Source of the DNA: Gracilibacter sp. BRH_c7a
GTDB taxonomy: Bacteria; Bacillota; Desulfitobacteriia; Desulfitobacteriales; Syntrophobotulaceae
NCBI GenBank assembly: GCA_001516055.1
Contig: LOEZ01000019.1
Span: forward strand, 1-64,000
Reading direction: 5' to 3'
DNA: 64,000 nucleotides
The translations under genes and the position numbers were made by a program. Positions 1-64,000 of this stretch are shown here, in pieces (the stretch's first letter is position 1; the number at the start of each line of letters is the position of its first letter). Under the pieces are notes generated by a model, which was given only the letters and a program-made list of their open reading frames with translations, had not been told where the DNA came from and ran no database searches.

Positions 1-382
1 ACGCCTCTAACAGCTTTTCAGTTATAGTTAACCTTTGTTCAATAGCTTTCAGTTCTGAATTTATTTGAGCACAGTTTTTGCCACAACTTAGCTGGTCAAG
101 AATAGCTTTTTTTGCCTGTTCCATCTGGACATTCAATTCTTTTCGCATTGATATCTTTTGCAATGTATTATTTGTTTTATCGGCAAGCACTGTCTTAATT
201 TCTTCTGTGCTTAGCCCAAGTTTACGAAAAGTAGAAATTTTCTTTAAACGCTCTATATCACTTTCGCTGAAATCTCGATACCCGTTATCTAAGATATTAG
301 GAATTATCAATTTCTGTTCTGTGTAATATTCAATAGCCTTTTTTGTCAAATTTGCTATCTTACTTGCTTCATTAATCAACAT
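1..382 (-). CDS. MerR-family transcriptional regulator, C-terminal part outside the window
   Basis: A minus-strand reading frame starts at ATG 382-380 and stays open to the window edge (about 127 residues visible). It is preceded by GAGGTGAT. Residues 1-70 are a typical MerR winged helix: an N-terminal helix-turn-helix, then YYTEQKLI, NGYRDFSESDIERLKKI and FRKLGLSTEEIKTVL, followed by a lysine- and glutamine-rich dimerisation helix. Two cysteines sit in LSCGKNC, which could bind a metal or thiol, but the effector domain is cut off. The gene lies in the cassette that starts at base 548, next to attC-like site 1, so it may be a cassette-borne regulator. The family is clear; the signal sensed is unknown. 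Confidence 0.85.
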   Translation of the reverse strand, partial: MLINEASKIANLTKKAIEYYTEQKLIIPNILDNGYRDFSESDIERLKKISTFRKLGLSTEEIKTVLADKTNNTLQKISMRKELNVQMEQAKKAILDQLSCGKNCAQINSELKAIEQRLTITEKLLEA

Positions 383-542
383 ATCAATCACCTCAAAAGA
401 ATCATAAACTAGCACCCAAGGTGATAGTCAATTGTTTTTGTAAGTAAATATATTATCTTGCTTCCCGTAATCTTACAATTTCGCACTAGCTACTACAAAT
501 TCTGTAATCCGCGCAGGACGCGCGGCCTTCGCGTACGGTTTC

Positions 543-622
543 AGATAACGTCCTGCGAATTTACGAAGTCTGGTTATTACATTCATATTCTCTCAGATTT
601 TGCAAATTCGCTGTTATACGAT
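543..622 (-). repeat. attC-like site 1 (between cassettes E and F)
   Basis: Plus-strand view: AGATAACG at 543-550 and TGTTATACGAT at 612-622 are the outer boxes. The inner stem is GCGAATTT (555-562) against AAATTCGC (604-611). The apical part carries GAAGTCTGG facing TCAGATTTTG, shared with site 5. Confidence 0.75.
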
Positions 623-802
623 GGTGAGATAATCAGCTCCAAAGCCTATCTAATTATTAAAATTCCAGTACTTTCTGAGCCGTTATCCATCTTAATCTTC
701 CATCATTGTTATAAAATTTAGATAACCTCCCCAGTGTTCTCAATGCGCCCCAATTGATTTCATAAGTATTAGGAAGACTCGTATTTAGGCTTTAACATGT
801 TA

Positions 803-1351
803 CTATTTCAAATCTTTTTGCCGCTTTTCATAAGCATTACTATACATTTCAATTAGTTTGGGCCTAAATATTTCCCATTTTTCTTCAAGTTTTACCAACT
901 CGCTTCTTATTTCTTCAATTTCAGTTTTTATATGATCTGGATTACTTGAATAATAGTTCATTCTCATAGCAATATTTAGTGCTATCCTATGAATTAATAA
1001 TGTTTCATTATAGTCAAATTCTTGAACCTCATATAATTTTCCATAGTTTTGAACTAACGTTGAAGATTTCGAAGCACTATCAAAAATTCTATTAAATAAA
1101 TCCATTGATCTATGCTCAAAAATTTTATTGTGTTCATTGTAATTAAGAACTTGCATTTTACAATCATAAATAACAATGTCCAGCATATCTCTTAACAAAT
1201 TCAATGAACTAGTAAAATCATCAAATTTCTCTTCTCGGAGTGCTAGCTGATGTGAATTTTTGTTTAATTTAATAGCTAGGTAATATGAAATTAGTCCCCC
1301 TATTGCTCCACTTAATAATGCTGATATTGAAATTTCAAATGTAATTTCCAT
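803..1351 (-). CDS. hypothetical membrane-anchored protein (cassette E)
   Basis: 182 residues, starting at ATG 1351 after GGGAG five bases upstream. Residues 7-27 form one hydrophobic segment containing a glycine-rich stretch (SGAIGGLISYYLA). The rest is charged and predicted mostly helical, ending in a lysine-rich tail (YEKRQKDLK). The likely topology is a single N-terminal anchor with a cytoplasmic helical domain. No family is recognised. It is the only gene of cassette E and is transcribed towards attC-like site 1. AT-rich codon use fits its cassette neighbours but not the GC-rich methyltransferase of cassette D. Confidence 0.65.
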   Translation of the reverse strand: MEITFEISISALLSGAIGGLISYYLAIKLNKNSHQLALREEKFDDFTSSLNLLRDMLDIVIYDCKMQVLNYNEHNKIFEHRSMDLFNRIFDSASKSSTLVQNYGKLYEVQEFDYNETLLIHRIALNIAMRMNYYSSNPDHIKTEIEEIRSELVKLEEKWEIFRPKLIEMYSNAYEKRQKDLK

Positions 1352-1434
1352 TCTTACTCCCTTTCGTCCTCGCTTGTCGAATAACTGTGTTATCCGGTAC
1401 CTCAGGCTTCATGCTCTGAAATGATTATCTCCAT

Positions 1435-1519
1435 ATCGTATAACGTTTCGCCGGTTCCCGCCGCGCCCTAAACGCATTCATCATCCTCCAAGTGGCGGGA
1501 ACCGGCTGTTCTACGACGT
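1435..1519 (-). repeat. attC-like site 2 (between cassettes D and E)
   Basis: Outer boxes are ATCGTATAACG (1435-1445) and TGTTCTACGACGTAT (from 1507 in plus view). The inner stem is a perfect 13 bp: GCCGGTTCCCGCC (1450-1462) with GGCGGGAACCGGC (1494-1506). The terminal loop contains CATTCATCATCCTC, also found in site 6. Confidence 0.75.
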
Positions 1520-1638
1520 ATCGTGCCCCGTAATTCAGACAGCGCCCGGATGGCGCTGCCTTAAATATCTAGCAAACAGCACCAGCATCATAAAATAAAA
1601 ACCTTATCAAAGCTTTATAACTATGTATCGGAGAATAC

Positions 1639-2037
1639 TCACTCTATAAATGGAGTTTTGCAAACCAAACAAAAAGCTCTATGTACGCAAACAAAATTGC
1701 CACATTCTTTACAAGTCCATTTATTCTCCTCACTCCGCAAAAATGAATCAGTACCATATTGCTTTATTTGCTCAAGGTTTTCAAGCATGCTCATATGATA
1801 TTTCGTTCGATAGCGCTTATCTAACTGTTTTAACCTCCGGCAAGGGTATTTATCGCATTCAAAGCAAAATCCTGATTTATTGCTTTGAATTACAGAACAG
1901 TTTTTGATTATGCATCTGACCCTAAGGTCTATCTCAATCCGACACCCTTTGCAATGATTTTTCTCCCTTTGGTTACCTAAGCAAAGTCTGCAATTCATAC
2001 CACAAGGAGCAATCAATTCTTCTTTCATTTTGTTCAT
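1639..2037 (-). CDS. DUF3795 cysteine-rich protein (cassette D)
   Basis: About 132 residues with the DUF3795 cysteine pattern: PCGMNCRLC, CKGC, C and C spaced through residues 30-50, then FCFECDKYPCRRLKQLDKRYRTKY. A second zinc-ribbon-like set follows near the C-terminus (CKEC then CLVC). The cysteine clusters suggest zinc or an iron-sulfur cluster, but no biochemical role of the family is established that I can state. Two earlier in-frame starts exist (2049 GTG, 2046 ATG) but lie too close to the GAGGAG ribosome site, so ATG 2037 is preferred with moderate certainty. The gene is AT-rich and next to attC-like site 2, so it behaves as a cassette gene. Confidence 0.75.
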   Translation of the reverse strand: MNKMKEELIAPCGMNCRLCLGNQREKNHCKGCRIEIDLRVRCIIKNCSVIQSNKSGFCFECDKYPCRRLKQLDKRYRTKYHMSMLENLEQIKQYGTDSFLRSEENKWTCKECGNFVCVHRAFCLVCKTPFIE

Positions 2038-2176
2038 CTCATACATCACTCCTCAGAATATAATAATGACGCATCATTCTGCTGTTACGAAAAATCCGGC
2101 TGCCACAAAGAAATACCTTAATCCCATTTCGTACGCGCCATGGACGGCGCTCCCCCAGGTAGTTCCAGTTGTTGCA

Positions 2177-2209
2177 CATTATAAGAATTTTACGACGCAT
2201 TATAAGAAT
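2177..2209 (+). repeat. 12 bp direct repeat, possible decayed cassette junction
   Basis: CATTATAAGAAT occurs at 2177-2188 and again at 2198-2209, separated by TTTACGACG. That spacer resembles the R''-side TTCTACGACG of site 2. It may be what is left of an attC between the DUF3795 and methyltransferase genes, or chance. Confidence 0.3.
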
Positions 2210-2217
2210 ACAAAAGT

Positions 2218-3045
2218 TTACCGGGCTCTGAGTTGCCAGAAAGCCACTGCGCTTGCTGCAGCAACATTCAGCGAGTCCACGTTATGGGACATGGGGATAC
2301 GCGCGGTGTAATCACAGTGGGCTACCGTGTTGGGTGCCAGTCCATTACCTTCTGTACCCAGTATGATAGCAAGCTTTTCATGGGCCATGAGCTGCGGATC
2401 GTCTATGCTGACAGCGGTATCACTTAAAGCCATGGCAACGGTCTTAAAGCCCAGCTTGCGCAGACTCTCCATGCCCGGCTGCGGCCACTGTGAGGGCTCG
2501 CTGCCAATACGGGCCCATGGCACTTGGAAGATAGTTCCCATGCTCACCCTCACCGCACGCCGGCACATTGGGTCACAGCATGAGGGGGTAAGCAGCACGG
2601 TATCGATGCTTAGTGCCGCAGCCGAGCGAAAAATAGCACCGACGTTGGTAGAGTCCGCAATACCTTCAAGCACAGCCACTCGACTTGCACCAGCACACGC
2701 CTCCTCAACGCTGGGTAGATGAGGACGACGCATGGCACAAAGCACACCTCGGGTCAGCTGAAAGCCGGTCAGCCTTGCTAGCAGGTTACTATCGGCAGTA
2801 TAGACAGGGATATCTCCGCAGCGGGTGATTATACCTTGCGCCTGCCCTGCAATGTATTTGCGCTCCATCAAAAGCGAAATAGGCTCACATCCAGCGTCGA
2901 GGGCAAGTCCAATTATCTTAGTACTCTCCGCAATAAAGATGCCCATCTCCGGCTCCAAACGGTTGCGCAACTGCGTTTCCGTCAGGCGAGCAAAGACATC
3001 CAAATTGGGCGATGAAAAGTCGCTTATCTCAATGATGTTTGACAT
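2218..3045 (-). CDS. TrmH/SpoU-family RNA 2'-O-methyltransferase (cassette D)
   Basis: 275 residues, ATG at 3045 after AAGGGGAT. It has an N-terminal substrate-binding domain (residues 1-110, FIAESTKIIGLALDAG) and then the SPOUT knot: motif 1 GIADSTNVGAIFRSAAAL near 130, motif 2 LAIILGTEGNGL near 225 and motif 3 IPMSHNVDSLNVAAASAVAF near 250. These bind AdoMet and the ribose 2'-OH of rRNA or tRNA. The exact target nucleotide cannot be told. Base composition is clearly more GC-rich than every neighbouring cassette gene, which points to a different donor. It sits at the start of cassette D, next to attC-like site 3. Some members of this family give resistance to ribosome-targeting antibiotics, but nothing here proves that. 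Confidence 0.85.
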   Translation of the reverse strand: MSNIIEISDFSSPNLDVFARLTETQLRNRLEPEMGIFIAESTKIIGLALDAGCEPISLLMERKYIAGQAQGIITRCGDIPVYTADSNLLARLTGFQLTRGVLCAMRRPHLPSVEEACAGASRVAVLEGIADSTNVGAIFRSAAALSIDTVLLTPSCCDPMCRRAVRVSMGTIFQVPWARIGSEPSQWPQPGMESLRKLGFKTVAMALSDTAVSIDDPQLMAHEKLAIILGTEGNGLAPNTVAHCDYTARIPMSHNVDSLNVAAASAVAFWQLRAR

Positions 3046-3136
3046 CTTATCCCCTTATGTTTTCTCTCAGTATATAGTACGAAATTATGTTCTCGTCTAA
3101 ATCCCGCCATGGACGGCGGGTGGTCTCGCAGGAAAT

Positions 3137-3218
3137 GTCATATAACGTCCCGGCAGTTCCCGAAGCGTCATAATACATTCATCTATTCTAAGTTTTGGGA
3201 ACTGCCTGTTATGTAAAG
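3137..3218 (-). repeat. attC-like site 3 (between cassettes C and D)
   Basis: ATATAACG and TGTTATGTAAAG are the outer boxes. The stem is GGCAGTTCCC (3152-3161) with GGGAACTGCC (3197-3206). An unpaired G then precedes AA/TT pairing, like the extrahelical base of known attC sites. Confidence 0.75.
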
Positions 3219-3273
3219 TCGCGCGCCCTCAGAACCAGAGGCCGACAGGACGTCGGTCCCTTGAATCCTACAT

Positions 3274-4236
3274 TTATTTTAGGGCGTTCAAACTATTCAT
3301 AGTATCTATGCCTTTTTCAGTTAATTCAATCATTTCTGTGCCTTTTTTATCAACAAAGCTCTTAATTAATCCTAATTGAGTATATTGATTTTTAACAACT
3401 AGTGCTTGTTGTCGGTCAACGTAATACCCATCTACAAACGCACTAACTGCATCAATAAAGTCTTGCGCCTCATGTCGTCCAGTCAACCTTAGAGATATAA
3501 ATTTATATAATTCGTCAAGCGTAGTCTCAATATCTTTCTCATGCGTAACTGTATTAGATGTAAAAACATAATGTATTTCTGTATAATGTAACTTTATTTT
3601 GAAACCATAAAACGGTAGTTCACTATCTACTTCAGCAATAGAATTTATTGAGTATTCACTGACTTGCTTTTGTAAGATATCATTTTGCTTTTTTAGTTCA
3701 ATAATTTGCTTTAGCAATTCATTTTGATCATATTCTCCACCACGTTGCCATCCGGGTCTATTTATTTCTTGTTTTGCTCTCATAATAGATATCGCCACTT
3801 TTCCAACTAGATCACTACTATCTTTCCAAAGACTTGCAAGGCGATTACGCATAGCACGGCTTTTAAACTCTGCTAATTTTCCATTTTTAATAGCATCTGT
3901 CTCTTTTTTCGATGGATCTAATTCTACTGAATCATCAATACTAAACACTAACACGGGAACACCTTTTGATATTGCATAATCATATTCCATCTCAGTATAA
4001 CTACGATCAGTTGCTTCGTTAATTGACCCATATCTACCTCCAATAATAAGAATATAATAATCACATAAGTCAATAACTTTTTTTATGACATTAAATTGTT
4101 CTTCATCAGTAGCAACAAAAGCTTCCATACCTGAGGGAATACAATCTGCCATTAGAAGCAAGTCCAATACTTTTTTTCGTTCATCAAATAAATCTTTAAA
4201 TGTTGAGCTTATGAATACTTGATATTTTTTATCCAT
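3274..4236 (-). CDS. DUF4062 domain protein, possible defence or signalling protein (cassette C)
   Basis: 320 residues, starting at ATG 4236 (MDKKYQVF) with GGAG six bases upstream; an upstream ATG at 4248 has no room for a ribosome site. Residues 4-110 are a DUF4062 domain: VFISSTFKDLFDERKKVLD, then IIGGRYGSI and SYTEMEYDYAISKGVPVLVF. This is a TIR-like flavodoxin-fold domain often found at the N-terminus of multi-domain signalling or anti-phage proteins. A short coiled coil (NELLKQIIELKKQNDILQKQ) links to a C-terminal half with a winged-helix-like end (residues 240-320). No NACHT or other ATPase follows. A defence role is inferred from family habits and from its place as a mobile cassette. 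Confidence 0.75.
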   Translation of the reverse strand: MDKKYQVFISSTFKDLFDERKKVLDLLLMADCIPSGMEAFVATDEEQFNVIKKVIDLCDYYILIIGGRYGSINEATDRSYTEMEYDYAISKGVPVLVFSIDDSVELDPSKKETDAIKNGKLAEFKSRAMRNRLASLWKDSSDLVGKVAISIMRAKQEINRPGWQRGGEYDQNELLKQIIELKKQNDILQKQVSEYSINSIAEVDSELPFYGFKIKLHYTEIHYVFTSNTVTHEKDIETTLDELYKFISLRLTGRHEAQDFIDAVSAFVDGYYVDRQQALVVKNQYTQLGLIKSFVDKKGTEMIELTEKGIDTMNSLNALK

Positions 4237-4385
4237 ATTTTTCTCCATCCTTAAAATTTATTATTATTATTATTAAATGGATTAACCCAGATTTTATACC
4301 ATTGTCTATGCACATGTAATTACCACAAAATCACAAGGACTTTCACATTTAATCCGCCGCAGGACGCGGCGGCTTCGCGCGCGAT

Positions 4386-4467
4386 TTTATATAACGTTCT
4401 GAGCACTCCCGCAGCGTCATACTACTTGCATATTGGCAAAGTTGCGGGAGTGCTCTGTTCTACGAAG
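4386..4467 (-). repeat. attC-like site 4 (between cassettes B and C)
   Basis: ATATAACG (plus view) and TGTTCTACGAAG frame a perfect 13 bp stem: GAGCACTCCCGCA (4401-4413) with TGCGGGAGTGCTC (4443-4455). The loop starts GCGTCAT, as in sites 3 and 6. Confidence 0.75.
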
Positions 4468-4590
4468 TGGGGGGACCCGCGGAGCCAGAGACGGCCACGG
4501 ATGGCCGTCCACCAGACAATCACTAACCGATAATGTACAGAATATTAACATTATGAAGTTAAACGTCTTCTGATAATGCTTATAATATAC

Positions 4591-4911
4591 CTAACCCCAA
4601 ATCATTGATGGGAACACTAAATATAGAAAACAAGTCGCCATTACACAAATAATAAAAAAAGCAATTGAAAAGTATTTAAAATCTGTAAACTTGTAAATTA
4701 GGAAACTAGCTAACCCCATAATAATAGTATAAGATAATGGAATTAAAATCATATTTATATGTGTTGTAAAATTGATAAATTCTGCTATGGTATAATTTTT
4801 ATCTCCCTTTAGAACTTCTAGAGCAAAAAAGAAATACTGTACAATGAATAAAGCATTAACAATAATAGAAGAAAATACTCCCAATATAATTTGCATTGTC
4901 TTTTTTAGCAA
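4591..4911 (-). CDS. small integral membrane protein (cassette B)
   Basis: 106 residues starting at TTG 4911, eight or so bases after an AAAGGGGGGAT ribosome site. Three or four hydrophobic segments are visible: residues 5-33, 50-70 and 75-103, with few charges in between. No signal peptide cleavage or known motif is seen. It is the only gene in cassette B. Cassette arrays often carry such small membrane proteins of unknown role. The TTG start and lack of relatives I can recall keep confidence moderate. Confidence 0.6.
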   Translation of the reverse strand: MLKKTMQIILGVFSSIIVNALFIVQYFFFALEVLKGDKNYTIAEFINFTTHINMILIPLSYTIIMGLASFLIYKFTDFKYFSIAFFIICVMATCFLYLVFPSMIWG

Positions 4912-5039
4912 TTATATATCCCCCCTTTACTTGGATAAAAAAATAATCTTTAGTTTGACTTACTAACCAATCGCCATAATTAAAACTCCAGCCTCGCCCA
5001 CTAAATTGGCGCAAGGATGCGCCAGCCTATTGCCCCCCA

Positions 5040-5123
5040 TTTCGTAGAACGGTTCGCGTGTTACCGAAGTCTGGTTACTACTTTCATATTCTCTCAGATT
5101 TTGGTAACACGCTGTTATCGGAT
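5040..5123 (-). repeat. attC-like site 5 (between cassettes A and B)
   Basis: TTCGTAGAACG and TGTTATCGGA frame GCGTGTTACC (5056-5065) paired with GGTAACACGC (5103-5112). The apical GAAGTCTGG and TCAGATTTTG arms are nearly identical to site 1, although the variable stems differ. Confidence 0.75.
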
Positions 5124-5188
5124 GGGTGAGGCCCCCCGAAGCCAGAGTGCGACAGGACGTCGCACCCTTGAACTCTCCGTAATTATAA

Positions 5189-5848
5189 CTATTGAACTTC
5201 ATTTAGTGCTTCAAGACGATCATATAAATAATGAGTCGATATATTATATAAATTATCTCCGATTTCTCTAAATCGCTCTATAATATTCTCCAGATCTATT
5301 ACCACATTGTCGAATTCATCTATATAAAAATGATTAATATGTTTCTGACTAAAAGGATATCTTGCAAAATCCATATTATCTTTAAATTTCCCGCTTGAAT
5401 TATCTCCAATTTTAGCGAATAATTCTTCAATATATTTTCTTAAATTTAGAGTTAACTTCTTGAATTGCTCTCTTCTCTCCCGTTCCTCCTCGAACTCATT
5501 TACTCTTGAACAAACAACATGGAATATTTGCTTGATATTATGTTCACCTTCGATTTTCATATCTTTCTCTAAAAGAATATTTAATGTCCATGTAATTGCT
5601 TTTAAGTATAGCTCTATTGCATGATTAGCATTAAACAGTATTGGAAAAATAACTATATCAGCTTTCTTATCCCAATTATCGGCCAGTACTTGTTCTCCGA
5701 GTAATATTGAAGACCTCATAAATCCTCGCGCTATTGTAATCATGTTGCTAATATGTGAATGTTTATTTGTTCTCCAATTTAGATATGCATTCTTATTAAT
5801 ATCTATATTGTAAGAGAATACATCCTTCATTTTTGTCTCTCCATTCAT
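5189..5848 (-). CDS. HEPN-like hypothetical protein (cassette A)
   Basis: 219 residues from ATG 5848 (MNGETKMKDVF) with AGGAAG upstream. A longer frame to 5932 runs through the GGA hairpin and attC-like site 6 and is therefore not the true start. The protein is helical. The segment FPILFNANHAIELYLKAI (about residues 64-81) resembles the HEPN-type signature of a helical bundle that packs against a nucleotidyltransferase or acts as an RNase in abortive-infection and toxin systems. The canonical RNase motif R-x4-6-H is not obvious, so catalytic activity is doubtful. The C-terminal half is a long charged helix with FEEERERREQFKKLTLNLRK. HEPN assignment is tentative. Confidence 0.6.
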   Translation of the reverse strand: MNGETKMKDVFSYNIDINKNAYLNWRTNKHSHISNMITIARGFMRSSILLGEQVLADNWDKKADIVIFPILFNANHAIELYLKAITWTLNILLEKDMKIEGEHNIKQIFHVVCSRVNEFEEERERREQFKKLTLNLRKYIEELFAKIGDNSSGKFKDNMDFARYPFSQKHINHFYIDEFDNVVIDLENIIERFREIGDNLYNISTHYLYDRLEALNEVQ

Positions 5849-5899
5849 AATTTCTTCCTTGCCAATCCGCCGCAGGACGCGGCGGTCTTGCCTCATCTT

Positions 5900-5981
5900 T
5901 CCGATAACGTCCTCGGATTTCCGCAGCGTCATTACACATTCATCATCCTCTAAGTTGCGGTAAATCCGTTGTTAGCCGAAG
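5900..5981 (-). repeat. attC-like site 6 (upstream edge of cassette A)
   Basis: CCGATAACG and TTGTTAGCCGAAG frame CGGATTTCCGCA (5914-5925) paired with TGCGGTAAATCCG (5956-5968), with one bulged base. Because this is a full attC hairpin and not an attI, the cassette that owned it (higher coordinates) has been lost or truncated. The DNA beyond 5985 shows no further site. Confidence 0.7.
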
Positions 5982-6232
5982 TTTTCCCGTGCGTGTGAGA
6001 AAACTCATGCACAATTAATAGAATAATTTCATATTATGCAATAATTTCCGTTATTAATCTAATAGAACTTTTTTACTAATGTTTTTAGGTTCCACTTCCG
6101 ATATTTTATAATAAGGAAATAAATAAGATTGATGTGGTACTGAAGGCGAGTATTTGGGTATAATAATAAAACAATTGTTATAATTGAAATTCAATGTTAA
6201 AATATTATTGTATAAGTAAAGGAGAGAATCAT

Positions 6233-6484
6233 ATGAGTGAAAATATTCAAGATATTGACTATCAATGGTTTCTTGAAAATTATTCTGAACTTTTTGCTAA
6301 ACATGGTGTTTCATATTTAGCAATAAAAAACAAAACTATTCTTGGCGTATATGAATCATATGCTGATGGAGTTAGAAGTGTAAGTAATAAGGAAAAGCCA
6401 GGAACTTTTATTGTTCAAAATTGTAATGGTAATGAATCGGCTTATACAAACTATATTGCATCAACAAACTTTTTTAAACAATAA
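6233..6484 (+). CDS. small conserved protein paired with a retropepsin-like gene
   Basis: 83 residues from ATG 6233 with AAAGGAGAG upstream; the frame opens earlier at 6194 but without a ribosome site. The sequence (DYQWFLENYSELFAKHGVSY then AIKNKTILGVYESYADGVRS and GTFIVQNC) has the look of the small DUF5678-like alpha/beta proteins that describe self-modification or surface roles poorly. It is 34 bases before the retropepsin-like gene on the same strand, so the two are probably co-transcribed. Function unknown. Confidence 0.65.
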   Translation: MSENIQDIDYQWFLENYSELFAKHGVSYLAIKNKTILGVYESYADGVRSVSNKEKPGTFIVQNCNGNESAYTNYIASTNFFKQ

Positions 6485-6518
6485 AGATATTTGAAATAAA
6501 AGGTTGAGGTTCATACTA

Positions 6519-7019
6519 ATGCAAAATGGAACTCCAGAATTTCGTGCTTTCACCATGTCAAGCAGTATACTTGTAAACCGACTTGTTAGTGATGCTACTG
6601 TAGTATTCGGAGAAAATAAATTAGTAGTTAAAGCATTATGGGATACGGGTGCTACTGGCACTTGTATTTCAGCAGAAGTTGTTCAAAAATTATCATTGAT
6701 TCCAACTGGAAAGAAAAATATTTGTACACCATCTGGCACTAAAGAAGTGAATACATATTTACTTAATATAGTTTTACCTAATAATGTTGGAATAAAAGAT
6801 GTTGAGGTTTGTGATACAGACATCGGTAATCAGGGAATTGGCATGCTTATTGGAATGGATATTATTGGGATCGGAGATTTTGCTGTAAGTAACTATAATA
6901 ATAAAACAATATTTTCTTTTAGGTATCCATCAAAACATAAAATCGATTTTGTACATGAAATCAATTTACAAAATTTAATTGGTAAAAAACATGGAAAAGG
7001 GAAAAGAAAGAAAAAGTAA
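6519..7019 (+). CDS. retropepsin-like aspartic protease domain protein
   Basis: 166 residues from ATG 6519 (MQNGTPEF), after AGGTTGAGG; a TTG at 6504 is less likely. The catalytic motif of retroviral-type aspartyl proteases is seen in ALWDTGATGTCISAEVVQKL (about residues 40-59; Asp of DTGA is the active residue). The second half holds the flap-like strands and LLIGMDIIGIGDFAVSN, matching the conserved LIGxDxL block of the fold. The C-terminus is very basic (KKHGKGKRKKK). Such proteins form dimers that cleave peptides. No signal peptide is present, so it acts inside the cell. It follows the 83-residue gene in a likely two-gene operon, a pairing that may be functional. Confidence 0.75.
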   Translation: MQNGTPEFRAFTMSSSILVNRLVSDATVVFGENKLVVKALWDTGATGTCISAEVVQKLSLIPTGKKNICTPSGTKEVNTYLLNIVLPNNVGIKDVEVCDTDIGNQGIGMLIGMDIIGIGDFAVSNYNNKTIFSFRYPSKHKIDFVHEINLQNLIGKKHGKGKRKKK

Positions 7020-7174
7020 TATAATTTGCCCTTAATTGGGTGCATATCATTTGTCTGAAAGGACGCATATAATCATGAAAAGACTTTTGAGAAATCAAGG
7101 ATCTTTTCTCATTCTATTTTAGAAAACTCCCTAATCTACTTTAGGAACACATGTAATTAAATCAATCAAAAACC

Positions 7175-7202
7175 GGAGGGCAATGCGTCCCTCCTATTTA
7201 TA
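7175..7202 (+). terminator. weak terminator-like hairpin
   Basis: GGAGGG (7175-7180) pairs with CCCTCC (7189-7194), followed by TATTTATATTTT. It lies after the retropepsin gene and just before the 53-residue gene. Confidence 0.45.
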
Positions 7203-7222
7203 TTTTATGAGGTGAATAGAGA

Positions 7223-7384
7223 ATGGAATATAAGAATATTAGATTAAAAGACCTTTATCCTCTAACAGATGAGCGAGGATATAAACGTGAAAATGATGAA
7301 TTCCACTGGCAATTTATACACGAAACTTTGCTGCGTCTGAAAGAATTAGAAAATGAAGTTGTAAGTTTAAAGAGTAGGTTATAG
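7223..7384 (+). CDS. 53-residue hypothetical protein
   Basis: A short frame from ATG 7223 to TAG 7384 with GAGGTGAAT upstream. The product begins MEYKNIRLKDLYPLTDERGY and ends in a leucine/glutamate coiled-coil-like helix (LLRLKELENEVVSLKSRL). No family recognised. Good ribosome site and amphipathic end support it as real. It converges with the 65-residue gene on the other strand, four bases away. Confidence 0.5.
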   Translation: MEYKNIRLKDLYPLTDERGYKRENDEFHWQFIHETLLRLKELENEVVSLKSRL

Positions 7385-7388
7385 TTAG

Positions 7389-7586
7389 TTACTTACTTTC
7401 TTGTTTCTTCCTCTTTTCATATTCTTCAAGGATGTCACATACAAGATTGATAGTTCTTCTGTATTCTCGTTCAATTTCTGGCATAGTTTCATACCCCTCA
7501 AAACGAGAATCTGGTATATTAACTTTCATGCCCTTAACTTCAATTTTTGCATTCATCATATCTTCTTTTAACTGCTTAAAGTCCAT
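7389..7586 (-). CDS. 65-residue hypothetical protein
   Basis: Starts at ATG 7586 after a strong GGAGGGAGGTG site. Highly charged: MDFKQLKEDMMNAKIEVKGM then a helix ending EEYEKRKKQESK. It is probably a small cytoplasmic protein. No family recognised. The ribosome site is the main support. Confidence 0.5.
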   Translation of the reverse strand: MDFKQLKEDMMNAKIEVKGMKVNIPDSRFEGYETMPEIEREYRRTINLVCDILEEYEKRKKQESK

Positions 7587-7669
7587 ACTTTCACCTCCCT
7601 CCTACTTTAGCATCTTCTTAAAAACAGAGCAGTATTAGAATACTTGGGTGAAAATTTTGTTCAACGTCT

Positions 7670-7735
7670 TTTACCCGCTGAAAAGTTGCGGGTAAAGTCA
7701 AATTTTAAATGGTATACCCGCATGGGTTGCGGGTA
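7670..7735. repeat. two tandem hairpins built on ACCCGC/GCGGGT
   Basis: TTTACCCGC (7670-7678) pairs with GCGGGTAAA (7688-7696). A second unit, TACCCGC (7715-7721) with GCGGGTA (7729-7735), follows 19 bases later. The stretch 7587-8174 otherwise has no gene that I can support. Confidence 0.6.
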
Positions 7736-8012
7736 AATTACCTTTATCACAATGGCTATCATATTCTTTGCACTAGCCGATTACTTTTTTATTTGATATT
7801 CGTGAAATATCTCTGCTATCCTTCTAAAAAATCGAAGTATGTGGAAATTAATTCTAAAAATAACAAAGAAGCCCTTTGCCGGAAAAGGCCCCTTAATATA
7901 TTCTCTATCATTTTAATTCTTCATTGTTAGGCGGCCACAAAGCTTTTTAGCGGGCTGCTAAAAATGCAAATTCATATAATACTATTACCGGTAATCAGGC
8001 AGAAGATGAGAT

Positions 8013-8055
8013 GGGGGCAAGACCGCCGGAGAATCCTGATCGGCGGCTCGCCCCC
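8013..8055. other. strong GC hairpin in a gene-free stretch
   Basis: GGGGGC (8013-8018) pairs with GCCCCC (8050-8055), and inside it CCGCCG pairs with CGGCGG around GAGAATCCTGAT. The right arm is followed by TCTCTTAATATTTTAT, so it could end plus-strand transcription, but no gene precedes it closely. It could also be a structured RNA or part of a remnant element. Confidence 0.45.
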
Positions 8056-8174
8056 TCTCTTAATATTTTATGCCGGCACTGCCCGCTTACGCTTGCGGAG
8101 AATCATAAAGGTCATCGGTGGTTGTGAAGGTTGAAAGTACATACTATGGCTGTGCTTGCCCAAAGGTTCCGAAA

Positions 8175-8948
8175 TCAGGAATTAACGCGAAGCGGCTTCT
8201 TGGGCGGCGGCCACTCTTTAATTGTCTTTGTCATGTATTCGATCAGCCGGTTAGCTTCTTTTCTTTTTTCTTCTTTCAGCTCCGGATCGATATGGGTTAG
8301 ATTGGTGAGTGCTGTCGTTAGATCGAAGAAGGTATCGGCGATAGTTTTGCAGCAAGCGTCACATTGTTTTACATACTTGATGTGAGCGTGGGGATCACGT
8401 TTGGTTTTAAGGTTGTGGGTCGGCAGGGCGGTTTGACCGGCAGAGGGGGCTATAGCGGTAGAGGAGGCTTGTGCTTGGATATTTTCCGGATTCACCGGCC
8501 TTGACGGAGCCTTAGCCTGGTCCTTCGCCTGATTGGCCTGGTCTCTGTCCTTAAGAGCCTGCTGCAGCTCCTGTTTGGTCATACTGCTGACATCATTCTG
8601 GGCGATGAATTCCTTCCGTTCCTCTTCCGGTAAACGTAGCAGGAGGAGGGCTTGGGTGTAGGTCAAATGGGACACTGGTGTCCCATTTGACCTGTCAGAT
8701 CCTTCAGGGAAGTCAGGCCCATATTCTTTGTAGATCTTCATCAGCCTGGAGGCAGTTCGACGAGTATAGTCCACCGACTCTTCTATCCACTCGATCCATT
8801 CTCCGTGTTTGAGCATGACCTTGGCTTCCTGCAAACGACGGCCGATTTCAATGGCACTGATAAGCAGGATTTTTCTGGTTTGGCAGGTTATCATATTTAT
8901 TTCAGCCGCAATGACTAGCGGCGTGCGTTCGAAGGTCGGATTATCCAT
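8175..8948 (-). CDS. DUF3102 domain protein
   Basis: 257 residues, ATG 8948. Residues 1-75 match the DUF3102 pattern: ISAIEIGRRLQEAKVMLKHG then EWIEWIEESVDYTRRTASRL, a ParB/KorB-like helical DNA-binding-type domain often found on mobile DNA. A helical region with LLRLPEEERKEFIAQNDVSS follows, then an alanine/proline/glutamine-rich linker (residues 130-180), and a C-terminal helical part with CDACCKTIADTF and EEKRKEANRLIEYM. It is encoded alone, in DNA richer in GC than the flanks. DUF3102 genes commonly sit in plasmid or integrated-element cargo, so 8-9 kb may be a remnant of another element. Confidence 0.75.
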   Translation of the reverse strand: MDNPTFERTPLVIAAEINMITCQTRKILLISAIEIGRRLQEAKVMLKHGEWIEWIEESVDYTRRTASRLMKIYKEYGPDFPEGSDRSNGTPVSHLTYTQALLLLRLPEEERKEFIAQNDVSSMTKQELQQALKDRDQANQAKDQAKAPSRPVNPENIQAQASSTAIAPSAGQTALPTHNLKTKRDPHAHIKYVKQCDACCKTIADTFFDLTTALTNLTHIDPELKEEKRKEANRLIEYMTKTIKEWPPPKKPLRVNS

Positions 8949-9013
8949 ACCGCCTGTCCTTTCATATTTGGTCTAATTACAGCATATGCAGATGGGCTTC
9001 GGAGGGTGAGGGC

Positions 9014-9063
9014 TAAAAAAAAAGTTCGGCTTAATAGGACATCTTATCCTATCAAGCCGAACT
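9014..9063 (-). terminator. terminator of the mtnP-mtnA operon
   Basis: Read on the minus strand, AGTTCGGCTT pairs with AAGCCGAACT (9054-9063 and 9023-9032), an inner GATAGGA/TCCTATT stem sits in the loop region, and a run of nine T follows (the A-tract 9015-9023). Confidence 0.85.
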
Positions 9064-9083
9064 CATTCTTCAATAGTTAATTA

Positions 9084-10118
9084 CTATTTCACCATCATTT
9101 TTACCAGATTCACCGAATAAGGCGGGGAAATAATCCCTTTTTCTGTAACTATTCCGGTAATATATTTGGAGGGCGTAATATCAAAGGCGGGATTATATAC
9201 GTCTACTTCCTCCGGAACTATTCTTATACCCGCGAAGAATCTAACTTCAGCACCGTCTCTTTCCTCCACCGTAACTTCCGCACCACTGGAGATCTTCAGA
9301 TCAATAGTTGAGGTTGGAGCGGCTACATAAAAAGGTATCTCATGAGCAAAAGCCAGAACAGCCAGAGCATAAGTTCCTATCTTATTTGCTGTATCGCCAT
9401 TGGCAGCGATTCTGTCTGCACCAACTATAACCATGTCAATCTTACCTTGCTGCATAAGGTATCCAGCTGTACTATCCGTAATAAGGGTATGCGGAATCTT
9501 CTCTTGTAAGAGTTCCCAAGCCGTTAAGCGGGCACCTTGTAAAACAGGCCTGGTCTCTCCGGCATAGACATGAATTTTCTTGCCTGAAGATTGGGCTGTT
9601 CGGATTATCCCCAAAGCTGTTCCATATTCTGCTGTAGCAAGAGCCCCCGTATTACAGTGGGTCAAGATGTTAGCTTTGTCAGTAACTACCTCATTCCCGT
9701 ATTCTCCAATCAGCTTGTTCATTTTTCGGTCGTCCTCAGAAATGGCATGGGCTTCTTCTAAGAGTCCTTCCGATATTTTCTCTCTATCTTCTAAGTCTTG
9801 TAATTCTCGATATTTATTTTCCATTCTCCTCAGAGCCCAGAAAAGGTTCACAGCTGTAGGACGTGTTCCCTCCAATACTATCCGAACTTCTTTTAGGTGT
9901 TCACTGAGGTCTTCATCTTTTCCTTGGTATTCCAAAGCACCTAAGACAAAGCCATAGGCCGCGGCTGCACCGATAGCTGGAGCTCCACGGATTTCCATTT
10001 TTTTAATAGCGTCGGCTACATCCAGATAGGACTCAGCTTTCCTAAATTGTTGTTCAAACGGTAGCCTGGTTTGATTGAGTATAAGCAGGTGATTCCCCTG
10101 CCATTCAAGCGCTTTCAC
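9084..10118 (-). CDS. mtnA: S-methyl-5-thioribose-1-phosphate isomerase
   Basis: Isomerises methylthioribose-1-phosphate to methylthioribulose-1-phosphate in methionine salvage. 344 residues from GTG 10118 (AAAGGCGGAAAG upstream). The frame continues to 10172 but that would overlap mtnP and add residues absent from the family. Motifs: MEIRGAPAIGAAAAYG near residue 45, THCNTGALAT (catalytic Cys) near 155, DSTAGYLM near 210 and VGADRIAANGDTANKIGTY (catalytic Asp) near 225. It belongs to the eIF2B-like fold family. It lies 19 bases after mtnP in the same operon. No mtnK, mtnW, mtnX or mtnB is in the window, so the later salvage steps must be elsewhere or different. Confidence 0.92.
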   Translation of the reverse strand: MKALEWQGNHLLILNQTRLPFEQQFRKAESYLDVADAIKKMEIRGAPAIGAAAAYGFVLGALEYQGKDEDLSEHLKEVRIVLEGTRPTAVNLFWALRRMENKYRELQDLEDREKISEGLLEEAHAISEDDRKMNKLIGEYGNEVVTDKANILTHCNTGALATAEYGTALGIIRTAQSSGKKIHVYAGETRPVLQGARLTAWELLQEKIPHTLITDSTAGYLMQQGKIDMVIVGADRIAANGDTANKIGTYALAVLAFAHEIPFYVAAPTSTIDLKISSGAEVTVEERDGAEVRFFAGIRIVPEEVDVYNPAFDITPSKYITGIVTEKGIISPPYSVNLVKMMVK

Positions 10119-10137
10119 GTATTCTTTCCGCCTTTCT

Positions 10138-10920
10138 CTAAAACAAGCCTGCTTCTTTATTACTGGTCGCACAGTAACATTTTTGTTCTTTGTTTAAAAG
10201 GGTACAGGTGTTCTCGACTAACTTGGCTACTGTTTCACCTAATACGTTCATAGTATCTATAACTTCGGCATGTGTCAACGGTTGGTTGATTATTCCGGCA
10301 GCAGCATTGGTCACAAGTGCTATGGTTGCATAACACATACCTAGTTCCCTAGCCAATACAACTTCAGGTACCCCAGTCATTCCAACCAGTTCTCCGCCTA
10401 GCATTCTGAACATTTTAATCTCCGCAGGAGTCTCAAAGCGGGGACCTTCGGTACAAACATATACACCGCTGGTCTTAATATTTAAATTTATATTTTGAGC
10501 TGCTTGGGTTATGATCTCTCTTAAATCCGGGCAGTAGGGTTGAGATACATCTACATGAAGGACACCTTGTTCCCCACCTTCATAGAAAGTCTGTGTCCTA
10601 TTCTTCGTAAAATCTAAAAATTGGTCTATAAGAGTTACTTCACCTACTTGGAAATTCGAGCAAAGAGAGCCGACTGCTCCTGTAGCCAGTATTCTTTTTA
10701 CTCCTATTTGTTTTAGTGCCCAAATATTTCCTCTATAATTTATTCGATGTGGAGGCACAGTGTGTCCTTCTCCATGCCTTTTAAGAAAGGCCATTTCTGT
10801 ACCATTGACATCTGCAACGTTTATATTAACAGTTCCATAAGGAGTCTCTATATCTAAATTTTCTTTATGCTGAAATCCAATCTGCTGGACGCCTGTTCCT
10901 CCGATTAGTGCTAAATCCAA
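10138..10920 (-). CDS. mtnP: methylthio-purine nucleoside phosphorylase (MtnP family)
   Basis: 260 residues. Phosphorolysis of a 5'-methylthionucleoside to methylthioribose-1-phosphate, the substrate of the next enzyme, MtnA. Motifs: LIGGTGV (phosphate, residue 5), KRHGEGH, ATGAVGS, CTEGPRFETPAE near 155 and GMTGVPEVVLARE near 180. In the base-recognition loop the sequence is VTNAAAGI, with Asn where adenine-specific enzymes have an Asp (TDYD). This favours a 6-oxopurine substrate such as methylthioinosine, as in some archaeal and Pseudomonas enzymes; the annotation as strict MTA phosphorylase is therefore uncertain. It overlaps no gene and follows ftsY by 18 bases. Confidence 0.85.
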   Translation of the reverse strand: MDLALIGGTGVQQIGFQHKENLDIETPYGTVNINVADVNGTEMAFLKRHGEGHTVPPHRINYRGNIWALKQIGVKRILATGAVGSLCSNFQVGEVTLIDQFLDFTKNRTQTFYEGGEQGVLHVDVSQPYCPDLREIITQAAQNINLNIKTSGVYVCTEGPRFETPAEIKMFRMLGGELVGMTGVPEVVLARELGMCYATIALVTNAAAGIINQPLTHAEVIDTMNVLGETVAKLVENTCTLLNKEQKCYCATSNKEAGLF

Positions 10921-10938
10921 AACTATTCCTCCTTTAGC

Positions 10939-11850
10939 TTAAGCAAAAAGAGCATCAGCAAATTCTTGGGGGACAAAAGGTCTTAAATCATCCAGTCCCT
11001 CTCCAATGCCAATAAGTTTAACGGGAACTTTTGCTTCTCTTTGGATACCTAAGACTACACCTCCTTTTGCTGTCCCATCAAGTTTGGTGAGGATAATCCC
11101 TGTAACATCGACAGCTTCTTGGAAAAGTTTTACCTGCTGAATAGCATTTTGACCTGTCGTAGCGTCCAACACAAGCAGGACTTCATGTGGACCGGAAGGC
11201 ACTTCACGCTCGATAACCTTTTTAATTTTACTTAACTCTTTCATTAAATTGACTTTATTGTGTAACCTGCCTGCAGTATCGATTAAAAGAACATCTATAT
11301 TCCTGGATTTTACGGCCTGCAGCGCATCATAAGCGACGGCTGCTGGATCAGCTCCTTCAGATTGCCTAATTACTCCTACGCCTGAACGCTGTCCCCATAT
11401 CTCCAGTTGTTCACTGGCTGCAGCTCTAAAAGTATCTCCTGCGGCCAAAAGAACACTTTTGCCTTCTGACTGTAGACTTTTGGCCAGTTTACCTATCGTT
11501 GTAGTTTTTCCAACCCCGTTAACCCCAACTATGAGATATACCGTTGGTTCTTTTTCCGCAAAATGCAAGGGATTCTCTTCTCCTAACAAAAGTGTAATCT
11601 GCTCTTTCATCTCATCTTTGAGCAAGACAGGATCAGAGATTTTCTTTTCTTTTACGGACTTGCGCAGCATCTCAATTATTTCCAATGTAGTATTTACCCC
11701 TACATCCGACTGGATCAACACTTCTTCCAGTTCTTCATAAAGATCTTCATCGATCTTGCCGGCACCGGTGAATATTCCTTCTACCTTCTCTATGAAACCC
11801 TTACGAGTTTTGCCTAACTTATCTTTAAGTTTGCTAAATAATCCCGCCAA
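10939..11850 (-). CDS. ftsY: signal recognition particle receptor FtsY
   Basis: 303 residues. SRP-GTPase that docks ribosome-nascent-chain-SRP complexes at the membrane. It holds the N domain (residues 20-90, helical) and G domain with G1 GVNGVGKTTTIGKLA near 110, DTFRAAASEQLE, G3 DTAGRL and G4 TKLDGTAKGG. The acidic A domain of longer FtsY proteins is missing; a short amphipathic start MAGLFSKLKDKLGK serves as the membrane contact, as in many Firmicutes. It is downstream of smc in the usual rnc-smc-ftsY order. Confidence 0.95.
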   Translation of the reverse strand: MAGLFSKLKDKLGKTRKGFIEKVEGIFTGAGKIDEDLYEELEEVLIQSDVGVNTTLEIIEMLRKSVKEKKISDPVLLKDEMKEQITLLLGEENPLHFAEKEPTVYLIVGVNGVGKTTTIGKLAKSLQSEGKSVLLAAGDTFRAAASEQLEIWGQRSGVGVIRQSEGADPAAVAYDALQAVKSRNIDVLLIDTAGRLHNKVNLMKELSKIKKVIEREVPSGPHEVLLVLDATTGQNAIQQVKLFQEAVDVTGIILTKLDGTAKGGVVLGIQREAKVPVKLIGIGEGLDDLRPFVPQEFADALFA

Positions 11851-11962
11851 TTTTTATTCGCTCCTTATTTACTTCTATTGCCAAGTTCATACGTATAAAC
11901 AATCCTTGTTCAATAAAACTTGTTCATAAGAAATTCTAGCATATTACGTCTACTGTCACAAA

Positions 11963-14900
11963 TTAAGCGCTCACTGAGTCATCCAAATTATCTTCCAGCT
12001 CTACCGCTAACAGTTTAGAGACACCTGATTCTTCCATGGTTATTCCGAAAAGCCAATCAGCAGATTCCATGGTACCTCTACGGTGAGAGATTAGGATAAA
12101 CTGGGTAGAGTGTGAGAGCCTATGTAAATATTTTACAAACCGTCTAACATTCGTCTCATCTAGAGCTGCTTCAATCTCGTCAAGGAGACAGAAAGGGCTA
12201 GGTTTAACTTTGAGGAATGCAAATAACAAGGCTATGGCAGTAAATGCTCTCTCTCCACCTGAGAGCAGAGAAAGCTGCTGTGCCTTCTTTCCAGGCGGTT
12301 GAGCAATAATCCTTACCCCTGTATCCAATAAGTTCTCCGGATCATCAAGCTGCAGTTCAGCAAATCCACCATTAAACAGCTCTTTAAACACTCCTTGGAA
12401 CGCTTCATTAACCGCTCTGAACCCTTCCTCAAAGCGTTCAATCATATTCTTATCCAAATCATTAATAAGCTGTTGAAGAGACTTGCTTGCTTCTACCAGA
12501 TCATTGCGTTGGGAACTAAGGAAGTCAAAGCGTTTTACTGTCTCTGGATATTCTTCCAAAGCTGTATAATTTACGGGGCCAAGTTCCTCTATTTGCTGTT
12601 TGAGAAGAGAAACACGTTCTTGGAGGAGGTCTTTCTTATCTTCAGTAATAAAGCTCGCTGCTCTATCCCAAGGTAGGCTATATTCCTCTTCTAGTCTAAT
12701 ACATCCATTCTCCCATTCGGCTTGCCAGCGGGCAACACGAAGTTCATTCTGGTGGATTTGTTGTTCCATATCTTTAGCTTTACGACGCATTATCTGAAGT
12801 TCCTCTTCCTTGCGGATTGTATCGGAAGAAAGAAGTTCTTTCTCTTTACGCAACTCAACAAGGGACAACCTTTTTTCATCCAAGTACTTGGTCGATTCCT
12901 GGATGTTTTTTTCGGCTTCGTCTTGACCGCGAATTAATTCTTGTTCAGAACTTTCGAGATTAACCAATTCAGCTTGTTTCTCCCCGATGGAATTCTCGAT
13001 TAATTGATGGCGATTATTCTCTTCGTCAATTAATTGACTAGTTTGCTCAAATTCCTGCTCCCATCTTGCCGATTCTACTTTGGAAGCTGTTATTTGGTCA
13101 GTTACTTTCTGTACTTCAGCAGCAGTCTCTTCCACTACTCTTTCCAATTCTTGTTGTTGGTTCTGTAAATGAACAATCTCTGCTTCCACTTCTTTAACAA
13201 GCATATTTTTATCTTCTGCCAAAGACCAAAGTTCCTTAAGCTGCTTATCTGCTTCGTCTAATTCATATTTTTGCACCTTAATGTCTTCTTCAATCCGCTT
13301 AATTCCTTCTTCTTTATGTTTTCTTTCAACAGCAATTATTCTCTTAGCTTCACTAGATTCTTTTATTTCCTCATTCATTTTTAATTGATACTTATTAAGC
13401 TCTTCCAGTTCACTCTTCCAGGTCATTCCCTCTTGTTTTTTCTTTTCCAATTGGTCTTTCATATCAGAGATATTAAGTGTAATATCCTCTATCTCTCTCG
13501 TTCTCCCTAAAAGTCCGGAATTCTGGCCTCTAATACTGCCGCCTGTGAGAGAGCCGCCTACATTTACCTGATCCCCTTGAAGCGTAACCACTCTCACTCG
13601 ATAATTATTTGCTTTAGCCAGTTCGATAGCAGCATCCATATTTGTGGCAATTAAGATCCTGCCTAACAGGGATTCCATAACACTCGTGAACTTTTTGTCA
13701 AACTTGATTAAATCAACCGCTAGGCCTTCAAAACCTTTGTTATTGTTTATCTGTTGTAAAGGATGTCTATTCCCCTTAATCGCATCTAGCGGCAGAAAAG
13801 TTGCTCTGCCATTATTGGTTTTTTTCAGGTAGTCTATACACTTTTTGCCGTCTTCTGTTGTTTCTACGATAATATTCTGAAGAGCACTACCGAGTGCTGT
13901 TTCAATAGCAAGTTCATACTTCTCTTCGACTTCGATATTCTCAGCCACTATTCCGTACATACCTTGACATTTTATCTGTCCATGACGGTTGGCGAAAATG
14001 ATTTCCTTAACACCCTTATGATATCCGTCCAGATTCTCTTCAAGTGCCTTAAGAGCATGTAATCTAGCACTTGCTTGATCAATCTTCCTGAGCAAGTTGG
14101 TGTATGATTCTTCCATCAATACGAATTCTTTATTCTTGGCTTCTATTTTCCGTTTAGTCTCTTCGATTTTTCCTGTAATTTCTTTTTCTTTTGCTTCGAT
14201 TGCTTTTATATCTTCTTCTTGTTGTTGAATAAAATCAAGTAAGGAATCTCTTTCTTGTTCTTTGATTTTAATTTCGTCAGTTAACTGACTCTGTTGTCTC
14301 TGATAGGAAGATTTTTTATGCTCGATCTCCGCAATATCGTTGGAAAGCCTGCTTTTTTTAGATAGGACTTCAAATCTCTCTGTCTTTAAGTCTTCTAGTT
14401 GCTTCCCACCGCTTATAGAACGTAATTCTATTAAATGAGCTTCACGTTCCTCAAGGGCTTTGGTTGCTTGTTCGAGGGTATCTTGAAGAAGCTTCTTCTT
14501 GTCCTTAAGATTAGCAATCTTTTGTTGAGATTCTACTAATCTTTCTTGAGATGTCAGGATTTCTTTCTGCAGACGTCCTACCTGATCTTTAACAAACCCT
14601 TGTCTTTCTGACATCAAAGAGAGTTCATGTGTTTCTTCTTTAACGTTGTTCTCCAAAAGGTAAACTTCTCCTTGCAGATCTTGTACCCTTTGCTCAAGCT
14701 GATTAAGTTCATATTTATTTCTGATACTTTTATTCTCTTCTTCAGTATTCCGGGTCGTTATGATAGTGAATTCCGTATTTAGGTCCTCTAAATTCTTCTC
14801 TACTTTGATTAATTTACTATTTGTTTCCGCTAATTCATTAACCATTAGAGTTATTTCTGTGGCTTCCAATTCTTTGTTTAAAGATTGACTTTGCTGAGCT

Positions 14901-15556
14901 TCCTCTGCCTGTTGGGCTAACGGTTCAATACGAGACTCAACCTCTGATATAATGTCATCCAACCGTTCAACATTAAGCTCAGTTTCATTCATCTTTCTCT
15001 GAGCTTCTTTCTTTCTAACCCTAAATTTACTAATGCCTGCTACTTCTTCGATTAGGAGACGTCTTTCCTCAGATTTAAGATTGAGTATCTCTTCAATGCG
15101 CCCTTGACCAATAATAGAGAAGCCTTCTTTGCCTGAACCAGTATCCATGAACAGTTCTTGAATATCTCTTAGCCTGCAAGCTGTCTTATTAATAAAAAAC
15201 TGGCCCTCTCCATCTCTATATACTCTACGAGTGATTACGACCTCTTGGTAATCCAAAGGAAATAACCCTGTAGAATTATCAAAGACAAGAGACACTTCTG
15301 CCATTCCTACAGGACGACGAACCGAACTTCCGGCAAATATTATATCTTCCATTTTGGTACCGCGCAGGCTTTTCGCACTCTGTTCCCCTAATACCCAGCG
15401 AACAGCATCGGCAATATTACTTTTGCCACTTCCGTTAGGGCCTATTACAACACTCATCCCAGGTTGGAGATCCAATTTTATCTTGTCCGCAAATGATTTA
15501 AAACCTTGAATATGGATAGCTTTCAAAAAAACTTGCGCGTTCTTCATTGTTGTCAC
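11963..15556 (-). CDS. smc: chromosome partition protein SMC
   Basis: 1197 residues. ATPase of the condensin complex (with ScpA and ScpB) that compacts and separates chromosomes. The N-terminal head has VIGPNGSGKSNIADAV (Walker A, near residue 40) and the C-terminal head has LSLLSGGERAFTAIALL (signature) and FCLLDEIEAALDETN (Walker B, near 1120). Two long coiled coils (residues 170-500 and 680-1020) flank a glycine-rich hinge near 520-680 (LGSALQNIIVET, GGSLTGGSIRG). The start is GTG 15556, with GGAGGAG upstream in rnc; an ATG nine bases later is the alternative. It overlaps the rnc stop codon by one base. Confidence 0.95.
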   Translation of the reverse strand: MTTMKNAQVFLKAIHIQGFKSFADKIKLDLQPGMSVVIGPNGSGKSNIADAVRWVLGEQSAKSLRGTKMEDIIFAGSSVRRPVGMAEVSLVFDNSTGLFPLDYQEVVITRRVYRDGEGQFFINKTACRLRDIQELFMDTGSGKEGFSIIGQGRIEEILNLKSEERRLLIEEVAGISKFRVRKKEAQRKMNETELNVERLDDIISEVESRIEPLAQQAEEAQQSQSLNKELEATEITLMVNELAETNSKLIKVEKNLEDLNTEFTIITTRNTEEENKSIRNKYELNQLEQRVQDLQGEVYLLENNVKEETHELSLMSERQGFVKDQVGRLQKEILTSQERLVESQQKIANLKDKKKLLQDTLEQATKALEEREAHLIELRSISGGKQLEDLKTERFEVLSKKSRLSNDIAEIEHKKSSYQRQQSQLTDEIKIKEQERDSLLDFIQQQEEDIKAIEAKEKEITGKIEETKRKIEAKNKEFVLMEESYTNLLRKIDQASARLHALKALEENLDGYHKGVKEIIFANRHGQIKCQGMYGIVAENIEVEEKYELAIETALGSALQNIIVETTEDGKKCIDYLKKTNNGRATFLPLDAIKGNRHPLQQINNNKGFEGLAVDLIKFDKKFTSVMESLLGRILIATNMDAAIELAKANNYRVRVVTLQGDQVNVGGSLTGGSIRGQNSGLLGRTREIEDITLNISDMKDQLEKKKQEGMTWKSELEELNKYQLKMNEEIKESSEAKRIIAVERKHKEEGIKRIEEDIKVQKYELDEADKQLKELWSLAEDKNMLVKEVEAEIVHLQNQQQELERVVEETAAEVQKVTDQITASKVESARWEQEFEQTSQLIDEENNRHQLIENSIGEKQAELVNLESSEQELIRGQDEAEKNIQESTKYLDEKRLSLVELRKEKELLSSDTIRKEEELQIMRRKAKDMEQQIHQNELRVARWQAEWENGCIRLEEEYSLPWDRAASFITEDKKDLLQERVSLLKQQIEELGPVNYTALEEYPETVKRFDFLSSQRNDLVEASKSLQQLINDLDKNMIERFEEGFRAVNEAFQGVFKELFNGGFAELQLDDPENLLDTGVRIIAQPPGKKAQQLSLLSGGERAFTAIALLFAFLKVKPSPFCLLDEIEAALDETNVRRFVKYLHRLSHSTQFILISHRRGTMESADWLFGITMEESGVSKLLAVELEDNLDDSVSA

Positions 15557-16302
15557 TACTTCGTCTCCTCCCAGTTTTGGAGAGCTACACGGGCAGCGTA
15601 TTGTTCCGCTTCTTTTTTCGTCTTACCCGTACCTTTTCCCTTGACTTCACCTTTTATATAGACTCCAGCCGTAAAAACTTTATCATGGTCAGGTCCAGTT
15701 TCATTTAGAATTTTATAATTAATATCTGAATCTTCTTTTTGTGCCCGTTCTTGAAGCATGGTTTTAAAGTCCCCATAATTTCCCTCATCCAGTTTTTTGA
15801 TTTCTGGAACAAGCATATCGAGAATGAACTTACGAACTTCTTCAAAACCATACTGCAAATAAATTGCGCCAATTACTGCTTCTAAAGCATCACCTAAGAT
15901 AGAAGGCCTGTTCCTTCCTCCGGAATGCTGTTCCCCTTTACCAAGATAGAGAACTTGTCCTAACTCAATTTCCTTGGCTTGTCGTGCTAAGGTAGACTCA
16001 TTAACCACCGCAGCCCGCATCTTAGTAAGCTCGCCTTCCGGTTTTTGCGGATAAGTAAGGTATAAGTATTCCCCCACAATAAAATCCAAAACGGCATCCC
16101 CTAAAAACTCTAAACGCTGATTATGTTCCAACATATAGCTGGGGTTTTCAAAAGTAAATGAGGGGTGAGTAAGAGCAGTTCTTATTAAGTCCATTCGAAA
16201 GTCATGTAGACCCAGCTCATTAATAAATAGTTCTACTGCTTTATCAGTTTCCCTGTTATTTTTAGGTTTTTTTTTCAGGTAATAACGATTGTTTTTATTC
16301 AC
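15556..16302 (-). CDS. rnc: ribonuclease III
   Basis: 248 residues. Cuts double-stranded RNA, mainly rRNA precursors. RNase III signature NQRLEFLGDAVLDFIVGEYL near residue 60, catalytic acids in GDAVLD and later GDALEAVIGAIYL (near 135), then a C-terminal double-stranded RNA-binding domain (residues 170-246, DFKTMLQERAQ, KKEAEQYAARVAL). An N-terminal basic extension (MNKNNRYYLKKKPKNNRE) is somewhat longer than usual. It is directly followed by smc. Confidence 0.95.
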   Translation of the reverse strand: MNKNNRYYLKKKPKNNRETDKAVELFINELGLHDFRMDLIRTALTHPSFTFENPSYMLEHNQRLEFLGDAVLDFIVGEYLYLTYPQKPEGELTKMRAAVVNESTLARQAKEIELGQVLYLGKGEQHSGGRNRPSILGDALEAVIGAIYLQYGFEEVRKFILDMLVPEIKKLDEGNYGDFKTMLQERAQKEDSDINYKILNETGPDHDKVFTAGVYIKGEVKGKGTGKTKKEAEQYAARVALQNWEETK

Positions 16303-16333
16303 AATTAAATTGCCCCTTTAAAAAAGAACGTTA

Positions 16334-16382
16334 TTCTTGTAAAAAGCCCCGTAGTAGCCTACTACGGGGCTTTTTACAAGAA
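16334..16382. terminator. bidirectional intrinsic terminator between acpP and rnc
   Basis: TTCTTGTAAAAAGCCCCGTA is part of a perfect 23 bp inverted repeat (16334-16357 and 16360-16382) with flanking A and T runs. It can stop acpP transcription on the minus strand. Confidence 0.9.
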
Positions 16383-16610
16383 TTATTTGTTCTCAGTCAC
16401 ATATTTTACCACATCAGCTATGGTCTGAATGTTTTCCACCTCTTCATCGGCAATATCGAGGTTAAACTCTTCTTCCAGAGCCATTACCAGTTCAACGATG
16501 TCTAAAGAATCTGCATTCAGTGCTTGGAAAGTTGTTGTTGCAGTGATTTCTTCCTCATCTACCCCCAGCTGATCTATTACGATCGCTTTCACCTTATCAT
16601 ATACGTCCAT
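16383..16610 (-). CDS. acpP: acyl carrier protein
   Basis: 75 residues, acidic, four-helix ACP. The 4'-phosphopantetheine serine lies in NADSLDIVELVMALEEEF (residues 35-52). A GGGGGGTGG ribosome site precedes ATG 16610. It follows plsX on the same strand after 140 bases, with no fabD or fabG between as in Bacillus, so the remaining fatty-acid genes are elsewhere. A strong terminator follows immediately, so rnc-smc-ftsY has its own transcript. Confidence 0.95.
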   Translation of the reverse strand: MDVYDKVKAIVIDQLGVDEEEITATTTFQALNADSLDIVELVMALEEEFNLDIADEEVENIQTIADVVKYVTENK

Positions 16611-16750
16611 TTATGCCACCCCCCCTCAGAAAATTCTACTGTTGTCCAATAAGGCCATAACATATTATCTTTTGGTATTAAACCTTTTATTCAGAATTGT
16701 ACCAGTATTTATCAATAATGCAAGCAGCATTTACCCTATAAATAGGGATT

Positions 16751-17746
16751 TTATGTTCCTTTTTCCAGTTCAGCCTTAATCTTATCTATTATTTCCTCTT
16801 CCAGGCATTCCTTGGCTACCCTTATAGCATTAAAGATTGCTTTTTCGTTGGAACTGCCGTGACAAATTATACTGGTTCCGTTTACTCCTAAGAGAGGTGC
16901 ACCGCCATACTCCGAATAATCAAGGGCATGGGAAATCTCTTTAAGCCCTGGCTTAATTAATAAAGCTCCCATTTTCCTTACAGTATTCGCAGTAATTTTC
17001 TCTTTGATAAGCTGGAATAGAGAAGAAGCCATGCCCTCTATAGTTTTGAGAACAACATTCCCTACAAAAGCATCACAGACAATTACGTCTGCTGTACCAT
17101 AAGGTATATCCCTACCTTCAACATTGCCAATAAAATTCAAACTGGAATCTTCTTTGAAAAGCTCATAAGCTGCTTGTACTAGTTCATTGCCTTTACCCTC
17201 TTCACTACCGATATTCAATAGTGCTACTTTGGGATTCTTTATTCCTAATATCTTCTCGGCATAGATACTGCCCATTATTCCATATTGGAAGAGGTTCTCA
17301 GGCTTGGCATCAGGATTAGCCCCCACATCTAACAAGAGTTTACCTTCTTGAAGAGTTGGTATCACTGTTCCTATCGCCGGACGGCTAATACCTTTAATCC
17401 GTCCTAGTCCCAATAAGGCCGCAGCCATTTGTGCACCGGTATTACCTGCCGACACCAAAGCATCAGCTTCCCCTTCTTTAACAAGCCTTGTAGCTACGAC
17501 TATTGAGGAGTCTTTCTTTTTCTTAATAGCACTTGCCGGATGTTCATCCATCCCTACTACTTCCGAAGCTTCATGGAATTCTATCCGGGGTGTAATACCG
17601 GTATCCGGTAAACAAGCAATTATTTTTTCTTTCTGTCCTACCAGTATAACCGTAATATCAGGATAAAACCCTGCAGCTTTAATCGCTCCTTTGACTATCT
17701 CATCAGGAGCATGATCTCCTCCCATAGCATCAACAGCTATTCTCAT
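16751..17746 (-). CDS. plsX: phosphate acyltransferase PlsX
   Basis: 331 residues, starting MRIAVDAMGGDHAP at ATG 17746 (or the adjacent ATG 17749) after GGAGGAGG. Longer forms up to 17818 add a non-conserved leader. It makes acyl-phosphate from acyl-ACP for phospholipid synthesis and works next to acpP. Conserved blocks: DAMGGDHAP, VSAGNTGA, LDVGANPD, ALLNIGSEEGKG, FVGNVEGRD and SEYGGAPLLG. Upstream (17763-17790) lies a small tandem TCGATG-like repeat. No fapR gene precedes it. Confidence 0.93.
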   Translation of the reverse strand: MRIAVDAMGGDHAPDEIVKGAIKAAGFYPDITVILVGQKEKIIACLPDTGITPRIEFHEASEVVGMDEHPASAIKKKKDSSIVVATRLVKEGEADALVSAGNTGAQMAAALLGLGRIKGISRPAIGTVIPTLQEGKLLLDVGANPDAKPENLFQYGIMGSIYAEKILGIKNPKVALLNIGSEEGKGNELVQAAYELFKEDSSLNFIGNVEGRDIPYGTADVIVCDAFVGNVVLKTIEGMASSLFQLIKEKITANTVRKMGALLIKPGLKEISHALDYSEYGGAPLLGVNGTSIICHGSSNEKAIFNAIRVAKECLEEEIIDKIKAELEKGT

Positions 17747-17927
17747 CATTCTAACCTCCTCCAAATCGATGCTCGATGTTCGATGTTCGAAGAATGCTTT
17801 ATTTAAGTTTTGCCACATACAAACTGCGATTTCAATACCCTTATTATGTAACCCTTACCGCAGCTCTCGCCTTGATATGTACCTCCGTATCTCCGAAGGT
17901 GCCAGCTGCCGTGCAGCAGCAAACACA

Positions 17928-17969
17928 GAAAAGCCGTTGAATTAGTACATATAAGTCAACAGCTTTTCT
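17928..17969 (-). terminator. terminator after rpmF
   Basis: On the minus strand AAAAGCTGTTGA pairs with TCAACGGCTTTT around a 14-base loop, with one bulge. It separates yceD-rpmF from plsX, and a GC-rich 90-base stretch follows without a supported gene. Confidence 0.65.
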
Positions 17970-17986
17970 CAAATAAAATACTTTTA

Positions 17987-18166
17987 TTATTCTCCCTTGG
18001 AGATCATTTCTTTGCCCTTGTAAAAACCACAGCTCGCACAAATAGTATGCTGAAGATTCTTCTTATGGCATTGGGGGCATTCCACAAGGTTAGGAGTGGT
18101 TAGTTTCCACATTGCCCTCCGTTTGCGGACTCTTGATTTAGATTGTCTATTTTGATGAACACCCAT
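17987..18166 (-). CDS. rpmF: 50S ribosomal protein L32
   Basis: 59 residues from ATG 18166 (MGVHQNRQSKSRVRKRRA) after AAGGGGGTG; the longer open frame to 18265 overlaps yceD and is not used. It has the zinc-binding CxxC pair CPQCHKKN and CASCGFYKG of the four-cysteine form of L32. Paired with the DUF177 gene 4 bases upstream, as in most bacteria. Confidence 0.96.
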   Translation of the reverse strand: MGVHQNRQSKSRVRKRRAMWKLTTPNLVECPQCHKKNLQHTICASCGFYKGKEMISKGE

Positions 18167-18170
18167 CGAT

Positions 18171-18680
18171 TTACACCCCCTTATTCCACTTAGATAGTAT
18201 TTCCAGACGAGGATCAATATCCTCGTTGGTACAATTACATTCGGTATTGTTACGGTCAGCACCACATTTTACGCATAAACCTTTACAATCTGGAGAACAG
18301 ACGAATCTCATTGGAAGATGAAGAAACAGATGCTCGAGAATTCTTTCATCAATAGAGAACTCATCCTTCTCAAAGATAAGAGCTGTTTCTTCTTGGTCTG
18401 GAGAAGAGAACTCTGCTGGAATCCATTCATCTTCAAACTCAAAATCCAGATTATAAAGAAATTCTCTTAAGCAGCGCGAACAGTTGACAGCGAGTCTAGT
18501 ATTAGCTTGACCACTAACAAGGAGTGATTTTCCGGTATTAATAAGATTGATTTGAACTTCAAGTGGAGTGTGAAAGACCAACATATCTTTGCCCATCTCT
18601 ATTGGAGCAAAAATCTCGCTAAACTGGTATCTTTCCGAGCCTCCCTCAGTTCTTCTAAGTTGAGCTACATTAATTCGCAC
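18171..18680 (-). CDS. yceD: DUF177 protein YceD, 23S rRNA accumulation factor
   Basis: 169 residues. DUF177 family proteins are encoded ahead of rpmF and are required for normal 23S rRNA levels in E. coli and plants. Conserved cysteines appear in NCSRCLREF (residue 75) and in FVCSPDCKGLCVKCGADRN near the C-terminus, which forms a zinc-knuckle-like end in Firmicutes. Starts at ATG 18680, with GGTGATT upstream. Confidence 0.9.
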   Translation of the reverse strand: MRINVAQLRRTEGGSERYQFSEIFAPIEMGKDMLVFHTPLEVQINLINTGKSLLVSGQANTRLAVNCSRCLREFLYNLDFEFEDEWIPAEFSSPDQEETALIFEKDEFSIDERILEHLFLHLPMRFVCSPDCKGLCVKCGADRNNTECNCTNEDIDPRLEILSKWNKGV

Positions 18681-18755
18681 CAGTAATCACCTCAATATGC
18701 AACAACTGTTATTATAGTTATCACTATTTTTTTTGTCAAGAATGGGATTTATACT

Positions 18756-19958
18756 TTAAGACATCTGACTGACTATTTCTTTGGTATCCAAGGCAATCAT
18801 TAGCTCTTCATTTGTAGGAATAACTAATACTCTGCACTTGGCTCCCCACTTAGATACATCGACTTCTTCACCTCTGGCGGCTTGGTTCTTTTCGTCATCT
18901 ATGCTTACTCCGAGGTAGCTGAGAGTATTACAGATATTCTTCCTCATCTCCGGAGAATTTTCTCCCAGGCCGGCAGTGAAGATAATAGCATCAACTCCAT
19001 CAAGCGTAGCGGAATAAGCTCCTACATATTTTTTAACGTCATGAACAAAAACGTCTAGAGCTAGTTGGGCTCTATAATTACCCTCTTCCGCAGCTTTCTG
19101 CAAATCTCTAAAATCACTGCTAACGCCGGAGAGTCCCAACACCCCGCATTTTTTATTTAGAAAATCATTAATTTCTTCGCTTGATAATTTCTCTTTATTC
19201 ATTATAAAAGATACTATCGTAGGATCAAGATCTCCTGATCTGGTCCCCATCATAAGACCTTCTAAAGGGGTAAATCCCATAGAAGTCTCAACCGATTTAC
19301 CGTACTTGATCGCGGCAAGTGATGATCCATTTCCTAAATGACAACTTATTAGTTTGAGTTTTTCTATTCGCTTACCTAACATTGCTGCAGCTCTCTGGCT
19401 GACATATTTATGGGAAGTTCCATGAAAACCATATCTCCGTATCTTATACTTTTCGTATAATTCATATGGAATACCATATAGATACGCTTCTGGAGGCATC
19501 GTTTGATGAAAAGCAGTATCGAAGACAGCAACTTGCCTAATCCCAGGCATCATCTTTTCGCACGCTTCAATACCGGCTAAGTTAGCCGGGTTATGCAATG
19601 GTCCAAGTTCAATACATTCTTCGATAGCTTTTTTTACATCTTCATCAATTAGAACAGAGCCTGATACTTTTTCTCCCCCATGTAACACCCTATGTCCTAC
19701 CGCATCGATCTCTGTTAAAGATTTCATTACACCATAATCCGGATCAACAATTGTATCCAGAACTAGCTTTATGGCAGCCGCATGGTTAGGAAGTTCAGCG
19801 ACTATAACTTCCTTTTCTCCATCTTTAGGCCTATGAGTAAGCAAAGCTCCTGGTAGTCCAATCCTTTCCACCAGACCTTTAGCTAGATGATTATTGGTAT
19901 TCATGTCCATAAGCTGGTACTTAAGTGATGAACTTCCACAATTAATAACGAGAACTTT
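18756..19958 (-). CDS. ackA: acetate kinase
   Basis: 400 residues from GTG 19958 (KVLVINCGSSSLKYQL), with AAGGAG nine bases upstream; a longer frame to 19991 lacks family support. Interconverts acetate plus ATP and acetyl phosphate, the ATP-yielding step of fermentation. ASKHA motifs: NCGSSSLK (residue 6), GHRVLHGG, VFDTAFHQTMPPEAY, GFHGTSHKYV, SCHLGNGSSLAAI, GLMMGTRSGDLDP and FTAGLGENSPEMR. No pta gene adjoins it. Confidence 0.96.
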   Translation of the reverse strand, partial: KVLVINCGSSSLKYQLMDMNTNNHLAKGLVERIGLPGALLTHRPKDGEKEVIVAELPNHAAAIKLVLDTIVDPDYGVMKSLTEIDAVGHRVLHGGEKVSGSVLIDEDVKKAIEECIELGPLHNPANLAGIEACEKMMPGIRQVAVFDTAFHQTMPPEAYLYGIPYELYEKYKIRRYGFHGTSHKYVSQRAAAMLGKRIEKLKLISCHLGNGSSLAAIKYGKSVETSMGFTPLEGLMMGTRSGDLDPTIVSFIMNKEKLSSEEINDFLNKKCGVLGLSGVSSDFRDLQKAAEEGNYRAQLALDVFVHDVKKYVGAYSATLDGVDAIIFTAGLGENSPEMRKNICNTLSYLGVSIDDEKNQAARGEEVDVSKWGAKCRVLVIPTNEELMIALDTKEIVSQMS

Positions 19959-20236
19959 CACTGGCGACAACTCCTTTATTCTCTCTTCCACCCATTATCA
20001 GATTCTAGTCTGATTTCTTTAAGTGTGTCGCTTCTCTAATCTACCTTGAAGTCCTCATATTATCTTACCCTTTTTTATATATCTAATATGCTACTTAATA
20101 TATAAAGAGTCTACCATACTTTATAAAAATTTGAAATATAGCGATTTAAATAGATGTTCTATCAAAGAATGTAGACTGGCTTATGGTCATATAAATTAAC
20201 ATTGTGGCTTCAATATATAAATAAGGGGTGATTGTC

Positions 20237-21394
20237 ATGACTTTTCTTAGAATATTACCTTTCTTACTCCTGACAATCGGTATGTTTTATTATCCCCAAG
20301 AAGTTCTCTCTTCAGCCACAACTGGTTTAAAACTTTGGGTGAGCTATATTCTACCCGCCCTTTTTCCTTTTTTTGTGATATCAGATATTCTTATGAAACA
20401 GGGATTCGTACACTTTCTAGGCGTACTATTAGAACCTTTAATGCGCCCCCTTTTTAGGCTACCAGGAAAAGCGTCTTTTATTCTCGCGATGACCCATACT
20501 TCCGGAATTCCTATAGGGGCTATACTTACTTGTAAAATGAGGAAAGATGGTGAAATTACACGAACTGAAGGCGAACGCTTATTGGCTTTCAGCAGTAATC
20601 CCAGTCCTGGTTTCATGTTTGGCGCCGTTGCTTCCGGAATGCTGGCTAATCCTGCTTTAGGAATTATTATAGCGGGGTCGATCTACATCTCAAATCTTAT
20701 TGTGGGACTCGTCTTTCGCTTCTATGGTAATCCTTCGTCCTCTCCTCCAAAGTATAAGATATCATTACGTATGGCTTGGAGAGAATTAGAAATAGCTCAA
20801 CAAAAAAACAATAAACCACTTGGTGAATTAATAGCTGAATCTGTTCGCGAGAGCACTTCAACTATACTACTAGTAGGTGGCTTCATTGTCTTCTTCTCGG
20901 TAATAACCCAGATGCTCACAGTATGGAACATTACTGGTATTATTGCAGGATTAATTAACATCTTAAGTGCCGGTATGCTTAGCCAGGCAGGAGGCGTTGC
21001 CTTAATCAATGGTCTTATTGAGACATCTTTAGGTTGTAAAGCTGCCGTCACCGCTTTTTCATCCCTAAATATCCAAGTTGGGGTATTAGCTTTTATTCTT
21101 GGTTGGGGAGGTTTATCAGTCTTCGCCCAAGTAGCAAGCTTTACCGCTTCGACCGATCTTCGCTTTCTTCCTTTTTTTCTAGGCAGAACACTTCATGGTT
21201 TCTTAGCTCTAATAATAAGCCAAATTATTCTACGATACAGTGAAATACCCACCACTACTTTGCCTAGCCCTTTAACAGACGGAAGCCGTATTTGGTTGAT
21301 GTCTCTAAGGTGGAGCTTCCTCTATTTTATCGGTATTATCATATTTCTTACTCTAATGGGTATTTTCTTAAGACTATGGAAGAGACCTTCGTAA
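20237..21394 (+). CDS. ylbJ: YlbJ-type sporulation integral membrane protein
   Basis: 385 residues, ATG 20237 with AAGGGG eight bases upstream (GTG 20228 also possible). A polytopic membrane protein with about eight segments. It carries two nucleoside-recognition (GATE) domains: LWVSYILPALFPFFVISDIL near residue 35 and a repeat near 240-300 (GLIETSLGCKAAVTAF). The ylbJ product of B. subtilis is needed for late sporulation and resistant spore formation. It is oriented opposite to its neighbours and its stop abuts the coiled-coil gene on the other strand (21394/21395). Confidence 0.88.
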   Translation: MTFLRILPFLLLTIGMFYYPQEVLSSATTGLKLWVSYILPALFPFFVISDILMKQGFVHFLGVLLEPLMRPLFRLPGKASFILAMTHTSGIPIGAILTCKMRKDGEITRTEGERLLAFSSNPSPGFMFGAVASGMLANPALGIIIAGSIYISNLIVGLVFRFYGNPSSSPPKYKISLRMAWRELEIAQQKNNKPLGELIAESVRESTSTILLVGGFIVFFSVITQMLTVWNITGIIAGLINILSAGMLSQAGGVALINGLIETSLGCKAAVTAFSSLNIQVGVLAFILGWGGLSVFAQVASFTASTDLRFLPFFLGRTLHGFLALIISQIILRYSEIPTTTLPSPLTDGSRIWLMSLRWSFLYFIGIIIFLTLMGIFLRLWKRPS

Positions 21395-21886
21395 TCACTC
21401 ATTATTCATATCCGACTGAATCTTTTCATCCCAACGAGCTAAAGAGTTTAGTTCTTCTCTACTTTCTTTGATAGCCTTAAAAGATTCTTCTATTTTAGCT
21501 TCTATATCATTAAGTAGATCATCCGAGTATTTGAGTGCTCCAAGCTTCACTTCCCGAGAGTACTGTTGAGCCTTACGAACTATTTCTTCAGCATATACTC
21601 TTGATTGAGAAACAACCTCATTTTCTTGTAACATTTGTTCTGCCTGTTTTTGAGCACGATCTACTATTCTTTGTCCTTCACTACGAGCATCTTCCAAAAG
21701 ACGGTCCCTGTCTGCTAATATAAGGTTTGCTTGTCTGATTTCTTCAGGTAATACGGAACGTATTCCGTCGAGAATTTCCAGGACACTATCTTCATCCACC
21801 ATTACCTTACCAGTTAAAGGTACTTTGGTACCCCTATCTAGAATCTCTTCCAGTTGTTCTAACAATGTAAATAAGCGGTTTTCCAA
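21395..21886 (-). CDS. coiled-coil protein, unknown
   Basis: 163 residues, glutamate- and lysine-rich. After an N-terminal helix (LFTLLEQLEEIL) comes a conserved bit VPLTGKVMVDEDSVLEILDG, then a long helix (residues 50-120) with EARSEG-like charged repeats. It resembles the conserved DivIVA/ATPase-subunit-like coiled-coil proteins encoded beside rsmD and coaD in Clostridia, sometimes labelled ATPase without support. It starts three bases after rsmD ends and is probably co-transcribed with it. Confidence 0.75.
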   Translation of the reverse strand: MENRLFTLLEQLEEILDRGTKVPLTGKVMVDEDSVLEILDGIRSVLPEEIRQANLILADRDRLLEDARSEGQRIVDRAQKQAEQMLQENEVVSQSRVYAEEIVRKAQQYSREVKLGALKYSDDLLNDIEAKIEESFKAIKESREELNSLARWDEKIQSDMNNE

Positions 21887-21889
21887 GAA

Positions 21890-22453
21890 TCACACCTCCT
21901 CTTGCTGATCTCTTTGCTGTATAAACCATATTTTTGTATCTCCATATTGTTTAGTAATCATTACCTCTAAGAAACCTAGATCATCTGTAATCTCTTCATC
22001 AGAAGCGGTTTCTATTATTATTACTCCCTGAGGGTTAAGAATTTTACCCGTCTTTATTAAGGTTAAGACTCTATCGGTGAACCCCTGGCGATAAGGAGGA
22101 TCGATAAAGACTAAATCATACCTTTCAAGCAGTGGTTGCTTAAGAAAACTGAACACATCCATATTATAGATTCGGGCACTGTCTTCACCTTCAAGCATCT
22201 TGATGTTATCACTGATTATTTCCCATGCTTTTCTGCTTTTCTCTACAAGAACAGCTTCCTCAGCACCTCTGGATAATGCTTCCAGAGATAGATTACCTGT
22301 CCCTGCAAACAGATCAAGTACCTTAGCACTTTGGACTTTATTTCCAAGTATATTAAATATTGCACCTTTAACTTTATCCGAAGTTGGCCTGGTTAGATTT
22401 CCTTGCAAAGTCTTTAGGCGACGTCCTTTCCAATCTCCAGAAATAATTCGCAT
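21890..22453 (-). CDS. rsmD: 16S rRNA m2G966 methyltransferase
   Basis: 187 residues. Methylates guanine 966 of 16S rRNA in the 30S subunit. Motifs: MRIISGDWKGRRLKTL start, RPTSDKVKGAIFNIL, AdoMet loop LDLFAGTGNLSLEALSRGA near residue 45 and catalytic FIDPPYRQGF near 120. Its ATG directly follows the TAA of the upstream methyltransferase gene, so the two are translationally coupled. coaD, which often follows, is not present. Confidence 0.93.
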   Translation of the reverse strand: MRIISGDWKGRRLKTLQGNLTRPTSDKVKGAIFNILGNKVQSAKVLDLFAGTGNLSLEALSRGAEEAVLVEKSRKAWEIISDNIKMLEGEDSARIYNMDVFSFLKQPLLERYDLVFIDPPYRQGFTDRVLTLIKTGKILNPQGVIIIETASDEEITDDLGFLEVMITKQYGDTKIWFIQQRDQQEEV

Positions 22454-23125
22454 TTATTTTCTCCAGTTAGCAACTAGGAATCCGGGATTCCCTTGAGCTT
22501 TATTTTCCTGTTCCATAGCTTCTTCATAAGACATTGTTTCAGGCGAGAAGAATAAAACCTTTCTAATCTCAGGTTCATTGCCTATATTCCAAGCCCTAAT
22601 CTCTTTCTCTGTAAAGAAATGGGCACTTTGGAATACAGATTCGGGATCTTGTTGAGCAGCTTGGCGATAGACTTCACTCCATGTGCTGTTATCCGCAATC
22701 ACTCCAATTACTAGGCAGCCTCCTGGATTTAGCTTTTGATAGAGAGCTTGTAAGACCATCTGTGGTTGGTGTATGAATTCTAAGGCAGTCATAGAAAATA
22801 TCCCATCATATGTCTCTAAACTATCCAGCATTTTAGAAATATCACCAAGAATCCATTTGACTTCTTTGCCTATAGATTGCACCTTAGCTTGAGCTATTTT
22901 CATCATCTCGGAGGAAATATCCAAAGCTGTGACATTATAATTGTTAGCTGCCATCCTAACCGTGTAAAGGCCTGTACCACAGCCTATTTCTAGTATTTTG
23001 TTACCTTGAGGTCTAAACAATTCTTCCAGGGCTCTTCTCTCTACATAATCTACTGCTCTGCCTATAGGATTTTCGTACCATTCATCATATTGAACTGCAA
23101 CATCATCGAATATTTGTTTTGTCAT
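22454..23125 (-). CDS. class I SAM-dependent methyltransferase
   Basis: 223 residues. AdoMet-binding motif ILEIGCGTGLYTVRMAANNY near residue 45, acidic loop VTALDISSEMMKIAQAK and a proline-containing motif QPQMVLQALYQKLNPGGCLV. N-terminus YDEWYENPIGRAVDYVERRA is typical of UbiE/Smtase-11-type small-molecule methyltransferases. The substrate cannot be told. It leads the three-gene unit methyltransferase-rsmD-coiled coil. Confidence 0.85.
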   Translation of the reverse strand: MTKQIFDDVAVQYDEWYENPIGRAVDYVERRALEELFRPQGNKILEIGCGTGLYTVRMAANNYNVTALDISSEMMKIAQAKVQSIGKEVKWILGDISKMLDSLETYDGIFSMTALEFIHQPQMVLQALYQKLNPGGCLVIGVIADNSTWSEVYRQAAQQDPESVFQSAHFFTEKEIRAWNIGNEPEIRKVLFFSPETMSYEEAMEQENKAQGNPGFLVANWRK

Positions 23126-23374
23126 ATAACCTCCTGTTTTAACCCATATAAACAGGTTTGAACTATTAATCGTTAAATTTAGTACAACTTTAATTATACA
23201 ATTATCTTCTTTTTTTTGATACTCTTCTGGAATTAAAACAATCTATATTTTAAATTTTAGTATACCATTATGAATCTAATAAATGAAACTATTACATGAA
23301 TATCTCTATCTCAAACTTAACATACTATTATAAGTTTCGTAACTCAAACTTCAACCTTCTCATTCTAACTTTTT

Positions 23375-23400
23375 ACTGGCCATCAGGCCAGTTCTTTTTC
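23375..23400 (+). terminator. terminator-like hairpin just upstream of gpr
   Basis: ACTGGCC (23375-23381) pairs with GGCCAGT (23386-23392), followed by TCTTTTTC. In the 300-base gap between the methyltransferase and gpr this is the only structure seen. It could attenuate gpr or end an unseen short transcript. Confidence 0.5.
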
Positions 23401-23428
23401 AATAATATTCTGTCAAGGGGTGAAATAT

Positions 23429-24418
23429 ATGATCAGTAAATCCAATGTCTATAAAAAAATGAATATTTATGTTGATCTGGCAGTTGAAGCACATGATCTG
23501 TTACGAGGAGATACCGGCAGAGAAGTTTCCGGTGTGATAATGAAAGAAGAGGATCTGTCAAATGTTACAGTTACCACTATTACGATTACCAACAAGAATG
23601 GTGAAAAAGAACTAGGACGTCCTCAAGGTAATTACCTAACTCTTGCAGCACCAGAAATTAAATATAATAGTTATGTAGAACACCAAAACATTGCCGAGGT
23701 ACTTGCCGGACAGTTACAAAAGTTATTTGATTTTCATGAGGAATCAAGCATTTTAGTAGTAGGACTAGGAAATTGGCAAGCAACACCTGATTCTCTTGGC
23801 CCTAAGGTAGTGGAGAAAATAATGGTTACTCGTCATCTTTTCCATTATACACCTGAAGAGATGAAAGGGAATATGCGGAAAGTCTCAGCCATTTCTCCTG
23901 GGGTCCTGGGTATAACGGGCATAGAGACAGCCGAGGTTATTCGAGGTTTAGTAGAGCATATAAAACCGGATTATGTTATTGCTATAGATGCCTTAGCTGC
24001 CGGAGCTCTCGAACGAATAGGCACAACTATCCAAATTGCAGATACCGGTATTAACCCAGGCTCAGGCATCGGCAACCATCGCAAGGGGCTCAATCAAGAG
24101 ACCCTAGGCTGCAAGGTGATTGCTATAGGTGTCCCTACAGTCGTCAATGCTGCTGTAATCGCTCATAAAACTGTTGAAGAATTATTTGGTCAGATGGAAG
24201 CCGAACCGGCCCTGTCAAAAATGTACAGCGAAGAAAATGAAGAGGTCCTCATGGGCGTCTTAAGCAGGGCCCTCTCTCCCTTCCAAGACAGTTTAATGGT
24301 AACTCCTAAAGATGTGGACGATCTCATTGAAAGGACTTCCAGAATCATTGCTAATGCTTTAAACATCTGTATCCATCCTGGAATTACTAAAGATAATTCT
24401 GATACTTATCTTCAATAA
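23429..24418 (+). CDS. gpr: germination protease GPR
   Basis: 329 residues, ATG 23429 preceded by AAGGGG (GTG 23420 possible). Degrades small acid-soluble spore proteins during germination; made as zymogen in the forespore. Peptidase M63 features: the processing region near residues 5-16 (MNIYVDLAVEAHDL), GLGNWQATPDSLGPKV near 115 and IAIDALAAGALERIGTTIQ near 190 and DTGINPGSGIGNHRKGL near 208. It is the clearest sign that the organism forms endospores. Confidence 0.96.
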   Translation: MISKSNVYKKMNIYVDLAVEAHDLLRGDTGREVSGVIMKEEDLSNVTVTTITITNKNGEKELGRPQGNYLTLAAPEIKYNSYVEHQNIAEVLAGQLQKLFDFHEESSILVVGLGNWQATPDSLGPKVVEKIMVTRHLFHYTPEEMKGNMRKVSAISPGVLGITGIETAEVIRGLVEHIKPDYVIAIDALAAGALERIGTTIQIADTGINPGSGIGNHRKGLNQETLGCKVIAIGVPTVVNAAVIAHKTVEELFGQMEAEPALSKMYSEENEEVLMGVLSRALSPFQDSLMVTPKDVDDLIERTSRIIANALNICIHPGITKDNSDTYLQ

Positions 24419-24555
24419 CTGCACATAGTCAACTTAAGCTGGAAATAATGCTATAATACTATTATCAATATTTTTAGCCTTTTGTACAAAAACCTTTAAT
24501 TTTGGTTCTTATTTGAATTGATTACTTTTAAAAGGCTACATAATGGGGGGAAATA

Positions 24556-27216
24556 ATGTCTAAAGAGATTAATGCCGACCTATTATTTCATACCTTACCA
24601 ACCTCAGAAACTATAAAAGCCCTTGGTACAACATCTGATGGAATATCTATAGAGGAAGCTCATTCTCGGTTAGCTATATTTGGTTCTAATGAACTACAAG
24701 AAGATCAACCGCGAACATTGCTAGGAATGTTCATCGAACAGTTCAAAAACCTAATGGTAATTATTCTAATGGCTGCAGCAATAATATCAGGCTTCCTAGG
24801 AGAACTAGCCGATACTTTTATTATTATGATCGTGGTATTACTTAATGCAGTACTAGGGGTTTTTCAAGAGAACAAGGCCGAAAAAGCCCTGGCTGCGCTG
24901 AAAATGATGTCCTCCCCCTACTCTAAAGTCCAACGAGACGGAAATGTAGAATTAATTAAGTCTTCAGAAATAGTACCGGGAGATCTTGTTCTGTTGGAAG
25001 CAGGAGATTACGTTCCAGCGGATATGCGGCTTATAGAGTCTTATAATTTAAAAGTTGAAGAGGCTGCCCTGACAGGTGAATCTGTCCCTGTAGAAAAAAT
25101 AACTGAACAGATCCAAGAAACTGACATAGTAATTGGTGACAGGATTAATATGGCTTATCTTGGGAGCAGCATAACCTATGGAAGAGGAACCGGGATTGTT
25201 ACAGCTACAGGTATGGCAACTGAAGTGGGGAAAATTGCCGGCTATATAAGCAAGGAAACAGTAGAACAGACTCCTCTGCAAAAAAAGCTTACAGAAATGA
25301 GCAAGTTCCTTACCATTGGAATTATTGTTATTTGTATTGTGATTTTTTCAGTTGGTATCCTGCAAGGAAATGCGTACTTTGAAATGTTCTTGACAGCCGT
25401 CAGTTTGGCTGTTGCTGCTATCCCAGAAGGTTTACCTGCTGTAGTTACAATTGTCCTCGCCTTAGGTGTTCAGCGGATGGCTAGACGAAATGCTATAATT
25501 CGCAGACTCCCTGCTGTCGAAACTCTCGGTAGCACCGAGATTATTTGTTCGGATAAAACAGGGACTCTTACTCAGAATAAAATGACAGTAAAACAAGTCT
25601 ATATTAACAGCTCACTTATCTCAGGACAGGAGTTCACTCCTGAAATAACCGGGGCAAAAGAACTTCTAGGTATTATGCTTCTTTGCAACGATTCCAAAAC
25701 TACAGAGTCTGAGGAAGGTCTTAATTCCATAGGAGATCCAACCGAGACCGCACTTGTACATTTCGCTTGGGATAAAGGTCTTACCAAAAAAAACTTAGAT
25801 AAGAATCATCCTCGCCTCGGGGAAATACCTTTTGACTCCGAGAGAAAGTTAATGACCACAATTAATCAATTTGAAGATAAATTTATGGTTATGACTAAAG
25901 GGGCAGTCGATGTCCTCTTAGATAGATGTACAGGTATCTATATAGACGGACAGATCCAGGAGTTTTCCACTGAGGAAAGATTAAAGATAGAAGCAGCCAA
26001 TTCGGAAATGGCTGGTAATGCCCTCCGGGTATTAGGCGTTGCCTATAAAGATTTAGCAAGCCTGCCCTCTGAAGTTTCGCCATCCGAAACTGAGCAAGAC
26101 CTTGTATTTGTTGGTCTAATTGGGATGATTGATCCTCCACGGGAAGAAGCGAAAGAAGCTGTCCGTATCTGTATCCAAGCTGGAATAAGACCGATAATGA
26201 TAACAGGGGATCATAAAGTCACTGCCACAGCTATTGCCCGTGAACTGAATATAATTCAAGATGAGACCCAAGTCATTACCGGAAGTGAACTCGATAAGAT
26301 ATCCGAGAAAGATTTCGAACAGGCTGTAACTAAGTATTCCGTTTATGCCCGTGTCGCTCCTGAACATAAAGTGAGAATAGTGAAGGCTTGGAAGAAGCTG
26401 GGTAAAGTAGTAGCCATGACAGGTGACGGCGTCAATGATGCTCCCGCCTTGAAGGCAGCGGATATCGGAGTGGGGATGGGTATTACAGGAACAGACGTGG
26501 CTAAAGGTGTTTCAGCTATGGTTCTGTCAGATGATAATTTTGCTACCATCGTTCTTGCCGTAGAAGAAGGCAGGATGATCTATACGAATATCCGTAAAAG
26601 TGTTCAATTTTTACTCTCCGCTAATATGAGTGAGGTTACTGTCCTCTTCATAGCCACCATGCTGAATTGGAAGATTCTTTTTCCCATTCACATTCTTTGG
26701 ATAAACCTTGTAACCGATACTTTTCCTGCCCTAGCTTTAGGACTAGAAAGAGCGGGCAAAGATATAATGTCACAAAAACCTCGTAGCAGCACTCAGGGTT
26801 TCTTCTCAGGAGGAATGTTAACCAATATCCTATATCAAGGGTTCCTGCTTGGAATCATAGTTCTAGGAGTATTTTACCTGGCTGGACAGAGATATCCTGA
26901 TACCTCAGGTGTCCCTATAACTATGGCTTTTGCTACCCTCGGGCTTATCCAACTGGCTCACGCCTTTAATGTCAGATCTAGAAAGGATTCCCTCTTCACC
27001 ATAGGATTTTTTACTAATCCCTATCTTATTGGGGCAGTAATTTTCTCAGTATTCTTACAAGTATCGGTCATAACTTTCCCCTTTCTCAATAAGATGTTCA
27101 GGGTAGTCCCTTTGAATATGGAACAATGGCTGATAGTTATTGGTGCTTCCTTATTTATTATCCCTCTTGTAGAGCTGATTAAGCTCTTTTTCCGCTTGGG
27201 TTCCAAAGAAGATTAG
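24556..27216 (+). CDS. calcium-type P2A P-type ATPase
   Basis: 886 residues. ATP-driven cation export across the membrane, probably calcium. Features in order: N-terminal cation ATPase domain, TM1-2 (residues 55-105), actuator loop LTGESVPVEK (near 175), TM4 with AAIPEGLPAVVTIVLALGVQ (near 290; PEGLP is the Ca-ATPase motif), phosphorylation site ICSDKTGTLTQNKMT (near 335), KGAVDVLLDRC nucleotide domain, hinge AMTGDGVNDAPALK (near 620) and TM6 NLVTDTFPALALGLE (Asn and Asp ion ligands). It is a single gene with its own GGGGGG ribosome site. Manganese could be an alternative ion. Confidence 0.92.
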   Translation: MSKEINADLLFHTLPTSETIKALGTTSDGISIEEAHSRLAIFGSNELQEDQPRTLLGMFIEQFKNLMVIILMAAAIISGFLGELADTFIIMIVVLLNAVLGVFQENKAEKALAALKMMSSPYSKVQRDGNVELIKSSEIVPGDLVLLEAGDYVPADMRLIESYNLKVEEAALTGESVPVEKITEQIQETDIVIGDRINMAYLGSSITYGRGTGIVTATGMATEVGKIAGYISKETVEQTPLQKKLTEMSKFLTIGIIVICIVIFSVGILQGNAYFEMFLTAVSLAVAAIPEGLPAVVTIVLALGVQRMARRNAIIRRLPAVETLGSTEIICSDKTGTLTQNKMTVKQVYINSSLISGQEFTPEITGAKELLGIMLLCNDSKTTESEEGLNSIGDPTETALVHFAWDKGLTKKNLDKNHPRLGEIPFDSERKLMTTINQFEDKFMVMTKGAVDVLLDRCTGIYIDGQIQEFSTEERLKIEAANSEMAGNALRVLGVAYKDLASLPSEVSPSETEQDLVFVGLIGMIDPPREEAKEAVRICIQAGIRPIMITGDHKVTATAIARELNIIQDETQVITGSELDKISEKDFEQAVTKYSVYARVAPEHKVRIVKAWKKLGKVVAMTGDGVNDAPALKAADIGVGMGITGTDVAKGVSAMVLSDDNFATIVLAVEEGRMIYTNIRKSVQFLLSANMSEVTVLFIATMLNWKILFPIHILWINLVTDTFPALALGLERAGKDIMSQKPRSSTQGFFSGGMLTNILYQGFLLGIIVLGVFYLAGQRYPDTSGVPITMAFATLGLIQLAHAFNVRSRKDSLFTIGFFTNPYLIGAVIFSVFLQVSVITFPFLNKMFRVVPLNMEQWLIVIGASLFIIPLVELIKLFFRLGSKED

Positions 27217-27273
27217 CTTTTGTCATAGTGCCTTTTAGAAAGTTATTAATTATTGACAAAGTTTAAAGAAGTG

Positions 27274-27311
27274 ATAAGGTTGAGATATTCCGATTCATAT
27301 CTCAACCTTAT
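27274..27311 (+). terminator. hairpin after the P-type ATPase gene
   Basis: ATAAGGTTGAGATAT (27274-27288) pairs with ATATCTCAACCTTAT (27297-27311), a perfect 15 bp stem with an 8-base loop. The T-run after it is weak. Confidence 0.7.
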
Positions 27312-27380
27312 TATCAATTTATCCATTAATTGTGCAGTACTCACCCCTGCGACTGAATATATAAAGAAGGATGTGGCACC

Positions 27381-28565
27381 ATGGTCCATGAACCCATTAC
27401 AGATTTGGACAAACCCGGCCTCTGGACGAAGAACTTCATACTAATAATGATTGTCAATTTATTTGTTTTTACGAGCTTTCAAATGCTCCTCCCGACAATG
27501 CCTGTCTACATACAATACTTAGGGGCAACTGAGGACATCGTAGGGCTTGTCATTGGAATATTTACTATAACCGCTGTTGCTTTTCGACCTTTTGCAGGCC
27601 GCACCTCGGATACCAAAGGGCGGAAAAATGTTTACTTCTTTGGACTTATTATCATAATAATCTCAACGTTTGCTTATAACCTTATGGCAACAGTTGGTAT
27701 GCTGCTTGCTCTTCGTTTGATTCATGGTATTGGTTGGGGAACTGCAACCACTGCTTCAGGTACAATAGCTACCGATGTCATCCCTAAATCCAGACTTGCT
27801 GAGGGTATGGGATTCTATGGCCTTACTACGGTATTTGCCATGGCCCTAGCTCCGGTTATTGGGCTTCAAATAATCCAGCTTTGGGGATTCGGTACTCTTT
27901 TCAATACATCTGCTATCTTGGCCATTACAGCTGCATTTTTTGCTTTATTCATTAAATATCAGTCTGTTGATACTCCCCCACCAAGTAAAACAACCGTTAA
28001 ATATGCTATGTACGAAAAAGAAGCTTATAAACCAACAGCGATAATTTTCTTCATTACGCTTACCTATGGCTCGATTGTCAGCTTCATAGCCTTATACGCA
28101 TCTCAGTTCCAAATAGAGAACATAGGCGTTTTTTTCACAGCCTATGCTCTCACTCTCCTGGTTTCACGTCCCTACTTCGGTCGATTAGCTGATAGAAAAG
28201 GATATGACTATGCTATGATTCCAGGGATAATCAGTATCGGCTTAACCATGTTAGTTCTCTTCTTCGCCCAGAATCTTTACTTCTTCCTTGTGGCAGCTGT
28301 CTTTTATGGAATCGGCTTCGGTGCTGTCCAACCAAGTCTCCAGGCCATGGCCGTCCGTAACGTTCCTCCCCAAAGACGCGGTGCTGCCAATGGTACTTTT
28401 ATGAGCGGCTTTGATCTCGGAATTGGAATCGGATCTATTATCTGGGGAGTAACAGCAAAAAGCTTCGGCTACGACACCATGTATCTTTTGGCTATCATAC
28501 CGGTGGTTATTGCATTTTTCTTATATTTATTTTTAGGCAGAAGCAAGGCTCCAAAAATCTCCTGA
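27381..28565 (+). CDS. major facilitator superfamily transporter
   Basis: 394 residues with twelve hydrophobic segments. Motif A-like GRTSDTKGRKNVYFFGL (near 70) and a second copy GRLADRKGYDYAMIPG (near 270) mark the two six-helix halves. HGIGWGTATTASGTIATDVIP near 110 suggests a drug/sugar-export type (DHA1). The substrate is unknown. It converges on the sulfur operon three bases away. The start ATG 27381 follows AAGAAGG. Confidence 0.88.
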   Translation: MVHEPITDLDKPGLWTKNFILIMIVNLFVFTSFQMLLPTMPVYIQYLGATEDIVGLVIGIFTITAVAFRPFAGRTSDTKGRKNVYFFGLIIIIISTFAYNLMATVGMLLALRLIHGIGWGTATTASGTIATDVIPKSRLAEGMGFYGLTTVFAMALAPVIGLQIIQLWGFGTLFNTSAILAITAAFFALFIKYQSVDTPPPSKTTVKYAMYEKEAYKPTAIIFFITLTYGSIVSFIALYASQFQIENIGVFFTAYALTLLVSRPYFGRLADRKGYDYAMIPGIISIGLTMLVLFFAQNLYFFLVAAVFYGIGFGAVQPSLQAMAVRNVPPQRRGAANGTFMSGFDLGIGIGSIIWGVTAKSFGYDTMYLLAIIPVVIAFFLYLFLGRSKAPKIS

Positions 28566-28568
28566 TCC

Positions 28569-28817
28569 TTATACCAACCCGCCCTTCTCCACAAAAACAG
28601 TAAAGGTACTATCATCATTACTCTCTACACTGACCACTCTGTGTCCTTCATCCTTTAAACTTCGGGGAACATTCTGAATGGATTCCCCTTCATTCATTTG
28701 TATTTCCAGGATCTGTCCTTGCTCAAGTTCTTCTATAGCTACCTTTACTTTAACAAAAGTAATCGGGCATACAACATCCGTGATATCAATAAACCCATCG
28801 GCTTTTATATTACTCAA
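28569..28817 (-). CDS. TusA-like sulfur carrier protein
   Basis: 82 residues. TusA/SirA/YeeD fold: beta-alpha-beta with the active cysteine at DITDVVCPITFVKVKVAIEE near residue 17. The usual Cys-Pro-x-Pro is here Cys-Pro-Ile-Thr, the variant found in sulfur-assimilation clusters of Gram-positive bacteria. The likely role is relaying sulfide/persulfide to or from the reductase and carrier. Last gene of the sulfur operon; it overlaps the sulfite reductase stop by eight bases, showing tight coupling. Confidence 0.85.
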   Translation of the reverse strand: MSNIKADGFIDITDVVCPITFVKVKVAIEELEQGQILEIQMNEGESIQNVPRSLKDEGHRVVSVESNDDSTFTVFVEKGGLV

Positions 28818-29679
28818 TATTCCTAACCTCTAATTCTTTCTCGAAGATTTCCCAGCCAACTCTATCCAAGGTATTCCTGAATCTTTCGCTCTTTTTTCCG
28901 TATTTTTGAAAGAACTCCAAAGTTTTATCAATCACTTTGAAAAGTTGCTCTTTCGAAGAAATGAACGAAAATACTTGTTTCCCTATGGCTATTCTATTGC
29001 CGAATAGCCCGCCGACAGAGATAATAAACCCACTTTCTCCGTCCCAGGACTGTACAGGACAAGCCTTGACACATTTACCGCAGTAATTACACTTTTCTTT
29101 ATCCAATGTAACCACTTGATTATTCTTTTGAACTTTTATTGCTTGGATAGGACAAACCGCTTCGCACAGACGACAAAAATTACATTCATCCTTATGCCAG
29201 ATAGGTCTAACCCCTCCTTTGATTCCTAAGTCATTCTCTTCTGCTTTTAAGCAGTTATTCTTACAACCTGTAACCCCAATTTTAAATTTATGGGGGAGTT
29301 CCTTGGCAAAGTATCTGTTATCCAATTCCTTTGCCAGAGAAGTTGTATCAATCAGACCACTCGGACAGACATTGACTCCCTGACAAGCAGTAATTGTTCT
29401 AACTCTCGGTCCGCACGCCCCAGTCTGTAATCCGACTTCATCTAATTCTCTTTTTACTATCTCAACGTCTGCAAATTTGATGAAGGGTATTTCTATACCC
29501 TGCCTAGAAGTCATGTGGACATACCCTTGACCAAAATTGTCTGCGATTTCAGTTACTTTCAGGAGTTGATTGGCCTGAATATTACCGCCTGCAACTCTAA
29601 GCCTTAGCGAAAAACAGTCTTTCTGAACTTGGGGCATGAATCCGCCTTTTTTCAGTTCTTTATAATTAACCTCTGCCAC
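28810..29679 (-). CDS. small siroheme sulfite reductase with fused ferredoxin domain
   Basis: 289 residues. Reduces sulfite to sulfide (six electrons). N-terminal ferredoxin-like domain (residues 10-75), then the siroheme/4Fe-4S cysteines TACQGVNVC (CX5C, near 112) and VTGCKNNC (CX3C, near 150). Between residues 160 and 215 a 2[4Fe-4S] ferredoxin is inserted: CNFCRLCEAVCP and CNYCGKCVKACP. It is about half the length of CysI and resembles the low-molecular-weight assimilatory reductases and the Fsr/DsrA family of anaerobes. It would accept electrons from ferredoxin directly. Position between the JAMM and TusA genes supports an assimilatory role. Confidence 0.9.
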   Translation of the reverse strand: MAEVNYKELKKGGFMPQVQKDCFSLRLRVAGGNIQANQLLKVTEIADNFGQGYVHMTSRQGIEIPFIKFADVEIVKRELDEVGLQTGACGPRVRTITACQGVNVCPSGLIDTTSLAKELDNRYFAKELPHKFKIGVTGCKNNCLKAEENDLGIKGGVRPIWHKDECNFCRLCEAVCPIQAIKVQKNNQVVTLDKEKCNYCGKCVKACPVQSWDGESGFIISVGGLFGNRIAIGKQVFSFISSKEQLFKVIDKTLEFFQKYGKKSERFRNTLDRVGWEIFEKELEVRNIE

Positions 29680-29681
29680 TT

Positions 29682-30110
29682 CTAATCCTCCTCATTAATA
29701 ATTATCTCTTCCACATCCACCGCATCTCTTTGTATCATAAAACTCTTCAATACCGGATTATGGATATCCAGTAATGATAAAATCAAATAACTCATTTGCG
29801 GATCATACGCTAACCTTTTATCCTCTTCGGACGGTCTTGATGGTGACCCGGGATGACTATGGAAATTCCCTAGCATGACCCATCCGTTACTACGCATATC
29901 TTTGACCGCCGCAAACTGTTCCTTAGGGTCCATTGAATAATGCTCCGGACTATGTTCGATATTGGTAAGAAGATAAACCTGTTGAACAGATTTCATATCA
30001 CCGTCAATATTACCTCCCAACAGTCCGCAGGCCTCGTTCGGAAGTGTCTTAAGAGAATGACTCAATATTTCTGCGAATTGCTTTTTTGTCAGCACTATCA
30101 ATTCATACAC
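29682..30110 (-). CDS. JAMM/MPN+ zinc protease for a sulfur-carrier protein
   Basis: 142 residues. Full JAMM motif: Glu in PNEACGLLGG (near residue 26), then NFHSHPGSPSRPSEED (near 83), which reads H-x-H-x7-S-x2-D with all zinc and catalytic residues. By family (Mec+ of mycobacteria, HcyD of Wolinella) it removes residues after the Gly-Gly of a ThiS-like carrier so the glycine carboxylate can be activated. The carrier two genes upstream ends in GGGTL and so would need such trimming. Overlap-free junction (two bases) with the reductase gene. Confidence 0.92.
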   Translation of the reverse strand: MYELIVLTKKQFAEILSHSLKTLPNEACGLLGGNIDGDMKSVQQVYLLTNIEHSPEHYSMDPKEQFAAVKDMRSNGWVMLGNFHSHPGSPSRPSEEDKRLAYDPQMSYLILSLLDIHNPVLKSFMIQRDAVDVEEIIINEED

Positions 30111-30133
30111 CCGCTAACTATTTGTTTTTTCCC

Positions 30134-30946
30134 CTAGTCTTTTACGTCACATGCAGCTTGCTCGTAGTCTATCAGTTCTTGTATAGTTGGGTTTTCTCCA
30201 CATACCTGACATTTTTTATTATGAGGCAGTTTAATCTTCCTGAACTCCATCTTCAAGGAATCATAGGTAAGAAGTCTGCCTGTTAATGAGTCACCTATAC
30301 CTAAGACATACTTAACCGCTTCGGTGGCTTGAATGGTACCGATAACCCCCCCCATTACTCCAAGTACTCCAGCCTGTTTACAAGTGGGCACTGCATCAGG
30401 TGGCGGAGGAGTTTGAAAAATACACCTGTAACAAGGACCTTTACCAGGAACATAGGTCATGGTCTGTCCCTGAAACCTGATAATCCCGGCATGAGAGAAT
30501 GGTTTCTGCATGATGACACAGGCATCATTTATCAAAAATTTGGCTGGAAAATTATCTGTCCCATCAATTATAAAGTCATAGTCTTTATCGTTAATAATGT
30601 CCTTAATATTGGCTGCACTCACCCACTCTTTGTAGGTGACCACATTCACATCGGGGTTCATCTCGCCGATAGTTTCCTTACCCGATACTACCTTTGGCTT
30701 ACCTATATCTTTGGTCAGATGAATAATCTGTCTTTGCAGGTTGGAAAGCTCTACCTCATCATAATCCACTAATCCGATTGTCCCAACTCCAGCAGCTGCC
30801 AAAAACATGGCTGCAGGTGCCCCCAGACCCCCTGTTCCGATCACCAAAACCTTTGACTCCAATAACTTTTTCTGCCCCTTCACTCCAACTTCTTTGAGAA
30901 TGATATGCCTGGAATACCTTTCAATCTGTTCATTGGTGAAGCTCAT
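30134..30946 (-). CDS. ThiF/MoeB-family adenylyltransferase
   Basis: 270 residues. E1-like enzyme that adenylates the C-terminal glycine of a ubiquitin-like sulfur carrier. ATP-binding GTGGLGAPAAMFLAAAGVG (near residue 36), VDYDEVELSNLQRQIIH (near 60), DNFPAKFLINDAC (near 128) and a CxxC pair for zinc: CYRCIF (near 172) and CQVCGENP (near 245). Rhodanese domain absent. Its start overlaps the ThiS stop by four bases (ATGA). Called MoeB/ThiF/HcyF-type; the carrier specificity is judged from its neighbours. Confidence 0.92.
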   Translation of the reverse strand: MSFTNEQIERYSRHIILKEVGVKGQKKLLESKVLVIGTGGLGAPAAMFLAAAGVGTIGLVDYDEVELSNLQRQIIHLTKDIGKPKVVSGKETIGEMNPDVNVVTYKEWVSAANIKDIINDKDYDFIIDGTDNFPAKFLINDACVIMQKPFSHAGIIRFQGQTMTYVPGKGPCYRCIFQTPPPPDAVPTCKQAGVLGVMGGVIGTIQATEAVKYVLGIGDSLTGRLLTYDSLKMEFRKIKLPHNKKCQVCGENPTIQELIDYEQAACDVKD

Positions 30947-31152
30947 AAAGTGCCTCCTCCCATGAAATAGAGAAATTCTATCTCGTCTCCCTCTCTGATT
31001 GCTAGGATTTCAAAATCCTCCCTGTCAATCAGTTCATCATTGATTTGCACCGTTACATATTCCGGCATTTCAACTTTTTGTGTTACCAAAAGTTCTTTTA
31101 CACTCATCTCTTTTTCAAGAGATGTTTTCTTTCCATTAAAAGTAATCTGCAT
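30943..31152 (-). CDS. ThiS/MoaD-like sulfur carrier protein with a C-terminal extension
   Basis: 69 residues from ATG 31152 (MQITFNGKK), with GGAGG upstream; the longer frame to 31200 is not needed. A beta-grasp carrier: QITFNGKKTSLEKEMSVKEL ... VTVQINDELIDREDFEILAI ... GDEIEFLYFMGGGTL. The usual free carrier ends in Gly-Gly, but here three or so residues (GTL) follow the diglycine. This pattern needs proteolysis, and a JAMM protease is in the same operon. The gene overlaps the E1-like gene (ATGA). In thiamine synthesis ThiS would end at GG; that and the context favour a cysteine/homocysteine-forming role. Confidence 0.9.
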   Translation of the reverse strand: MQITFNGKKTSLEKEMSVKELLVTQKVEMPEYVTVQINDELIDREDFEILAIREGDEIEFLYFMGGGTL

Positions 31153-31237
31153 TCGTAAAACCTCCAAAGTATTAGAATTGTATGGTTCTGCTATTCGCAT
31201 CTTTATATTTTCAAATATTTGCGGATAAGGTACAACT

Positions 31238-33034
31238 TTACAGATAGTAGTCCAGTATAACTTCCTGTTTCTTTAAGAGGGCACAGACTGCATTCACTGC
31301 CCCATCCTTTTCAATACCTGCATCGGGTTGAAAGGTATGGAAAGGTGTATCTCCAATATTCACAATTAGGATATCGTTAGGGTGGTTAAATAATTTCAGT
31401 TTCTCTGCTTCGTAATCATCCAGATTAAATACCGTGGTGATAAAAATCTGACCAGAATCTGTAAATATCCTTGCCAGTTCCCCTATTTGCCTAATGTGTT
31501 CATCCCTGCCCTGATAATCAGATACTGGTTGGGAGGCAAGTCCGTAGGAAAGACCTGATACTCCTAGGTAATAGACCTTATATTTCATTTGGAAAAGTTT
31601 CTTTTCCAACTCTCTGCCGATATCCTGAATAACCTTATCATTCCCTTCACTCCCAGAAGTGAGAACAATAAATTTTGCTTTATGCCCATAGAGATTTTCT
31701 CTCAAACAAGAAGATATCAAACCCCTCTCCCATAGAAATTCCCTGTCCATGATATGCTCCAGCAGGGTGTTACTGGAGTCGGCTACACCCTCCAAAATAA
31801 TGCCTCCTCCGGATATCTCATAACTATCGACGATAACGAACCTTCCTGTCTGTTCGATTTCGGATATAGAATCAAAAGCTATGGGTTTTACAGTCTCAAA
31901 AATACATTCTGCGACATCATGCCTTTCCACCTGATCCTTAAACGTATCGATATTCAATTCCGCAGCATCTATAATACTTAGAATTTCTACCAGTTTTACC
32001 CCAATTCTCATGGTTCCGATTTTGAGTTTATAGTTTTTACCCATGATTAAGGGTGCTTTACCCACCCAGAAAATATTTGCTCTAAAACGAGAGCTTAATT
32101 GTGGCTGTGTTTCATCTGCCTTGACCAATAATTCTCCTGGTTTGATATATATCTGAGTTTGCAGGGTCAACCCTATCGCCTCATCGGAATACGCAGTATC
32201 ACGCGAAGCGATGTTAAAGCCTTCGACTGTCTTAATTATGCTTCTTTTATAGGACGGAAGAAAGACAACCTCATCGCCGCTGCTAATCTTACCGCTTAAA
32301 ACAGTCCCTGCTACAATTCTCCGGTCATCGCCTTCTCCGGTAAACTTATAAATATCCTGCACAGGCATGCGGAAAGGAAGTTCTTCATCCTCTTTTCTGT
32401 TAGCCAACCTATCCAGTTGTTCCAAGACAGTGGGGCCATCATGCCATAAGATATTCGCTGATTTATCGGCAATGTTATCTCCATTAAAGGCACTGATTGG
32501 TATGAAGTTAACCGGGTTAATATTTATCTTATTAAGAAATTCACTGAATTCAGATTGAATAGACTGAAACACTTTTTCATCAAAGTCTACCAAATCCATT
32601 TTGTTGACCAGAACTACAACCTGACGGATTCCTAACATTGAGACGATATGACCATGTCTTTTGGAGTTTTCCTGAATACCTTCTTTAGCATCAATAACCA
32701 GAAGTGCAGCCTCTGCTCTGGAAGCACCCGTCACCATATTCTTTAAAAACTCTATATGGCCCGGCGCATCGATGATAATATAATTTCTTTTTTGTGTTTT
32801 AAAAAAGCATCTAGCTGTATCGATAGTGATACCCTGAGCTTGTTCATCTTTTAAGGCATCCAGTAGAAACGCATATTCAAAGGGCCTGGAATTCTTTCTG
32901 CAGTATTCTTTTACTGATTCAAGCTTCCCGTCAGGAAGGGAACCGGTATCTGCGAGAAGCCTTCCGATAACCGTGCTTTTACCATGGTCGACATGACCCA
33001 CAATAACTATATTCATCTGTTCTCTATTTTCCAT
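31238..33034 (-). CDS. cysN: sulfate adenylyltransferase large subunit with APS-kinase-like C-terminus
   Basis: 598 residues. GTPase subunit that drives sulfate activation to APS with CysD. G1 [15 protein letters not shown] (residue 13), [20 protein letters not shown], then two beta-barrel domains to residue about 430. A C-terminal part (430-598) lines up with an APS kinase: [17 protein letters not shown] where GxxGxGKS should be, and [20 protein letters not shown] like the kinase APS-binding loop. The P-loop lysine-serine is absent, so the kinase is probably inactive. Because the reductase next door has the APS-reductase cysteines, PAPS is not required. Ends just before the thiS-like gene. 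Confidence 0.9.
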
Positions 33035-33915
33035 TACATATACCCGCCTCTTCTCAATGTTTCGAGTCCTCCGCCGTCATCTTTATCCTGGGCACGTCCC
33101 GATCGCTCGGCAACATTCACAAACTTTCCGCTTTTTAGTTCTTCAATAATTTCACTTACATTCTTGGCAGTGGAATCAACAGGTGTAGTACATGGATAAC
33201 ACCCTAGGGATCGGTAGCGTTTACCGTTGCCCTGATCAAAATAAAGGGATGTAATCGGGATGTTCTCTCTCTCGATATATTCCCAGATATTCAGCTCAGT
33301 CCAATCCAATAGAGGATGAATACGAAGATGAGTGCCTGGTGCAAAATCCGTCTTGAACTGGTTCCAGAATTCTGGCGGCTGATCTCCAACGTCCCAGTCA
33401 TTCTCCTTATCCCTTGGAGAGAAGTACCTCTCTTTGGAGCGGCTTCCTTCTTCGTCTGCCCTTACCCCTACAATCACACCCGTGTATTTTTCTTTATTCG
33501 GGTCCGCAACGTATTTTCCAGTTTTTAAATCCATGATATAGCGGGGCCATTTTCCTGAAAGGGTGTTTCTCAATGCTTCTGTCTTTAAAGCCTGACAGCA
33601 GCTTATCCGATCAGTATTCCCATCCGGAAACGTCCTTTTCTCTTTCAGAGCCTGGCTGTTCTCACCAAAAATCATGGTAAGTTTCCACTTGTAGGCAAGT
33701 TCATCCCTGTATTTAATCATTTCAGGTATTTTGTAGTGGGTATCGACGTGAACCAACGGTATGGGTACATGCCCGAAGAACGCTTTTCTTGTCAGCCATA
33801 AAAGTACGGTGCTATCCTTTCCGATAGACCAAAGCATACAAATATTTTTAAATTCCCTATAAGCTTCCCTTAAGATATAAACACTTTGTGCTTCCAGCTT
33901 ATCTAAATGATTCAT
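33034..33915 (-). CDS. cysD: sulfate adenylyltransferase small subunit
   Basis: 293 residues. PP-loop ATPase that forms APS from ATP and sulfate. [20 protein letters not shown] (PP-loop SxGKDS, residue 30), [33 protein letters not shown] (APS binding) and a C-terminal block [16 protein letters not shown]. Overlaps the cysN start by one base, so the two subunits are translated together. Starts at ATG 33915 with AGGAG upstream. Confidence 0.95.
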
Positions 33916-33941
33916 TGTTCTCTCTTCTCCTTCGTCTTAAT

Positions 33942-34655
33942 TTAGCGTTTAACAGGATGAAGCCCACATTCCTTTTTATCCGGACTTTCCCACCACCATC
34001 TTCCGCTGCGCACATCTTCCCCGGGCTTAACCACTCTGGTGCAAGGCTCACAGCCGATACTCCGGAAACCGCTCTGATACAGGTTGCTGTAGGGTACATT
34101 CTCTTTCCTGATATAATCCCAGACCTGCTCCTCATTCCAAAGAGCGATAGGGTTAACTTTATAAATAGAATAGTTTCCGTCCCATTCCAAAGGATCGATT
34201 TCGTCGCGGGTTAAAGACTGTTCCCTTCTTAAACCACAGATCCAAGCTTCAACTGTCTTTAATACCCTTTGGAGAGGTTTTACCTTTCTAGCATCACAAC
34301 ACTTTTTCCTGAGTTCCACACTTTCGTAGAACAGATTTGGTCCATGCTCTGCGATCAATGCTTCCAAGTCTTCGCTCTCCGGAGCATATACCTCATAATG
34401 GAATCCGTACCTGTTCATTGTTTCTTGCATAAGATCATAGGTCTTCTGGAAATGCCTCCCGGTATCTATGAAGAAGATTCTCGCCTTGGGATCGATTTTC
34501 AGCAGCATATCGGTGAGAACCTGGTCTTCGATGGACAGACTGGAAGCTAAGGCAATCTTGGCTGAGCCGATTCTCCCCAGCATATTTTCAATTACCTTCA
34601 CTGGGCTTTGGTTTATAAACTCTTTATTTATTGCTTTAAGGTCGAGTGTTTCCAT
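33942..34655 (-). CDS. cysH: phosphoadenylyl-/adenylyl-sulfate reductase, APS type
   Basis: 237 residues, ATG 34655 after GGGAGGAG. PP-loop-like SSLSIEDQVLTDML (residue 45). The [4Fe-4S] cysteines of APS reductases are present: KKCCDARKVKPLQRVL (CC near 123) and GCEPCTRVVKPG (CxxC near 205), plus the catalytic KKECGLHPV cysteine at the end. The cluster and WWWE marker indicate use of APS and not PAPS, with thioredoxin as donor. It precedes cysD in the operon. Confidence 0.94.
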   Translation of the reverse strand: METLDLKAINKEFINQSPVKVIENMLGRIGSAKIALASSLSIEDQVLTDMLLKIDPKARIFFIDTGRHFQKTYDLMQETMNRYGFHYEVYAPESEDLEALIAEHGPNLFYESVELRKKCCDARKVKPLQRVLKTVEAWICGLRREQSLTRDEIDPLEWDGNYSIYKVNPIALWNEEQVWDYIRKENVPYSNLYQSGFRSIGCEPCTRVVKPGEDVRSGRWWWESPDKKECGLHPVKR

Positions 34656-34687
34656 TTTTTCTCCTCCCATTAAAAATACTCATCTTT

Positions 34688-35761
34688 CTAAATCACATAA
34701 TCCTCAGGGATGAACACCCTGAAATCTTTCGGTCTTAGATAAACCTTTTGCTTTTCATGTAGTTCCAGTTCTTTAAATCTCTCTTTACTTATCTCAGCTT
34801 CTAAATAATCCCCACTGTCTGTTCTCTTCAATTCGAGATTAACGACTGGACCTAACGCTCGGATAAAAAGGATCTCAGCTGGGATAAATCCTTTCCCTTC
34901 ATCTTCAACACTAATCTCAATATCGTGCGGACGGGAATAGCTGACGATTTCCTTATTGTCCTTTTTAGCATGTTCCGGGATATCAAGCTTTAAAGAACCG
35001 ATCTCTACCTTCCCGTTATGCACTCTTCCATGAAACAGATTGACATTTCCAAGAAAGTTATAAACAAATGGGTTTACCGGGTTATCATATACTTCTTCTG
35101 GAGTGCCCATTTGCTCTATCTTGCCTTGATTAAGAATCACAATCCTGTCTGCTACATCCAAGGCTTCTTCCTGATCATGAGTTACAAAAACACTGGTAAT
35201 TGGATATTCATCGTGTAACTTACGCAGCCAACGACGAAGGTCTTTTCTAACCTTGGCATCTAAAGCGCCAAAAGGTTCATCCAATAGTAGTACTTTCGGC
35301 TCGACGGCTAAAGCTCTGGCCAAGGCGATCCTCTGCCGTTGACCACCCGAGAGCTGTGCCGGGTAACGTTGAGCAAGCTCCTCCATTTTAACCAGTGATA
35401 AAAGCTCTCGGACTTTACCGTTAATTGCCTCCTTACTCGGCCTGAGCTTGGAGGGTCTAACCTTTAATCCGAAGGCAATGTTTTCAAAAACCGTCATATG
35501 TCTAAAAAGAGCATAATGCTGGAATACGAATCCAACCTTCCTATCCTGGGTGCTTTTTTCTGTATTATCTTCACCATCGAAGATAATGCTTCCCGCATCC
35601 GCAGTCTCCAGCCCTGCAATAATTCTTAGGAGTGTTGTCTTCCCAGAACCGGATGGTCCTAATAAAGCTACCAGTTCCCCCGTACTAATCTTTAAATCAA
35701 TATGATTTAAGGCTTTGAATGAACCAAAAGCCTTATTAACATTAGTCACTTCAATACTCAT
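34688..35761 (-). CDS. cysA: sulfate/thiosulfate ABC transporter ATPase
   Basis: 357 residues. Walker [19 protein letters not shown] (residue 33), Q-loop [20 protein letters not shown], signature [15 protein letters not shown] (near 140), Walker [20 protein letters not shown], and H-loop [15 protein letters not shown]. The C-terminal TOBE-like domain (residues 235-350) carries the sulfate-transporter regulation fold ([19 protein letters not shown]). In operon order sbp-cysT-cysW-cysA. Confidence 0.95.
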
Positions 35762-35775
35762 AATTTACCTCCCGC

Positions 35776-36645
35776 TTAGCTCCTGTTTTCCTGCTTCTTA
35801 ATTCTCCAGTCTGCGATATTCTTAACCACCAGATTGATGATAGCAATGATTGTCAATAGAGATGAGACAGCAAAAGCTGCAGAGAATTGATATTCGTTGT
35901 ATAAGATTTCTACATGTAGCGGTAGGGTATTAGTCAGACCCCTTATATGTCCGGATACAACCGAAACTGCCCCGAATTCCCCTGCAGCCCGTGCCGCTGT
36001 CAGGATAACACCATATAAAAGCGCCCATTTGATATTTGGCAGAGTGATAAGCAGAAAGGTTTTCCAACCACTTGCTCCCAAACTAAGTGCTGCCTCTTCT
36101 TCAACAGTACCCTGCGCTTCCATCAAAGGAATCAGTTCTCTGGCAATAAAAGGCATGGTAACAAACAAGGTGACCAGAATTATCCCTGCAGGTGCAAACA
36201 TTACTTGTAGATCGAAAGCGTTTAATAGCGGAGCCAAAAGACCATGCGTTGTACTAAAGAGCAATATGAAAATCATGCCTGCTATAATCGGGGATATGGC
36301 AAAGGGTAAGTCAAGAAAAGTAACGAATAGGTTCTTGCCTTTAAACTTGAACTTAGCGACTGCCCAGGCAACTGTAAGGCCAAATACTGTATTGATCACA
36401 ACGGCAAATCCTATAGTGATTAGAGTAAGCTTTATGGCCTGCAAAGCTATAGGATCGGAGATGGAAAAAACGTAAAGACCGGCACCCTGTTCAAATGCTT
36501 TGACGAATACCGCAACTAACGGAATTATAAGTATCAAGACAAAAAAGATTAGGGCAACGCTTATCAGAATAAGCTGCATAGTTTTTGGTTCTTGTCTTTT
36601 AATATCATTAGTTATCATATACTGAGCTGATATATTCCCAGCCAT
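35776..36645 (-). CDS. cysW: sulfate ABC transporter permease CysW
   Basis: 289 residues from ATG 36645 (MAGNISAQYM), with TAGGAG upstream; the longer frame to 36720 overlaps cysT. Six hydrophobic segments and the EAA-type permease loop EEEAALSLGASGWKTFLLIT (near 205) that contacts CysA. PIIAGMIFILLFSTTHGLLA is family-typical. Pairs with CysT. Confidence 0.93.
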   Translation of the reverse strand: MAGNISAQYMITNDIKRQEPKTMQLILISVALIFFVLILIIPLVAVFVKAFEQGAGLYVFSISDPIALQAIKLTLITIGFAVVINTVFGLTVAWAVAKFKFKGKNLFVTFLDLPFAISPIIAGMIFILLFSTTHGLLAPLLNAFDLQVMFAPAGIILVTLFVTMPFIARELIPLMEAQGTVEEEAALSLGASGWKTFLLITLPNIKWALLYGVILTAARAAGEFGAVSVVSGHIRGLTNTLPLHVEILYNEYQFSAAFAVSSLLTIIAIINLVVKNIADWRIKKQENRS

Positions 36646-36676
36646 TGATATCACTCCTAGTGTGTTTATCCTGAAA

Positions 36677-37522
36677 TCAGACGGATCTATCTCTATTCCC
36701 TGCCCACCACTGTAGAACATTTATAAATAGTAACATGGTAAAAGAGATGACAAGCATTACTGCTGCAATCGCAGTAGCTCCGGCATAATCATATTGTTCA
36801 AGCTTCGCACGGATTAATAAGGGGGTTATTTCTGTATACATAGGCATATTGCCAGATATAAATACGACTGATCCATATTCTCCTAAAGCTCGGGCAAAAG
36901 CCAAAGCAAAACCGGTAATGATTGCCGGGAGAAGGGTCGGCAGAATAACCTTGTAAAATGTCTGCAACTTGCTTGCCCCAAGACATGATGCCGCTTCTTC
37001 CGCCTCGATGTCCATGCTTTCTAAAACCGGTTGAACCGTTCTTACCACAAAAGGAAAGCTAATAAAAATCAAAGCAATAATTATACCCAACGGCGTATAG
37101 GCTATTTTAATACCTAATGGGGCAAAAACCTTGCCGATCCAACCATTCTCAGCATAAAGGGTAGTTAACGAGATCCCTGCAACCGCCGTAGGCAAAGCGA
37201 AAGGCAGATCGATCAAACCATCTATGAGTTTTCGTCCCGGGAATGAATATCTTACCAATACCCAAGCAAAAAGTACGCCAAAAATAACATTTATTGCTGC
37301 AGCTGCGAAAGATGTTGCAAAGGATATTTTCAAGGAGGCTAGCACTCTCTCCGAAGAAACTGTTTCCCAGAATGCTGTCATTCCTATGCTTGAACTATTC
37401 AGAAATACCATGGAAACAGGAATCAACACCATCAAGCTTAGGTATAGCAGAGAAAAACCCATTGTAATTCCAAAACCTGGTATAACGCTATGTTGTCGTA
37501 TTTTAAGTAATTTGCTGGGCAA
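36677..37522 (-). CDS. cysT: sulfate ABC transporter permease CysT
   Basis: 281 residues, starting at TTG 37522 with AAAGGCGG eight bases upstream. Six membrane segments, EAA loop [20 protein letters not shown] (near 190), [20 protein letters not shown] (near 228). The unusual start codon is supported by the ribosome site and by the length of the family. It lies 14 bases after the binding-protein gene. Confidence 0.92.
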
Positions 37523-37536
37523 TTTTGTTTCCGCCT

Positions 37537-38619
37537 TTATTTTCTTTTATATTCTGTTAAGATTTGGTCAAAAACTCCGCCATCATTAAAGTGTTCTTTC
37601 TGAGCCTTTGACCAGCCGCCAAAGACCTCGTCAATTGTGAAAAGATCGATTTCTGTAAACTGCGAAGCATATTTTTTTGCTATAGATTCACTTCTGGGTC
37701 TGTAGAAGTTTTTGGCGGCAATCTCTTGACCTTCTTCACTATAAAGGTATTCCAGATAAGCTTCAGCGACCTGGCGGGTTCCCTTTTTATCAACAACCGA
37801 ATCTATAACAGCTACAGGTGGCTCGGCAAGGATACTAATAGAAGGAATAACAATTTCAAAATCATCCTTGCTTTTATTAAGCTTCTTGGTTGCCAGAAGC
37901 ACTTCATTTTCCCAGGAAATCAAGACATCCCCAAGACCTCGTTCAACAAATGTTGTTAAGGAATCGCGGGCCCCTGAATCCAGCATTGGTACGTTGTCAT
38001 AGATTGCTCGCACAAATTCCCTGGCCTTATCAGCATCATTATCATTCATTCGAAGTGCATAACCCCAGGCCGCCAAGTAATTCCAGCGAGCACCACCTGA
38101 AATTTTAGGATTGGAAGTTATCACCGTTACTCCGGGTTTTACTAGGTCATCCCAGTCGCTAATATTTAGGGGATTTCCCTTTCGGACTAGAAAAACTATA
38201 GTTGAGGTAAAGGGTGTCGAGTTGTTCGGTAAAAGATTCTGCCATTCCTTATTTAAGATCTCTTGGTACTTGTTTATGGCATCAATATCATATGCCAAGG
38301 CTAGGGTTACAACATCCGCCTCCAGCCCATCCATTACAGATCTAGCCTGTTTACCTGTTCCGCCATGAGACTGCCTGATAACTACTTCCTGCCCGTTTTT
38401 TTCCTGCCAATATTTTGCGAAGGCTGAATTGTATTCCTGATAAAGATCTCGGGTCGGATCGTAAGATACATTGATAAGGGTGACAGGTTTTGATGATGTC
38501 AATCCTTGATCCTGCGTACCGCACCCGGCCAACAATATACTAACAACAAGCATTAAAACTACTAGTTTATTCTGTTCTATCAAACACCTGAACTTACTAA
38601 AGTCTTGAATCTTCACCAT
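37537..38619 (-). CDS. sbp: sulfate-binding lipoprotein
   Basis: 360 residues. Periplasmic-type binding protein carried as a lipoprotein: signal [20 protein letters not shown] (lipobox LAGC, cysteine near residue 33). After it comes the sulfate-binding fold: [40 protein letters not shown] (anion binding) and [17 protein letters not shown]. First gene of the sulfur operon; the operon promoter lies directly upstream. Confidence 0.93.
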
Positions 38620-38673
38620 TTTTATTTCCCCAGCTCTTTAATCTACACTAAGTCTATAGGTTTTATAATATAT

Positions 38674-38702
38674 ATAATATTAGTTATGCCTTCTTAGGTC
38701 AA
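38674..38702 (-). promoter_or_regulatory. sigma-A type promoter of the sulfur operon
   Basis: On the minus strand TTGACC (38702-38697) is followed by exactly 17 bases and TATTAT (38679-38674). It lies 55 bases upstream of the sbp start. No S-box, T-box or other riboswitch was seen in the short leader; a cysteine-type repressor such as CymR could bind here. Confidence 0.65.
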
Positions 38703-38743
38703 TAGATTTTTAAATTATTTATATTTTTGTGGCTTTTTGATAT

Positions 38744-38795
38744 AAAAAAAAAGAGGATATCCCAAAGGTTATATACTTTTGGGATACCCTCTTTT
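38744..38795 (-). terminator. intrinsic terminator after the SASP-like gene
   Basis: AAGAGGATATCCCAAAGG pairs with CTTTTGGGATACCCTCTT with one mismatch bulge; on the minus strand a run of nine T follows. It separates the small spore gene from the sulfur operon. Confidence 0.88.
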
Positions 38796-38831
38796 GCTTT
38801 TCTTTTGCTTTGTTATTCTATCTGTCCATCA

Positions 38832-38954
38832 TTATTCGTATGTTTTCTTTTCTTTTTTCTTTTTCTTCTGAGGAAGACCCATTTCTTGGGCTACTTCATA
38901 CTTTATGTTTTCCATTTCCTTCATCTTGCCACTGTCTTTTTTGTTTTTAGCCAT
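38832..38954 (-). CDS. 40-residue SASP-like spore protein
   Basis: Too short for routine gene callers. ATG 38954 with a perfect AGGAGGT site, TAA at 38832. The product MAKNKKDSGKMKEMENIKYE is followed by VAQEMGLPQ and a lysine-rich tail KKKKKEKKTYE. MENIKYEVAQEMGL matches the GPR-cleavage/DNA-binding motif of alpha/beta-type SASP (KYEIAQEFG), but the second half of the normal 60-70-residue SASP is replaced by a lysine tail. It is followed by its own terminator, which supports a real gene. Possible minimal SASP or a short degraded form. Confidence 0.7.
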   Translation of the reverse strand: MAKNKKDSGKMKEMENIKYEVAQEMGLPQKKKKKEKKTYE

Positions 38955-39135
38955 GACTTACCGACCTCCTTATCATGTCCAACTAATAGTATCATCTGGA
39001 ACAAAAAGAAAAATACCAGATATTTACTGGTATTATAACCATTTTATATATTGTTTTAATCACAAAATTCATCATTATTTCCAAATTTTATTCCTAAAGT
39101 CAGCTATAAAGTCAGTAAAGTTAGAGTAAAGTTAT

Positions 39136-39219
39136 AAAGTTAGGGACGGTTCTTTACTTTACAAAATGTAAAGTAAAGAACCGTCCCTAACTTTATTAAA
39201 AGAACCGTCCCTGACTTTA
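39136..39219. repeat. REP-like inverted repeat (copy 1)
   Basis: A perfect 28 bp inverted repeat: AAAGTTAGGGACGGTTCTTT starts the left arm (39136-39163) and its complement is 39167-39194, with loop AAA. A further half unit AAAAGAACCGTCCCTGACTT (39197-39216) follows. AGAACCGTCCCTGACTTT repeats are known as the target units of REP-associated transposases (RAYT) in many genomes. A related pair stands at 63.8 kb. Confidence 0.8.
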
Positions 39220-41544
39220 CTAATTAACGCCTATTTTGTCTTTGGCATGAATTCGGTCAACTTCAGCATAGAGTTTCCCAAATCTTTCAGGTTCGGCCAG
39301 AGCTTTTTGAAGGAGTCTGTAAGCATATTCTATAAGTCGTCCATCTTTGGTTAAATCCGCTAGTTTTAATTCAGGAACGCCATGCTGGCGGAATCCAAAT
39401 AGTTCACCTGGACCCCTGATTTTAAGGTCTTCTTCGGCAATCTTAAAGCCATCTTCTGTTTCACAAAGAATGTTTAAGCGAGCACTGTCTCGAACTTCGC
39501 TTACTAAGAGGCAGTAAGACTGGTCTTCTCCCCTGCCTACTCGCCCTCTTAACTGATGAAGCTGTGCAAGCCCAAAACGTTGAGCATCTTCGATGACCAT
39601 CACTGTCGCATTCGGAACATTTACTCCTACTTCCACGACTGTGGTTGCTACCAGAATATCGATATCCCCACCGCGAAATCGCTGCATGATATCATCTTTC
39701 TCCTGAGCTTTCATCCGCCCGTGAAGCAGAATCACAGTTCTATCCGGACAACGTTGATTCAGGAGTTCTGCCCGTTGGGTAGCTGACACAAGATCGGACT
39801 TTTCTGTTTCTTCGACCAGAGGGCATACGACATATATTTGTCTGCCGACGCTTATTTGCTGTTCCATGAATTTTTCCAAACTGGAACGGTTTCGTTCTGT
39901 AATTTTTTTGGTGATAATAGGTTTTCTTCCCTTAGGCATTTCGTCGATTACTGAGAGTTGGAGGTCTCCATAAGCAGTTAAGGCCAGCGTCCGCGGAATC
40001 GGGGTAGCGGTCATAACCAAGACATGAGGGTTTTCCCCTTTTTCTTGAAGTTTAGTTCGCTGCCTCACTCCAAACCTATGCTGTTCATCTGTTACAACCA
40101 ATCCTAAGGCATTAAAGTGCACCGCTTGTTGGATAAGGGCATGGGTGCCAACAACTACGTGAACCTTCCCACTTATTACGCTATGAAGAATTTTATCCCT
40201 ATCCGATTTAGTTTGATTACCGATAAGTAATGCTACTTCTACGCCTAAAGGCTTAAAGGCTTTGGAGAGGGATTCAAAATGCTGTTGAGCAAGTACTTCA
40301 GTCGGTACCATCATCGCCGCTTGGAAACCCGATCCTACTGCCTGAAGTAGTGCTGCCATGGCTACCACTGTTTTCCCCGATCCTACGTCTCCTTGAACCA
40401 ACCGGGTCATACCCTTATCAGATCCCATATCCTGAAAGATCTCCTGGATTACCCTTTGCTGAGCATCGGTAAGGTGAAAGGCAAGCTGCGAGATAAATTC
40501 TTTCACCAGTTCCCCCCCACCATTCAAGACAGGACTTGGTTCATTCCTGCTAGGCGAGCGCAGACGTGCTATAGCGAGTTGGAGAAAAAGTATTTCTTCA
40601 ATTACTAGCCTTGACCTTGCTTTACTTAATTTTTCCTTTGAGGATGGCAAATGAATCTCTTTAAAAGATTCTGCACGTCCCATCAATTCAGTCTCCCCTA
40701 AGGGAAATACTTCAGGAAACAGCTTATCAGCTTGTGGGAGGGCGTTCTTTATTATTTCCCTTATAGCTTTGGAATTAAGCCGTGCTGTTTCAGGATAAAC
40801 AGGTACAATCCTTTCTTCCGGCCCTTCATCCCAACCTTTGATAATATCTGTAGCTAATATTTCTGGGATTCTTTTGTTCCACCTAACTTTCCCAGTCACC
40901 GAAACCTCTGTCCCTTGTGGGAATTGTTTAACTATATGTACTTGATTGAACCAGATCGCATGAATACTTTTATTATCCTGTTCAATATTTAGTTTGATGA
41001 CTTTAATACGGCCTCTACTAACTTGGCTTCCTGTTACTTTACCATTTATAGTTGCCAGCTCTCCATCCATCAACTCATCTATCCTGCGTTTTTGGCGGAT
41101 TTCGTATCTTCTCGGATAGTGCTTGAACAGATCCTCTAAAGTCTTAATACCTAAATTCCCGAGCTGGATAAACCTCTGAGGTCCAACCCCTTTTATATAT
41201 TGCAAAGCGGAAGAGTCTACCCTTTCAGGTTCAACCTTTCTGATTTCCCTAGTGGGTCCCATAATATTATCATCATTAGATTCCAGCTTAGAGGAAAGAG
41301 CTAACCGTTCTTTTATCTCGACTAAAAGCGATCGTCTTTTCAGAGGGCTGGATTCTCCATAAGTTATAGCCCTAGCTGTTAACTGTTCCTTTATTTCCGG
41401 TGAGAAGATGCCACTAAGTTCGGAGACAGCATCCGCTAGGTAAACACTGAAACCACCTACGGCTCCAGTGTTGATGAATCCTTGTTTTTCTTCTGCTCTT
41501 ATCGCTCTATTTATGCTTTGTAAAAGATTATCGTAATGAAGCAT
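39220..41544 (-). CDS. recG: ATP-dependent DNA helicase RecG
   Basis: 774 residues; rescues stalled replication forks and resolves branched DNA. The N-terminal wedge/OB domain (residues 110-290; YPRRYEIRQKRRIDELMDGE), helicase motif I GDVGSGKTVVAMAAL (near 400), DEQHRFG (motif II), TATPIPRTLA (III), VEVGVNVPNATVM (V) and QLRGRVGRG (VI). About 90 residues longer at the N-terminus than B. subtilis RecG; this extra domain is common in Clostridia. It is 20 bases after sdaAA. Confidence 0.95.
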   Translation of the reverse strand: MLHYDNLLQSINRAIRAEEKQGFINTGAVGGFSVYLADAVSELSGIFSPEIKEQLTARAITYGESSPLKRRSLLVEIKERLALSSKLESNDDNIMGPTREIRKVEPERVDSSALQYIKGVGPQRFIQLGNLGIKTLEDLFKHYPRRYEIRQKRRIDELMDGELATINGKVTGSQVSRGRIKVIKLNIEQDNKSIHAIWFNQVHIVKQFPQGTEVSVTGKVRWNKRIPEILATDIIKGWDEGPEERIVPVYPETARLNSKAIREIIKNALPQADKLFPEVFPLGETELMGRAESFKEIHLPSSKEKLSKARSRLVIEEILFLQLAIARLRSPSRNEPSPVLNGGGELVKEFISQLAFHLTDAQQRVIQEIFQDMGSDKGMTRLVQGDVGSGKTVVAMAALLQAVGSGFQAAMMVPTEVLAQQHFESLSKAFKPLGVEVALLIGNQTKSDRDKILHSVISGKVHVVVGTHALIQQAVHFNALGLVVTDEQHRFGVRQRTKLQEKGENPHVLVMTATPIPRTLALTAYGDLQLSVIDEMPKGRKPIITKKITERNRSSLEKFMEQQISVGRQIYVVCPLVEETEKSDLVSATQRAELLNQRCPDRTVILLHGRMKAQEKDDIMQRFRGGDIDILVATTVVEVGVNVPNATVMVIEDAQRFGLAQLHQLRGRVGRGEDQSYCLLVSEVRDSARLNILCETEDGFKIAEEDLKIRGPGELFGFRQHGVPELKLADLTKDGRLIEYAYRLLQKALAEPERFGKLYAEVDRIHAKDKIGVN

Positions 41545-41563
41545 CTCTCACTCATACCTCACT

Positions 41564-42433
41564 CTATCCTCTGAAAATATTTTCCTCTATCCTTTTTCCG
41601 GTAGGCGTCACGGCCAATCCGCCTTGAGCTGTCTCTCTCAAGCTGCAGGGCATTTGTCTCCCAATAGAAGCCATAGTATCGATGACTTCGTCTAACGGAA
41701 TAGCACTTTTGATACCTGCCAATGCCATCTCAGCAGCTGTCATAGCTTTTATAGCTCCCATCGCATTCCTTTTAATACACGGAACCTCCACCAAACCTCC
41801 TACAGGGTCACAAACCATTCCCAGAAAGTTTTTTAAAGCAATTGCTCCAGCATGAGCTGTCTGCTCAGGCGTTCCTCCTGCTAATTCTACTGCTGCTCCC
41901 GCGGCCATGGCTGATGCTGTGCCGATTTCCGCCTGACACCCTCCTTCTGCCCCGGAAACGCTAGCTCTTTCTGCGATTACCATCCCTATCCCCGCTGCGG
42001 TAAAGAAGGCCATTATTATCTCTTCTTCAGAAGATCCAATAATCTCCTGAACAGTAATCATCACTGCAGGCAGGACCCCACATGCTCCTCCTGTTGGAGC
42101 CGCCACTATCCTTCCCATACCAGCATTGATCTCTGCAGCTGCAATAGCTCTGGCAGCGACCTTATTCATAGTATGACCAAGTAGAGTTCTCTCACTTTTC
42201 CCATATTCTATAAGGCGGGCAGCATCCCCTCCTACCATTCCGGAAAAGGATCTCCACTCACTTGTGAGACCTTGTTCTACGGATTGTTGCATGACAGAGT
42301 AATTCAGTTTCATTTTTGCTAGCAATTGTTCTCTGTCTAAACCTGTAGCCTCCATTTCACGCAGAATCACAATCTCACTTATCTTAGATTTATTTGAATT
42401 GGCTTGCTCCAAGAGTTCTAGATAAGAACGCAC
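41564..42433 (-). CDS. sdaAA: L-serine dehydratase, alpha subunit
   Basis: 289 residues. Converts serine to pyruvate and ammonia with a [4Fe-4S] cluster. Conserved GRIVAAPTGGACGVLPAVMI (near 110) and the cluster cysteines GMVCDPVGGLVEVPC (near 200), with MPCSLRETAQGGLA at the end. Two-subunit form typical of clostridia; the beta subunit is directly upstream, eleven bases away. Confidence 0.94.
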   Translation of the reverse strand: MRSYLELLEQANSNKSKISEIVILREMEATGLDREQLLAKMKLNYSVMQQSVEQGLTSEWRSFSGMVGGDAARLIEYGKSERTLLGHTMNKVAARAIAAAEINAGMGRIVAAPTGGACGVLPAVMITVQEIIGSSEEEIIMAFFTAAGIGMVIAERASVSGAEGGCQAEIGTASAMAAGAAVELAGGTPEQTAHAGAIALKNFLGMVCDPVGGLVEVPCIKRNAMGAIKAMTAAEMALAGIKSAIPLDEVIDTMASIGRQMPCSLRETAQGGLAVTPTGKRIEENIFRG

Positions 42434-42444
42434 ACTGCATCCTC

Positions 42445-43116
42445 CTAATTCATTTGCTCTAAGTACATAACCTTCTCAATCTTCGGCAGACCTTTAATAT
42501 GCTGAACTACTATATCCTTAATAACTTCATCCGCTTCGATAACAGTCAAAGCCTTTCTCCCTCTGCCTTCTCGGGACACTTTCATCTGGGCGATGTTAAC
42601 TCCAGCAGAAGCGACTTGAGTGGTTATTTCGGCAATCATTCCCGGATAATCTGGATACACCGCTATTAAAGTAGAGTATTCTCCAGTAAACTTTACCCGA
42701 AAGCCATCAACCTCGGTTATGATAACTTTACCTCCCCCAAGTGAGGATCCAATGATAGTAGATTTCTGGCCATTAGCACCAGTAAGCTCAAACTTAACAG
42801 AATTAGGATGAACTTGTCCGAGATCAATATTCTCAAAGTTGATGATTACACCATAACTCTCTGCAAGTTGTGAGGCTATCTTAATCCGTTCATCATCCGG
42901 ATACATCCCCAGAAGCCCCGCTATCAAAGCAAGATGTGTTCCATGACCTTTTCCGGTTTGAGCAAAAGAGCCATGTAGAAGAATCCGAGCCTTTCTAATC
43001 TCAGTCGCCAGAATTTTCCCGGCCATCAGTCCCAGTCTTACCGCTCCTGCTGTATGTGAACTGGATGGACCAACCATAATTGGTCCCAGCAAGTCAAAAA
43101 CTCTGCTATTTTTCAT
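42445..43116 (-). CDS. sdaAB: L-serine dehydratase, beta subunit
   Basis: 223 residues. SDH beta domain (residues 1-140: DLLGPIMVGPSSSHTAGAVR and HGSFAQTGKGHGTHLALIAG) and a C-terminal ACT domain (residues 148-220: YPGMIAEITTQVASAGVNIA) that senses an amino acid, probably serine. Starts at ATG 43116 after AAGGTGAT. Confidence 0.94.
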   Translation of the reverse strand: MKNSRVFDLLGPIMVGPSSSHTAGAVRLGLMAGKILATEIRKARILLHGSFAQTGKGHGTHLALIAGLLGMYPDDERIKIASQLAESYGVIINFENIDLGQVHPNSVKFELTGANGQKSTIIGSSLGGGKVIITEVDGFRVKFTGEYSTLIAVYPDYPGMIAEITTQVASAGVNIAQMKVSREGRGRKALTVIEADEVIKDIVVQHIKGLPKIEKVMYLEQMN

Positions 43117-43140
43117 ATTATCACCTTTTTCTTAATGAAA

Positions 43141-43166
43141 ATCCCTCCGGATAAGCCCGGAGGGAT
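43141..43166 (-). terminator. terminator between fakA and sdaAB
   Basis: ATCCCTCCGG pairs with CCGGAGGGAT around ATAAGC; TTTTCATT follows on the minus strand. Confidence 0.75.
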
Positions 43167-43175
43167 GAACTCTTT

Positions 43176-44900
43176 TCATTCTACACCTAGTATATAATAG
43201 TACAAAGGCTGTTTTCCGGGATATACCTCTACTTCAATATCAGGTTTCTCTTTCTCCAGCCAATCTTGTAATAACTTGACATCTTCTTCCGCCATATCTT
43301 TGCCGTAGAATATGGTGATAATATCCTTATCTCTCCAATTCATAGTCTCTAAGACCTTCTGAGCTACCTCGAAGATGTCTCTGGCTGTAGTTGTAATTTC
43401 TCCTTCAACCAATCCTAGAATATCGCCTTCCGTAATTTCTATTTCTCCAAATTGAGAATTACGTACTGCATAAGTGACTTCGCCCGATGTTACTTGTTTT
43501 ATGGAGCCTGTCATATTCTGAACGTTTTCTTCATGGTTAAGATCAGGATTAAAACTTAGAAGAGCGGCTATAGCTTGGGGTATTGATTTGGTAGAGATGA
43601 CATGAACCTGACTTTCGTCTACTAGTACATTCACCTGATTGGCCGCCATAATTATATTACTATTATTAGGCAAGATATACACGTTATTAGCTCGCACTTT
43701 TCTGGCTGCTTCAGCTAAATCATTAGTGCTGGGGTTCATTGTCTGTCCGCCATAAACTATCTCATCTACTCCCAGACTCTTAAAAATTTCAGCGATACCG
43801 TCCCCCATGGCTACTGCCACAATACCGTGATCTTTAAATGGCTCTTCAACAGTTTCCGGGACAACTTCTGGGATAGTTTCTTGGCTGTCAAGGGGTTGCT
43901 CCAGGTTCTCTTGAGTAAGTATTTCTTCTTTATTGTTATGAGCAGCTCGTTCGTTCTGAGACTGCATATTACTGATCTGAATCTCATGAAGCGAACCATA
44001 TTGAATAGCATAATTAAGAATAAGTCCCGGATTCTGGGTATGGACATGTATTTTTACCACTTCATCAGTTCCTACAACTAAAAGACTATCCCCTTTATCG
44101 GAAAGGTCTTCAATTATCTTATCTGTGACCAAGTTATTTCCTTTTACTAGAAATTCGGTACAGTAAGGGAATTCCAGCTCTTCGACTATAGAAATCCCAA
44201 CCGTTGAGTCTTCAGTAACTTTCTGAGCAACCTGTTCAGGTATCTTCAAATCAACTGATTCTTTATTCTCTAAAGCACGAATCCAACTATCAATTATAGT
44301 TAAAAATCCTTCACCACCAGCATCTACGACTCCCGCTTGTTTAAGAACCGGAAGCATATCCGGAGTCTTAGCCAGTGCTATTTGCCCTTTCTCATATCCT
44401 GCTCTAAGAACTTCCAGAATATCTGGATCACCGCTTTTAGCTTTAACGGCTGCTCCTCGAGCAGTTTCCTTAGATACCGTTAAGATAGTTCCTTCCACCG
44501 GTTTCATAACCGCTCTATAGGCAGTTTCTACACCCATTTGCAGCGCATTAGCGACCTGAAGAGCATTTGCGTCTTTTAATCCCTCTAATCCTTTGGCGAA
44601 ACCTCTCATAATCTGAGACAAAATCACTCCCGAATTACCTCTGGCACCCATTAATGATCCCATCGAGGCTGCTCCTGCAACTTCATGGATAGATTTTTGG
44701 GTGACTTTTTCAGCAGCTACCGCAGCTGCCCTAAAAGTCAGATGCATATTTGTTCCCGTATCACCGTCAGGCACAGGAAAAACATTGAGAGCATCAATCT
44801 CCCTTTTCTTCTTATCTAAGAGGGTTGATCCAGCGACCAACATACTCTTAAGCATTGCTCCATCTATGGTTATGATCTTAGAATCTGTCACCACTTTCAA
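43176..44900 (-). CDS. fakA: DAK2/DhaL-type kinase, fatty acid kinase FakA-like
   Basis: 574 residues. By family it phosphorylates fatty acids held by a FakB (DegV) protein. N-terminal DhaL domain (residues 10-205): DALNVFPVPDGDTGTNMHLT with the Asp residues that bind Mg-ADP, and GARGNSGVILSQIMRG. A middle domain (220-315), then an unusual acidic/proline linker at about 318-352 with a run of Glu, Pro and Gln, and the C-terminal FakA domain (355-574: VAVAMGDGIAEIFKSLGVDE). No fakB is adjacent. It follows asp23 and precedes sdaAB. Confidence 0.9.
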   Translation of the reverse strand: MKVVTDSKIITIDGAMLKSMLVAGSTLLDKKKREIDALNVFPVPDGDTGTNMHLTFRAAAVAAEKVTQKSIHEVAGAASMGSLMGARGNSGVILSQIMRGFAKGLEGLKDANALQVANALQMGVETAYRAVMKPVEGTILTVSKETARGAAVKAKSGDPDILEVLRAGYEKGQIALAKTPDMLPVLKQAGVVDAGGEGFLTIIDSWIRALENKESVDLKIPEQVAQKVTEDSTVGISIVEELEFPYCTEFLVKGNNLVTDKIIEDLSDKGDSLLVVGTDEVVKIHVHTQNPGLILNYAIQYGSLHEIQISNMQSQNERAAHNNKEEILTQENLEQPLDSQETIPEVVPETVEEPFKDHGIVAVAMGDGIAEIFKSLGVDEIVYGGQTMNPSTNDLAEAARKVRANNVYILPNNSNIIMAANQVNVLVDESQVHVISTKSIPQAIAALLSFNPDLNHEENVQNMTGSIKQVTSGEVTYAVRNSQFGEIEITEGDILGLVEGEITTTARDIFEVAQKVLETMNWRDKDIITIFYGKDMAEEDVKLLQDWLEKEKPDIEVEVYPGKQPLYYYILGVE

Positions 44901-44956
44901 AGTATATCCTCCTACTCATTATAACATCGACATTTATTATTAGCTTTGCTATCTAT

Positions 44957-45313
44957 TTATTCTAAGAACCTTACTCCCTGGACATTAACATTTACTTCAG
45001 CTACTTTTAACTTCGTCATGGATTCAACAGTATAGCGAACCCTGTCCATAACATTAGCTGCGACTTCGGAAATCTTCACTCCATAACCAACTATGATATT
45101 GAGGTCTACCACTACTGCATTATCGTGAAAAGTGACAATAACACCCTTAGCTAAGTTTTCTCTTTTAAGTAAACCTGACACACCATCAGAAATCTTACGC
45201 GAAGCCATCCCGACCAGTCCATAGCATTCGATTGCTGCCGCTCCGGCAATAGTTGCAATCACTTCCTCAGAGATGTCCACCTGTCCTAGTTTATTTTCCA
45301 ACAATTTTCCCAT
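44957..45313 (-). CDS. Asp23/Gls24 family envelope stress protein (YloU)
   Basis: 118 residues. Asp23 fold: ISEEVIATIAGAAAIECYGL then GMASRKISDGVSGLL and VDLNIIVGYGVKISEVAANV. Membrane-associated scaffold linked to cell-wall stress in Firmicutes. Conserved position ahead of the DAK kinase (yloU-yloV pair of Bacillus) and beside rpmB on the other strand. Confidence 0.92.
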   Translation of the reverse strand: MGKLLENKLGQVDISEEVIATIAGAAAIECYGLVGMASRKISDGVSGLLKRENLAKGVIVTFHDNAVVVDLNIIVGYGVKISEVAANVMDRVRYTVESMTKLKVAEVNVNVQGVRFLE

Positions 45314-45564
45314 CTCCGCAGCCTCACTTTCCTTATAGGATATATTAACTATGATACCTTTTTGTTAAAAAGTATTCAAACTGTTAAAAACTTAATCCAA
45401 GGATAACTATTTTTTTTCAGTTATAACTAGGATAATATAATAGTTATGTATTAGTCAAATACTTGTATGGTTTATTCAAATAAAAAATATCTGACCCTTG
45501 CCAATTATCTAGAATTCTGCTAAACTGTAGTAGTGTCATTTTTGGGTGCAAAGGAGGTAGAATC

Positions 45565-45756
45565 ATGGCTAATATTTGTTCTGTTTGCGGTAAAGGAGTA
45601 TCTACTGGTATGAACGTCAGTCACTCCCATATTCGCACTAAACGTACCTGGAAACCGAACCTCCAGCGTGTACGTGCTATTGTTAATGGCACTCCCACCC
45701 AGGTCAAGGTTTGTACAAGATGCCTACGTTCCGGCAAAGTTAAACGTGCCATTTAA
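45565..45756 (+). CDS. rpmB: 50S ribosomal protein L28
   Basis: 63 residues with zinc-type cysteines CSVCGKG and CTRCLRSGKVKR, the C+ form. ATG 45565 with AAAGGAGGT. It has its own transcript: promoter in the 251-base gap with asp23 and a terminator right after. Divergent rpmB-asp23 arrangement is common to Firmicutes. Confidence 0.96.
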   Translation: MANICSVCGKGVSTGMNVSHSHIRTKRTWKPNLQRVRAIVNGTPTQVKVCTRCLRSGKVKRAI

Positions 45757-45786
45757 CAATCTAAGAAGAACCTAATAATCCAATAA

Positions 45787-45822
45787 TAAACAACCCTGGC
45801 TTTATGAGCCGGGGTTTTGTTC
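45787..45822. terminator. rpmB terminator (bidirectional)
   Basis: AACAACCCTGGCTT pairs with AGCCGGGGTTTTGTT around TATG, with an uninterrupted T-rich 3' end. It also serves thiN, which ends two bases away. Confidence 0.85.
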
Positions 45823-45823
45823 A

Positions 45824-46492
45824 TTATTGTGCCTTCAAATCTTTTATCAAGACAATCAATAAATTTCCATGAAATATCTTAATTTGAACTTCTTCTTGTG
45901 TAAATACATTGCTAATCCCACGAGTCGCATTTTGGGAAAGAGTTAAGTTATCAAGCTTATAGAATAGGCCTTGCGACGAGACCTGAGCTTCTTCAGACAG
46001 GGCAATAAGGGAAATCTCTTGATCGACATGCCCTCTAACGATCTCTTCTGAAGCTAACATAATCCAGGCATCATAAGTTTTGTCTATCATTTTAATTCTT
46101 CTGCCCTTTTGAGCAAAACCTAGCATCAAGGCTATATTACCTTGGAGATGATCAAGCCTTTTACCTCCAGCTGCATATAGCAAGATTTCATCATTAGGAG
46201 TTCCATAAGACTCTAAATAAGCCTGTGCATATTCTATCGCTAGCTCCAAGTCAGTTTGATCCTTCTGACTTGGAAATTTTTTTATTTGAACGTTAACATC
46301 CTGACATTTTTTTAGATTCTCCTGGGTGATTGAATCAAGATCTCCTAATAAGATATCAGGAAGTACACCTGAAGATATTGCTAAGTTGGCTCCTCCATCA
46401 GCACAAATTAACAAATCGGTCTTCTCTTTAGTTAACTCCAACCGTCCCCATTCACTATCCCATTCGCCATTAGCTAGTACAATAACTCTCAT
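45824..46492 (-). CDS. thiN: thiamine pyrophosphokinase
   Basis: 222 residues. Transfers pyrophosphate from ATP to thiamine. LLICADGGANLAISSGVLPD (near 30), LLGDLDSIT (near 50), FPSQKDQTDLELAIEYAQAY (near 75) and GGKRLDHLQGNIALML (near 112). Fits the family's 210-220 residues. Its ATG 46492 lies seven bases after the rpe stop. Confidence 0.92.
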   Translation of the reverse strand: MRVIVLANGEWDSEWGRLELTKEKTDLLICADGGANLAISSGVLPDILLGDLDSITQENLKKCQDVNVQIKKFPSQKDQTDLELAIEYAQAYLESYGTPNDEILLYAAGGKRLDHLQGNIALMLGFAQKGRRIKMIDKTYDAWIMLASEEIVRGHVDQEISLIALSEEAQVSSQGLFYKLDNLTLSQNATRGISNVFTQEEVQIKIFHGNLLIVLIKDLKAQ

Positions 46493-46498
46493 CAGACA

Positions 46499-47179
46499 TC
46501 ACCGATTCCTACTTTGCTGTTCTTCTTCTGCAGCCTGAAGAATCTCCTTCATCGCTGTTTGAGGGTCAGGTGCTGCAAACACCGCTGCCCCGGCAACAAG
46601 TATCTCTGCCCCAGCCCGACTAACAAGGCGAGCGGTATCGGTGTTGATTCCACCATCAACTTGGATTTTGCAATTCGGATTTACTTCCTTGATAATTCCT
46701 GATAAGGCGACTATCTTCGGTAAAACTTCGGGTATAAACTTCTGCCCTCCAAACCCGGGATTGACAGTCATTAATAATACCATATCCAATTCTTGAAGGA
46801 TGTAGGTTAGCAAATCCAGGGGTGTCGCAGGATTCAAAGACACACCAACTTTTATTCCCAGAGCTTTTATCTGTTGGATAAGCCGGTAAATATGCCTGGT
46901 GGCTTCGATATGAACCGTTATTATATCCGCTCCTGCCGTGGCAAATTCCTCTATATACCTTTCCGGATTTTCAATCATAAGATGGACATCAAATTCCAAC
47001 TTTGATACTTTCCGTAAAGATTGCACAACACCAGGGCCAATAGAAATATTGGGCACAAAATGTCCGTCCATGATATCGATATGTAACATCTTAGCTCCGG
47101 CATTTTCTACCAGTCTTACTTCCTCTCCCAACTTGGCAAAATCCGCTGCCAAGATAGAGGGGGCGATCATCACAGCCAT
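46499..47179 (-). CDS. rpe: ribulose-phosphate 3-epimerase
   Basis: 226 residues. Epimerises ribulose-5-phosphate and xylulose-5-phosphate (pentose phosphate pathway). MLHIDIMDGHFVPNISIGPG (near 32), MTVNPGFGGQKFIPEVLPKI (near 138) and IQVDGGINTDTARL (near 173). TIM-barrel with conserved metal-binding His and Asp. In the order rsgA-rpe-thiN found in many Firmicutes; here a MITE-like element sits between rsgA and rpe. Confidence 0.95.
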   Translation of the reverse strand: MAVMIAPSILAADFAKLGEEVRLVENAGAKMLHIDIMDGHFVPNISIGPGVVQSLRKVSKLEFDVHLMIENPERYIEEFATAGADIITVHIEATRHIYRLIQQIKALGIKVGVSLNPATPLDLLTYILQELDMVLLMTVNPGFGGQKFIPEVLPKIVALSGIIKEVNPNCKIQVDGGINTDTARLVSRAGAEILVAGAAVFAAPDPQTAMKEILQAAEEEQQSRNR

Positions 47180-47311
47180 AATAAACCTCTTTCAATAAAT
47201 ACTTTTTGCATTTTCTTACATAATTATAGTTTATTCTTTATCCTTTTACTTAAACCCTTCTTTTTAGCCACTATAGCACTAAATTTTTGGTCTTATTATT
47301 CTTCATTCATT

Positions 47312-47528
47312 GAGCTGTACCGAAGCATGCACAACAAGCGAGAATAGAGAGCCCCAACACCATAATGCTATCTAAGCTACACCGCAGCGTGCACGACAAG
47401 CGGAGCACGGATGCGGAGCGCGGCAGTTTACCGCTCCTTGCCCTCCATGGCACCGCGGTATTTGTCCATCCATGGACTTTGCGACAGGAGGTCGCTATTG
47501 CCGAATAGTGCATGCTGCGGTGTAGCTC
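47312..47528. mobile_element. MITE-like element between rpe and rsgA
   Basis: A GC-richer 217-base unit bounded by imperfect inverted repeats: GAGCTGTACCGAAGCATGCA (47312) and GTGCATGCTGCGGTGTAGCT (47508-47528). An internal copy, AGCTACACCGCAGCGTGCAC (47375-47394), matches the right end 19 of 20. The interior has hairpins including GCGAC-AGGAG-GTCGC at 47480. No transposase. The 206-base open frame inside is not a believable gene. Confidence 0.65.
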
Positions 47529-47546
47529 CCACTAGCATAAACAAAT

Positions 47547-48416
47547 CTAGTACTTGCGCTCACTCTCAATTACTTCTTTTAAAAACTGCAAATAATGCTC
47601 ATGTCTAGAGCCAAGTATTAATCCCTTTTCAACTGCTTCCTTAATCCCGCAGTCAGGTTCTTTATCGTGGAGGCAGCTTTTAAACCTACAGTTTCTATAA
47701 TCCCAAAAATCTTGGAAATAGTTTTGTAATTCTTCCCTCTTCATATCGGTTAAATATAAAGAAGAAAAGCCTGGGGTATCAGCCACTAGCCCTCCGGCAA
47801 TCGAGATAAGCTCAACATGTCTGGTTGTATGCCGCCCTCTGCCTATCTTGGTACTTACCTCGCCTGTCTTAAGCTTCTTGTTGGGATCGAGAGCATTGAT
47901 CAAGCTTGATTTACCTGCTCCTGAAGGTCCTGCCAAAACTGAAATCTTGTCTTTGAAGAATTGAAATAATTCATCTATCCCTTGCCCTGTTTTGTTTGAT
48001 ACATTAACAACACTATAACCTATTTCCCTATAATAATTGTCTAATCGATTATTCTGCGGATTAATTAAATCAAGCTTGGTAAAAACAATTACTATGCTTA
48101 TTCCCACCTTTTCGGCTTGAACTAATAATCTATCTAAAAGATTATAATCAGGATCAGGGTTTATGCTGGCAAATACCAGAATAACTTGATCTACATTAGC
48201 GATAGAAGGCCTAATTAGGAAGTTCTTTCGTTCCAGGACTTTCTCAATAGTAGCTTTATCTTCCGTTGCAGGAAGGATAAGCACTTTATCACCAGGAATA
48301 AAATCTTGCTTTTGGACACGAAAACGACCGCGCAGGGAGCACTCCCATACTCGGTCATCAGCATAAACGTAGTAAAATCCTCCATATCCTTTAACAAGCG
48401 TACCTTCAATAAGCAT
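47547..48416 (-). CDS. rsgA: ribosome small subunit GTPase RsgA
   Basis: 289 residues. Late 30S maturation GTPase. N-terminal OB domain (residues 1-65), circularly permuted GTPase with G4 TKLDL (near 117) ahead of G1 LAGPSGAGKSSLINAL (near 160) and G3 DTPGFSSL (near 208), then a zinc finger FKSCLHDKEPDCGIKEAVEKG (near 245). Last gene of the prkC-rsgA end of the operon, as in most Firmicutes (yloQ/cpgA). Confidence 0.95.
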   Translation of the reverse strand: MLIEGTLVKGYGGFYYVYADDRVWECSLRGRFRVQKQDFIPGDKVLILPATEDKATIEKVLERKNFLIRPSIANVDQVILVFASINPDPDYNLLDRLLVQAEKVGISIVIVFTKLDLINPQNNRLDNYYREIGYSVVNVSNKTGQGIDELFQFFKDKISVLAGPSGAGKSSLINALDPNKKLKTGEVSTKIGRGRHTTRHVELISIAGGLVADTPGFSSLYLTDMKREELQNYFQDFWDYRNCRFKSCLHDKEPDCGIKEAVEKGLILGSRHEHYLQFLKEVIESERKY

Positions 48417-48485
48417 ATATTCTTTTGTTTCACCTCATATTTTTATTAGAGCAATAAGTTAATTATAATTTGATTTGTTGTTACT

Positions 48486-50165
48486 TTATGGAGGCGGCCC
48501 CGGTCCTTCTGATATAATCATTAAGATTTCCGAGCCTTGTTTGACTGGTTTTCCAGGTGCCGGCACAGTAGAAATCACCGCATCTATCGGGAATAAGAAT
48601 GACATCTGAGTCTCAGCTCTAACCACTAATTTGTAAGCTTCCAAACTAATTTTTGCTTCCTCTGAAGGCATACCGATAACATCCGGCATAACAGCCATAG
48701 ACAGCTCTTCACCGCCACTAACGTATAACTCGATATTACTTGTCTTAGGCCACATGGCAGAAGGGGCTGGACTCTGTGATATTACTCTATTCTCTAAAAT
48801 AGTTGGATGAAGCATGGTTTTAATGTTAATTTCCCCTTCAAAACCAGCTGCCTTTATTATATTTACCGCATTCTCAGCCAGTGGATGGGTAGTGGTGACA
48901 TCGGGAAACACCATCACTTCCATACCTCTGCTTAGTGTTACCTCAATCTCACGGCCTGCCTTAACTAACGTGTCCGGAGAATAGCTTTGATTTATTACTT
49001 TATCTTTATCATCATTATCTTCACTAAAAGCGTATTCTATATTCTCTCCAAGAATCAAACTATTATTTTCTAATTTTATTCTTGCTTGTTCAATAGTCAA
49101 TCCCTTTAGATCAGGAACAGCTACTTCTGGTACATAGTACATATTCCAAAGTGCTGCGGCTGTTCCTCCGACAAGAATAATTGTTATTATTGCTAATACA
49201 GCCACAAGAGGTATTTTCTTTTTATTTTTTTTATGAAGTGTATCTTCTTTATTATCAGAATTTAATTCATTAACTTTTTGACGTAATCCTTTATGAATCT
49301 GAGTCTCACTTCCTGGATCGTCTAGCTTAGCTCTATTCCAGATTACAGTCTGCCCTGACTGGATTCTATCCAAATCATTTAAGAACTCATCTGCGCTTTT
49401 ATAACGGTCTTGAACAGACTTAGCTAGAGCCTTCATGATTACTCCATCCAACTCTGTACTAATCCCGGTAAGCACTGTGCTCGGCACCTGAGCTTCTTCC
49501 TGTATGTGCTTAAGAGCAATAGTAATGGGAGTATCGCCATCATAGGGCACTTTACCCGTTATAAGTTCGAATAAGATAATTCCTAAAGAATAAATGTCGG
49601 ATTGTTCATTTGTCTGAGCTCCTTTGGCTTGTTCTGGTGAAAGATAATGTACGGATCCAACAATATCTCCCGTGTGGGTAAGCGTAGCTGATGATGCTGC
49701 TCGAGCTATCCCAAAGTCAGTTACCTTAGCTCTGCCGTCCATGGTCACAAGAATATTTTGAGGTTTGATATCCCGGTGGATGATATTGTTCGCATGAGCA
49801 TGAGCCAGTGCTTCAGCGATCTGTCGGACGATATAAATTGCTCTCTCAGGAGAAAAAGGGGCTTGTTTACGGATAATCTCTTTTAGGGTATAACCTTTAA
49901 CATATTCCATGACGATGTAGTCGGCTTCGCCATCTTTACCAACATCATAGATAGAAACTATATTGTGATGGGACAGACTTGCCGCTGATTGGGCTTCCCT
50001 ACGGAAACGCCTGATAAACCCTTCATCAGAGACAAATTGTTCCCTTAATACTTTTATTGCTACCGTACGGTTAAGCAGGGTATCTCTGGCTTTATAAACT
50101 ATAGCCATCCCACCTGCTCCGATTTTTTCTTCTATCTCGTATCTTCCTCCATACATTCTACCCAC
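48486..50165 (-). CDS. prkC: Ser/Thr protein kinase PrkC with PASTA repeats
   Basis: 559 residues. Cytoplasmic kinase (residues 8-268): GAGGMAIVYKARDTLL, AIKVLRE, IHRDIKPQNILV (catalytic), TDFGIARA and LSPEQAKG. A linker, one membrane helix (about 310-332: IPLVAVLAIITIILVGGTAA), then three extracellular PASTA repeats (345-410, 415-484, 485-557), such as VAVPDLKGLTIEQARIKLEN. Senses peptidoglycan fragments; controls wall growth and, in spores, germination. It abuts pbp (stop TAA, start GTG). Start codon GTG 50165; ATG 50156 is an alternative. Confidence 0.95.
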   Translation of the reverse strand: MGRMYGGRYEIEEKIGAGGMAIVYKARDTLLNRTVAIKVLREQFVSDEGFIRRFRREAQSAASLSHHNIVSIYDVGKDGEADYIVMEYVKGYTLKEIIRKQAPFSPERAIYIVRQIAEALAHAHANNIIHRDIKPQNILVTMDGRAKVTDFGIARAASSATLTHTGDIVGSVHYLSPEQAKGAQTNEQSDIYSLGIILFELITGKVPYDGDTPITIALKHIQEEAQVPSTVLTGISTELDGVIMKALAKSVQDRYKSADEFLNDLDRIQSGQTVIWNRAKLDDPGSETQIHKGLRQKVNELNSDNKEDTLHKKNKKKIPLVAVLAIITIILVGGTAAALWNMYYVPEVAVPDLKGLTIEQARIKLENNSLILGENIEYAFSEDNDDKDKVINQSYSPDTLVKAGREIEVTLSRGMEVMVFPDVTTTHPLAENAVNIIKAAGFEGEINIKTMLHPTILENRVISQSPAPSAMWPKTSNIELYVSGGEELSMAVMPDVIGMPSEEAKISLEAYKLVVRAETQMSFLFPIDAVISTVPAPGKPVKQGSEILMIISEGPGPPP

Positions 50166-51575
50166 TTAACTGTCACCTACTTTCCTTTCCAAGGCTTTCT
50201 CTATAACTGCCTTAGCTATAGGAGCTGCCGCTCCACCGCCAGAGCCTCCATGTTCTACTAATACAGCTACAGCTATCTGGGGATCATCTGCTGGGGCAAA
50301 AGCAATAAACCAGGCATGTGTTGTTTTGTTTCCTCCCGGTTCAGCAGAACCGGTCTTAGCAGCAACCTGAATCTCAGGCAAGGCCCCCGGAGAAGCTGTT
50401 CCCTCATTAACTGCTAAAATCATGCCACTCTTTATCTTTTCAGCCTCATCAGTACTCAAAGCTGTTAACCACAATTCTGGTTGACTCTCATATATTATAT
50501 TTTGCTTGGTATTAATCACTCTGTCAATAAGGTGAGGGGTCATTATCTCTCCTTTATTAGCAATTCCAGCTGTAATTAAAGCTATATGAAAAGGACTAAT
50601 CATCACTTGACCCTGACCGAACGTACTTTCAGCAAACAAGTTAATTTCCAGATTCGCGGGGAGACTTTCATCTTTAGTTATCGAACTCGGTGGAACATAG
50701 AGTTCAAAAGGTATTTCTCTTCCGAAACCAAAACCGGAAACCGCTTGCAAGAAAATATCCTGTCCCGCATCTATACCATGCACGGCAAAATATGTGTTAC
50801 AAGAATAAGCAAGTGCCAAATCATAATTTACCCATCCATGAGCTTGTCCGTCTTGAATTATTTGTCCATTAATTATAGTTGAACCCTCACAGTTATATAT
50901 ATCTGTCATATCCTGTCCTGCTCTGAATAACGCAGCAGAAGTGATAACTTTCATAATTGAACCAGGTGGAAAATGGGAAAATGCATGATTAAGCAAAGGA
51001 CTTCCTGCTTTATTTAGAATCGCTTCCCAGTCTTTTTCCAAGGTGTTAGCATCAAAACTTGGCTGACTAACCAAAGCCAGAACATCACCGTTACGAGGGT
51101 CAATCGCTACGACCGCTCCAGCCTTTCCTTTAAGTCCATCATACGCAGTCTTTTGCAGACGTGAATCAATGGTAAGGATAACATCGTTGCCTCTTCTTTC
51201 TAAATCGAAACTATCCTGTACTTCGCGTACTAGAGAATTGTCATTCAGACCCAAAAGATTTTCAGCTAAAGCAGCTTCCAGTCCTGCAGAACCATATTCC
51301 AAGCTGGCATAACCCAACAAAGGCTGAAACGTCTCTCCCTGAGGATATACTCGCTCTTTACTGGTGCCGTCTATTCTGGTCTCTGCTAAGGCAACCCCGT
51401 TCACATCGTAAATGCCGCCTCTTATTATTCTTTTTTCAAGGAGAATAGTCCTCCTGTTGGCAGGATTTTCAAGCATTGTATCCGCATTAACAACTTGCCA
51501 GTAAACCAATCCTAAGCTTAGAAATACAAAACTAAACACCATAATTAAAGCTATTTTACGGATTCCGCCTGTCAT
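50166..51575 (-). CDS. penicillin-binding protein 2-type transpeptidase
   Basis: 469 residues. Single N-terminal membrane segment (residues 7-28), a short dimerisation domain, then the transpeptidase: SxxK in HFPPGSIMKVITSAALF (near 205), SxN in YSCNTYFAVHG (near 258) and KTGSAEPGGNKTTHAWFIAF (near 408). No C-terminal PASTA domain. Resembles PbpA/SpoVD-type class B enzymes of the ftsW-pbpA pair in actinobacteria and clostridia. It overlaps the ftsW stop by four bases (ATGA). Confidence 0.92.
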   Translation of the reverse strand: MTGGIRKIALIMVFSFVFLSLGLVYWQVVNADTMLENPANRRTILLEKRIIRGGIYDVNGVALAETRIDGTSKERVYPQGETFQPLLGYASLEYGSAGLEAALAENLLGLNDNSLVREVQDSFDLERRGNDVILTIDSRLQKTAYDGLKGKAGAVVAIDPRNGDVLALVSQPSFDANTLEKDWEAILNKAGSPLLNHAFSHFPPGSIMKVITSAALFRAGQDMTDIYNCEGSTIINGQIIQDGQAHGWVNYDLALAYSCNTYFAVHGIDAGQDIFLQAVSGFGFGREIPFELYVPPSSITKDESLPANLEINLFAESTFGQGQVMISPFHIALITAGIANKGEIMTPHLIDRVINTKQNIIYESQPELWLTALSTDEAEKIKSGMILAVNEGTASPGALPEIQVAAKTGSAEPGGNKTTHAWFIAFAPADDPQIAVAVLVEHGGSGGGAAAPIAKAVIEKALERKVGDS

Positions 51576-52858
51576 AAGACACCAACCCGCTTTCCTACCT
51601 GAATATCACTTATGGAAAATGAAGAATTATGAGATATATTGGCTAAGATACCTAAGAGGATACAATGAACCAACATGGAACTTCCTCCATAACTCATCCA
51701 AGGAAGGGGAATACCTGTCAAAGGAAGCATTTTAGTTACCCCTGCCAGAATAATCAGTGCTTCTACTCCAATCAAAATCCCTATACCTGCAGCCAGAATC
51801 TGTCCGAATCTATCTACAGCCTTGATACTCACCGCAAACGCTCTCATAACCACGATTATGAATAGACTGATGACTGCCATGGCTCCTACGAAACCTATTT
51901 CTTCTGCTATTACAGCGAATATGAAATCTGTTTCCGGGAAAGGTATCTGATAAGCTCCTATCCCGTTACCCAAACCCGTACCAAGAATCCTGCCGCCACT
52001 GATAGCAAAAAGTGATTGAGCGATTTGATACCCACCTCCGGTAGCGTCAATCCAAGGATCTAACCAAATGGCTACTCTTACCCTGACATGACCAAAAAGA
52101 AAGTATCCTAGAGTACCTGAAACAACAATGACAGGTAACGACATCAACAAATATATAAATCTTTCGGTTACCATATAGATGATAAAGACCATAAGCAGGA
52201 AAAACACTAAAGCTGTTCCTAAACTTTTTTGAGCAGCTAATATACCTAATACGAACATTCCTATAATAATATATGGTCCAAGGGTCCTTTTGTCTGGAAG
52301 TGAAAATCTACCCACCTGAACAGTTCCTATGCGCAGAAGCTCTTTATTAATATCTAAGTAGGAGGCCATAAAGAGCAGAAGTGCAATCTTAACCAGTTCC
52401 TCCGGCTGAAAACCGATACTTCCCACTCTGATCGAATTGGTTGCTCCATAAATAGTAACACCAAAAATTAACGTAAGCACAAGTAAGAGGAGAGCAGCTA
52501 ACCCCCACAAATATTGGTACTGACCTAGCTTTTTATAATCTCGCAAACCAAACAGCACCCCATAATACGCCATCAAGCCGATATTTGCCCAGATAAATTG
52601 ATCCACTGCCATTGCAGGATTAATCCGGATGAGGAATACTAGTCCAATAACAATTATGGTCAGTACTACTGGAAATAAATTGGTATCACCATCATAGCCT
52701 AAGAAAAACTCTATGAAAACACCAATCAGAACAAGCAAAGAAAAAGCAGCAGCCTGCCAGATAAATTGGTTTCCTGCCATATTATCTATTGTAAGTACTC
52801 CTAAACCTATCCACAAAATAGCTAAGGTTAGGATGCGTAGAAGGATACTGTTCAACAT
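51572..52858 (-). CDS. FtsW/RodA/SpoVE-family lipid II polymerase
   Basis: 428 residues from ATG 52858, four bases after the phosphatase stop. SEDS glycosyltransferase that polymerises lipid II with its partner class B penicillin-binding protein encoded next. About ten hydrophobic helices; conserved FQPEELVKIALLLFMASYLD (near 160), KSLGTALVFFLLMV, and ETDFIFAVIAEEIGFVGAMA (near 312), then LTGIPLPWMSYGGSSMLVH (near 383). Which of the SEDS roles (division, elongation, spore cortex) it fills cannot be told. Confidence 0.93.
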   Translation of the reverse strand: MLNSILLRILTLAILWIGLGVLTIDNMAGNQFIWQAAAFSLLVLIGVFIEFFLGYDGDTNLFPVVLTIIVIGLVFLIRINPAMAVDQFIWANIGLMAYYGVLFGLRDYKKLGQYQYLWGLAALLLLVLTLIFGVTIYGATNSIRVGSIGFQPEELVKIALLLFMASYLDINKELLRIGTVQVGRFSLPDKRTLGPYIIIGMFVLGILAAQKSLGTALVFFLLMVFIIYMVTERFIYLLMSLPVIVVSGTLGYFLFGHVRVRVAIWLDPWIDATGGGYQIAQSLFAISGGRILGTGLGNGIGAYQIPFPETDFIFAVIAEEIGFVGAMAVISLFIIVVMRAFAVSIKAVDRFGQILAAGIGILIGVEALIILAGVTKMLPLTGIPLPWMSYGGSSMLVHCILLGILANISHNSSFSISDIQVGKRVGVL

Positions 52859-52862
52859 TTTT

Positions 52863-53585
52863 TCACTGCCCCAATACACAACAAATCACTGTAAAATTAT
52901 CAGGTGCTCCCCGTTCCAAGACATTCTTTTTTAAATTATCCAGATGTTGTTCCCAGGTCCCGGCAGAGGAAAACTCAGTAGCCATCTCTTCGTCCTCAAT
53001 CATATTGGAAAAGCCATCAGTACATAAAATGAATACATCGTCATCTTGAACGCGAAACTGAAAGTAATCAACATTGACATTCCTTTCCACGCCTAAAGCT
53101 CTGGACAGAACATTTTTATGAGGATGGTCACGAGCCTTTTCTTCAGTAAGCTGACCTAAGCGAACAAGCTCATTTACCATAGAATGGTCTTCCGAAAGTT
53201 GAGATAAAACTTTATCCCTCCAGAGATATATCCTACTATCACCTATATGTCCAATCACTGCTTTAGCCTCTTTAATCACCAACGCAGTAAGGGTTGTTCC
53301 CATTCCCTCCGTTTCCTGAGAATTGGAAGCTACTTCATAGACATGTGTATTAGCCTCTGTGATAGCTTGGGACATCCACTCCTGGATGTCTTCATTCTTG
53401 GCATCATTAAGTGCTGGAGATCTTTTCGCCAGTTCTTCTATCGCCAGCTTTGAGGCTATCTCTCCCGCATTATGGCCCCCCATTCCGTCGGCCACAGCAA
53501 ACAAATTAACCTCAGACATGATAAGAAAATTGTCCTCATTGTTCTTTCTTACACAACCTGTTTCAAAAATACTAACTGCTTTCAT
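52863..53585 (-). CDS. PP2C-type protein phosphatase (Stp/PrpC)
   Basis: 240 residues. Partner phosphatase of PrkC. Metal-binding motifs: NNEDNFLI (residue 16), VADGMGGHNAGEIASKLA (near 32), GHIGDSRIYLW (near 116) and LCTDGFSNMIEDEEM (near 188). Small soluble Stp type. Its start overlaps the 3' end of the upstream FHA gene by 14 bases. Confidence 0.94.
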   Translation of the reverse strand: MKAVSIFETGCVRKNNEDNFLIMSEVNLFAVADGMGGHNAGEIASKLAIEELAKRSPALNDAKNEDIQEWMSQAITEANTHVYEVASNSQETEGMGTTLTALVIKEAKAVIGHIGDSRIYLWRDKVLSQLSEDHSMVNELVRLGQLTEEKARDHPHKNVLSRALGVERNVNVDYFQFRVQDDDVFILCTDGFSNMIEDEEMATEFSSAGTWEQHLDNLKKNVLERGAPDNFTVICCVLGQ

Positions 53586-54018
53586 TTCTCCACCTCGAAT
53601 AATGAAAAGTAATTCCGCCTATTTTTATAAAATCACCTGGAACTAGCTGCACTTCGGAGTTTACCCTTTCTCCATTGACCCAAGTTCCATTAGTGCTACC
53701 CACATCCTCAACCGTACTCATACCTTTTAGATGGCGGAATTCGGCATGATCAAGGGAACAGTAATGATCCGGAACAACAATATCATTATGCTTGCCTCTG
53801 CCAATACTAATCCCGCGAGAGTCAAGCCTAATTTTGCGGCCTTTGGGTAACATATCGCTACCGTTCAGTACCTCAAGGCAGCCGTAATCCACTTCAGCTT
53901 TAGTCAATATTCCTCTGGTTCTCAGATCAGCAAGCATTACCGTCAAAAGTCTTAGTAAAAAAAGGTAGATAAATACCAGAAACATTATTCTTCCAAAAAC
54001 AATAAACATTTGTATCAA
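53572..54018 (-). CDS. membrane FHA-domain protein (FhaB-like)
   Basis: 148 residues. One N-terminal membrane segment (residues 5-30, FGRIMFLVFIYLFLLRLLTV), then a single FHA domain (60-147: GISIGRGKHNDIVVPDHYCS and STVEDVGSTNGTWVNGERVN) that binds phosphothreonine. In actinobacteria the same arrangement, with fhaA, stp, ftsW-rodA, pbpA and pknB, links kinase signals to wall synthesis. Confidence 0.9.
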   Translation of the reverse strand: MIQMFIVFGRIMFLVFIYLFLLRLLTVMLADLRTRGILTKAEVDYGCLEVLNGSDMLPKGRKIRLDSRGISIGRGKHNDIVVPDHYCSLDHAEFRHLKGMSTVEDVGSTNGTWVNGERVNSEVQLVPGDFIKIGGITFHYSRWRNESS

Positions 54019-54029
54019 ACCACCAAACT

Positions 54030-54815
54030 TTACTTTTCAACATTGAATCTTAATAAGGTTTGTCCAGCTTTAATCTTATCTCCCGGGTTTACCATATATT
54101 TGTCCACTCTCAGCTTATTAACGTAAGTCCCATTCGTACTTCCGAGATCTTGGACGAACCACCTTCTGTCTTCTGCGTAAAGCTTAAAATGCCGACGTGA
54201 GAGTTCCAAATCATTGATGCCAATGCTACATTCCTCATGTCTCCCGACAAGAACCTCATCTTGATCAAGATAGTAAGTTTTTCCTTCATCTACGCCTTTA
54301 ATAATTTCTAGGTAATTTCTCTTTTTCCTTCCCGCTTTAACCTCTAATGACCTCGCTAATCTTACACTGTCCACCAAGACAGTTGTTTTTTCTATTTCTT
54401 CAGCGTCGTTACCATCATCTTCCCCTTCAACTTCCCAATTGGCGACAACTGATTCATTAAATTCGATCTTAATCTTTACATTTCCCAAAGGAATATCTTC
54501 AACTGATTTAATCTCCACCACAGGGAGATTAAGAAAAGTATAACCTTGTTTGGATCCTTGGTCATATAAATGCTTTGCTAATTCCGTAAGAAAAGTCTCT
54601 CCAAAGCTTTCTAAGACAGTGTGATCTTCTGGATTCAAGTGAACTCTGTAGACGTTAGGAACATAAACATTGGAAATGCTAACTTGTTTATTTTTAAGCA
54701 TAGTTTTAAGAAGCTCTCTAGCCACTTGAACCGGTTGAATAGTACCGATTGTTTTTTTAAATAGAAAAGTAATAATAAACTCTGCAACCACTTCAGCTTT
54801 GGTTAACAGATTCAT
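54030..54815 (-). CDS. DUF3662 plus FHA protein (FhaA-like)
   Basis: 261 residues from ATG 54815, inside the 3' end of rlmN (22 bases overlap); a GTG at 54824 is too near the ribosome site. N-terminal DUF3662 domain (residues 10-120: PVQVARELLKTMLKNKQVSI, VYRVHLNPEDH), a flexible middle and a C-terminal FHA domain (175-260: GRHEECSIGINDLELSRRHF, DLGSTNGTYVNKLRVD). In mycobacteria FhaA joins PBPA and MviN; here the role is inferred from position. Confidence 0.9.
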   Translation of the reverse strand: MNLLTKAEVVAEFIITFLFKKTIGTIQPVQVARELLKTMLKNKQVSISNVYVPNVYRVHLNPEDHTVLESFGETFLTELAKHLYDQGSKQGYTFLNLPVVEIKSVEDIPLGNVKIKIEFNESVVANWEVEGEDDGNDAEEIEKTTVLVDSVRLARSLEVKAGRKKRNYLEIIKGVDEGKTYYLDQDEVLVGRHEECSIGINDLELSRRHFKLYAEDRRWFVQDLGSTNGTYVNKLRVDKYMVNPGDKIKAGQTLLRFNVEK

Positions 54816-55872
54816 ATCTTTCACACTCCAAGCGCTGTCTTAGTTGACCACAGGCAGCATCGATATCTATACCCTTCTCTTCTCTAACACTAACAGAGAT
54901 CTTAGCTGCTTCTAGTATCTTTTTAAACATGATTATTTTGTCTCGGGCTGGTCTATGGATACTTTCGGAGACAGGATTTACAGGTATTAGATTTACATGG
55001 GCCAACATACCTTTTAAGAGTTTAACAATTGCTTGGGCCTCTTCTTGATGGGTATTATTGTTTTGAAGTGCCACCTCAAATGTAACCCTCCTGCCTGTTT
55101 TGGAAGAATACAGTTTACAAGCCTCCATTAGTTTCTCTAGAGGAAATTTTCTATTCATCGGTACTAAACTATCTCTCACCTTATCTCTAGCCGAGTGCAG
55201 TGAGACAGCCAAGCCAACCTGGGGATTGTCTTCAGCGAGCTTAATTATCTTCGGCACAACTCCGCTGGTAGAGATAGTCATTCTCCTCATCCCAATATTC
55301 TGTCCCTTTTCATTGTTTAATAGCGTAATGGCTTTCATCACAGCATCATAATTGAGAAAAGGTTCTCCCATTCCCATAAACACTATATTGGTAACTCCAA
55401 AATCCGGATCTCTCTGTCGGATCAAGTGCACAATCTCCAATACCTGGCCGGTAATCTCGCCAGTGGTCAGATTCCTTTTGAACCCTTCCATACCTGTAGC
55501 GCAAAAAGAACATCCCACCGGACACCCTACTTGAGTTGATACACAAATAGTATGTCTATCTCTAGTAGTATAGTTCTCATAGTTCATAAGAACTGTTTCT
55601 ATACTCTCTCCGTCAGCTAACCGAAATAGAAATTTCAGAGTGCCATCTTGGGAACTTTCTTCTTTGACCATCTCCAAAGGTTGAATAAAGAGAACGCTAC
55701 TAAGCTTCTCTCTGTCGTCTTTTCCAACATTCTTCATTTCTTCCCAATCATGAGCTGCCTTTTGCTGTACCCACCCGAATACCTGATTAGCACGATATTT
55801 TTTAATACCGTTTTCTAAACATATACCAACTATTTCCTCTTCAAGGCAAGCACGCGCATCCAACATTTTCAT
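54793..55872 (-). CDS. rlmN: dual-specificity 23S rRNA/tRNA methyltransferase RlmN
   Basis: 359 residues. Radical SAM enzyme making m2A2503 in 23S rRNA and m2A37 in some tRNAs. Cluster motif QVGCPVGCSFCATGMEGFKR (CxxxCxxC near residue 115), TNIVFMGMGEPFLNYDAVMK (near 165), AVSLHSARD, and the methyl-carrying cysteine in GIDIDAACGQLRQR (near 345). N-terminal region VFGWVQQKAAHDWEEMKNVG is the usual RNA-binding part. Confidence 0.95.
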   Translation of the reverse strand: MKMLDARACLEEEIVGICLENGIKKYRANQVFGWVQQKAAHDWEEMKNVGKDDREKLSSVLFIQPLEMVKEESSQDGTLKFLFRLADGESIETVLMNYENYTTRDRHTICVSTQVGCPVGCSFCATGMEGFKRNLTTGEITGQVLEIVHLIRQRDPDFGVTNIVFMGMGEPFLNYDAVMKAITLLNNEKGQNIGMRRMTISTSGVVPKIIKLAEDNPQVGLAVSLHSARDKVRDSLVPMNRKFPLEKLMEACKLYSSKTGRRVTFEVALQNNNTHQEEAQAIVKLLKGMLAHVNLIPVNPVSESIHRPARDKIIMFKKILEAAKISVSVREEKGIDIDAACGQLRQRLECERYESVNQS

Positions 55873-55900
55873 ATTAAGTATTATTCACCCAATTCTTTCT

Positions 55901-57304
55901 TTATAAACATATCCTTCTAAACTTAGCTAGAAAAAATCCATCCATCTCATGATGATGAGGCAGAATCTGCCATACACCTCTCTTGAGCTGACGAATATCG
56001 TTTTCTTCATTAACTGAGAAAGGCAATGATTCTGAAAGATCGACCGCTGTGAACTCAGGCCTTAAACGGCGGAACTCCTTGACTATTTCGAAGTTCTCTT
56101 CCGGTTCAATTGTGCAAGTAGAGTAAACCAGTTCGCCGCCCTTTTCTACCTTGTCGGCAGCTTTTAATAGAATTTCCAGCTGAAGTTCGGGTAGTTTACT
56201 GATTTCATCTTCTCTCTTCTGCCATCGAAGATCTGCTCTCCTTCTGATCACTCCCAGTCCAGAACAGGGAGCATCAACCAATACTCTAGTGAATTCCCCT
56301 TCCACACCTTCCAAGAAACGCGCATCCCCTTCATGGGTTCGAATTATCGTAATCCCTAAACGCTCAGCCAGCTCTTCGACCTGAGAAAGCTTTTGAGGAT
56401 AAATATCTAAAGCCGTAATCGTTCCGGAATTCTGCATCAATTGTGCCATATGAGTCGTTTTTCCTCCAGGGGCGCTACAGACATCTAAGACTCTATCCCC
56501 TGGCTTGACTCCAAGTATATGAGAAACCAACTGAGAGCTTTCATCCTGAACTGTGAACAAACCTTCTTGAAAAGCTTCCAGCCTTTCTACCGCACCAAAA
56601 TCTTCAATGAATAAGGCCTCTGGAATCTTACTGCTTTCCTCAACCTTCATCTCAATGCTTTCTAATTTCTTTATAAGTTCATCTCGAGAGACCTTTAGGG
56701 TATTGGTTCGAATACAAGTAGGCGAAGGGTGGTTGTTAGCTTGTAAAAGCAACTCTGTCTCAAGGGAACCCCATCTCCTTAACCAGCGTTTAACCATCCA
56801 TTCGGGATGAGAATACTTAACTGACAGATAACGCCCAGGATCTTTATCCTTATCCGGCCATTTAAAATCCCAACCTGTTTCTACAATTTTATGTAAAACA
56901 CTATTAACAAGAGGGGCAAACCCTTTATTAATCTGTTTAACTATCTTGACGCTTTCATTGACAGCTGCTGATACCGGAATTTTATCCAACAAAAGTATTT
57001 GGAAAACTCCTGTCCGAAGTACCGCTCGAACATCATGCGGAAGAGAAGACATCGGTTTACTAAGATGTCTGCGCAAAGCATAATCTAAAGTTAGCTTATT
57101 TTTAAGAACTCCGTTAACCAAAGCGGTAGTAAGATGCCGATCCCGAACATCTTCCATATCTTCCAATCGGGAACGAAGCAGTTCGTTGGCATAGGCTCCT
57201 TCTGTCTCTACCCTAGTAAGAATAAGCACGGCTAAAAGCCGTGCGTTCTTTTTATTGGACAAATTTTTGCTCATAAGAGTATCCCTATCTCTACTGTTTT
57301 TCAT
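55901..57304 (-). CDS. rsmB: 16S rRNA m5C967 methyltransferase RsmB
   Basis: 467 residues from ATG 57304 after GATAGG; an ATG at 57274 and a longer frame to 57325 are also possible. N-terminal NusB-like RNA-binding domain (residues 15-150), then a RsmB/NOP fold: AdoMet loop VLDVCSAPGGKTTHMA (near 268) and two catalytic cysteines in VDAPCSGLGVIRRRADLRWQ (near 340) and YSTCTIEPEENFEIV (near 400). It follows the zinc protease gene by four bases. Confidence 0.93.
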   Translation of the reverse strand: MKNSRDRDTLMSKNLSNKKNARLLAVLILTRVETEGAYANELLRSRLEDMEDVRDRHLTTALVNGVLKNKLTLDYALRRHLSKPMSSLPHDVRAVLRTGVFQILLLDKIPVSAAVNESVKIVKQINKGFAPLVNSVLHKIVETGWDFKWPDKDKDPGRYLSVKYSHPEWMVKRWLRRWGSLETELLLQANNHPSPTCIRTNTLKVSRDELIKKLESIEMKVEESSKIPEALFIEDFGAVERLEAFQEGLFTVQDESSQLVSHILGVKPGDRVLDVCSAPGGKTTHMAQLMQNSGTITALDIYPQKLSQVEELAERLGITIIRTHEGDARFLEGVEGEFTRVLVDAPCSGLGVIRRRADLRWQKREDEISKLPELQLEILLKAADKVEKGGELVYSTCTIEPEENFEIVKEFRRLRPEFTAVDLSESLPFSVNEENDIRQLKRGVWQILPHHHEMDGFFLAKFRRICL

Positions 57305-57308
57305 GTTT

Positions 57309-58004
57309 TTACCTATCCCGTGCAATCATTATAAATCTGAGCAGGGTCAGAATAGCAGTTAATGCTGCTGCAACGTAAGTTAAAGCTGCCGCACTTAGCA
57401 TCTTTCTGGCACCAGATACCTCTTCTCGTCCAGAAATCATCCCATTTCCTTCTAGAAAAACCAATGCTCTATTACTGGCATTAAACTCTACAGGTAAGGT
57501 AACAATTTGAAAAAATACTGCAAAGGCAAAAGCGTAGATTCCCAAAGTTAATAAGAAAGGCATAGATGGTAAGAAGAACGCTAGGATAATCATAACTGGC
57601 CCTATTTGACTTCCTATAGACGCGACCGGCACAAAAGCTGACCTTATCTTCAAAGGTACATAGCCGTCGGCATGTTGAACCGCATGTCCAGTCTCGTGAG
57701 CTGCCACTGCCAAGGCTGCTATCGATGTGCTGCCATAGACTCCACTACTCAACCTTACGGCCTGAGCCCTAGGATCATAATGATCGCTTAATTCTCCGGC
57801 TACCTGTTCTACTTTAACATCATAAAGACCGTTTTCATCGAGAATAGCTCTAGCTACATCAGCACCGGTCTTTCCTGAACTGCTTTTGATCTTAGAATAA
57901 CGTCCATACGCACTACTAATCTTAGTCTGAGCATAAAATGTCAAAATTACAGCTGGGATTAGCAATAATGTCGATGGATGAAACAAAAAGGGATCAAATA
58001 TCAT
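57309..58004 (-). CDS. YugP-type membrane zinc metallopeptidase
   Basis: 231 residues. Membrane segments at residues 8-25, 120-145, 147-170 and 205-225. Metal-binding VAAHETGHAVQHADGYVP (HExxH near residue 103). Matches the Zn_peptidase_2 / YugP family usually encoded next to fmt and rsmB. The substrate is unknown. Its stop is directly before rsmB. Confidence 0.9.
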   Translation of the reverse strand: MIFDPFLFHPSTLLLIPAVILTFYAQTKISSAYGRYSKIKSSSGKTGADVARAILDENGLYDVKVEQVAGELSDHYDPRAQAVRLSSGVYGSTSIAALAVAAHETGHAVQHADGYVPLKIRSAFVPVASIGSQIGPVMIILAFFLPSMPFLLTLGIYAFAFAVFFQIVTLPVEFNASNRALVFLEGNGMISGREEVSGARKMLSAAALTYVAAALTAILTLLRFIMIARDR

Positions 58005-58206
58005 ACCATTCTTCCTCCTCTAAATCCTTATTATTGACTAGTAAATTTTCTGAAGAAAATATTTGCAAATCCTAGTATAGGACTTAAGCCATAATATTAG
58101 AATTATTTGCATAATAGCTCTAAATTATTAGGAATTATTATACCATAATATCTTGTATATTTCTTTGATATTTCTATGTTATTTTTTGAATATTTCTAAG
58201 TTTTTT

Positions 58207-59175
58207 CTATGTTATTTCCTTGTTGTATTTGAATACCTCACCCAGTTGTCCTCGTCGGCCGTTGAAAAAGTCTCGGCCACTCATCTTCTTCTTCCCCGCC
58301 GGTTGAAGTTCCAAGATTTCAAGCATTCCATTCCCAGTCATTACCGCTAGTCCACTCTCGGTTAGAGAAACAATTTGCCCAGATTTCTCACCATTCTTTA
58401 GATATTCTTCTTTGTTCTCACCAAGCTCTATCCTTCTGCTCTGCCAAATCTTAACCTGCTCATCCCTAAAAAAAGTGAATCCTCCTGGCCAAGGATTAAG
58501 ACCTCTAATTCTATTATGAATTCTAGCCGCATCCCAAGACCATTCCAACTGTTCATGTTCTCTTTTGAGAAGGGGTGCATAACTGAACTCTTTTGGTTGG
58601 GGCATCGGCTTGATATCACCGTTTTCTAGACCACTAATAGTAGAGATAATCAAGTCTGCTCCCAAATGAGACAAATCGTCATGAACTTCTCCGGTAGTAG
58701 TATTCTCGCCTATCTCATACTCTGCCTTGAGCAGCATATCTCCTGTATCCAAACCTTCGTCCATTAACATAGTCGTAACGCCTGTCTTTTTCTCACCATT
58801 GATAATTGCCCAGTGGATAGGAGCCGCCCCGCGATATTTTGGCAAAAGGGAAGCATGAACGTTGACGCACCCTAAAGAAGGTAGTGACAAGATTTCTTTA
58901 GACAGAATTTGTCCATAAGCAACAACAACTATGCAATCTGGTTGAAGATTTTTTAAGACTTCAACTGCTTCAGGTTCCTTTATTTTTTGTGGTTGATAAA
59001 TTGGAAGCTTCAGACTCTCAGCTATGGCCTTAATTGGACTTACCTTGAGTTTGTTCCCCCTGCCTGCAGGTCTATCGGGCTGGGTGAATACCCCAACTAT
59101 TTCATATCCCTTCTTCTGAAGAGACTGTAAGCATGGTCCAGCAAACTCAGGAGTTCCCATGAAAACAAGCCTCAT
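58207..59175 (-). CDS. fmt: methionyl-tRNA formyltransferase
   Basis: 322 residues from ATG 59175 (MRLVFMGTPEFAGPC) with GAGGTGA upstream; a frame to 59226 overlaps def and is rejected. Formylates initiator Met-tRNA using 10-formyl-THF. Motifs: SLPSLGCVNVHASLLPKYRG (catalytic Asn-His, near 105), IINGEKKTGVTTMLMDEGLD (near 130) and the C-terminal OB domain (YAPLLKREHEQLEWS). Gene order def-fmt-yugP-rsmB. Confidence 0.95.
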   Translation of the reverse strand: MRLVFMGTPEFAGPCLQSLQKKGYEIVGVFTQPDRPAGRGNKLKVSPIKAIAESLKLPIYQPQKIKEPEAVEVLKNLQPDCIVVVAYGQILSKEILSLPSLGCVNVHASLLPKYRGAAPIHWAIINGEKKTGVTTMLMDEGLDTGDMLLKAEYEIGENTTTGEVHDDLSHLGADLIISTISGLENGDIKPMPQPKEFSYAPLLKREHEQLEWSWDAARIHNRIRGLNPWPGGFTFFRDEQVKIWQSRRIELGENKEEYLKNGEKSGQIVSLTESGLAVMTGNGMLEILELQPAGKKKMSGRDFFNGRRGQLGEVFKYNKEIT

Positions 59176-59191
59176 GTCTTTCACCTCTATC

Positions 59192-59650
59192 TCAATTCTT
59201 CTTTTCTGATATTTTTTCAGCCACATCTACGAATAAGATACCATCTAAATGATCTATCTCATGTTGGAAAGCCCTGGCGATTAAGCCCTCAGCCTCATAT
59301 TCCATCAACACACCATCCCGATCCAAGGCTTGAACTACTACTTTTTTTGCTCGTTTCACTTCGCCGACTACATTTGGAATACTTAGGCATCCCTCCTGGT
59401 CAGTCTCATCCCCTTCTTTCGTAAGAATAACAGGGTTAATAAGCTCTACCAATCCATCGCCGACATCTATTACTACCACCCTTTTGGGAACGCCAATCTG
59501 AGGAGCCGCTAAACCTACCCCTTCAGCGTCATACATTGTTTCAGCCATATTATCTAAGAGTTTATGGATATTAGGAGTTACGCTCTTCACTTCTTTTGCT
59601 TTTTCCCTTAGAATATCTTCACCTATGTTAATTATTCTATAAACGGCCAC
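59192..59650 (-). CDS. def: peptide deformylase
   Basis: 152 residues. Removes the N-formyl group of new proteins; Fe/Zn enzyme. Motifs [20 protein letters not shown] (residue 44), EGCLSIPN (near 90) and [14 protein letters not shown] (near 130). Type 1 deformylase of typical length. Paired with fmt 16 bases downstream. Confidence 0.96.
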
Positions 59651-59785
59651 TACAGCTCGCTCCTTTCAACTTCTGTATTTTTTTAATAAGATCAATAGAT
59701 TTATACATCTAATTCACTAACATAGTTTTACCAATTAATTATACTCTTTCTCTATTCTCTAGGCAATTTGACTCCATTATTTTTC

Positions 59786-62098
59786 CTAAAATGACAAAGG
59801 ATTAACTTCAATACTAAGATTAATACCTGAACTGTTAGTATCTTTATAAAAGAGACGTACCCCTTTATAAACGATTTTTCTTAGAATTTCTGGATTTTTC
59901 CCCTTTACTGATACTTGCCAGCGGAACTTGTTCTTTAGCTTGCTCATAACCGCAGGAGCTGGCCCAAGGATATGATAATCTTCAACTTTCAGATCTTCTT
60001 GTGATCGCTTGATACATCCTGCTAGTTGGTGAGCCGCTTTGATAGCATTCTCTTCTTTCTCGTGAAAAACCAGTACCCTGATAATATGGGCAAAAGGAGG
60101 ATACTTTCTTTCCTTACGATAAGCTATCTCTTCCCAGAAAAAATTTCTATAATCGTGTTTGGCAGCCTGGATTATTGCGGGATCCTCTGGAGAATAGGTT
60201 TGAACAATTACTTCACCTGGCTTATGAGCACGACCTGCCCTACCTGCAACCTGAGTTAACAATTGAAAGGCTCTTTCTCTCGAACGAAAATCGGGCATAT
60301 TAAGCAGTTGATCAGCTGAAATCACCCCAACTAGAGTAACATTGGGAAAATCAAGCCCTTTCGACAACATCTGAGTGCCAACTAGAATAGGTACCTCTTG
60401 TTTACGAAATCTTTCCAGAACATCCTTATGTTTCTCTGCGGCAGTATCTGTATCCAGCCTTAGAACCTCTATTCCAGGGAAAAGGGCAGATACTTCTTCC
60501 TCTACCTTTTGCGTCCCTTGACCATAGAAACGAATATATCTGCTCCCACATTCCGGGCAATTATGAAAGACATCTTGCTGATATCCGCAGTAATGACAGC
60601 GCAGGTCCTGTTTATGATTATGATAAGTAAGGGAAACATCACAGTGGGGGCACTTGGCGACATAACCACACTCTCTACAGAAGACAAAAGTCGAGTACCC
60701 TCGGCGGTTTAAGAACAGGATGCTTTGTTCTCCCCTAGTAATTCGTTCCTCAAGCTTACTTCTTAAAGCATATGAGAACATACTCTTATTCCCTTGAGCT
60801 AACTCTTGCTTCATATCTACTATTTCTACTGCCGGTAAAGCACTGCGGTTAAACCTTTGATTAATGGTTACTAATTTTATTACTTCTCGTTGTGCTGCTG
60901 CGTATGCTTCTAACGAAGGGGTTGCACTGCCAAGAACAACCAGACCTTTCCGCAGTTCCATCCTTTTTCTGGCCACATCTCGGGCATGATATTTGGGATT
61001 CTCATCTTGTTTATAGGCATTATCATGCTCTTCATCCAAAATTATTAGACTTAATTTTTTTAACGGTGCAAAAACGGCTGAGCGAGCACCAATTACTATC
61101 CTTTTTTCTTCGCCTAGGATTTTTTGCCATAGATTTAATTTTTCATTAATTTTTATACCGGAATGAATTAATCCTACAATATCTCCGAATTCTTTCAAGA
61201 ACACCTTGGCAATCTGGGAAGTCAAAGAGATTTCAGGCACAAGAAGGATAACATCTCCACCTTCCTGCAATACCCTGGAAACAACTTCACGATATACTTC
61301 TGTCTTCCCACTACCCGTAACTCCATGTAGCAACACAGTCTGGCTATCTCTGTTAAGGTAGGAACTCCAGATATCCTCGACTGCATTATTCTGTTCATGA
61401 TTTAAAACAACGGATTCCTTTGATGGAGAATAATTTTCGGGCTTATCGGAGTAATTTTCGAGCTCATCAATGTTAGGTATATTATCCAAACTATCTGAGT
61501 TCGAACTATCTGCTTTACTATCTGATTTAGTTAGATTTCCAGCTCGCGAAAACCTTACCTCGCTTCTTATCCATCCTTGTCTAATCATGTCTTCAATCAG
61601 GTTCTTACTCGCATTAGTCCTTTGATGGAGTAATCGTTCAGGAACTCCTCCCTTGCGGGCTCTATTAAGGACCGCTAAAACTTTATAAGTATCAGGGTCA
61701 AGGAGCTTTAACACCTGAACATCTTCTTCTTGGATTCCCACCATGGGTATTATCCAGTTCTCTGCTTTCCCTTTTAAAAACGGCCACACTGTATGTAATG
61801 CTTGAGCAACTGGGCAGATTGTCGTTTCTGCCAGCCAGTTAGCCAACTCAAGTAATTCAGAAGGTATTAAAGACTGCTCTTCTAAGATACTATCAATAGC
61901 TCTTAACTTATAATCACCTTCAATTTCAGGAGGATTAAGGGTTATCTTTACAACTAATCCCTGAACTTTTCTATTTTTTAAAGGGACTATCACTGTCATC
62001 CCCTCTCTGAGAGGTAGATGGGTTGGAACGAGATAGTGATAGCTCCGATCCAAACGTCTATTAGCTACATCAACCAGTATTTCTGCATATCTAACCAA
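59786..62098 (-). CDS. priA: primosomal protein N' (replication restart helicase)
   Basis: 770 residues. 3'-5' helicase that loads the replisome at stalled forks. N-terminal DNA-binding domain (residues 1-110), helicase core: LLHGVTGSGKTEVYREVV (Walker A near 260), ILDEEHDNAYKQDENPKYHA (near 355), zinc motif cluster CRECGYVAKCPHCDVSL and CHYCGYQQDVFHNCPECGS (near 480-520), and QVAGRAGRAHKPGEVIVQTY. An insert of SNSDS- and DNIPN-like residues (about 200-235) is a serine/asparagine-rich linker not seen in shorter PriA. Confidence 0.95.
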   Translation of the reverse strand: MVRYAEILVDVANRRLDRSYHYLVPTHLPLREGMTVIVPLKNRKVQGLVVKITLNPPEIEGDYKLRAIDSILEEQSLIPSELLELANWLAETTICPVAQALHTVWPFLKGKAENWIIPMVGIQEEDVQVLKLLDPDTYKVLAVLNRARKGGVPERLLHQRTNASKNLIEDMIRQGWIRSEVRFSRAGNLTKSDSKADSSNSDSLDNIPNIDELENYSDKPENYSPSKESVVLNHEQNNAVEDIWSSYLNRDSQTVLLHGVTGSGKTEVYREVVSRVLQEGGDVILLVPEISLTSQIAKVFLKEFGDIVGLIHSGIKINEKLNLWQKILGEEKRIVIGARSAVFAPLKKLSLIILDEEHDNAYKQDENPKYHARDVARKRMELRKGLVVLGSATPSLEAYAAAQREVIKLVTINQRFNRSALPAVEIVDMKQELAQGNKSMFSYALRSKLEERITRGEQSILFLNRRGYSTFVFCRECGYVAKCPHCDVSLTYHNHKQDLRCHYCGYQQDVFHNCPECGSRYIRFYGQGTQKVEEEVSALFPGIEVLRLDTDTAAEKHKDVLERFRKQEVPILVGTQMLSKGLDFPNVTLVGVISADQLLNMPDFRSRERAFQLLTQVAGRAGRAHKPGEVIVQTYSPEDPAIIQAAKHDYRNFFWEEIAYRKERKYPPFAHIIRVLVFHEKEENAIKAAHQLAGCIKRSQEDLKVEDYHILGPAPAVMSKLKNKFRWQVSVKGKNPEILRKIVYKGVRLFYKDTNSSGINLSIEVNPLSF

Positions 62099-62348
62099 TT
62101 ATTGTGACCCTCCTGTTGACCTCTTCTCATGGAGCTTACCTTCTATTACTTAGAATTATAACAGATAACATCGGTTGATTTTCAATATTTTTACCTTCTT
62201 GAGCTTATTACGCAGTAACTTTCCCCAAACTGTGTCAGACCAAAAACTACAACATAAATATTTTTTCTACAAATGTTGATAATATATCTAAAAATATATT
62301 GCTAACTTCCAAATGTTTTGCTATTCTTGTTGAGGACATATAAATACC

Positions 62349-62452
62349 TTTAAACTGGTCCCGTGAGGCTGGAAAGGAATAATTGTAAGTTGTACATCTG
62401 TGCAATCATACCTCTTCCTGCTCACGAAACGGAAGAGGTTTATATTATTTTT
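62349..62452 (+). promoter_or_regulatory. PyrR-type attenuator leader of the uracil permease gene
   Basis: ACTGGTCCCGTGAGGCTGG (62354-62372) matches the PyrR-binding hairpin loop rule (UCCxGxGAGGYU). It is followed by CCTCTTCC/GGAAGAGG (62411-62418, 62431-62438) and a T-rich tail to 62452, a rho-independent terminator before the ribosome site. PyrR with UMP would favour termination when pyrimidines are plentiful. Between the two, alternative pairing (antiterminator) is plausible but not drawn here. Confidence 0.85.
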
Positions 62453-62465
62453 AGGAGGTTTAATA

Positions 62466-63674
62466 ATGGCTAAAGAAATTCAAATCCACGAAAGACTACC
62501 TCTGTTTAAGGCCATTCCCTTGGGATTGCAGCATGTTTTCGCCATGTTCGGAGCTACCGTCCTTGTCCCTTTCCTTACTGGGTTAAGTCCGGCAATCGCT
62601 CTTCTGGCTTCCGGTATCGGTACTATTGTTTTTCTACTTCTTACAGGAAGCAAAATACCAGCATACTTAGGTTCTTCTTTCGCTTACATCGGAGCTCTTA
62701 GCGTTTTTGTTAAAGATCAAGAAAATGTAGGAGCTGCCATGGCTGGAGCACTTACTATCGGAATTATCTATATACTTGTCTACCTACTAATGACTGTGAT
62801 TGGAACCGGTTGGATTCACAAAATCGTTCCTCCAGTTGTATCCGGACCTGTCGTAGCCATCATCGGTTTGAGTCTAACTCCAGTAGCGGCCGATATGGCT
62901 TCTGGAAACTGGTACATCGCTATTTTCACCCTTGCAGTAGCTATTATCTTTTCTATATTTGCCAAAGGCTTTTTCAAAATCATTCCCATCCTTTTGGCAA
63001 TAATTTTTGGTTATATCGCTTCGGCTATTATGGGTATCGTAGACTACAGCTTAATCAAGGCGTCTACTGAAAATATTATTGCCTTCCCGGTTGTTTTCTC
63101 AGAAACCATGCCAACGTTCAGCAAGGCAGCTATTCTGATGTTTGCACCTTTGGCTTTTGTAACTATTATCGAGGACTTGGGACATATGATTGTTCTTGGT
63201 AAAATCACTCATTCTAATCCAATCGAGAACCCCGGATTCAATAAAGTAGTTCTGGGCAATGGCGTAGCTACTGGAATCGGAAGTTTCCTCGGCGGCCCTC
63301 CTCTTACAACTTACGGGGAAAATATCGGAGTCTTAGCCGTAACTCGTGTTTATAGTACATTTAATATCTGGGTAGCAGCAATAATCGCAATTATTTTAAG
63401 CTTTGTTAATCCGTTACAAGCAGCAATTATGTCCATCCCGACTGCTGTTATGGGCGGAGTCACTATCCTTCTCTTCGGTATGATCGGGGCAGCCGGTCTT
63501 CGAACTTTGATTGAGGCTAAAGTCAACTTTTCAAAATCCAAAAACCTCATAATAGCTTCAGTTATTTTCGCCGTCGGAATTGGCGTTAGCAGTCATGGGG
63601 TCGCCTGGGCAACCCTGGCAGGTATTGGCCTTAACCTTGTTTTGCCTGATGCTCCTGAAGACGAAAACGAATAA
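62466..63674 (+). CDS. uraA: uracil permease (NCS2 family)
   Basis: 402 residues from ATG 62466 with TAGGAGGT; the longer frame from 62400 is inside the leader terminator. Proton-linked uracil uptake. About 12-14 membrane helices; family signature VIIEDLGHMIVLGKITH (near 240) and the TM3/TM10 parts GATVLVPFLTGLSPAIALLA and GGPPLTTYGENIGVLAVTRV (near 276). The PyrR-type leader confirms a pyrimidine role. Confidence 0.95.
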   Translation: MAKEIQIHERLPLFKAIPLGLQHVFAMFGATVLVPFLTGLSPAIALLASGIGTIVFLLLTGSKIPAYLGSSFAYIGALSVFVKDQENVGAAMAGALTIGIIYILVYLLMTVIGTGWIHKIVPPVVSGPVVAIIGLSLTPVAADMASGNWYIAIFTLAVAIIFSIFAKGFFKIIPILLAIIFGYIASAIMGIVDYSLIKASTENIIAFPVVFSETMPTFSKAAILMFAPLAFVTIIEDLGHMIVLGKITHSNPIENPGFNKVVLGNGVATGIGSFLGGPPLTTYGENIGVLAVTRVYSTFNIWVAAIIAIILSFVNPLQAAIMSIPTAVMGGVTILLFGMIGAAGLRTLIEAKVNFSKSKNLIIASVIFAVGIGVSSHGVAWATLAGIGLNLVLPDAPEDENE

Positions 63675-63706
63675 AAAAAGCTTACAATATCTCGAACGAA
63701 AAAAGT

Positions 63707-63743
63707 AATCAGCAATGTCGAATATGACATTGCTGATTTTTAT
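63707..63743 (+). terminator. terminator of uraA
   Basis: CAGCAATGTC (63710-63719) pairs with GACATTGCTG (63726-63735) and is followed by ATTTTTAT. Confidence 0.88.
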
Positions 63744-63790
63744 ATTGCTAAAATACATGGTTCTTAACGACGCAAAATTATAATTATTTA

Positions 63791-63847
63791 TAAAGTGAAG
63801 AACCGTCCCTGATTTTATTAAAGTAAAGAACCGTCCCTGACTTTACT
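63791..63847. repeat. REP-like repeat (copy 2, two direct units)
   Basis: TAAAGTGAAGAACCGTCCCT (63791-63810) and TAAAGTAAAGAACCGTCCCT (63819-63838) each continue with GA(T/C)TTTA. Same core as the inverted repeat at 39.1 kb, here as direct copies. Confidence 0.8.
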
Positions 63848-63851
63848 GGCT

Positions 63852-64000
63852 TTACTGTTCGATATCGTATGCGATCTCATAATGACCTTCATAGATCTTA
63901 TCGGTTTCGATAACTAAGCTGGGGTAGGTCATTACTGTGGCAACCATATCATCTTTACCGGGTTTGACATATTTGACAAACACTTTAAGAATGCCATCTT
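63852..64000 (-). CDS. C-terminal part of an unknown protein, cut by the window edge
   Basis: A minus-strand frame ends at TAA 63852. Visible residues: LKVFVKYVKPGKDDMVATVM then TYPSLVIETDKIYEGHYEIA and YDIEQ. The beta-strand-rich ending resembles the C-terminal part of PrcB-type secreted-protease partners, but this is a weak match. The start is outside the window. Confidence 0.45.
   Translation of the reverse strand, partial: DGILKVFVKYVKPGKDDMVATVMTYPSLVIETDKIYEGHYEIAYDIEQ

What the first reader, a model, noticed from the sequence alone, without database searches (positions are those of the whole stretch)
3274..4236. DUF4062 protein as a stand-alone cassette, possible anti-phage effector
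DUF4062 is a TIR-like domain frequent in anti-phage STAND proteins. Here it is joined to a coiled coil and a winged-helix-like tail without an ATPase, in one cassette. Together with the HEPN-like neighbour it suggests that the array stores defence genes.
Basis: inference. Interest (0 to 1): 0.65.

Follow-up and report, generated by a model that had tools for sequence, protein, structure and literature searches.

The report
Integron-borne Swarozyc-type DUF4062 phage-defence gene
A gene parked in a large mobile-gene array of an anaerobic, probably clostridial, bacterium encodes a close relative of the recently described 'Swarozyc' proteins, which detect an infecting phage and kill the cell by destroying NAD+; the protein type is known, but finding it as a cassette in an integron-like array of a group thought to lack integrons is new.

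Summary
An intact gene (3274-4236, minus strand, 320 aa, GGAG ribosome site) encodes DUF4062 (Pfam E=8e-28), a stalk helix and a winged C-terminal domain, with no ATPase. It is the only gene between two attC-type sites (cassette about 3146-4394).

The only solved relative is KpSwz, the phage-portal-activated NADase 'Swarozyc' (PDB 10wc; preprint PMC13174449). A profile of 45 full-length relatives matches KpSwz end to end (E=1.8e-111). The window's E84 aligns with KpSwz catalytic E97 and is invariant in all 45. AlphaFold gives a TIR-like fold, stalk and winged AUX domain. Relatives sit inside type I restriction operons. The AUX hairpin tip lacks the W-Y pair that touches the Bas14 portal, so the trigger probably differs. 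Function was not tested.

So the protein is a new member of a known kind, and its architecture is common rather than unusual. The context is more surprising. The cassette belongs to a set of 59 attC sites in this genome, with further defence-like cassettes. The attC type occurs in 54 of 74 genomes of the order. No canonical IntI was found, but an IntI/Xer-like recombinase stood at the array head in all seven relatives examined.

The parts
3146..4394 (-). cassette unit, from the expected cut G|TT in the upstream attC to that in its own attC
   Evidence: attC core AACG at 3144 and 4393 on the + strand; boundaries inferred from the attC rule
3274..4236 (-). DUF4062 gene, 320 aa plus stop (ORF can be extended to 4248 by an in-frame ATG)
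4243..4246 (-). GGAG ribosome-binding-like site, 6 nt before the ATG at 4236
   Evidence: sequence
3766..4236 (-). TIR-like DUF4062 domain, residues 1-157
   Evidence: Pfam, AlphaFold, Foldseek TIR hits
3985..3987 (-). codon of predicted catalytic Glu84 (= KpSwz E97)
   Evidence: alignment with PDB 10wc construct E97A and 45 homologs
3643..3726 (-). stalk helix / coiled coil, residues 171-198
   Evidence: AlphaFold; KpSwz stalk alignment
3277..3624 (-). auxiliary (AUX) domain, residues 205-320: beta-hairpin 213-239 and winged helix 240-317
   Evidence: AlphaFold; profile match to KpSwz AUX; hhalign 98.2%
3136..3219 (-). attC of this cassette
   Evidence: covariance model 94.3 bits, covariation
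4385..4468 (-). attC of the preceding cassette (5' boundary)
539..624 (-). attC
1434..1519 (-). attC
5040..5125 (-). attC
5898..5982 (-). attC, last one before the chromosomal flank
803..1351 (-). neighbouring cassette gene, membrane-anchored helical protein
1639..3045 (-). neighbouring cassette with two genes: DUF3795 (1639-2049) and SpoU-type RNA methylase (2218-3045)
4591..4911 (-). neighbouring cassette gene, small membrane protein
5189..5932 (-). neighbouring cassette gene, weak HEPN-like (Pfam E=0.057)

Best explanation
It is a Swarozyc-type single-protein anti-phage system carried as one cassette of an integron-like array. The DUF4062 domain is a TIR-like NADase held inactive in dimers and oligomers through the stalk helices. 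The C-terminal hairpin plus winged AUX domain is the sensor: it binds a ring-shaped phage structural protein (the portal in KpSwz). [quoted passage not shown] The cell stops growing or dies before phage are released (abortive infection). The gene moves between bacteria and within the array by recombination at its attC. Shown here: gene, domains, conserved Glu, end-to-end homology to KpSwz, predicted fold, attC boundaries. Inferred from the family: NADase activity, autoinhibition, portal-type trigger, abortive infection. Not shown: expression, protection, identity of the trigger.
For: KpSwz (10wc/11cq/11cv) is the only PDB relative, E=6e-44 for the single sequence over residues 5-199 of the 324-aa ORF. 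A 45-member full-length profile matches KpSwz over positions 2-329 of 331, E=1.8e-111. The catalytic KpSwz E97, mutated to A in the PDB construct, aligns with window E84, which is invariant in 45 of 45 relatives. C-terminal domains alone: clostridial set including the window protein vs proteobacterial set, hhalign probability 98.2, E=4.8e-14. KpSwz is linked to the proteobacterial set by phmmer, E=7e-88, through its AUX. AlphaFold pLDDT 89.5 with TIR-like domain, stalk, hairpin and winged helix, matching the published KpSwz layout of stalk, 'HTH/winged' AUX and hairpin anchor (PMC13174449). Foldseek top hits are TIR domains, and the winged protein Sso10a-2 matches 76-79 alignment columns at rmsd 1.9-2.0. 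Relatives lie inside defence operons: hsdM-hsdS-DUF4062-PDC-S02-hsdR (L034), HsdR directly after (L035), HsdS directly before (L036, L045), type III methylase directly after (L039). Patchy distribution: of 60 relatives in the order, only two have a convincing match (E<1e-30), at 36-46% identity over about 200 residues.
Against: No activity was tested. KpSwz tip residues W238-Y239, which contact the Bas14 portal, have no aromatic pair at the equivalent hairpin tip here (tip FTSNT), and AUX identity is low, so the trigger may not be a portal. Promoter-like matches near the gene are no more frequent than chance, so the cassette may be silent where it stands. The HEPN-like neighbour and the other cassettes in the window give little independent support for defence.
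Confidence: 0.78

Rival explanations
1. Same fold and defence role, but the TIR-like domain makes a signalling nucleotide from NAD+ for a partner effector (Thoeris-like) rather than depleting NAD+.
For: Many TIR domains do so; the preprint notes DUF4062 genes in operons with other enzymes (PMC13174449); a type I restriction operon surrounds several relatives.
Against: The window cassette holds only this gene, with no partner between its attC sites; KpSwz and TEP1 released ADP-ribose and nicotinamide, and TEP1 gave no further ADP-ribose derivatives (PMC13174449).
Confidence: 0.08
2. The cassette is a silent, stored copy: an intact defence gene that is not expressed at this position and works only when the array is reshuffled.
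For: Most cassettes of large chromosomal integrons are not expressed (abstract of PMC11023631); sigma-70-like matches in the array are near the shuffled mean, 32 vs 24.3 +/- 4.6.
Against: The gene has its own ribosome site and about 150 bp of A+T-rich leader with a 9-of-12 promoter-like match at 4320-4291. Compatible with the best explanation as regards mechanism.
Confidence: 0.35
3. DUF4062 here is a non-catalytic or nucleoside-processing (deoxyribosyltransferase-like) domain with a housekeeping or regulatory role, the winged domain binding DNA.
For: Foldseek also lists 2-deoxyribosyltransferase and DNPH1 folds and a DNA-binding winged protein; human NWD1, NWD2 and NPHP3 DUF4062 proteins showed no NADase activity (PMC13174449).
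Against: The catalytic Glu is invariant in all 45 relatives and the whole protein matches active KpSwz; relatives are patchy and sit in restriction operons, not in conserved housekeeping loci.
Confidence: 0.08
4. It is an addiction or toxin-type gene that stabilises the array rather than a phage-defence gene.
For: The array holds toxin-antitoxin-like cassettes on the opposite strand (PemK- and RelE-type).
Against: No antitoxin partner in the cassette; it lies in the common cassette orientation; KpSwz without portal was inactive and needed no antitoxin (PMC13174449).
Confidence: 0.05

Closest known systems
Swarozyc, KpSwz from Klebsiella pneumoniae (PDB 10wc, 11cq, 11cv; PMC13174449)
   Same: TIR-like DUF4062, stalk helix and C-terminal hairpin plus winged AUX domain in one polypeptide of about 330 aa; catalytic Glu; full-length profile match E=1.8e-111.
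   Different: About 40% identity in the first 195 residues and low identity in AUX; no W-Y pair at the hairpin tip; carried as an integron-type cassette in a clostridial order, where the preprint speaks of defence islands and does not mention integrons.
DUF4062-NACHT/STAND proteins (human TEP1, NWD1; bacterial STAND)
   Same: DUF4062 domain.
   Different: No NACHT or other ATPase here; the sensor is a winged AUX domain, not repeats.
Thoeris, SPARTA and TIR-STING
   Same: TIR fold and NAD+-based defence (Foldseek hits).
   Different: No Ago/APAZ, STING or Thoeris partner; different dimer interface reported for KpSwz (PMC13174449).
Defence cassettes of sedentary chromosomal integrons (Darracq et al. 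2025, Science, eads0768, seen only as cited in PMC13064858)
   Same: Single defence gene between attC sites in a large chromosomal array.
   Different: Clostridial order in which complete integrons are reported as extremely rare (PMC9024848); no canonical IntI found.

Membership tests
Swarozyc (DUF4062 antiphage NADase) | DUF4062/TIR-like domain with conserved catalytic Glu | tested here: met
   Pfam E=8e-28; E84 = KpSwz E97, invariant in 45 of 45; TIR fold
Swarozyc (DUF4062 antiphage NADase) | helical stalk followed by HTH/winged AUX domain homologous to KpSwz AUX | tested here: met
   Profile covers KpSwz 3-325; hhalign of C-terminal domains E=4.8e-14; model
Swarozyc (DUF4062 antiphage NADase) | hairpin tip residues W238-Y239 that bind the Bas14 portal | tested here: not met
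   Hairpin 213-239 present, tip FTSNT; a trait of one member, not clearly of the family
Swarozyc (DUF4062 antiphage NADase) | NAD+ hydrolysis triggered by a phage protein, and abortive infection | not testable with these tools
   needs biochemistry and phage assays
DUF4062-STAND/NACHT proteins | ATPase module (NACHT/STAND) next to DUF4062 | tested here: not met
   No ATPase match at E up to 1 in Pfam
Integron gene cassette | single gene flanked by attC sites with conserved AAC...GTT core and a paired stem | tested here: met
   Six window sites, 59 in the genome; 96.6% paired cells, 197 two-sided changes vs 58 +/- 9 in shuffles
Integron gene cassette | canonical R-box consensus (RYYYAAC / GTTRRRY) | tested here: inconclusive
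   AAC/GTT present in most sites; flanking bases are mostly GTTATNN/GTTCTAC rather than GTTRRRY, some GTTAGGC
Complete integron | IntI integrase with its additional domain | tested here: not met
   No TIGR02249 match over cut-off in own genome or in 60 relatives (that search rang in no control genome). Array-head recombinases match TIGR02249 only at 3-180 and 230-315

The most novel reading that the evidence does not exclude
The DUF4062 cassette is cargo of an unrecognised, order-wide class of chromosomal integrons in a clostridial order (Desulfitobacteriales, judged from memory of genome sizes). Its attC sites are lineage-specific and its integrase is a Xer/IntI-like tyrosine recombinase that lacks the IntI-specific insertion, stands upstream of the array on the same strand and can carry an N-terminal extension. 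The array banks Swarozyc and other defence genes.
Probability: 0.5. Interest if true: 0.8.

Novelty: new member of a known kind. Interest (0 to 1): 0.5.

Why it matters
It shows that a very recently described NAD+-depleting defence protein travels as a single-gene integron-type cassette in anaerobic Firmicutes, far from the Enterobacteria in which it was tested. It offers a divergent sensor domain whose trigger can be compared with the KpSwz-portal pair. The array itself, if its recombinase is confirmed, would mean that a group held to lack integrons carries large defence-gene banks run by a different integrase.

Tried and rejected
STAND/NACHT origin: no ATPase found. PADLOC 2023: no model hits the protein, which is expected because the DUF4062 system was described in 2026. 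Rfam: no attC or other family above chance in 1-12000. Phage collection: only distant matches in one Acinetobacter phage group, so no sign of a phage-borne origin. Tyrosine recombinases of C58, C78, C33 and C61 were first taken for IS passengers because of a neighbouring IS91-type transposase; later comparison with relatives made an array-head role more likely for the C58 type, while the C78/C61 type travels with the transposase. None of the 80 fetched relatives of the protein lies next to R1-type attC, so the cassette form is not general for the family.

Full report
OBSERVATION. The window is the first 64 kb of contig C19 (263 kb) of a 4.1-Mb, 98-contig genome. The ORF 3274-4248(-) exists and is intact. 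Its best start is the ATG at 4236: GGAG stands six bases upstream and relatives begin at the same residue. Pfam finds DUF4062 (E=7.8e-28) and nothing else above cut-off, in particular no ATPase. It is the only DUF4062 gene in the genome.

CASSETTE. Six near-identical hairpin sites of about 85 nt (539, 1434, 3136, 4385, 5040, 5898) separate the genes from 1 to about 6000, all on the strand of the genes. A covariance model built from these six finds 53 more in the same genome, on 13 further contigs (59 in all). On the 59 sites the stem is paired in 96.6% of cells, with 197 two-sided changes against 58 +/- 9 in shuffled controls; sliding the partner by one column drops pairing to about 40% (the alignment is fitted to the model, so the counts lean towards it). 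The ends carry the AAC/GTT cores of attC, though the flanking bases are mostly not the textbook GTTRRRY. Two contigs, C19 and C89, begin or end in the same MerR cassette: they are 99.3% identical up to C19 position 568, inside the attC, and differ beyond it. This is what moving cassettes would produce. The DUF4062 cassette runs from about 3146 to 4394 and holds this gene alone. G+C of neighbouring cassette genes ranges from 26 to 55%, as expected for genes of different origin.

WHAT THE PROTEIN IS. The only PDB relative is KpSwz (10wc, 11cq, 11cv), E=6e-44. A preprint of May 2026 (PMC13174449) shows that DUF4062 is a TIR-like NADase, that KpSwz protects E. coli by NAD+ depletion and abortive infection, that E97 is catalytic, and that its C-terminal HTH/winged AUX domain, through a hairpin anchor, binds the phage portal ring. 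A profile of 45 full-length relatives matches KpSwz over its whole length (E=1.8e-111). The solved construct carries E97A; the mutated position aligns with window E84, which is invariant in all 45. Because 45 relatives could carry the AUX match on their own, the C-terminal domains were compared separately: the clostridial set containing the window protein matches the proteobacterial set with probability 98.2 and E=4.8e-14, and a proteobacterial member matches KpSwz into AUX at E=7e-88 overall. The AlphaFold model (pLDDT 89.5, pTM 0.55) has a TIR-like domain, a stalk helix, a beta-hairpin and a winged helix. Foldseek finds TIR domains first and a winged DNA-binding protein for the tail (the KpSwz entries did not appear among the matches). 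The low pTM means that the placing of the domains relative to each other is not to be trusted.

CONTEXT OF RELATIVES. The nearest relative (70%, L030) and most full-length ones are in Clostridia. Several sit inside restriction operons: hsdM-hsdS-DUF4062-PDC-S02-hsdR in L034, and direct neighbours of HsdR, HsdS or a type III methylase in L035, L036, L045 and L039. In 60 genomes of the same order only two have a convincing match. Patchiness and defence neighbourhood agree with the preprint's survey.

MECHANISM. Shown here: domains, conserved catalytic residue, fold, cassette limits. Taken from the KpSwz work: oligomer kept inactive through the stalk, activation by a ring-shaped phage protein through AUX, NAD+ hydrolysis, abortive infection. 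Open: the trigger. The hairpin is present but its tip (FTSNT) lacks the W-Y pair of KpSwz, so a different portal, or a different phage protein, is likely. Expression in place is uncertain.

DOES THE ARRAY STORE DEFENCE GENES? In part. Among 64 proteins taken from the cassettes and array edges of the genome are the DUF5343/HEPN-Swt1 pair matching the candidate system PDC-M34A/B (E about 1e-72 each), a C5-methylase with an unknown partner, a DUF2971 protein (PDC-S31), a RES-domain protein, PemK- and RelE-like modules and a protein kinase. GNAT acetyltransferases, methyltransferases, a polysaccharide deacetylase, a thioesterase and small membrane proteins are also there. PADLOC matches to general ATPase, kinase and HTH-M78 families were not counted as evidence of defence. 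No enrichment test against the rest of the genome was made.

BEYOND THE FINDING. The same attC type is found in 54 of 74 genomes of the order and in 0 of 9 genomes of another order of the class. No canonical IntI was found in 61 genomes; the strict search rang in no control genome, so it does not by itself prove absence. At a looser threshold, the best TIGR02249 matches in seven well-assembled relatives lie 0.7-4.5 kb upstream of attC sites, on the same strand, match on both sides of the IntI-specific region but not across it, and resemble XerA/XerC-like proteins and IntI4. In the window genome (C58) and in G003 the recombinase lies beside genes that look like nrdG and nrdD (naming from sequence recall). 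Literature in reach reports one complete integron in Firmicutes and a few integrase-less clusters (PMC9024848).

NOVELTY. The protein is a new member of a known kind. Its carriage in an integron-type array of this group is new as far as the searches could tell: the preprint does not mention integrons, and no paper in the library combined attC, integron and Desulfitobacterium.

Noticed in passing
G000 contigs C19, C22, C53, C68, C89, C10, C78, C17, C58 and others; G003, G013, G017, G021, G027, G032, G046: Order-wide arrays of one attC type (54 of 74 genomes) without canonical IntI; in seven of seven relatives examined an IntI/Xer-like tyrosine recombinase lacking the IntI-specific stretch stands 0.7-4.5 kb upstream of the array on the same strand (one copy, in G013, is broken). 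Possible non-canonical integron class.
   Followed up: partly
C58:655-1758(-) = L025; L176:13712-14803(-): The array-head recombinases (363-368 aa) share an extra N-terminal stretch (TIKGRxWDxxKKxW...), recalling a HARP-like motif, that no Pfam model matched.
   Followed up: partly
C78:5770-7798(-) = L026; L174:4334-6344(+); L179:6789-8797(+): A second tyrosine recombinase followed by an IS91-type Y2 transposase with zinc domain lies near the array head in three genomes; a rolling-circle enzyme could supply the single-stranded DNA that attC folding needs.
   Followed up: partly
window 3100-3130, 3226-3265, 4351-4380, 4478-4515, 5000-5030, 5133-5172, 5864-5891: Short G+C-rich hairpins with a GTCC/ATCC-type loop (cassette strand) flank attC sites on both sides: 22 and 26 of 58 sites vs about 1% in shuffles. 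Function unexplained.
   Followed up: partly
window 1-568 and C89:5332-5898 (L143): The same MerR-type cassette occurs at the ends of two contigs with different upstream attC sites; homology breaks inside the attC. Cassette duplication, and probably the reason why the contigs end there.
   Followed up: yes
L140:6543-7747(+) (C22): Two-gene cassette DUF5343 + HEPN_Swt1, full-length match to candidate defence system PDC-M34A/B.
   Followed up: no
L026:822-2171(-), L143:25-537(+): Reverse transcriptases that look like group II intron proteins (identified by eye from sequence) within the cassette arrays, as known for introns that target attC.
   Followed up: no
window 6504-7019(+): Retropepsin-like aspartic protease gene just outside the array, on the other strand, with a PADLOC match to PDC-M08B (E=1e-5).
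   Followed up: no
window 1639-3045: DUF3795 gene and a 55% G+C SpoU methylase share one attC interval; a lone flanking-type hairpin near 2135 between them suggests a lost attC.
   Followed up: no
L034, L035, L036, L039, L045: Clostridial and Fibrobacteria relatives of the DUF4062 protein are nested in type I or type III restriction operons.
   Followed up: partly
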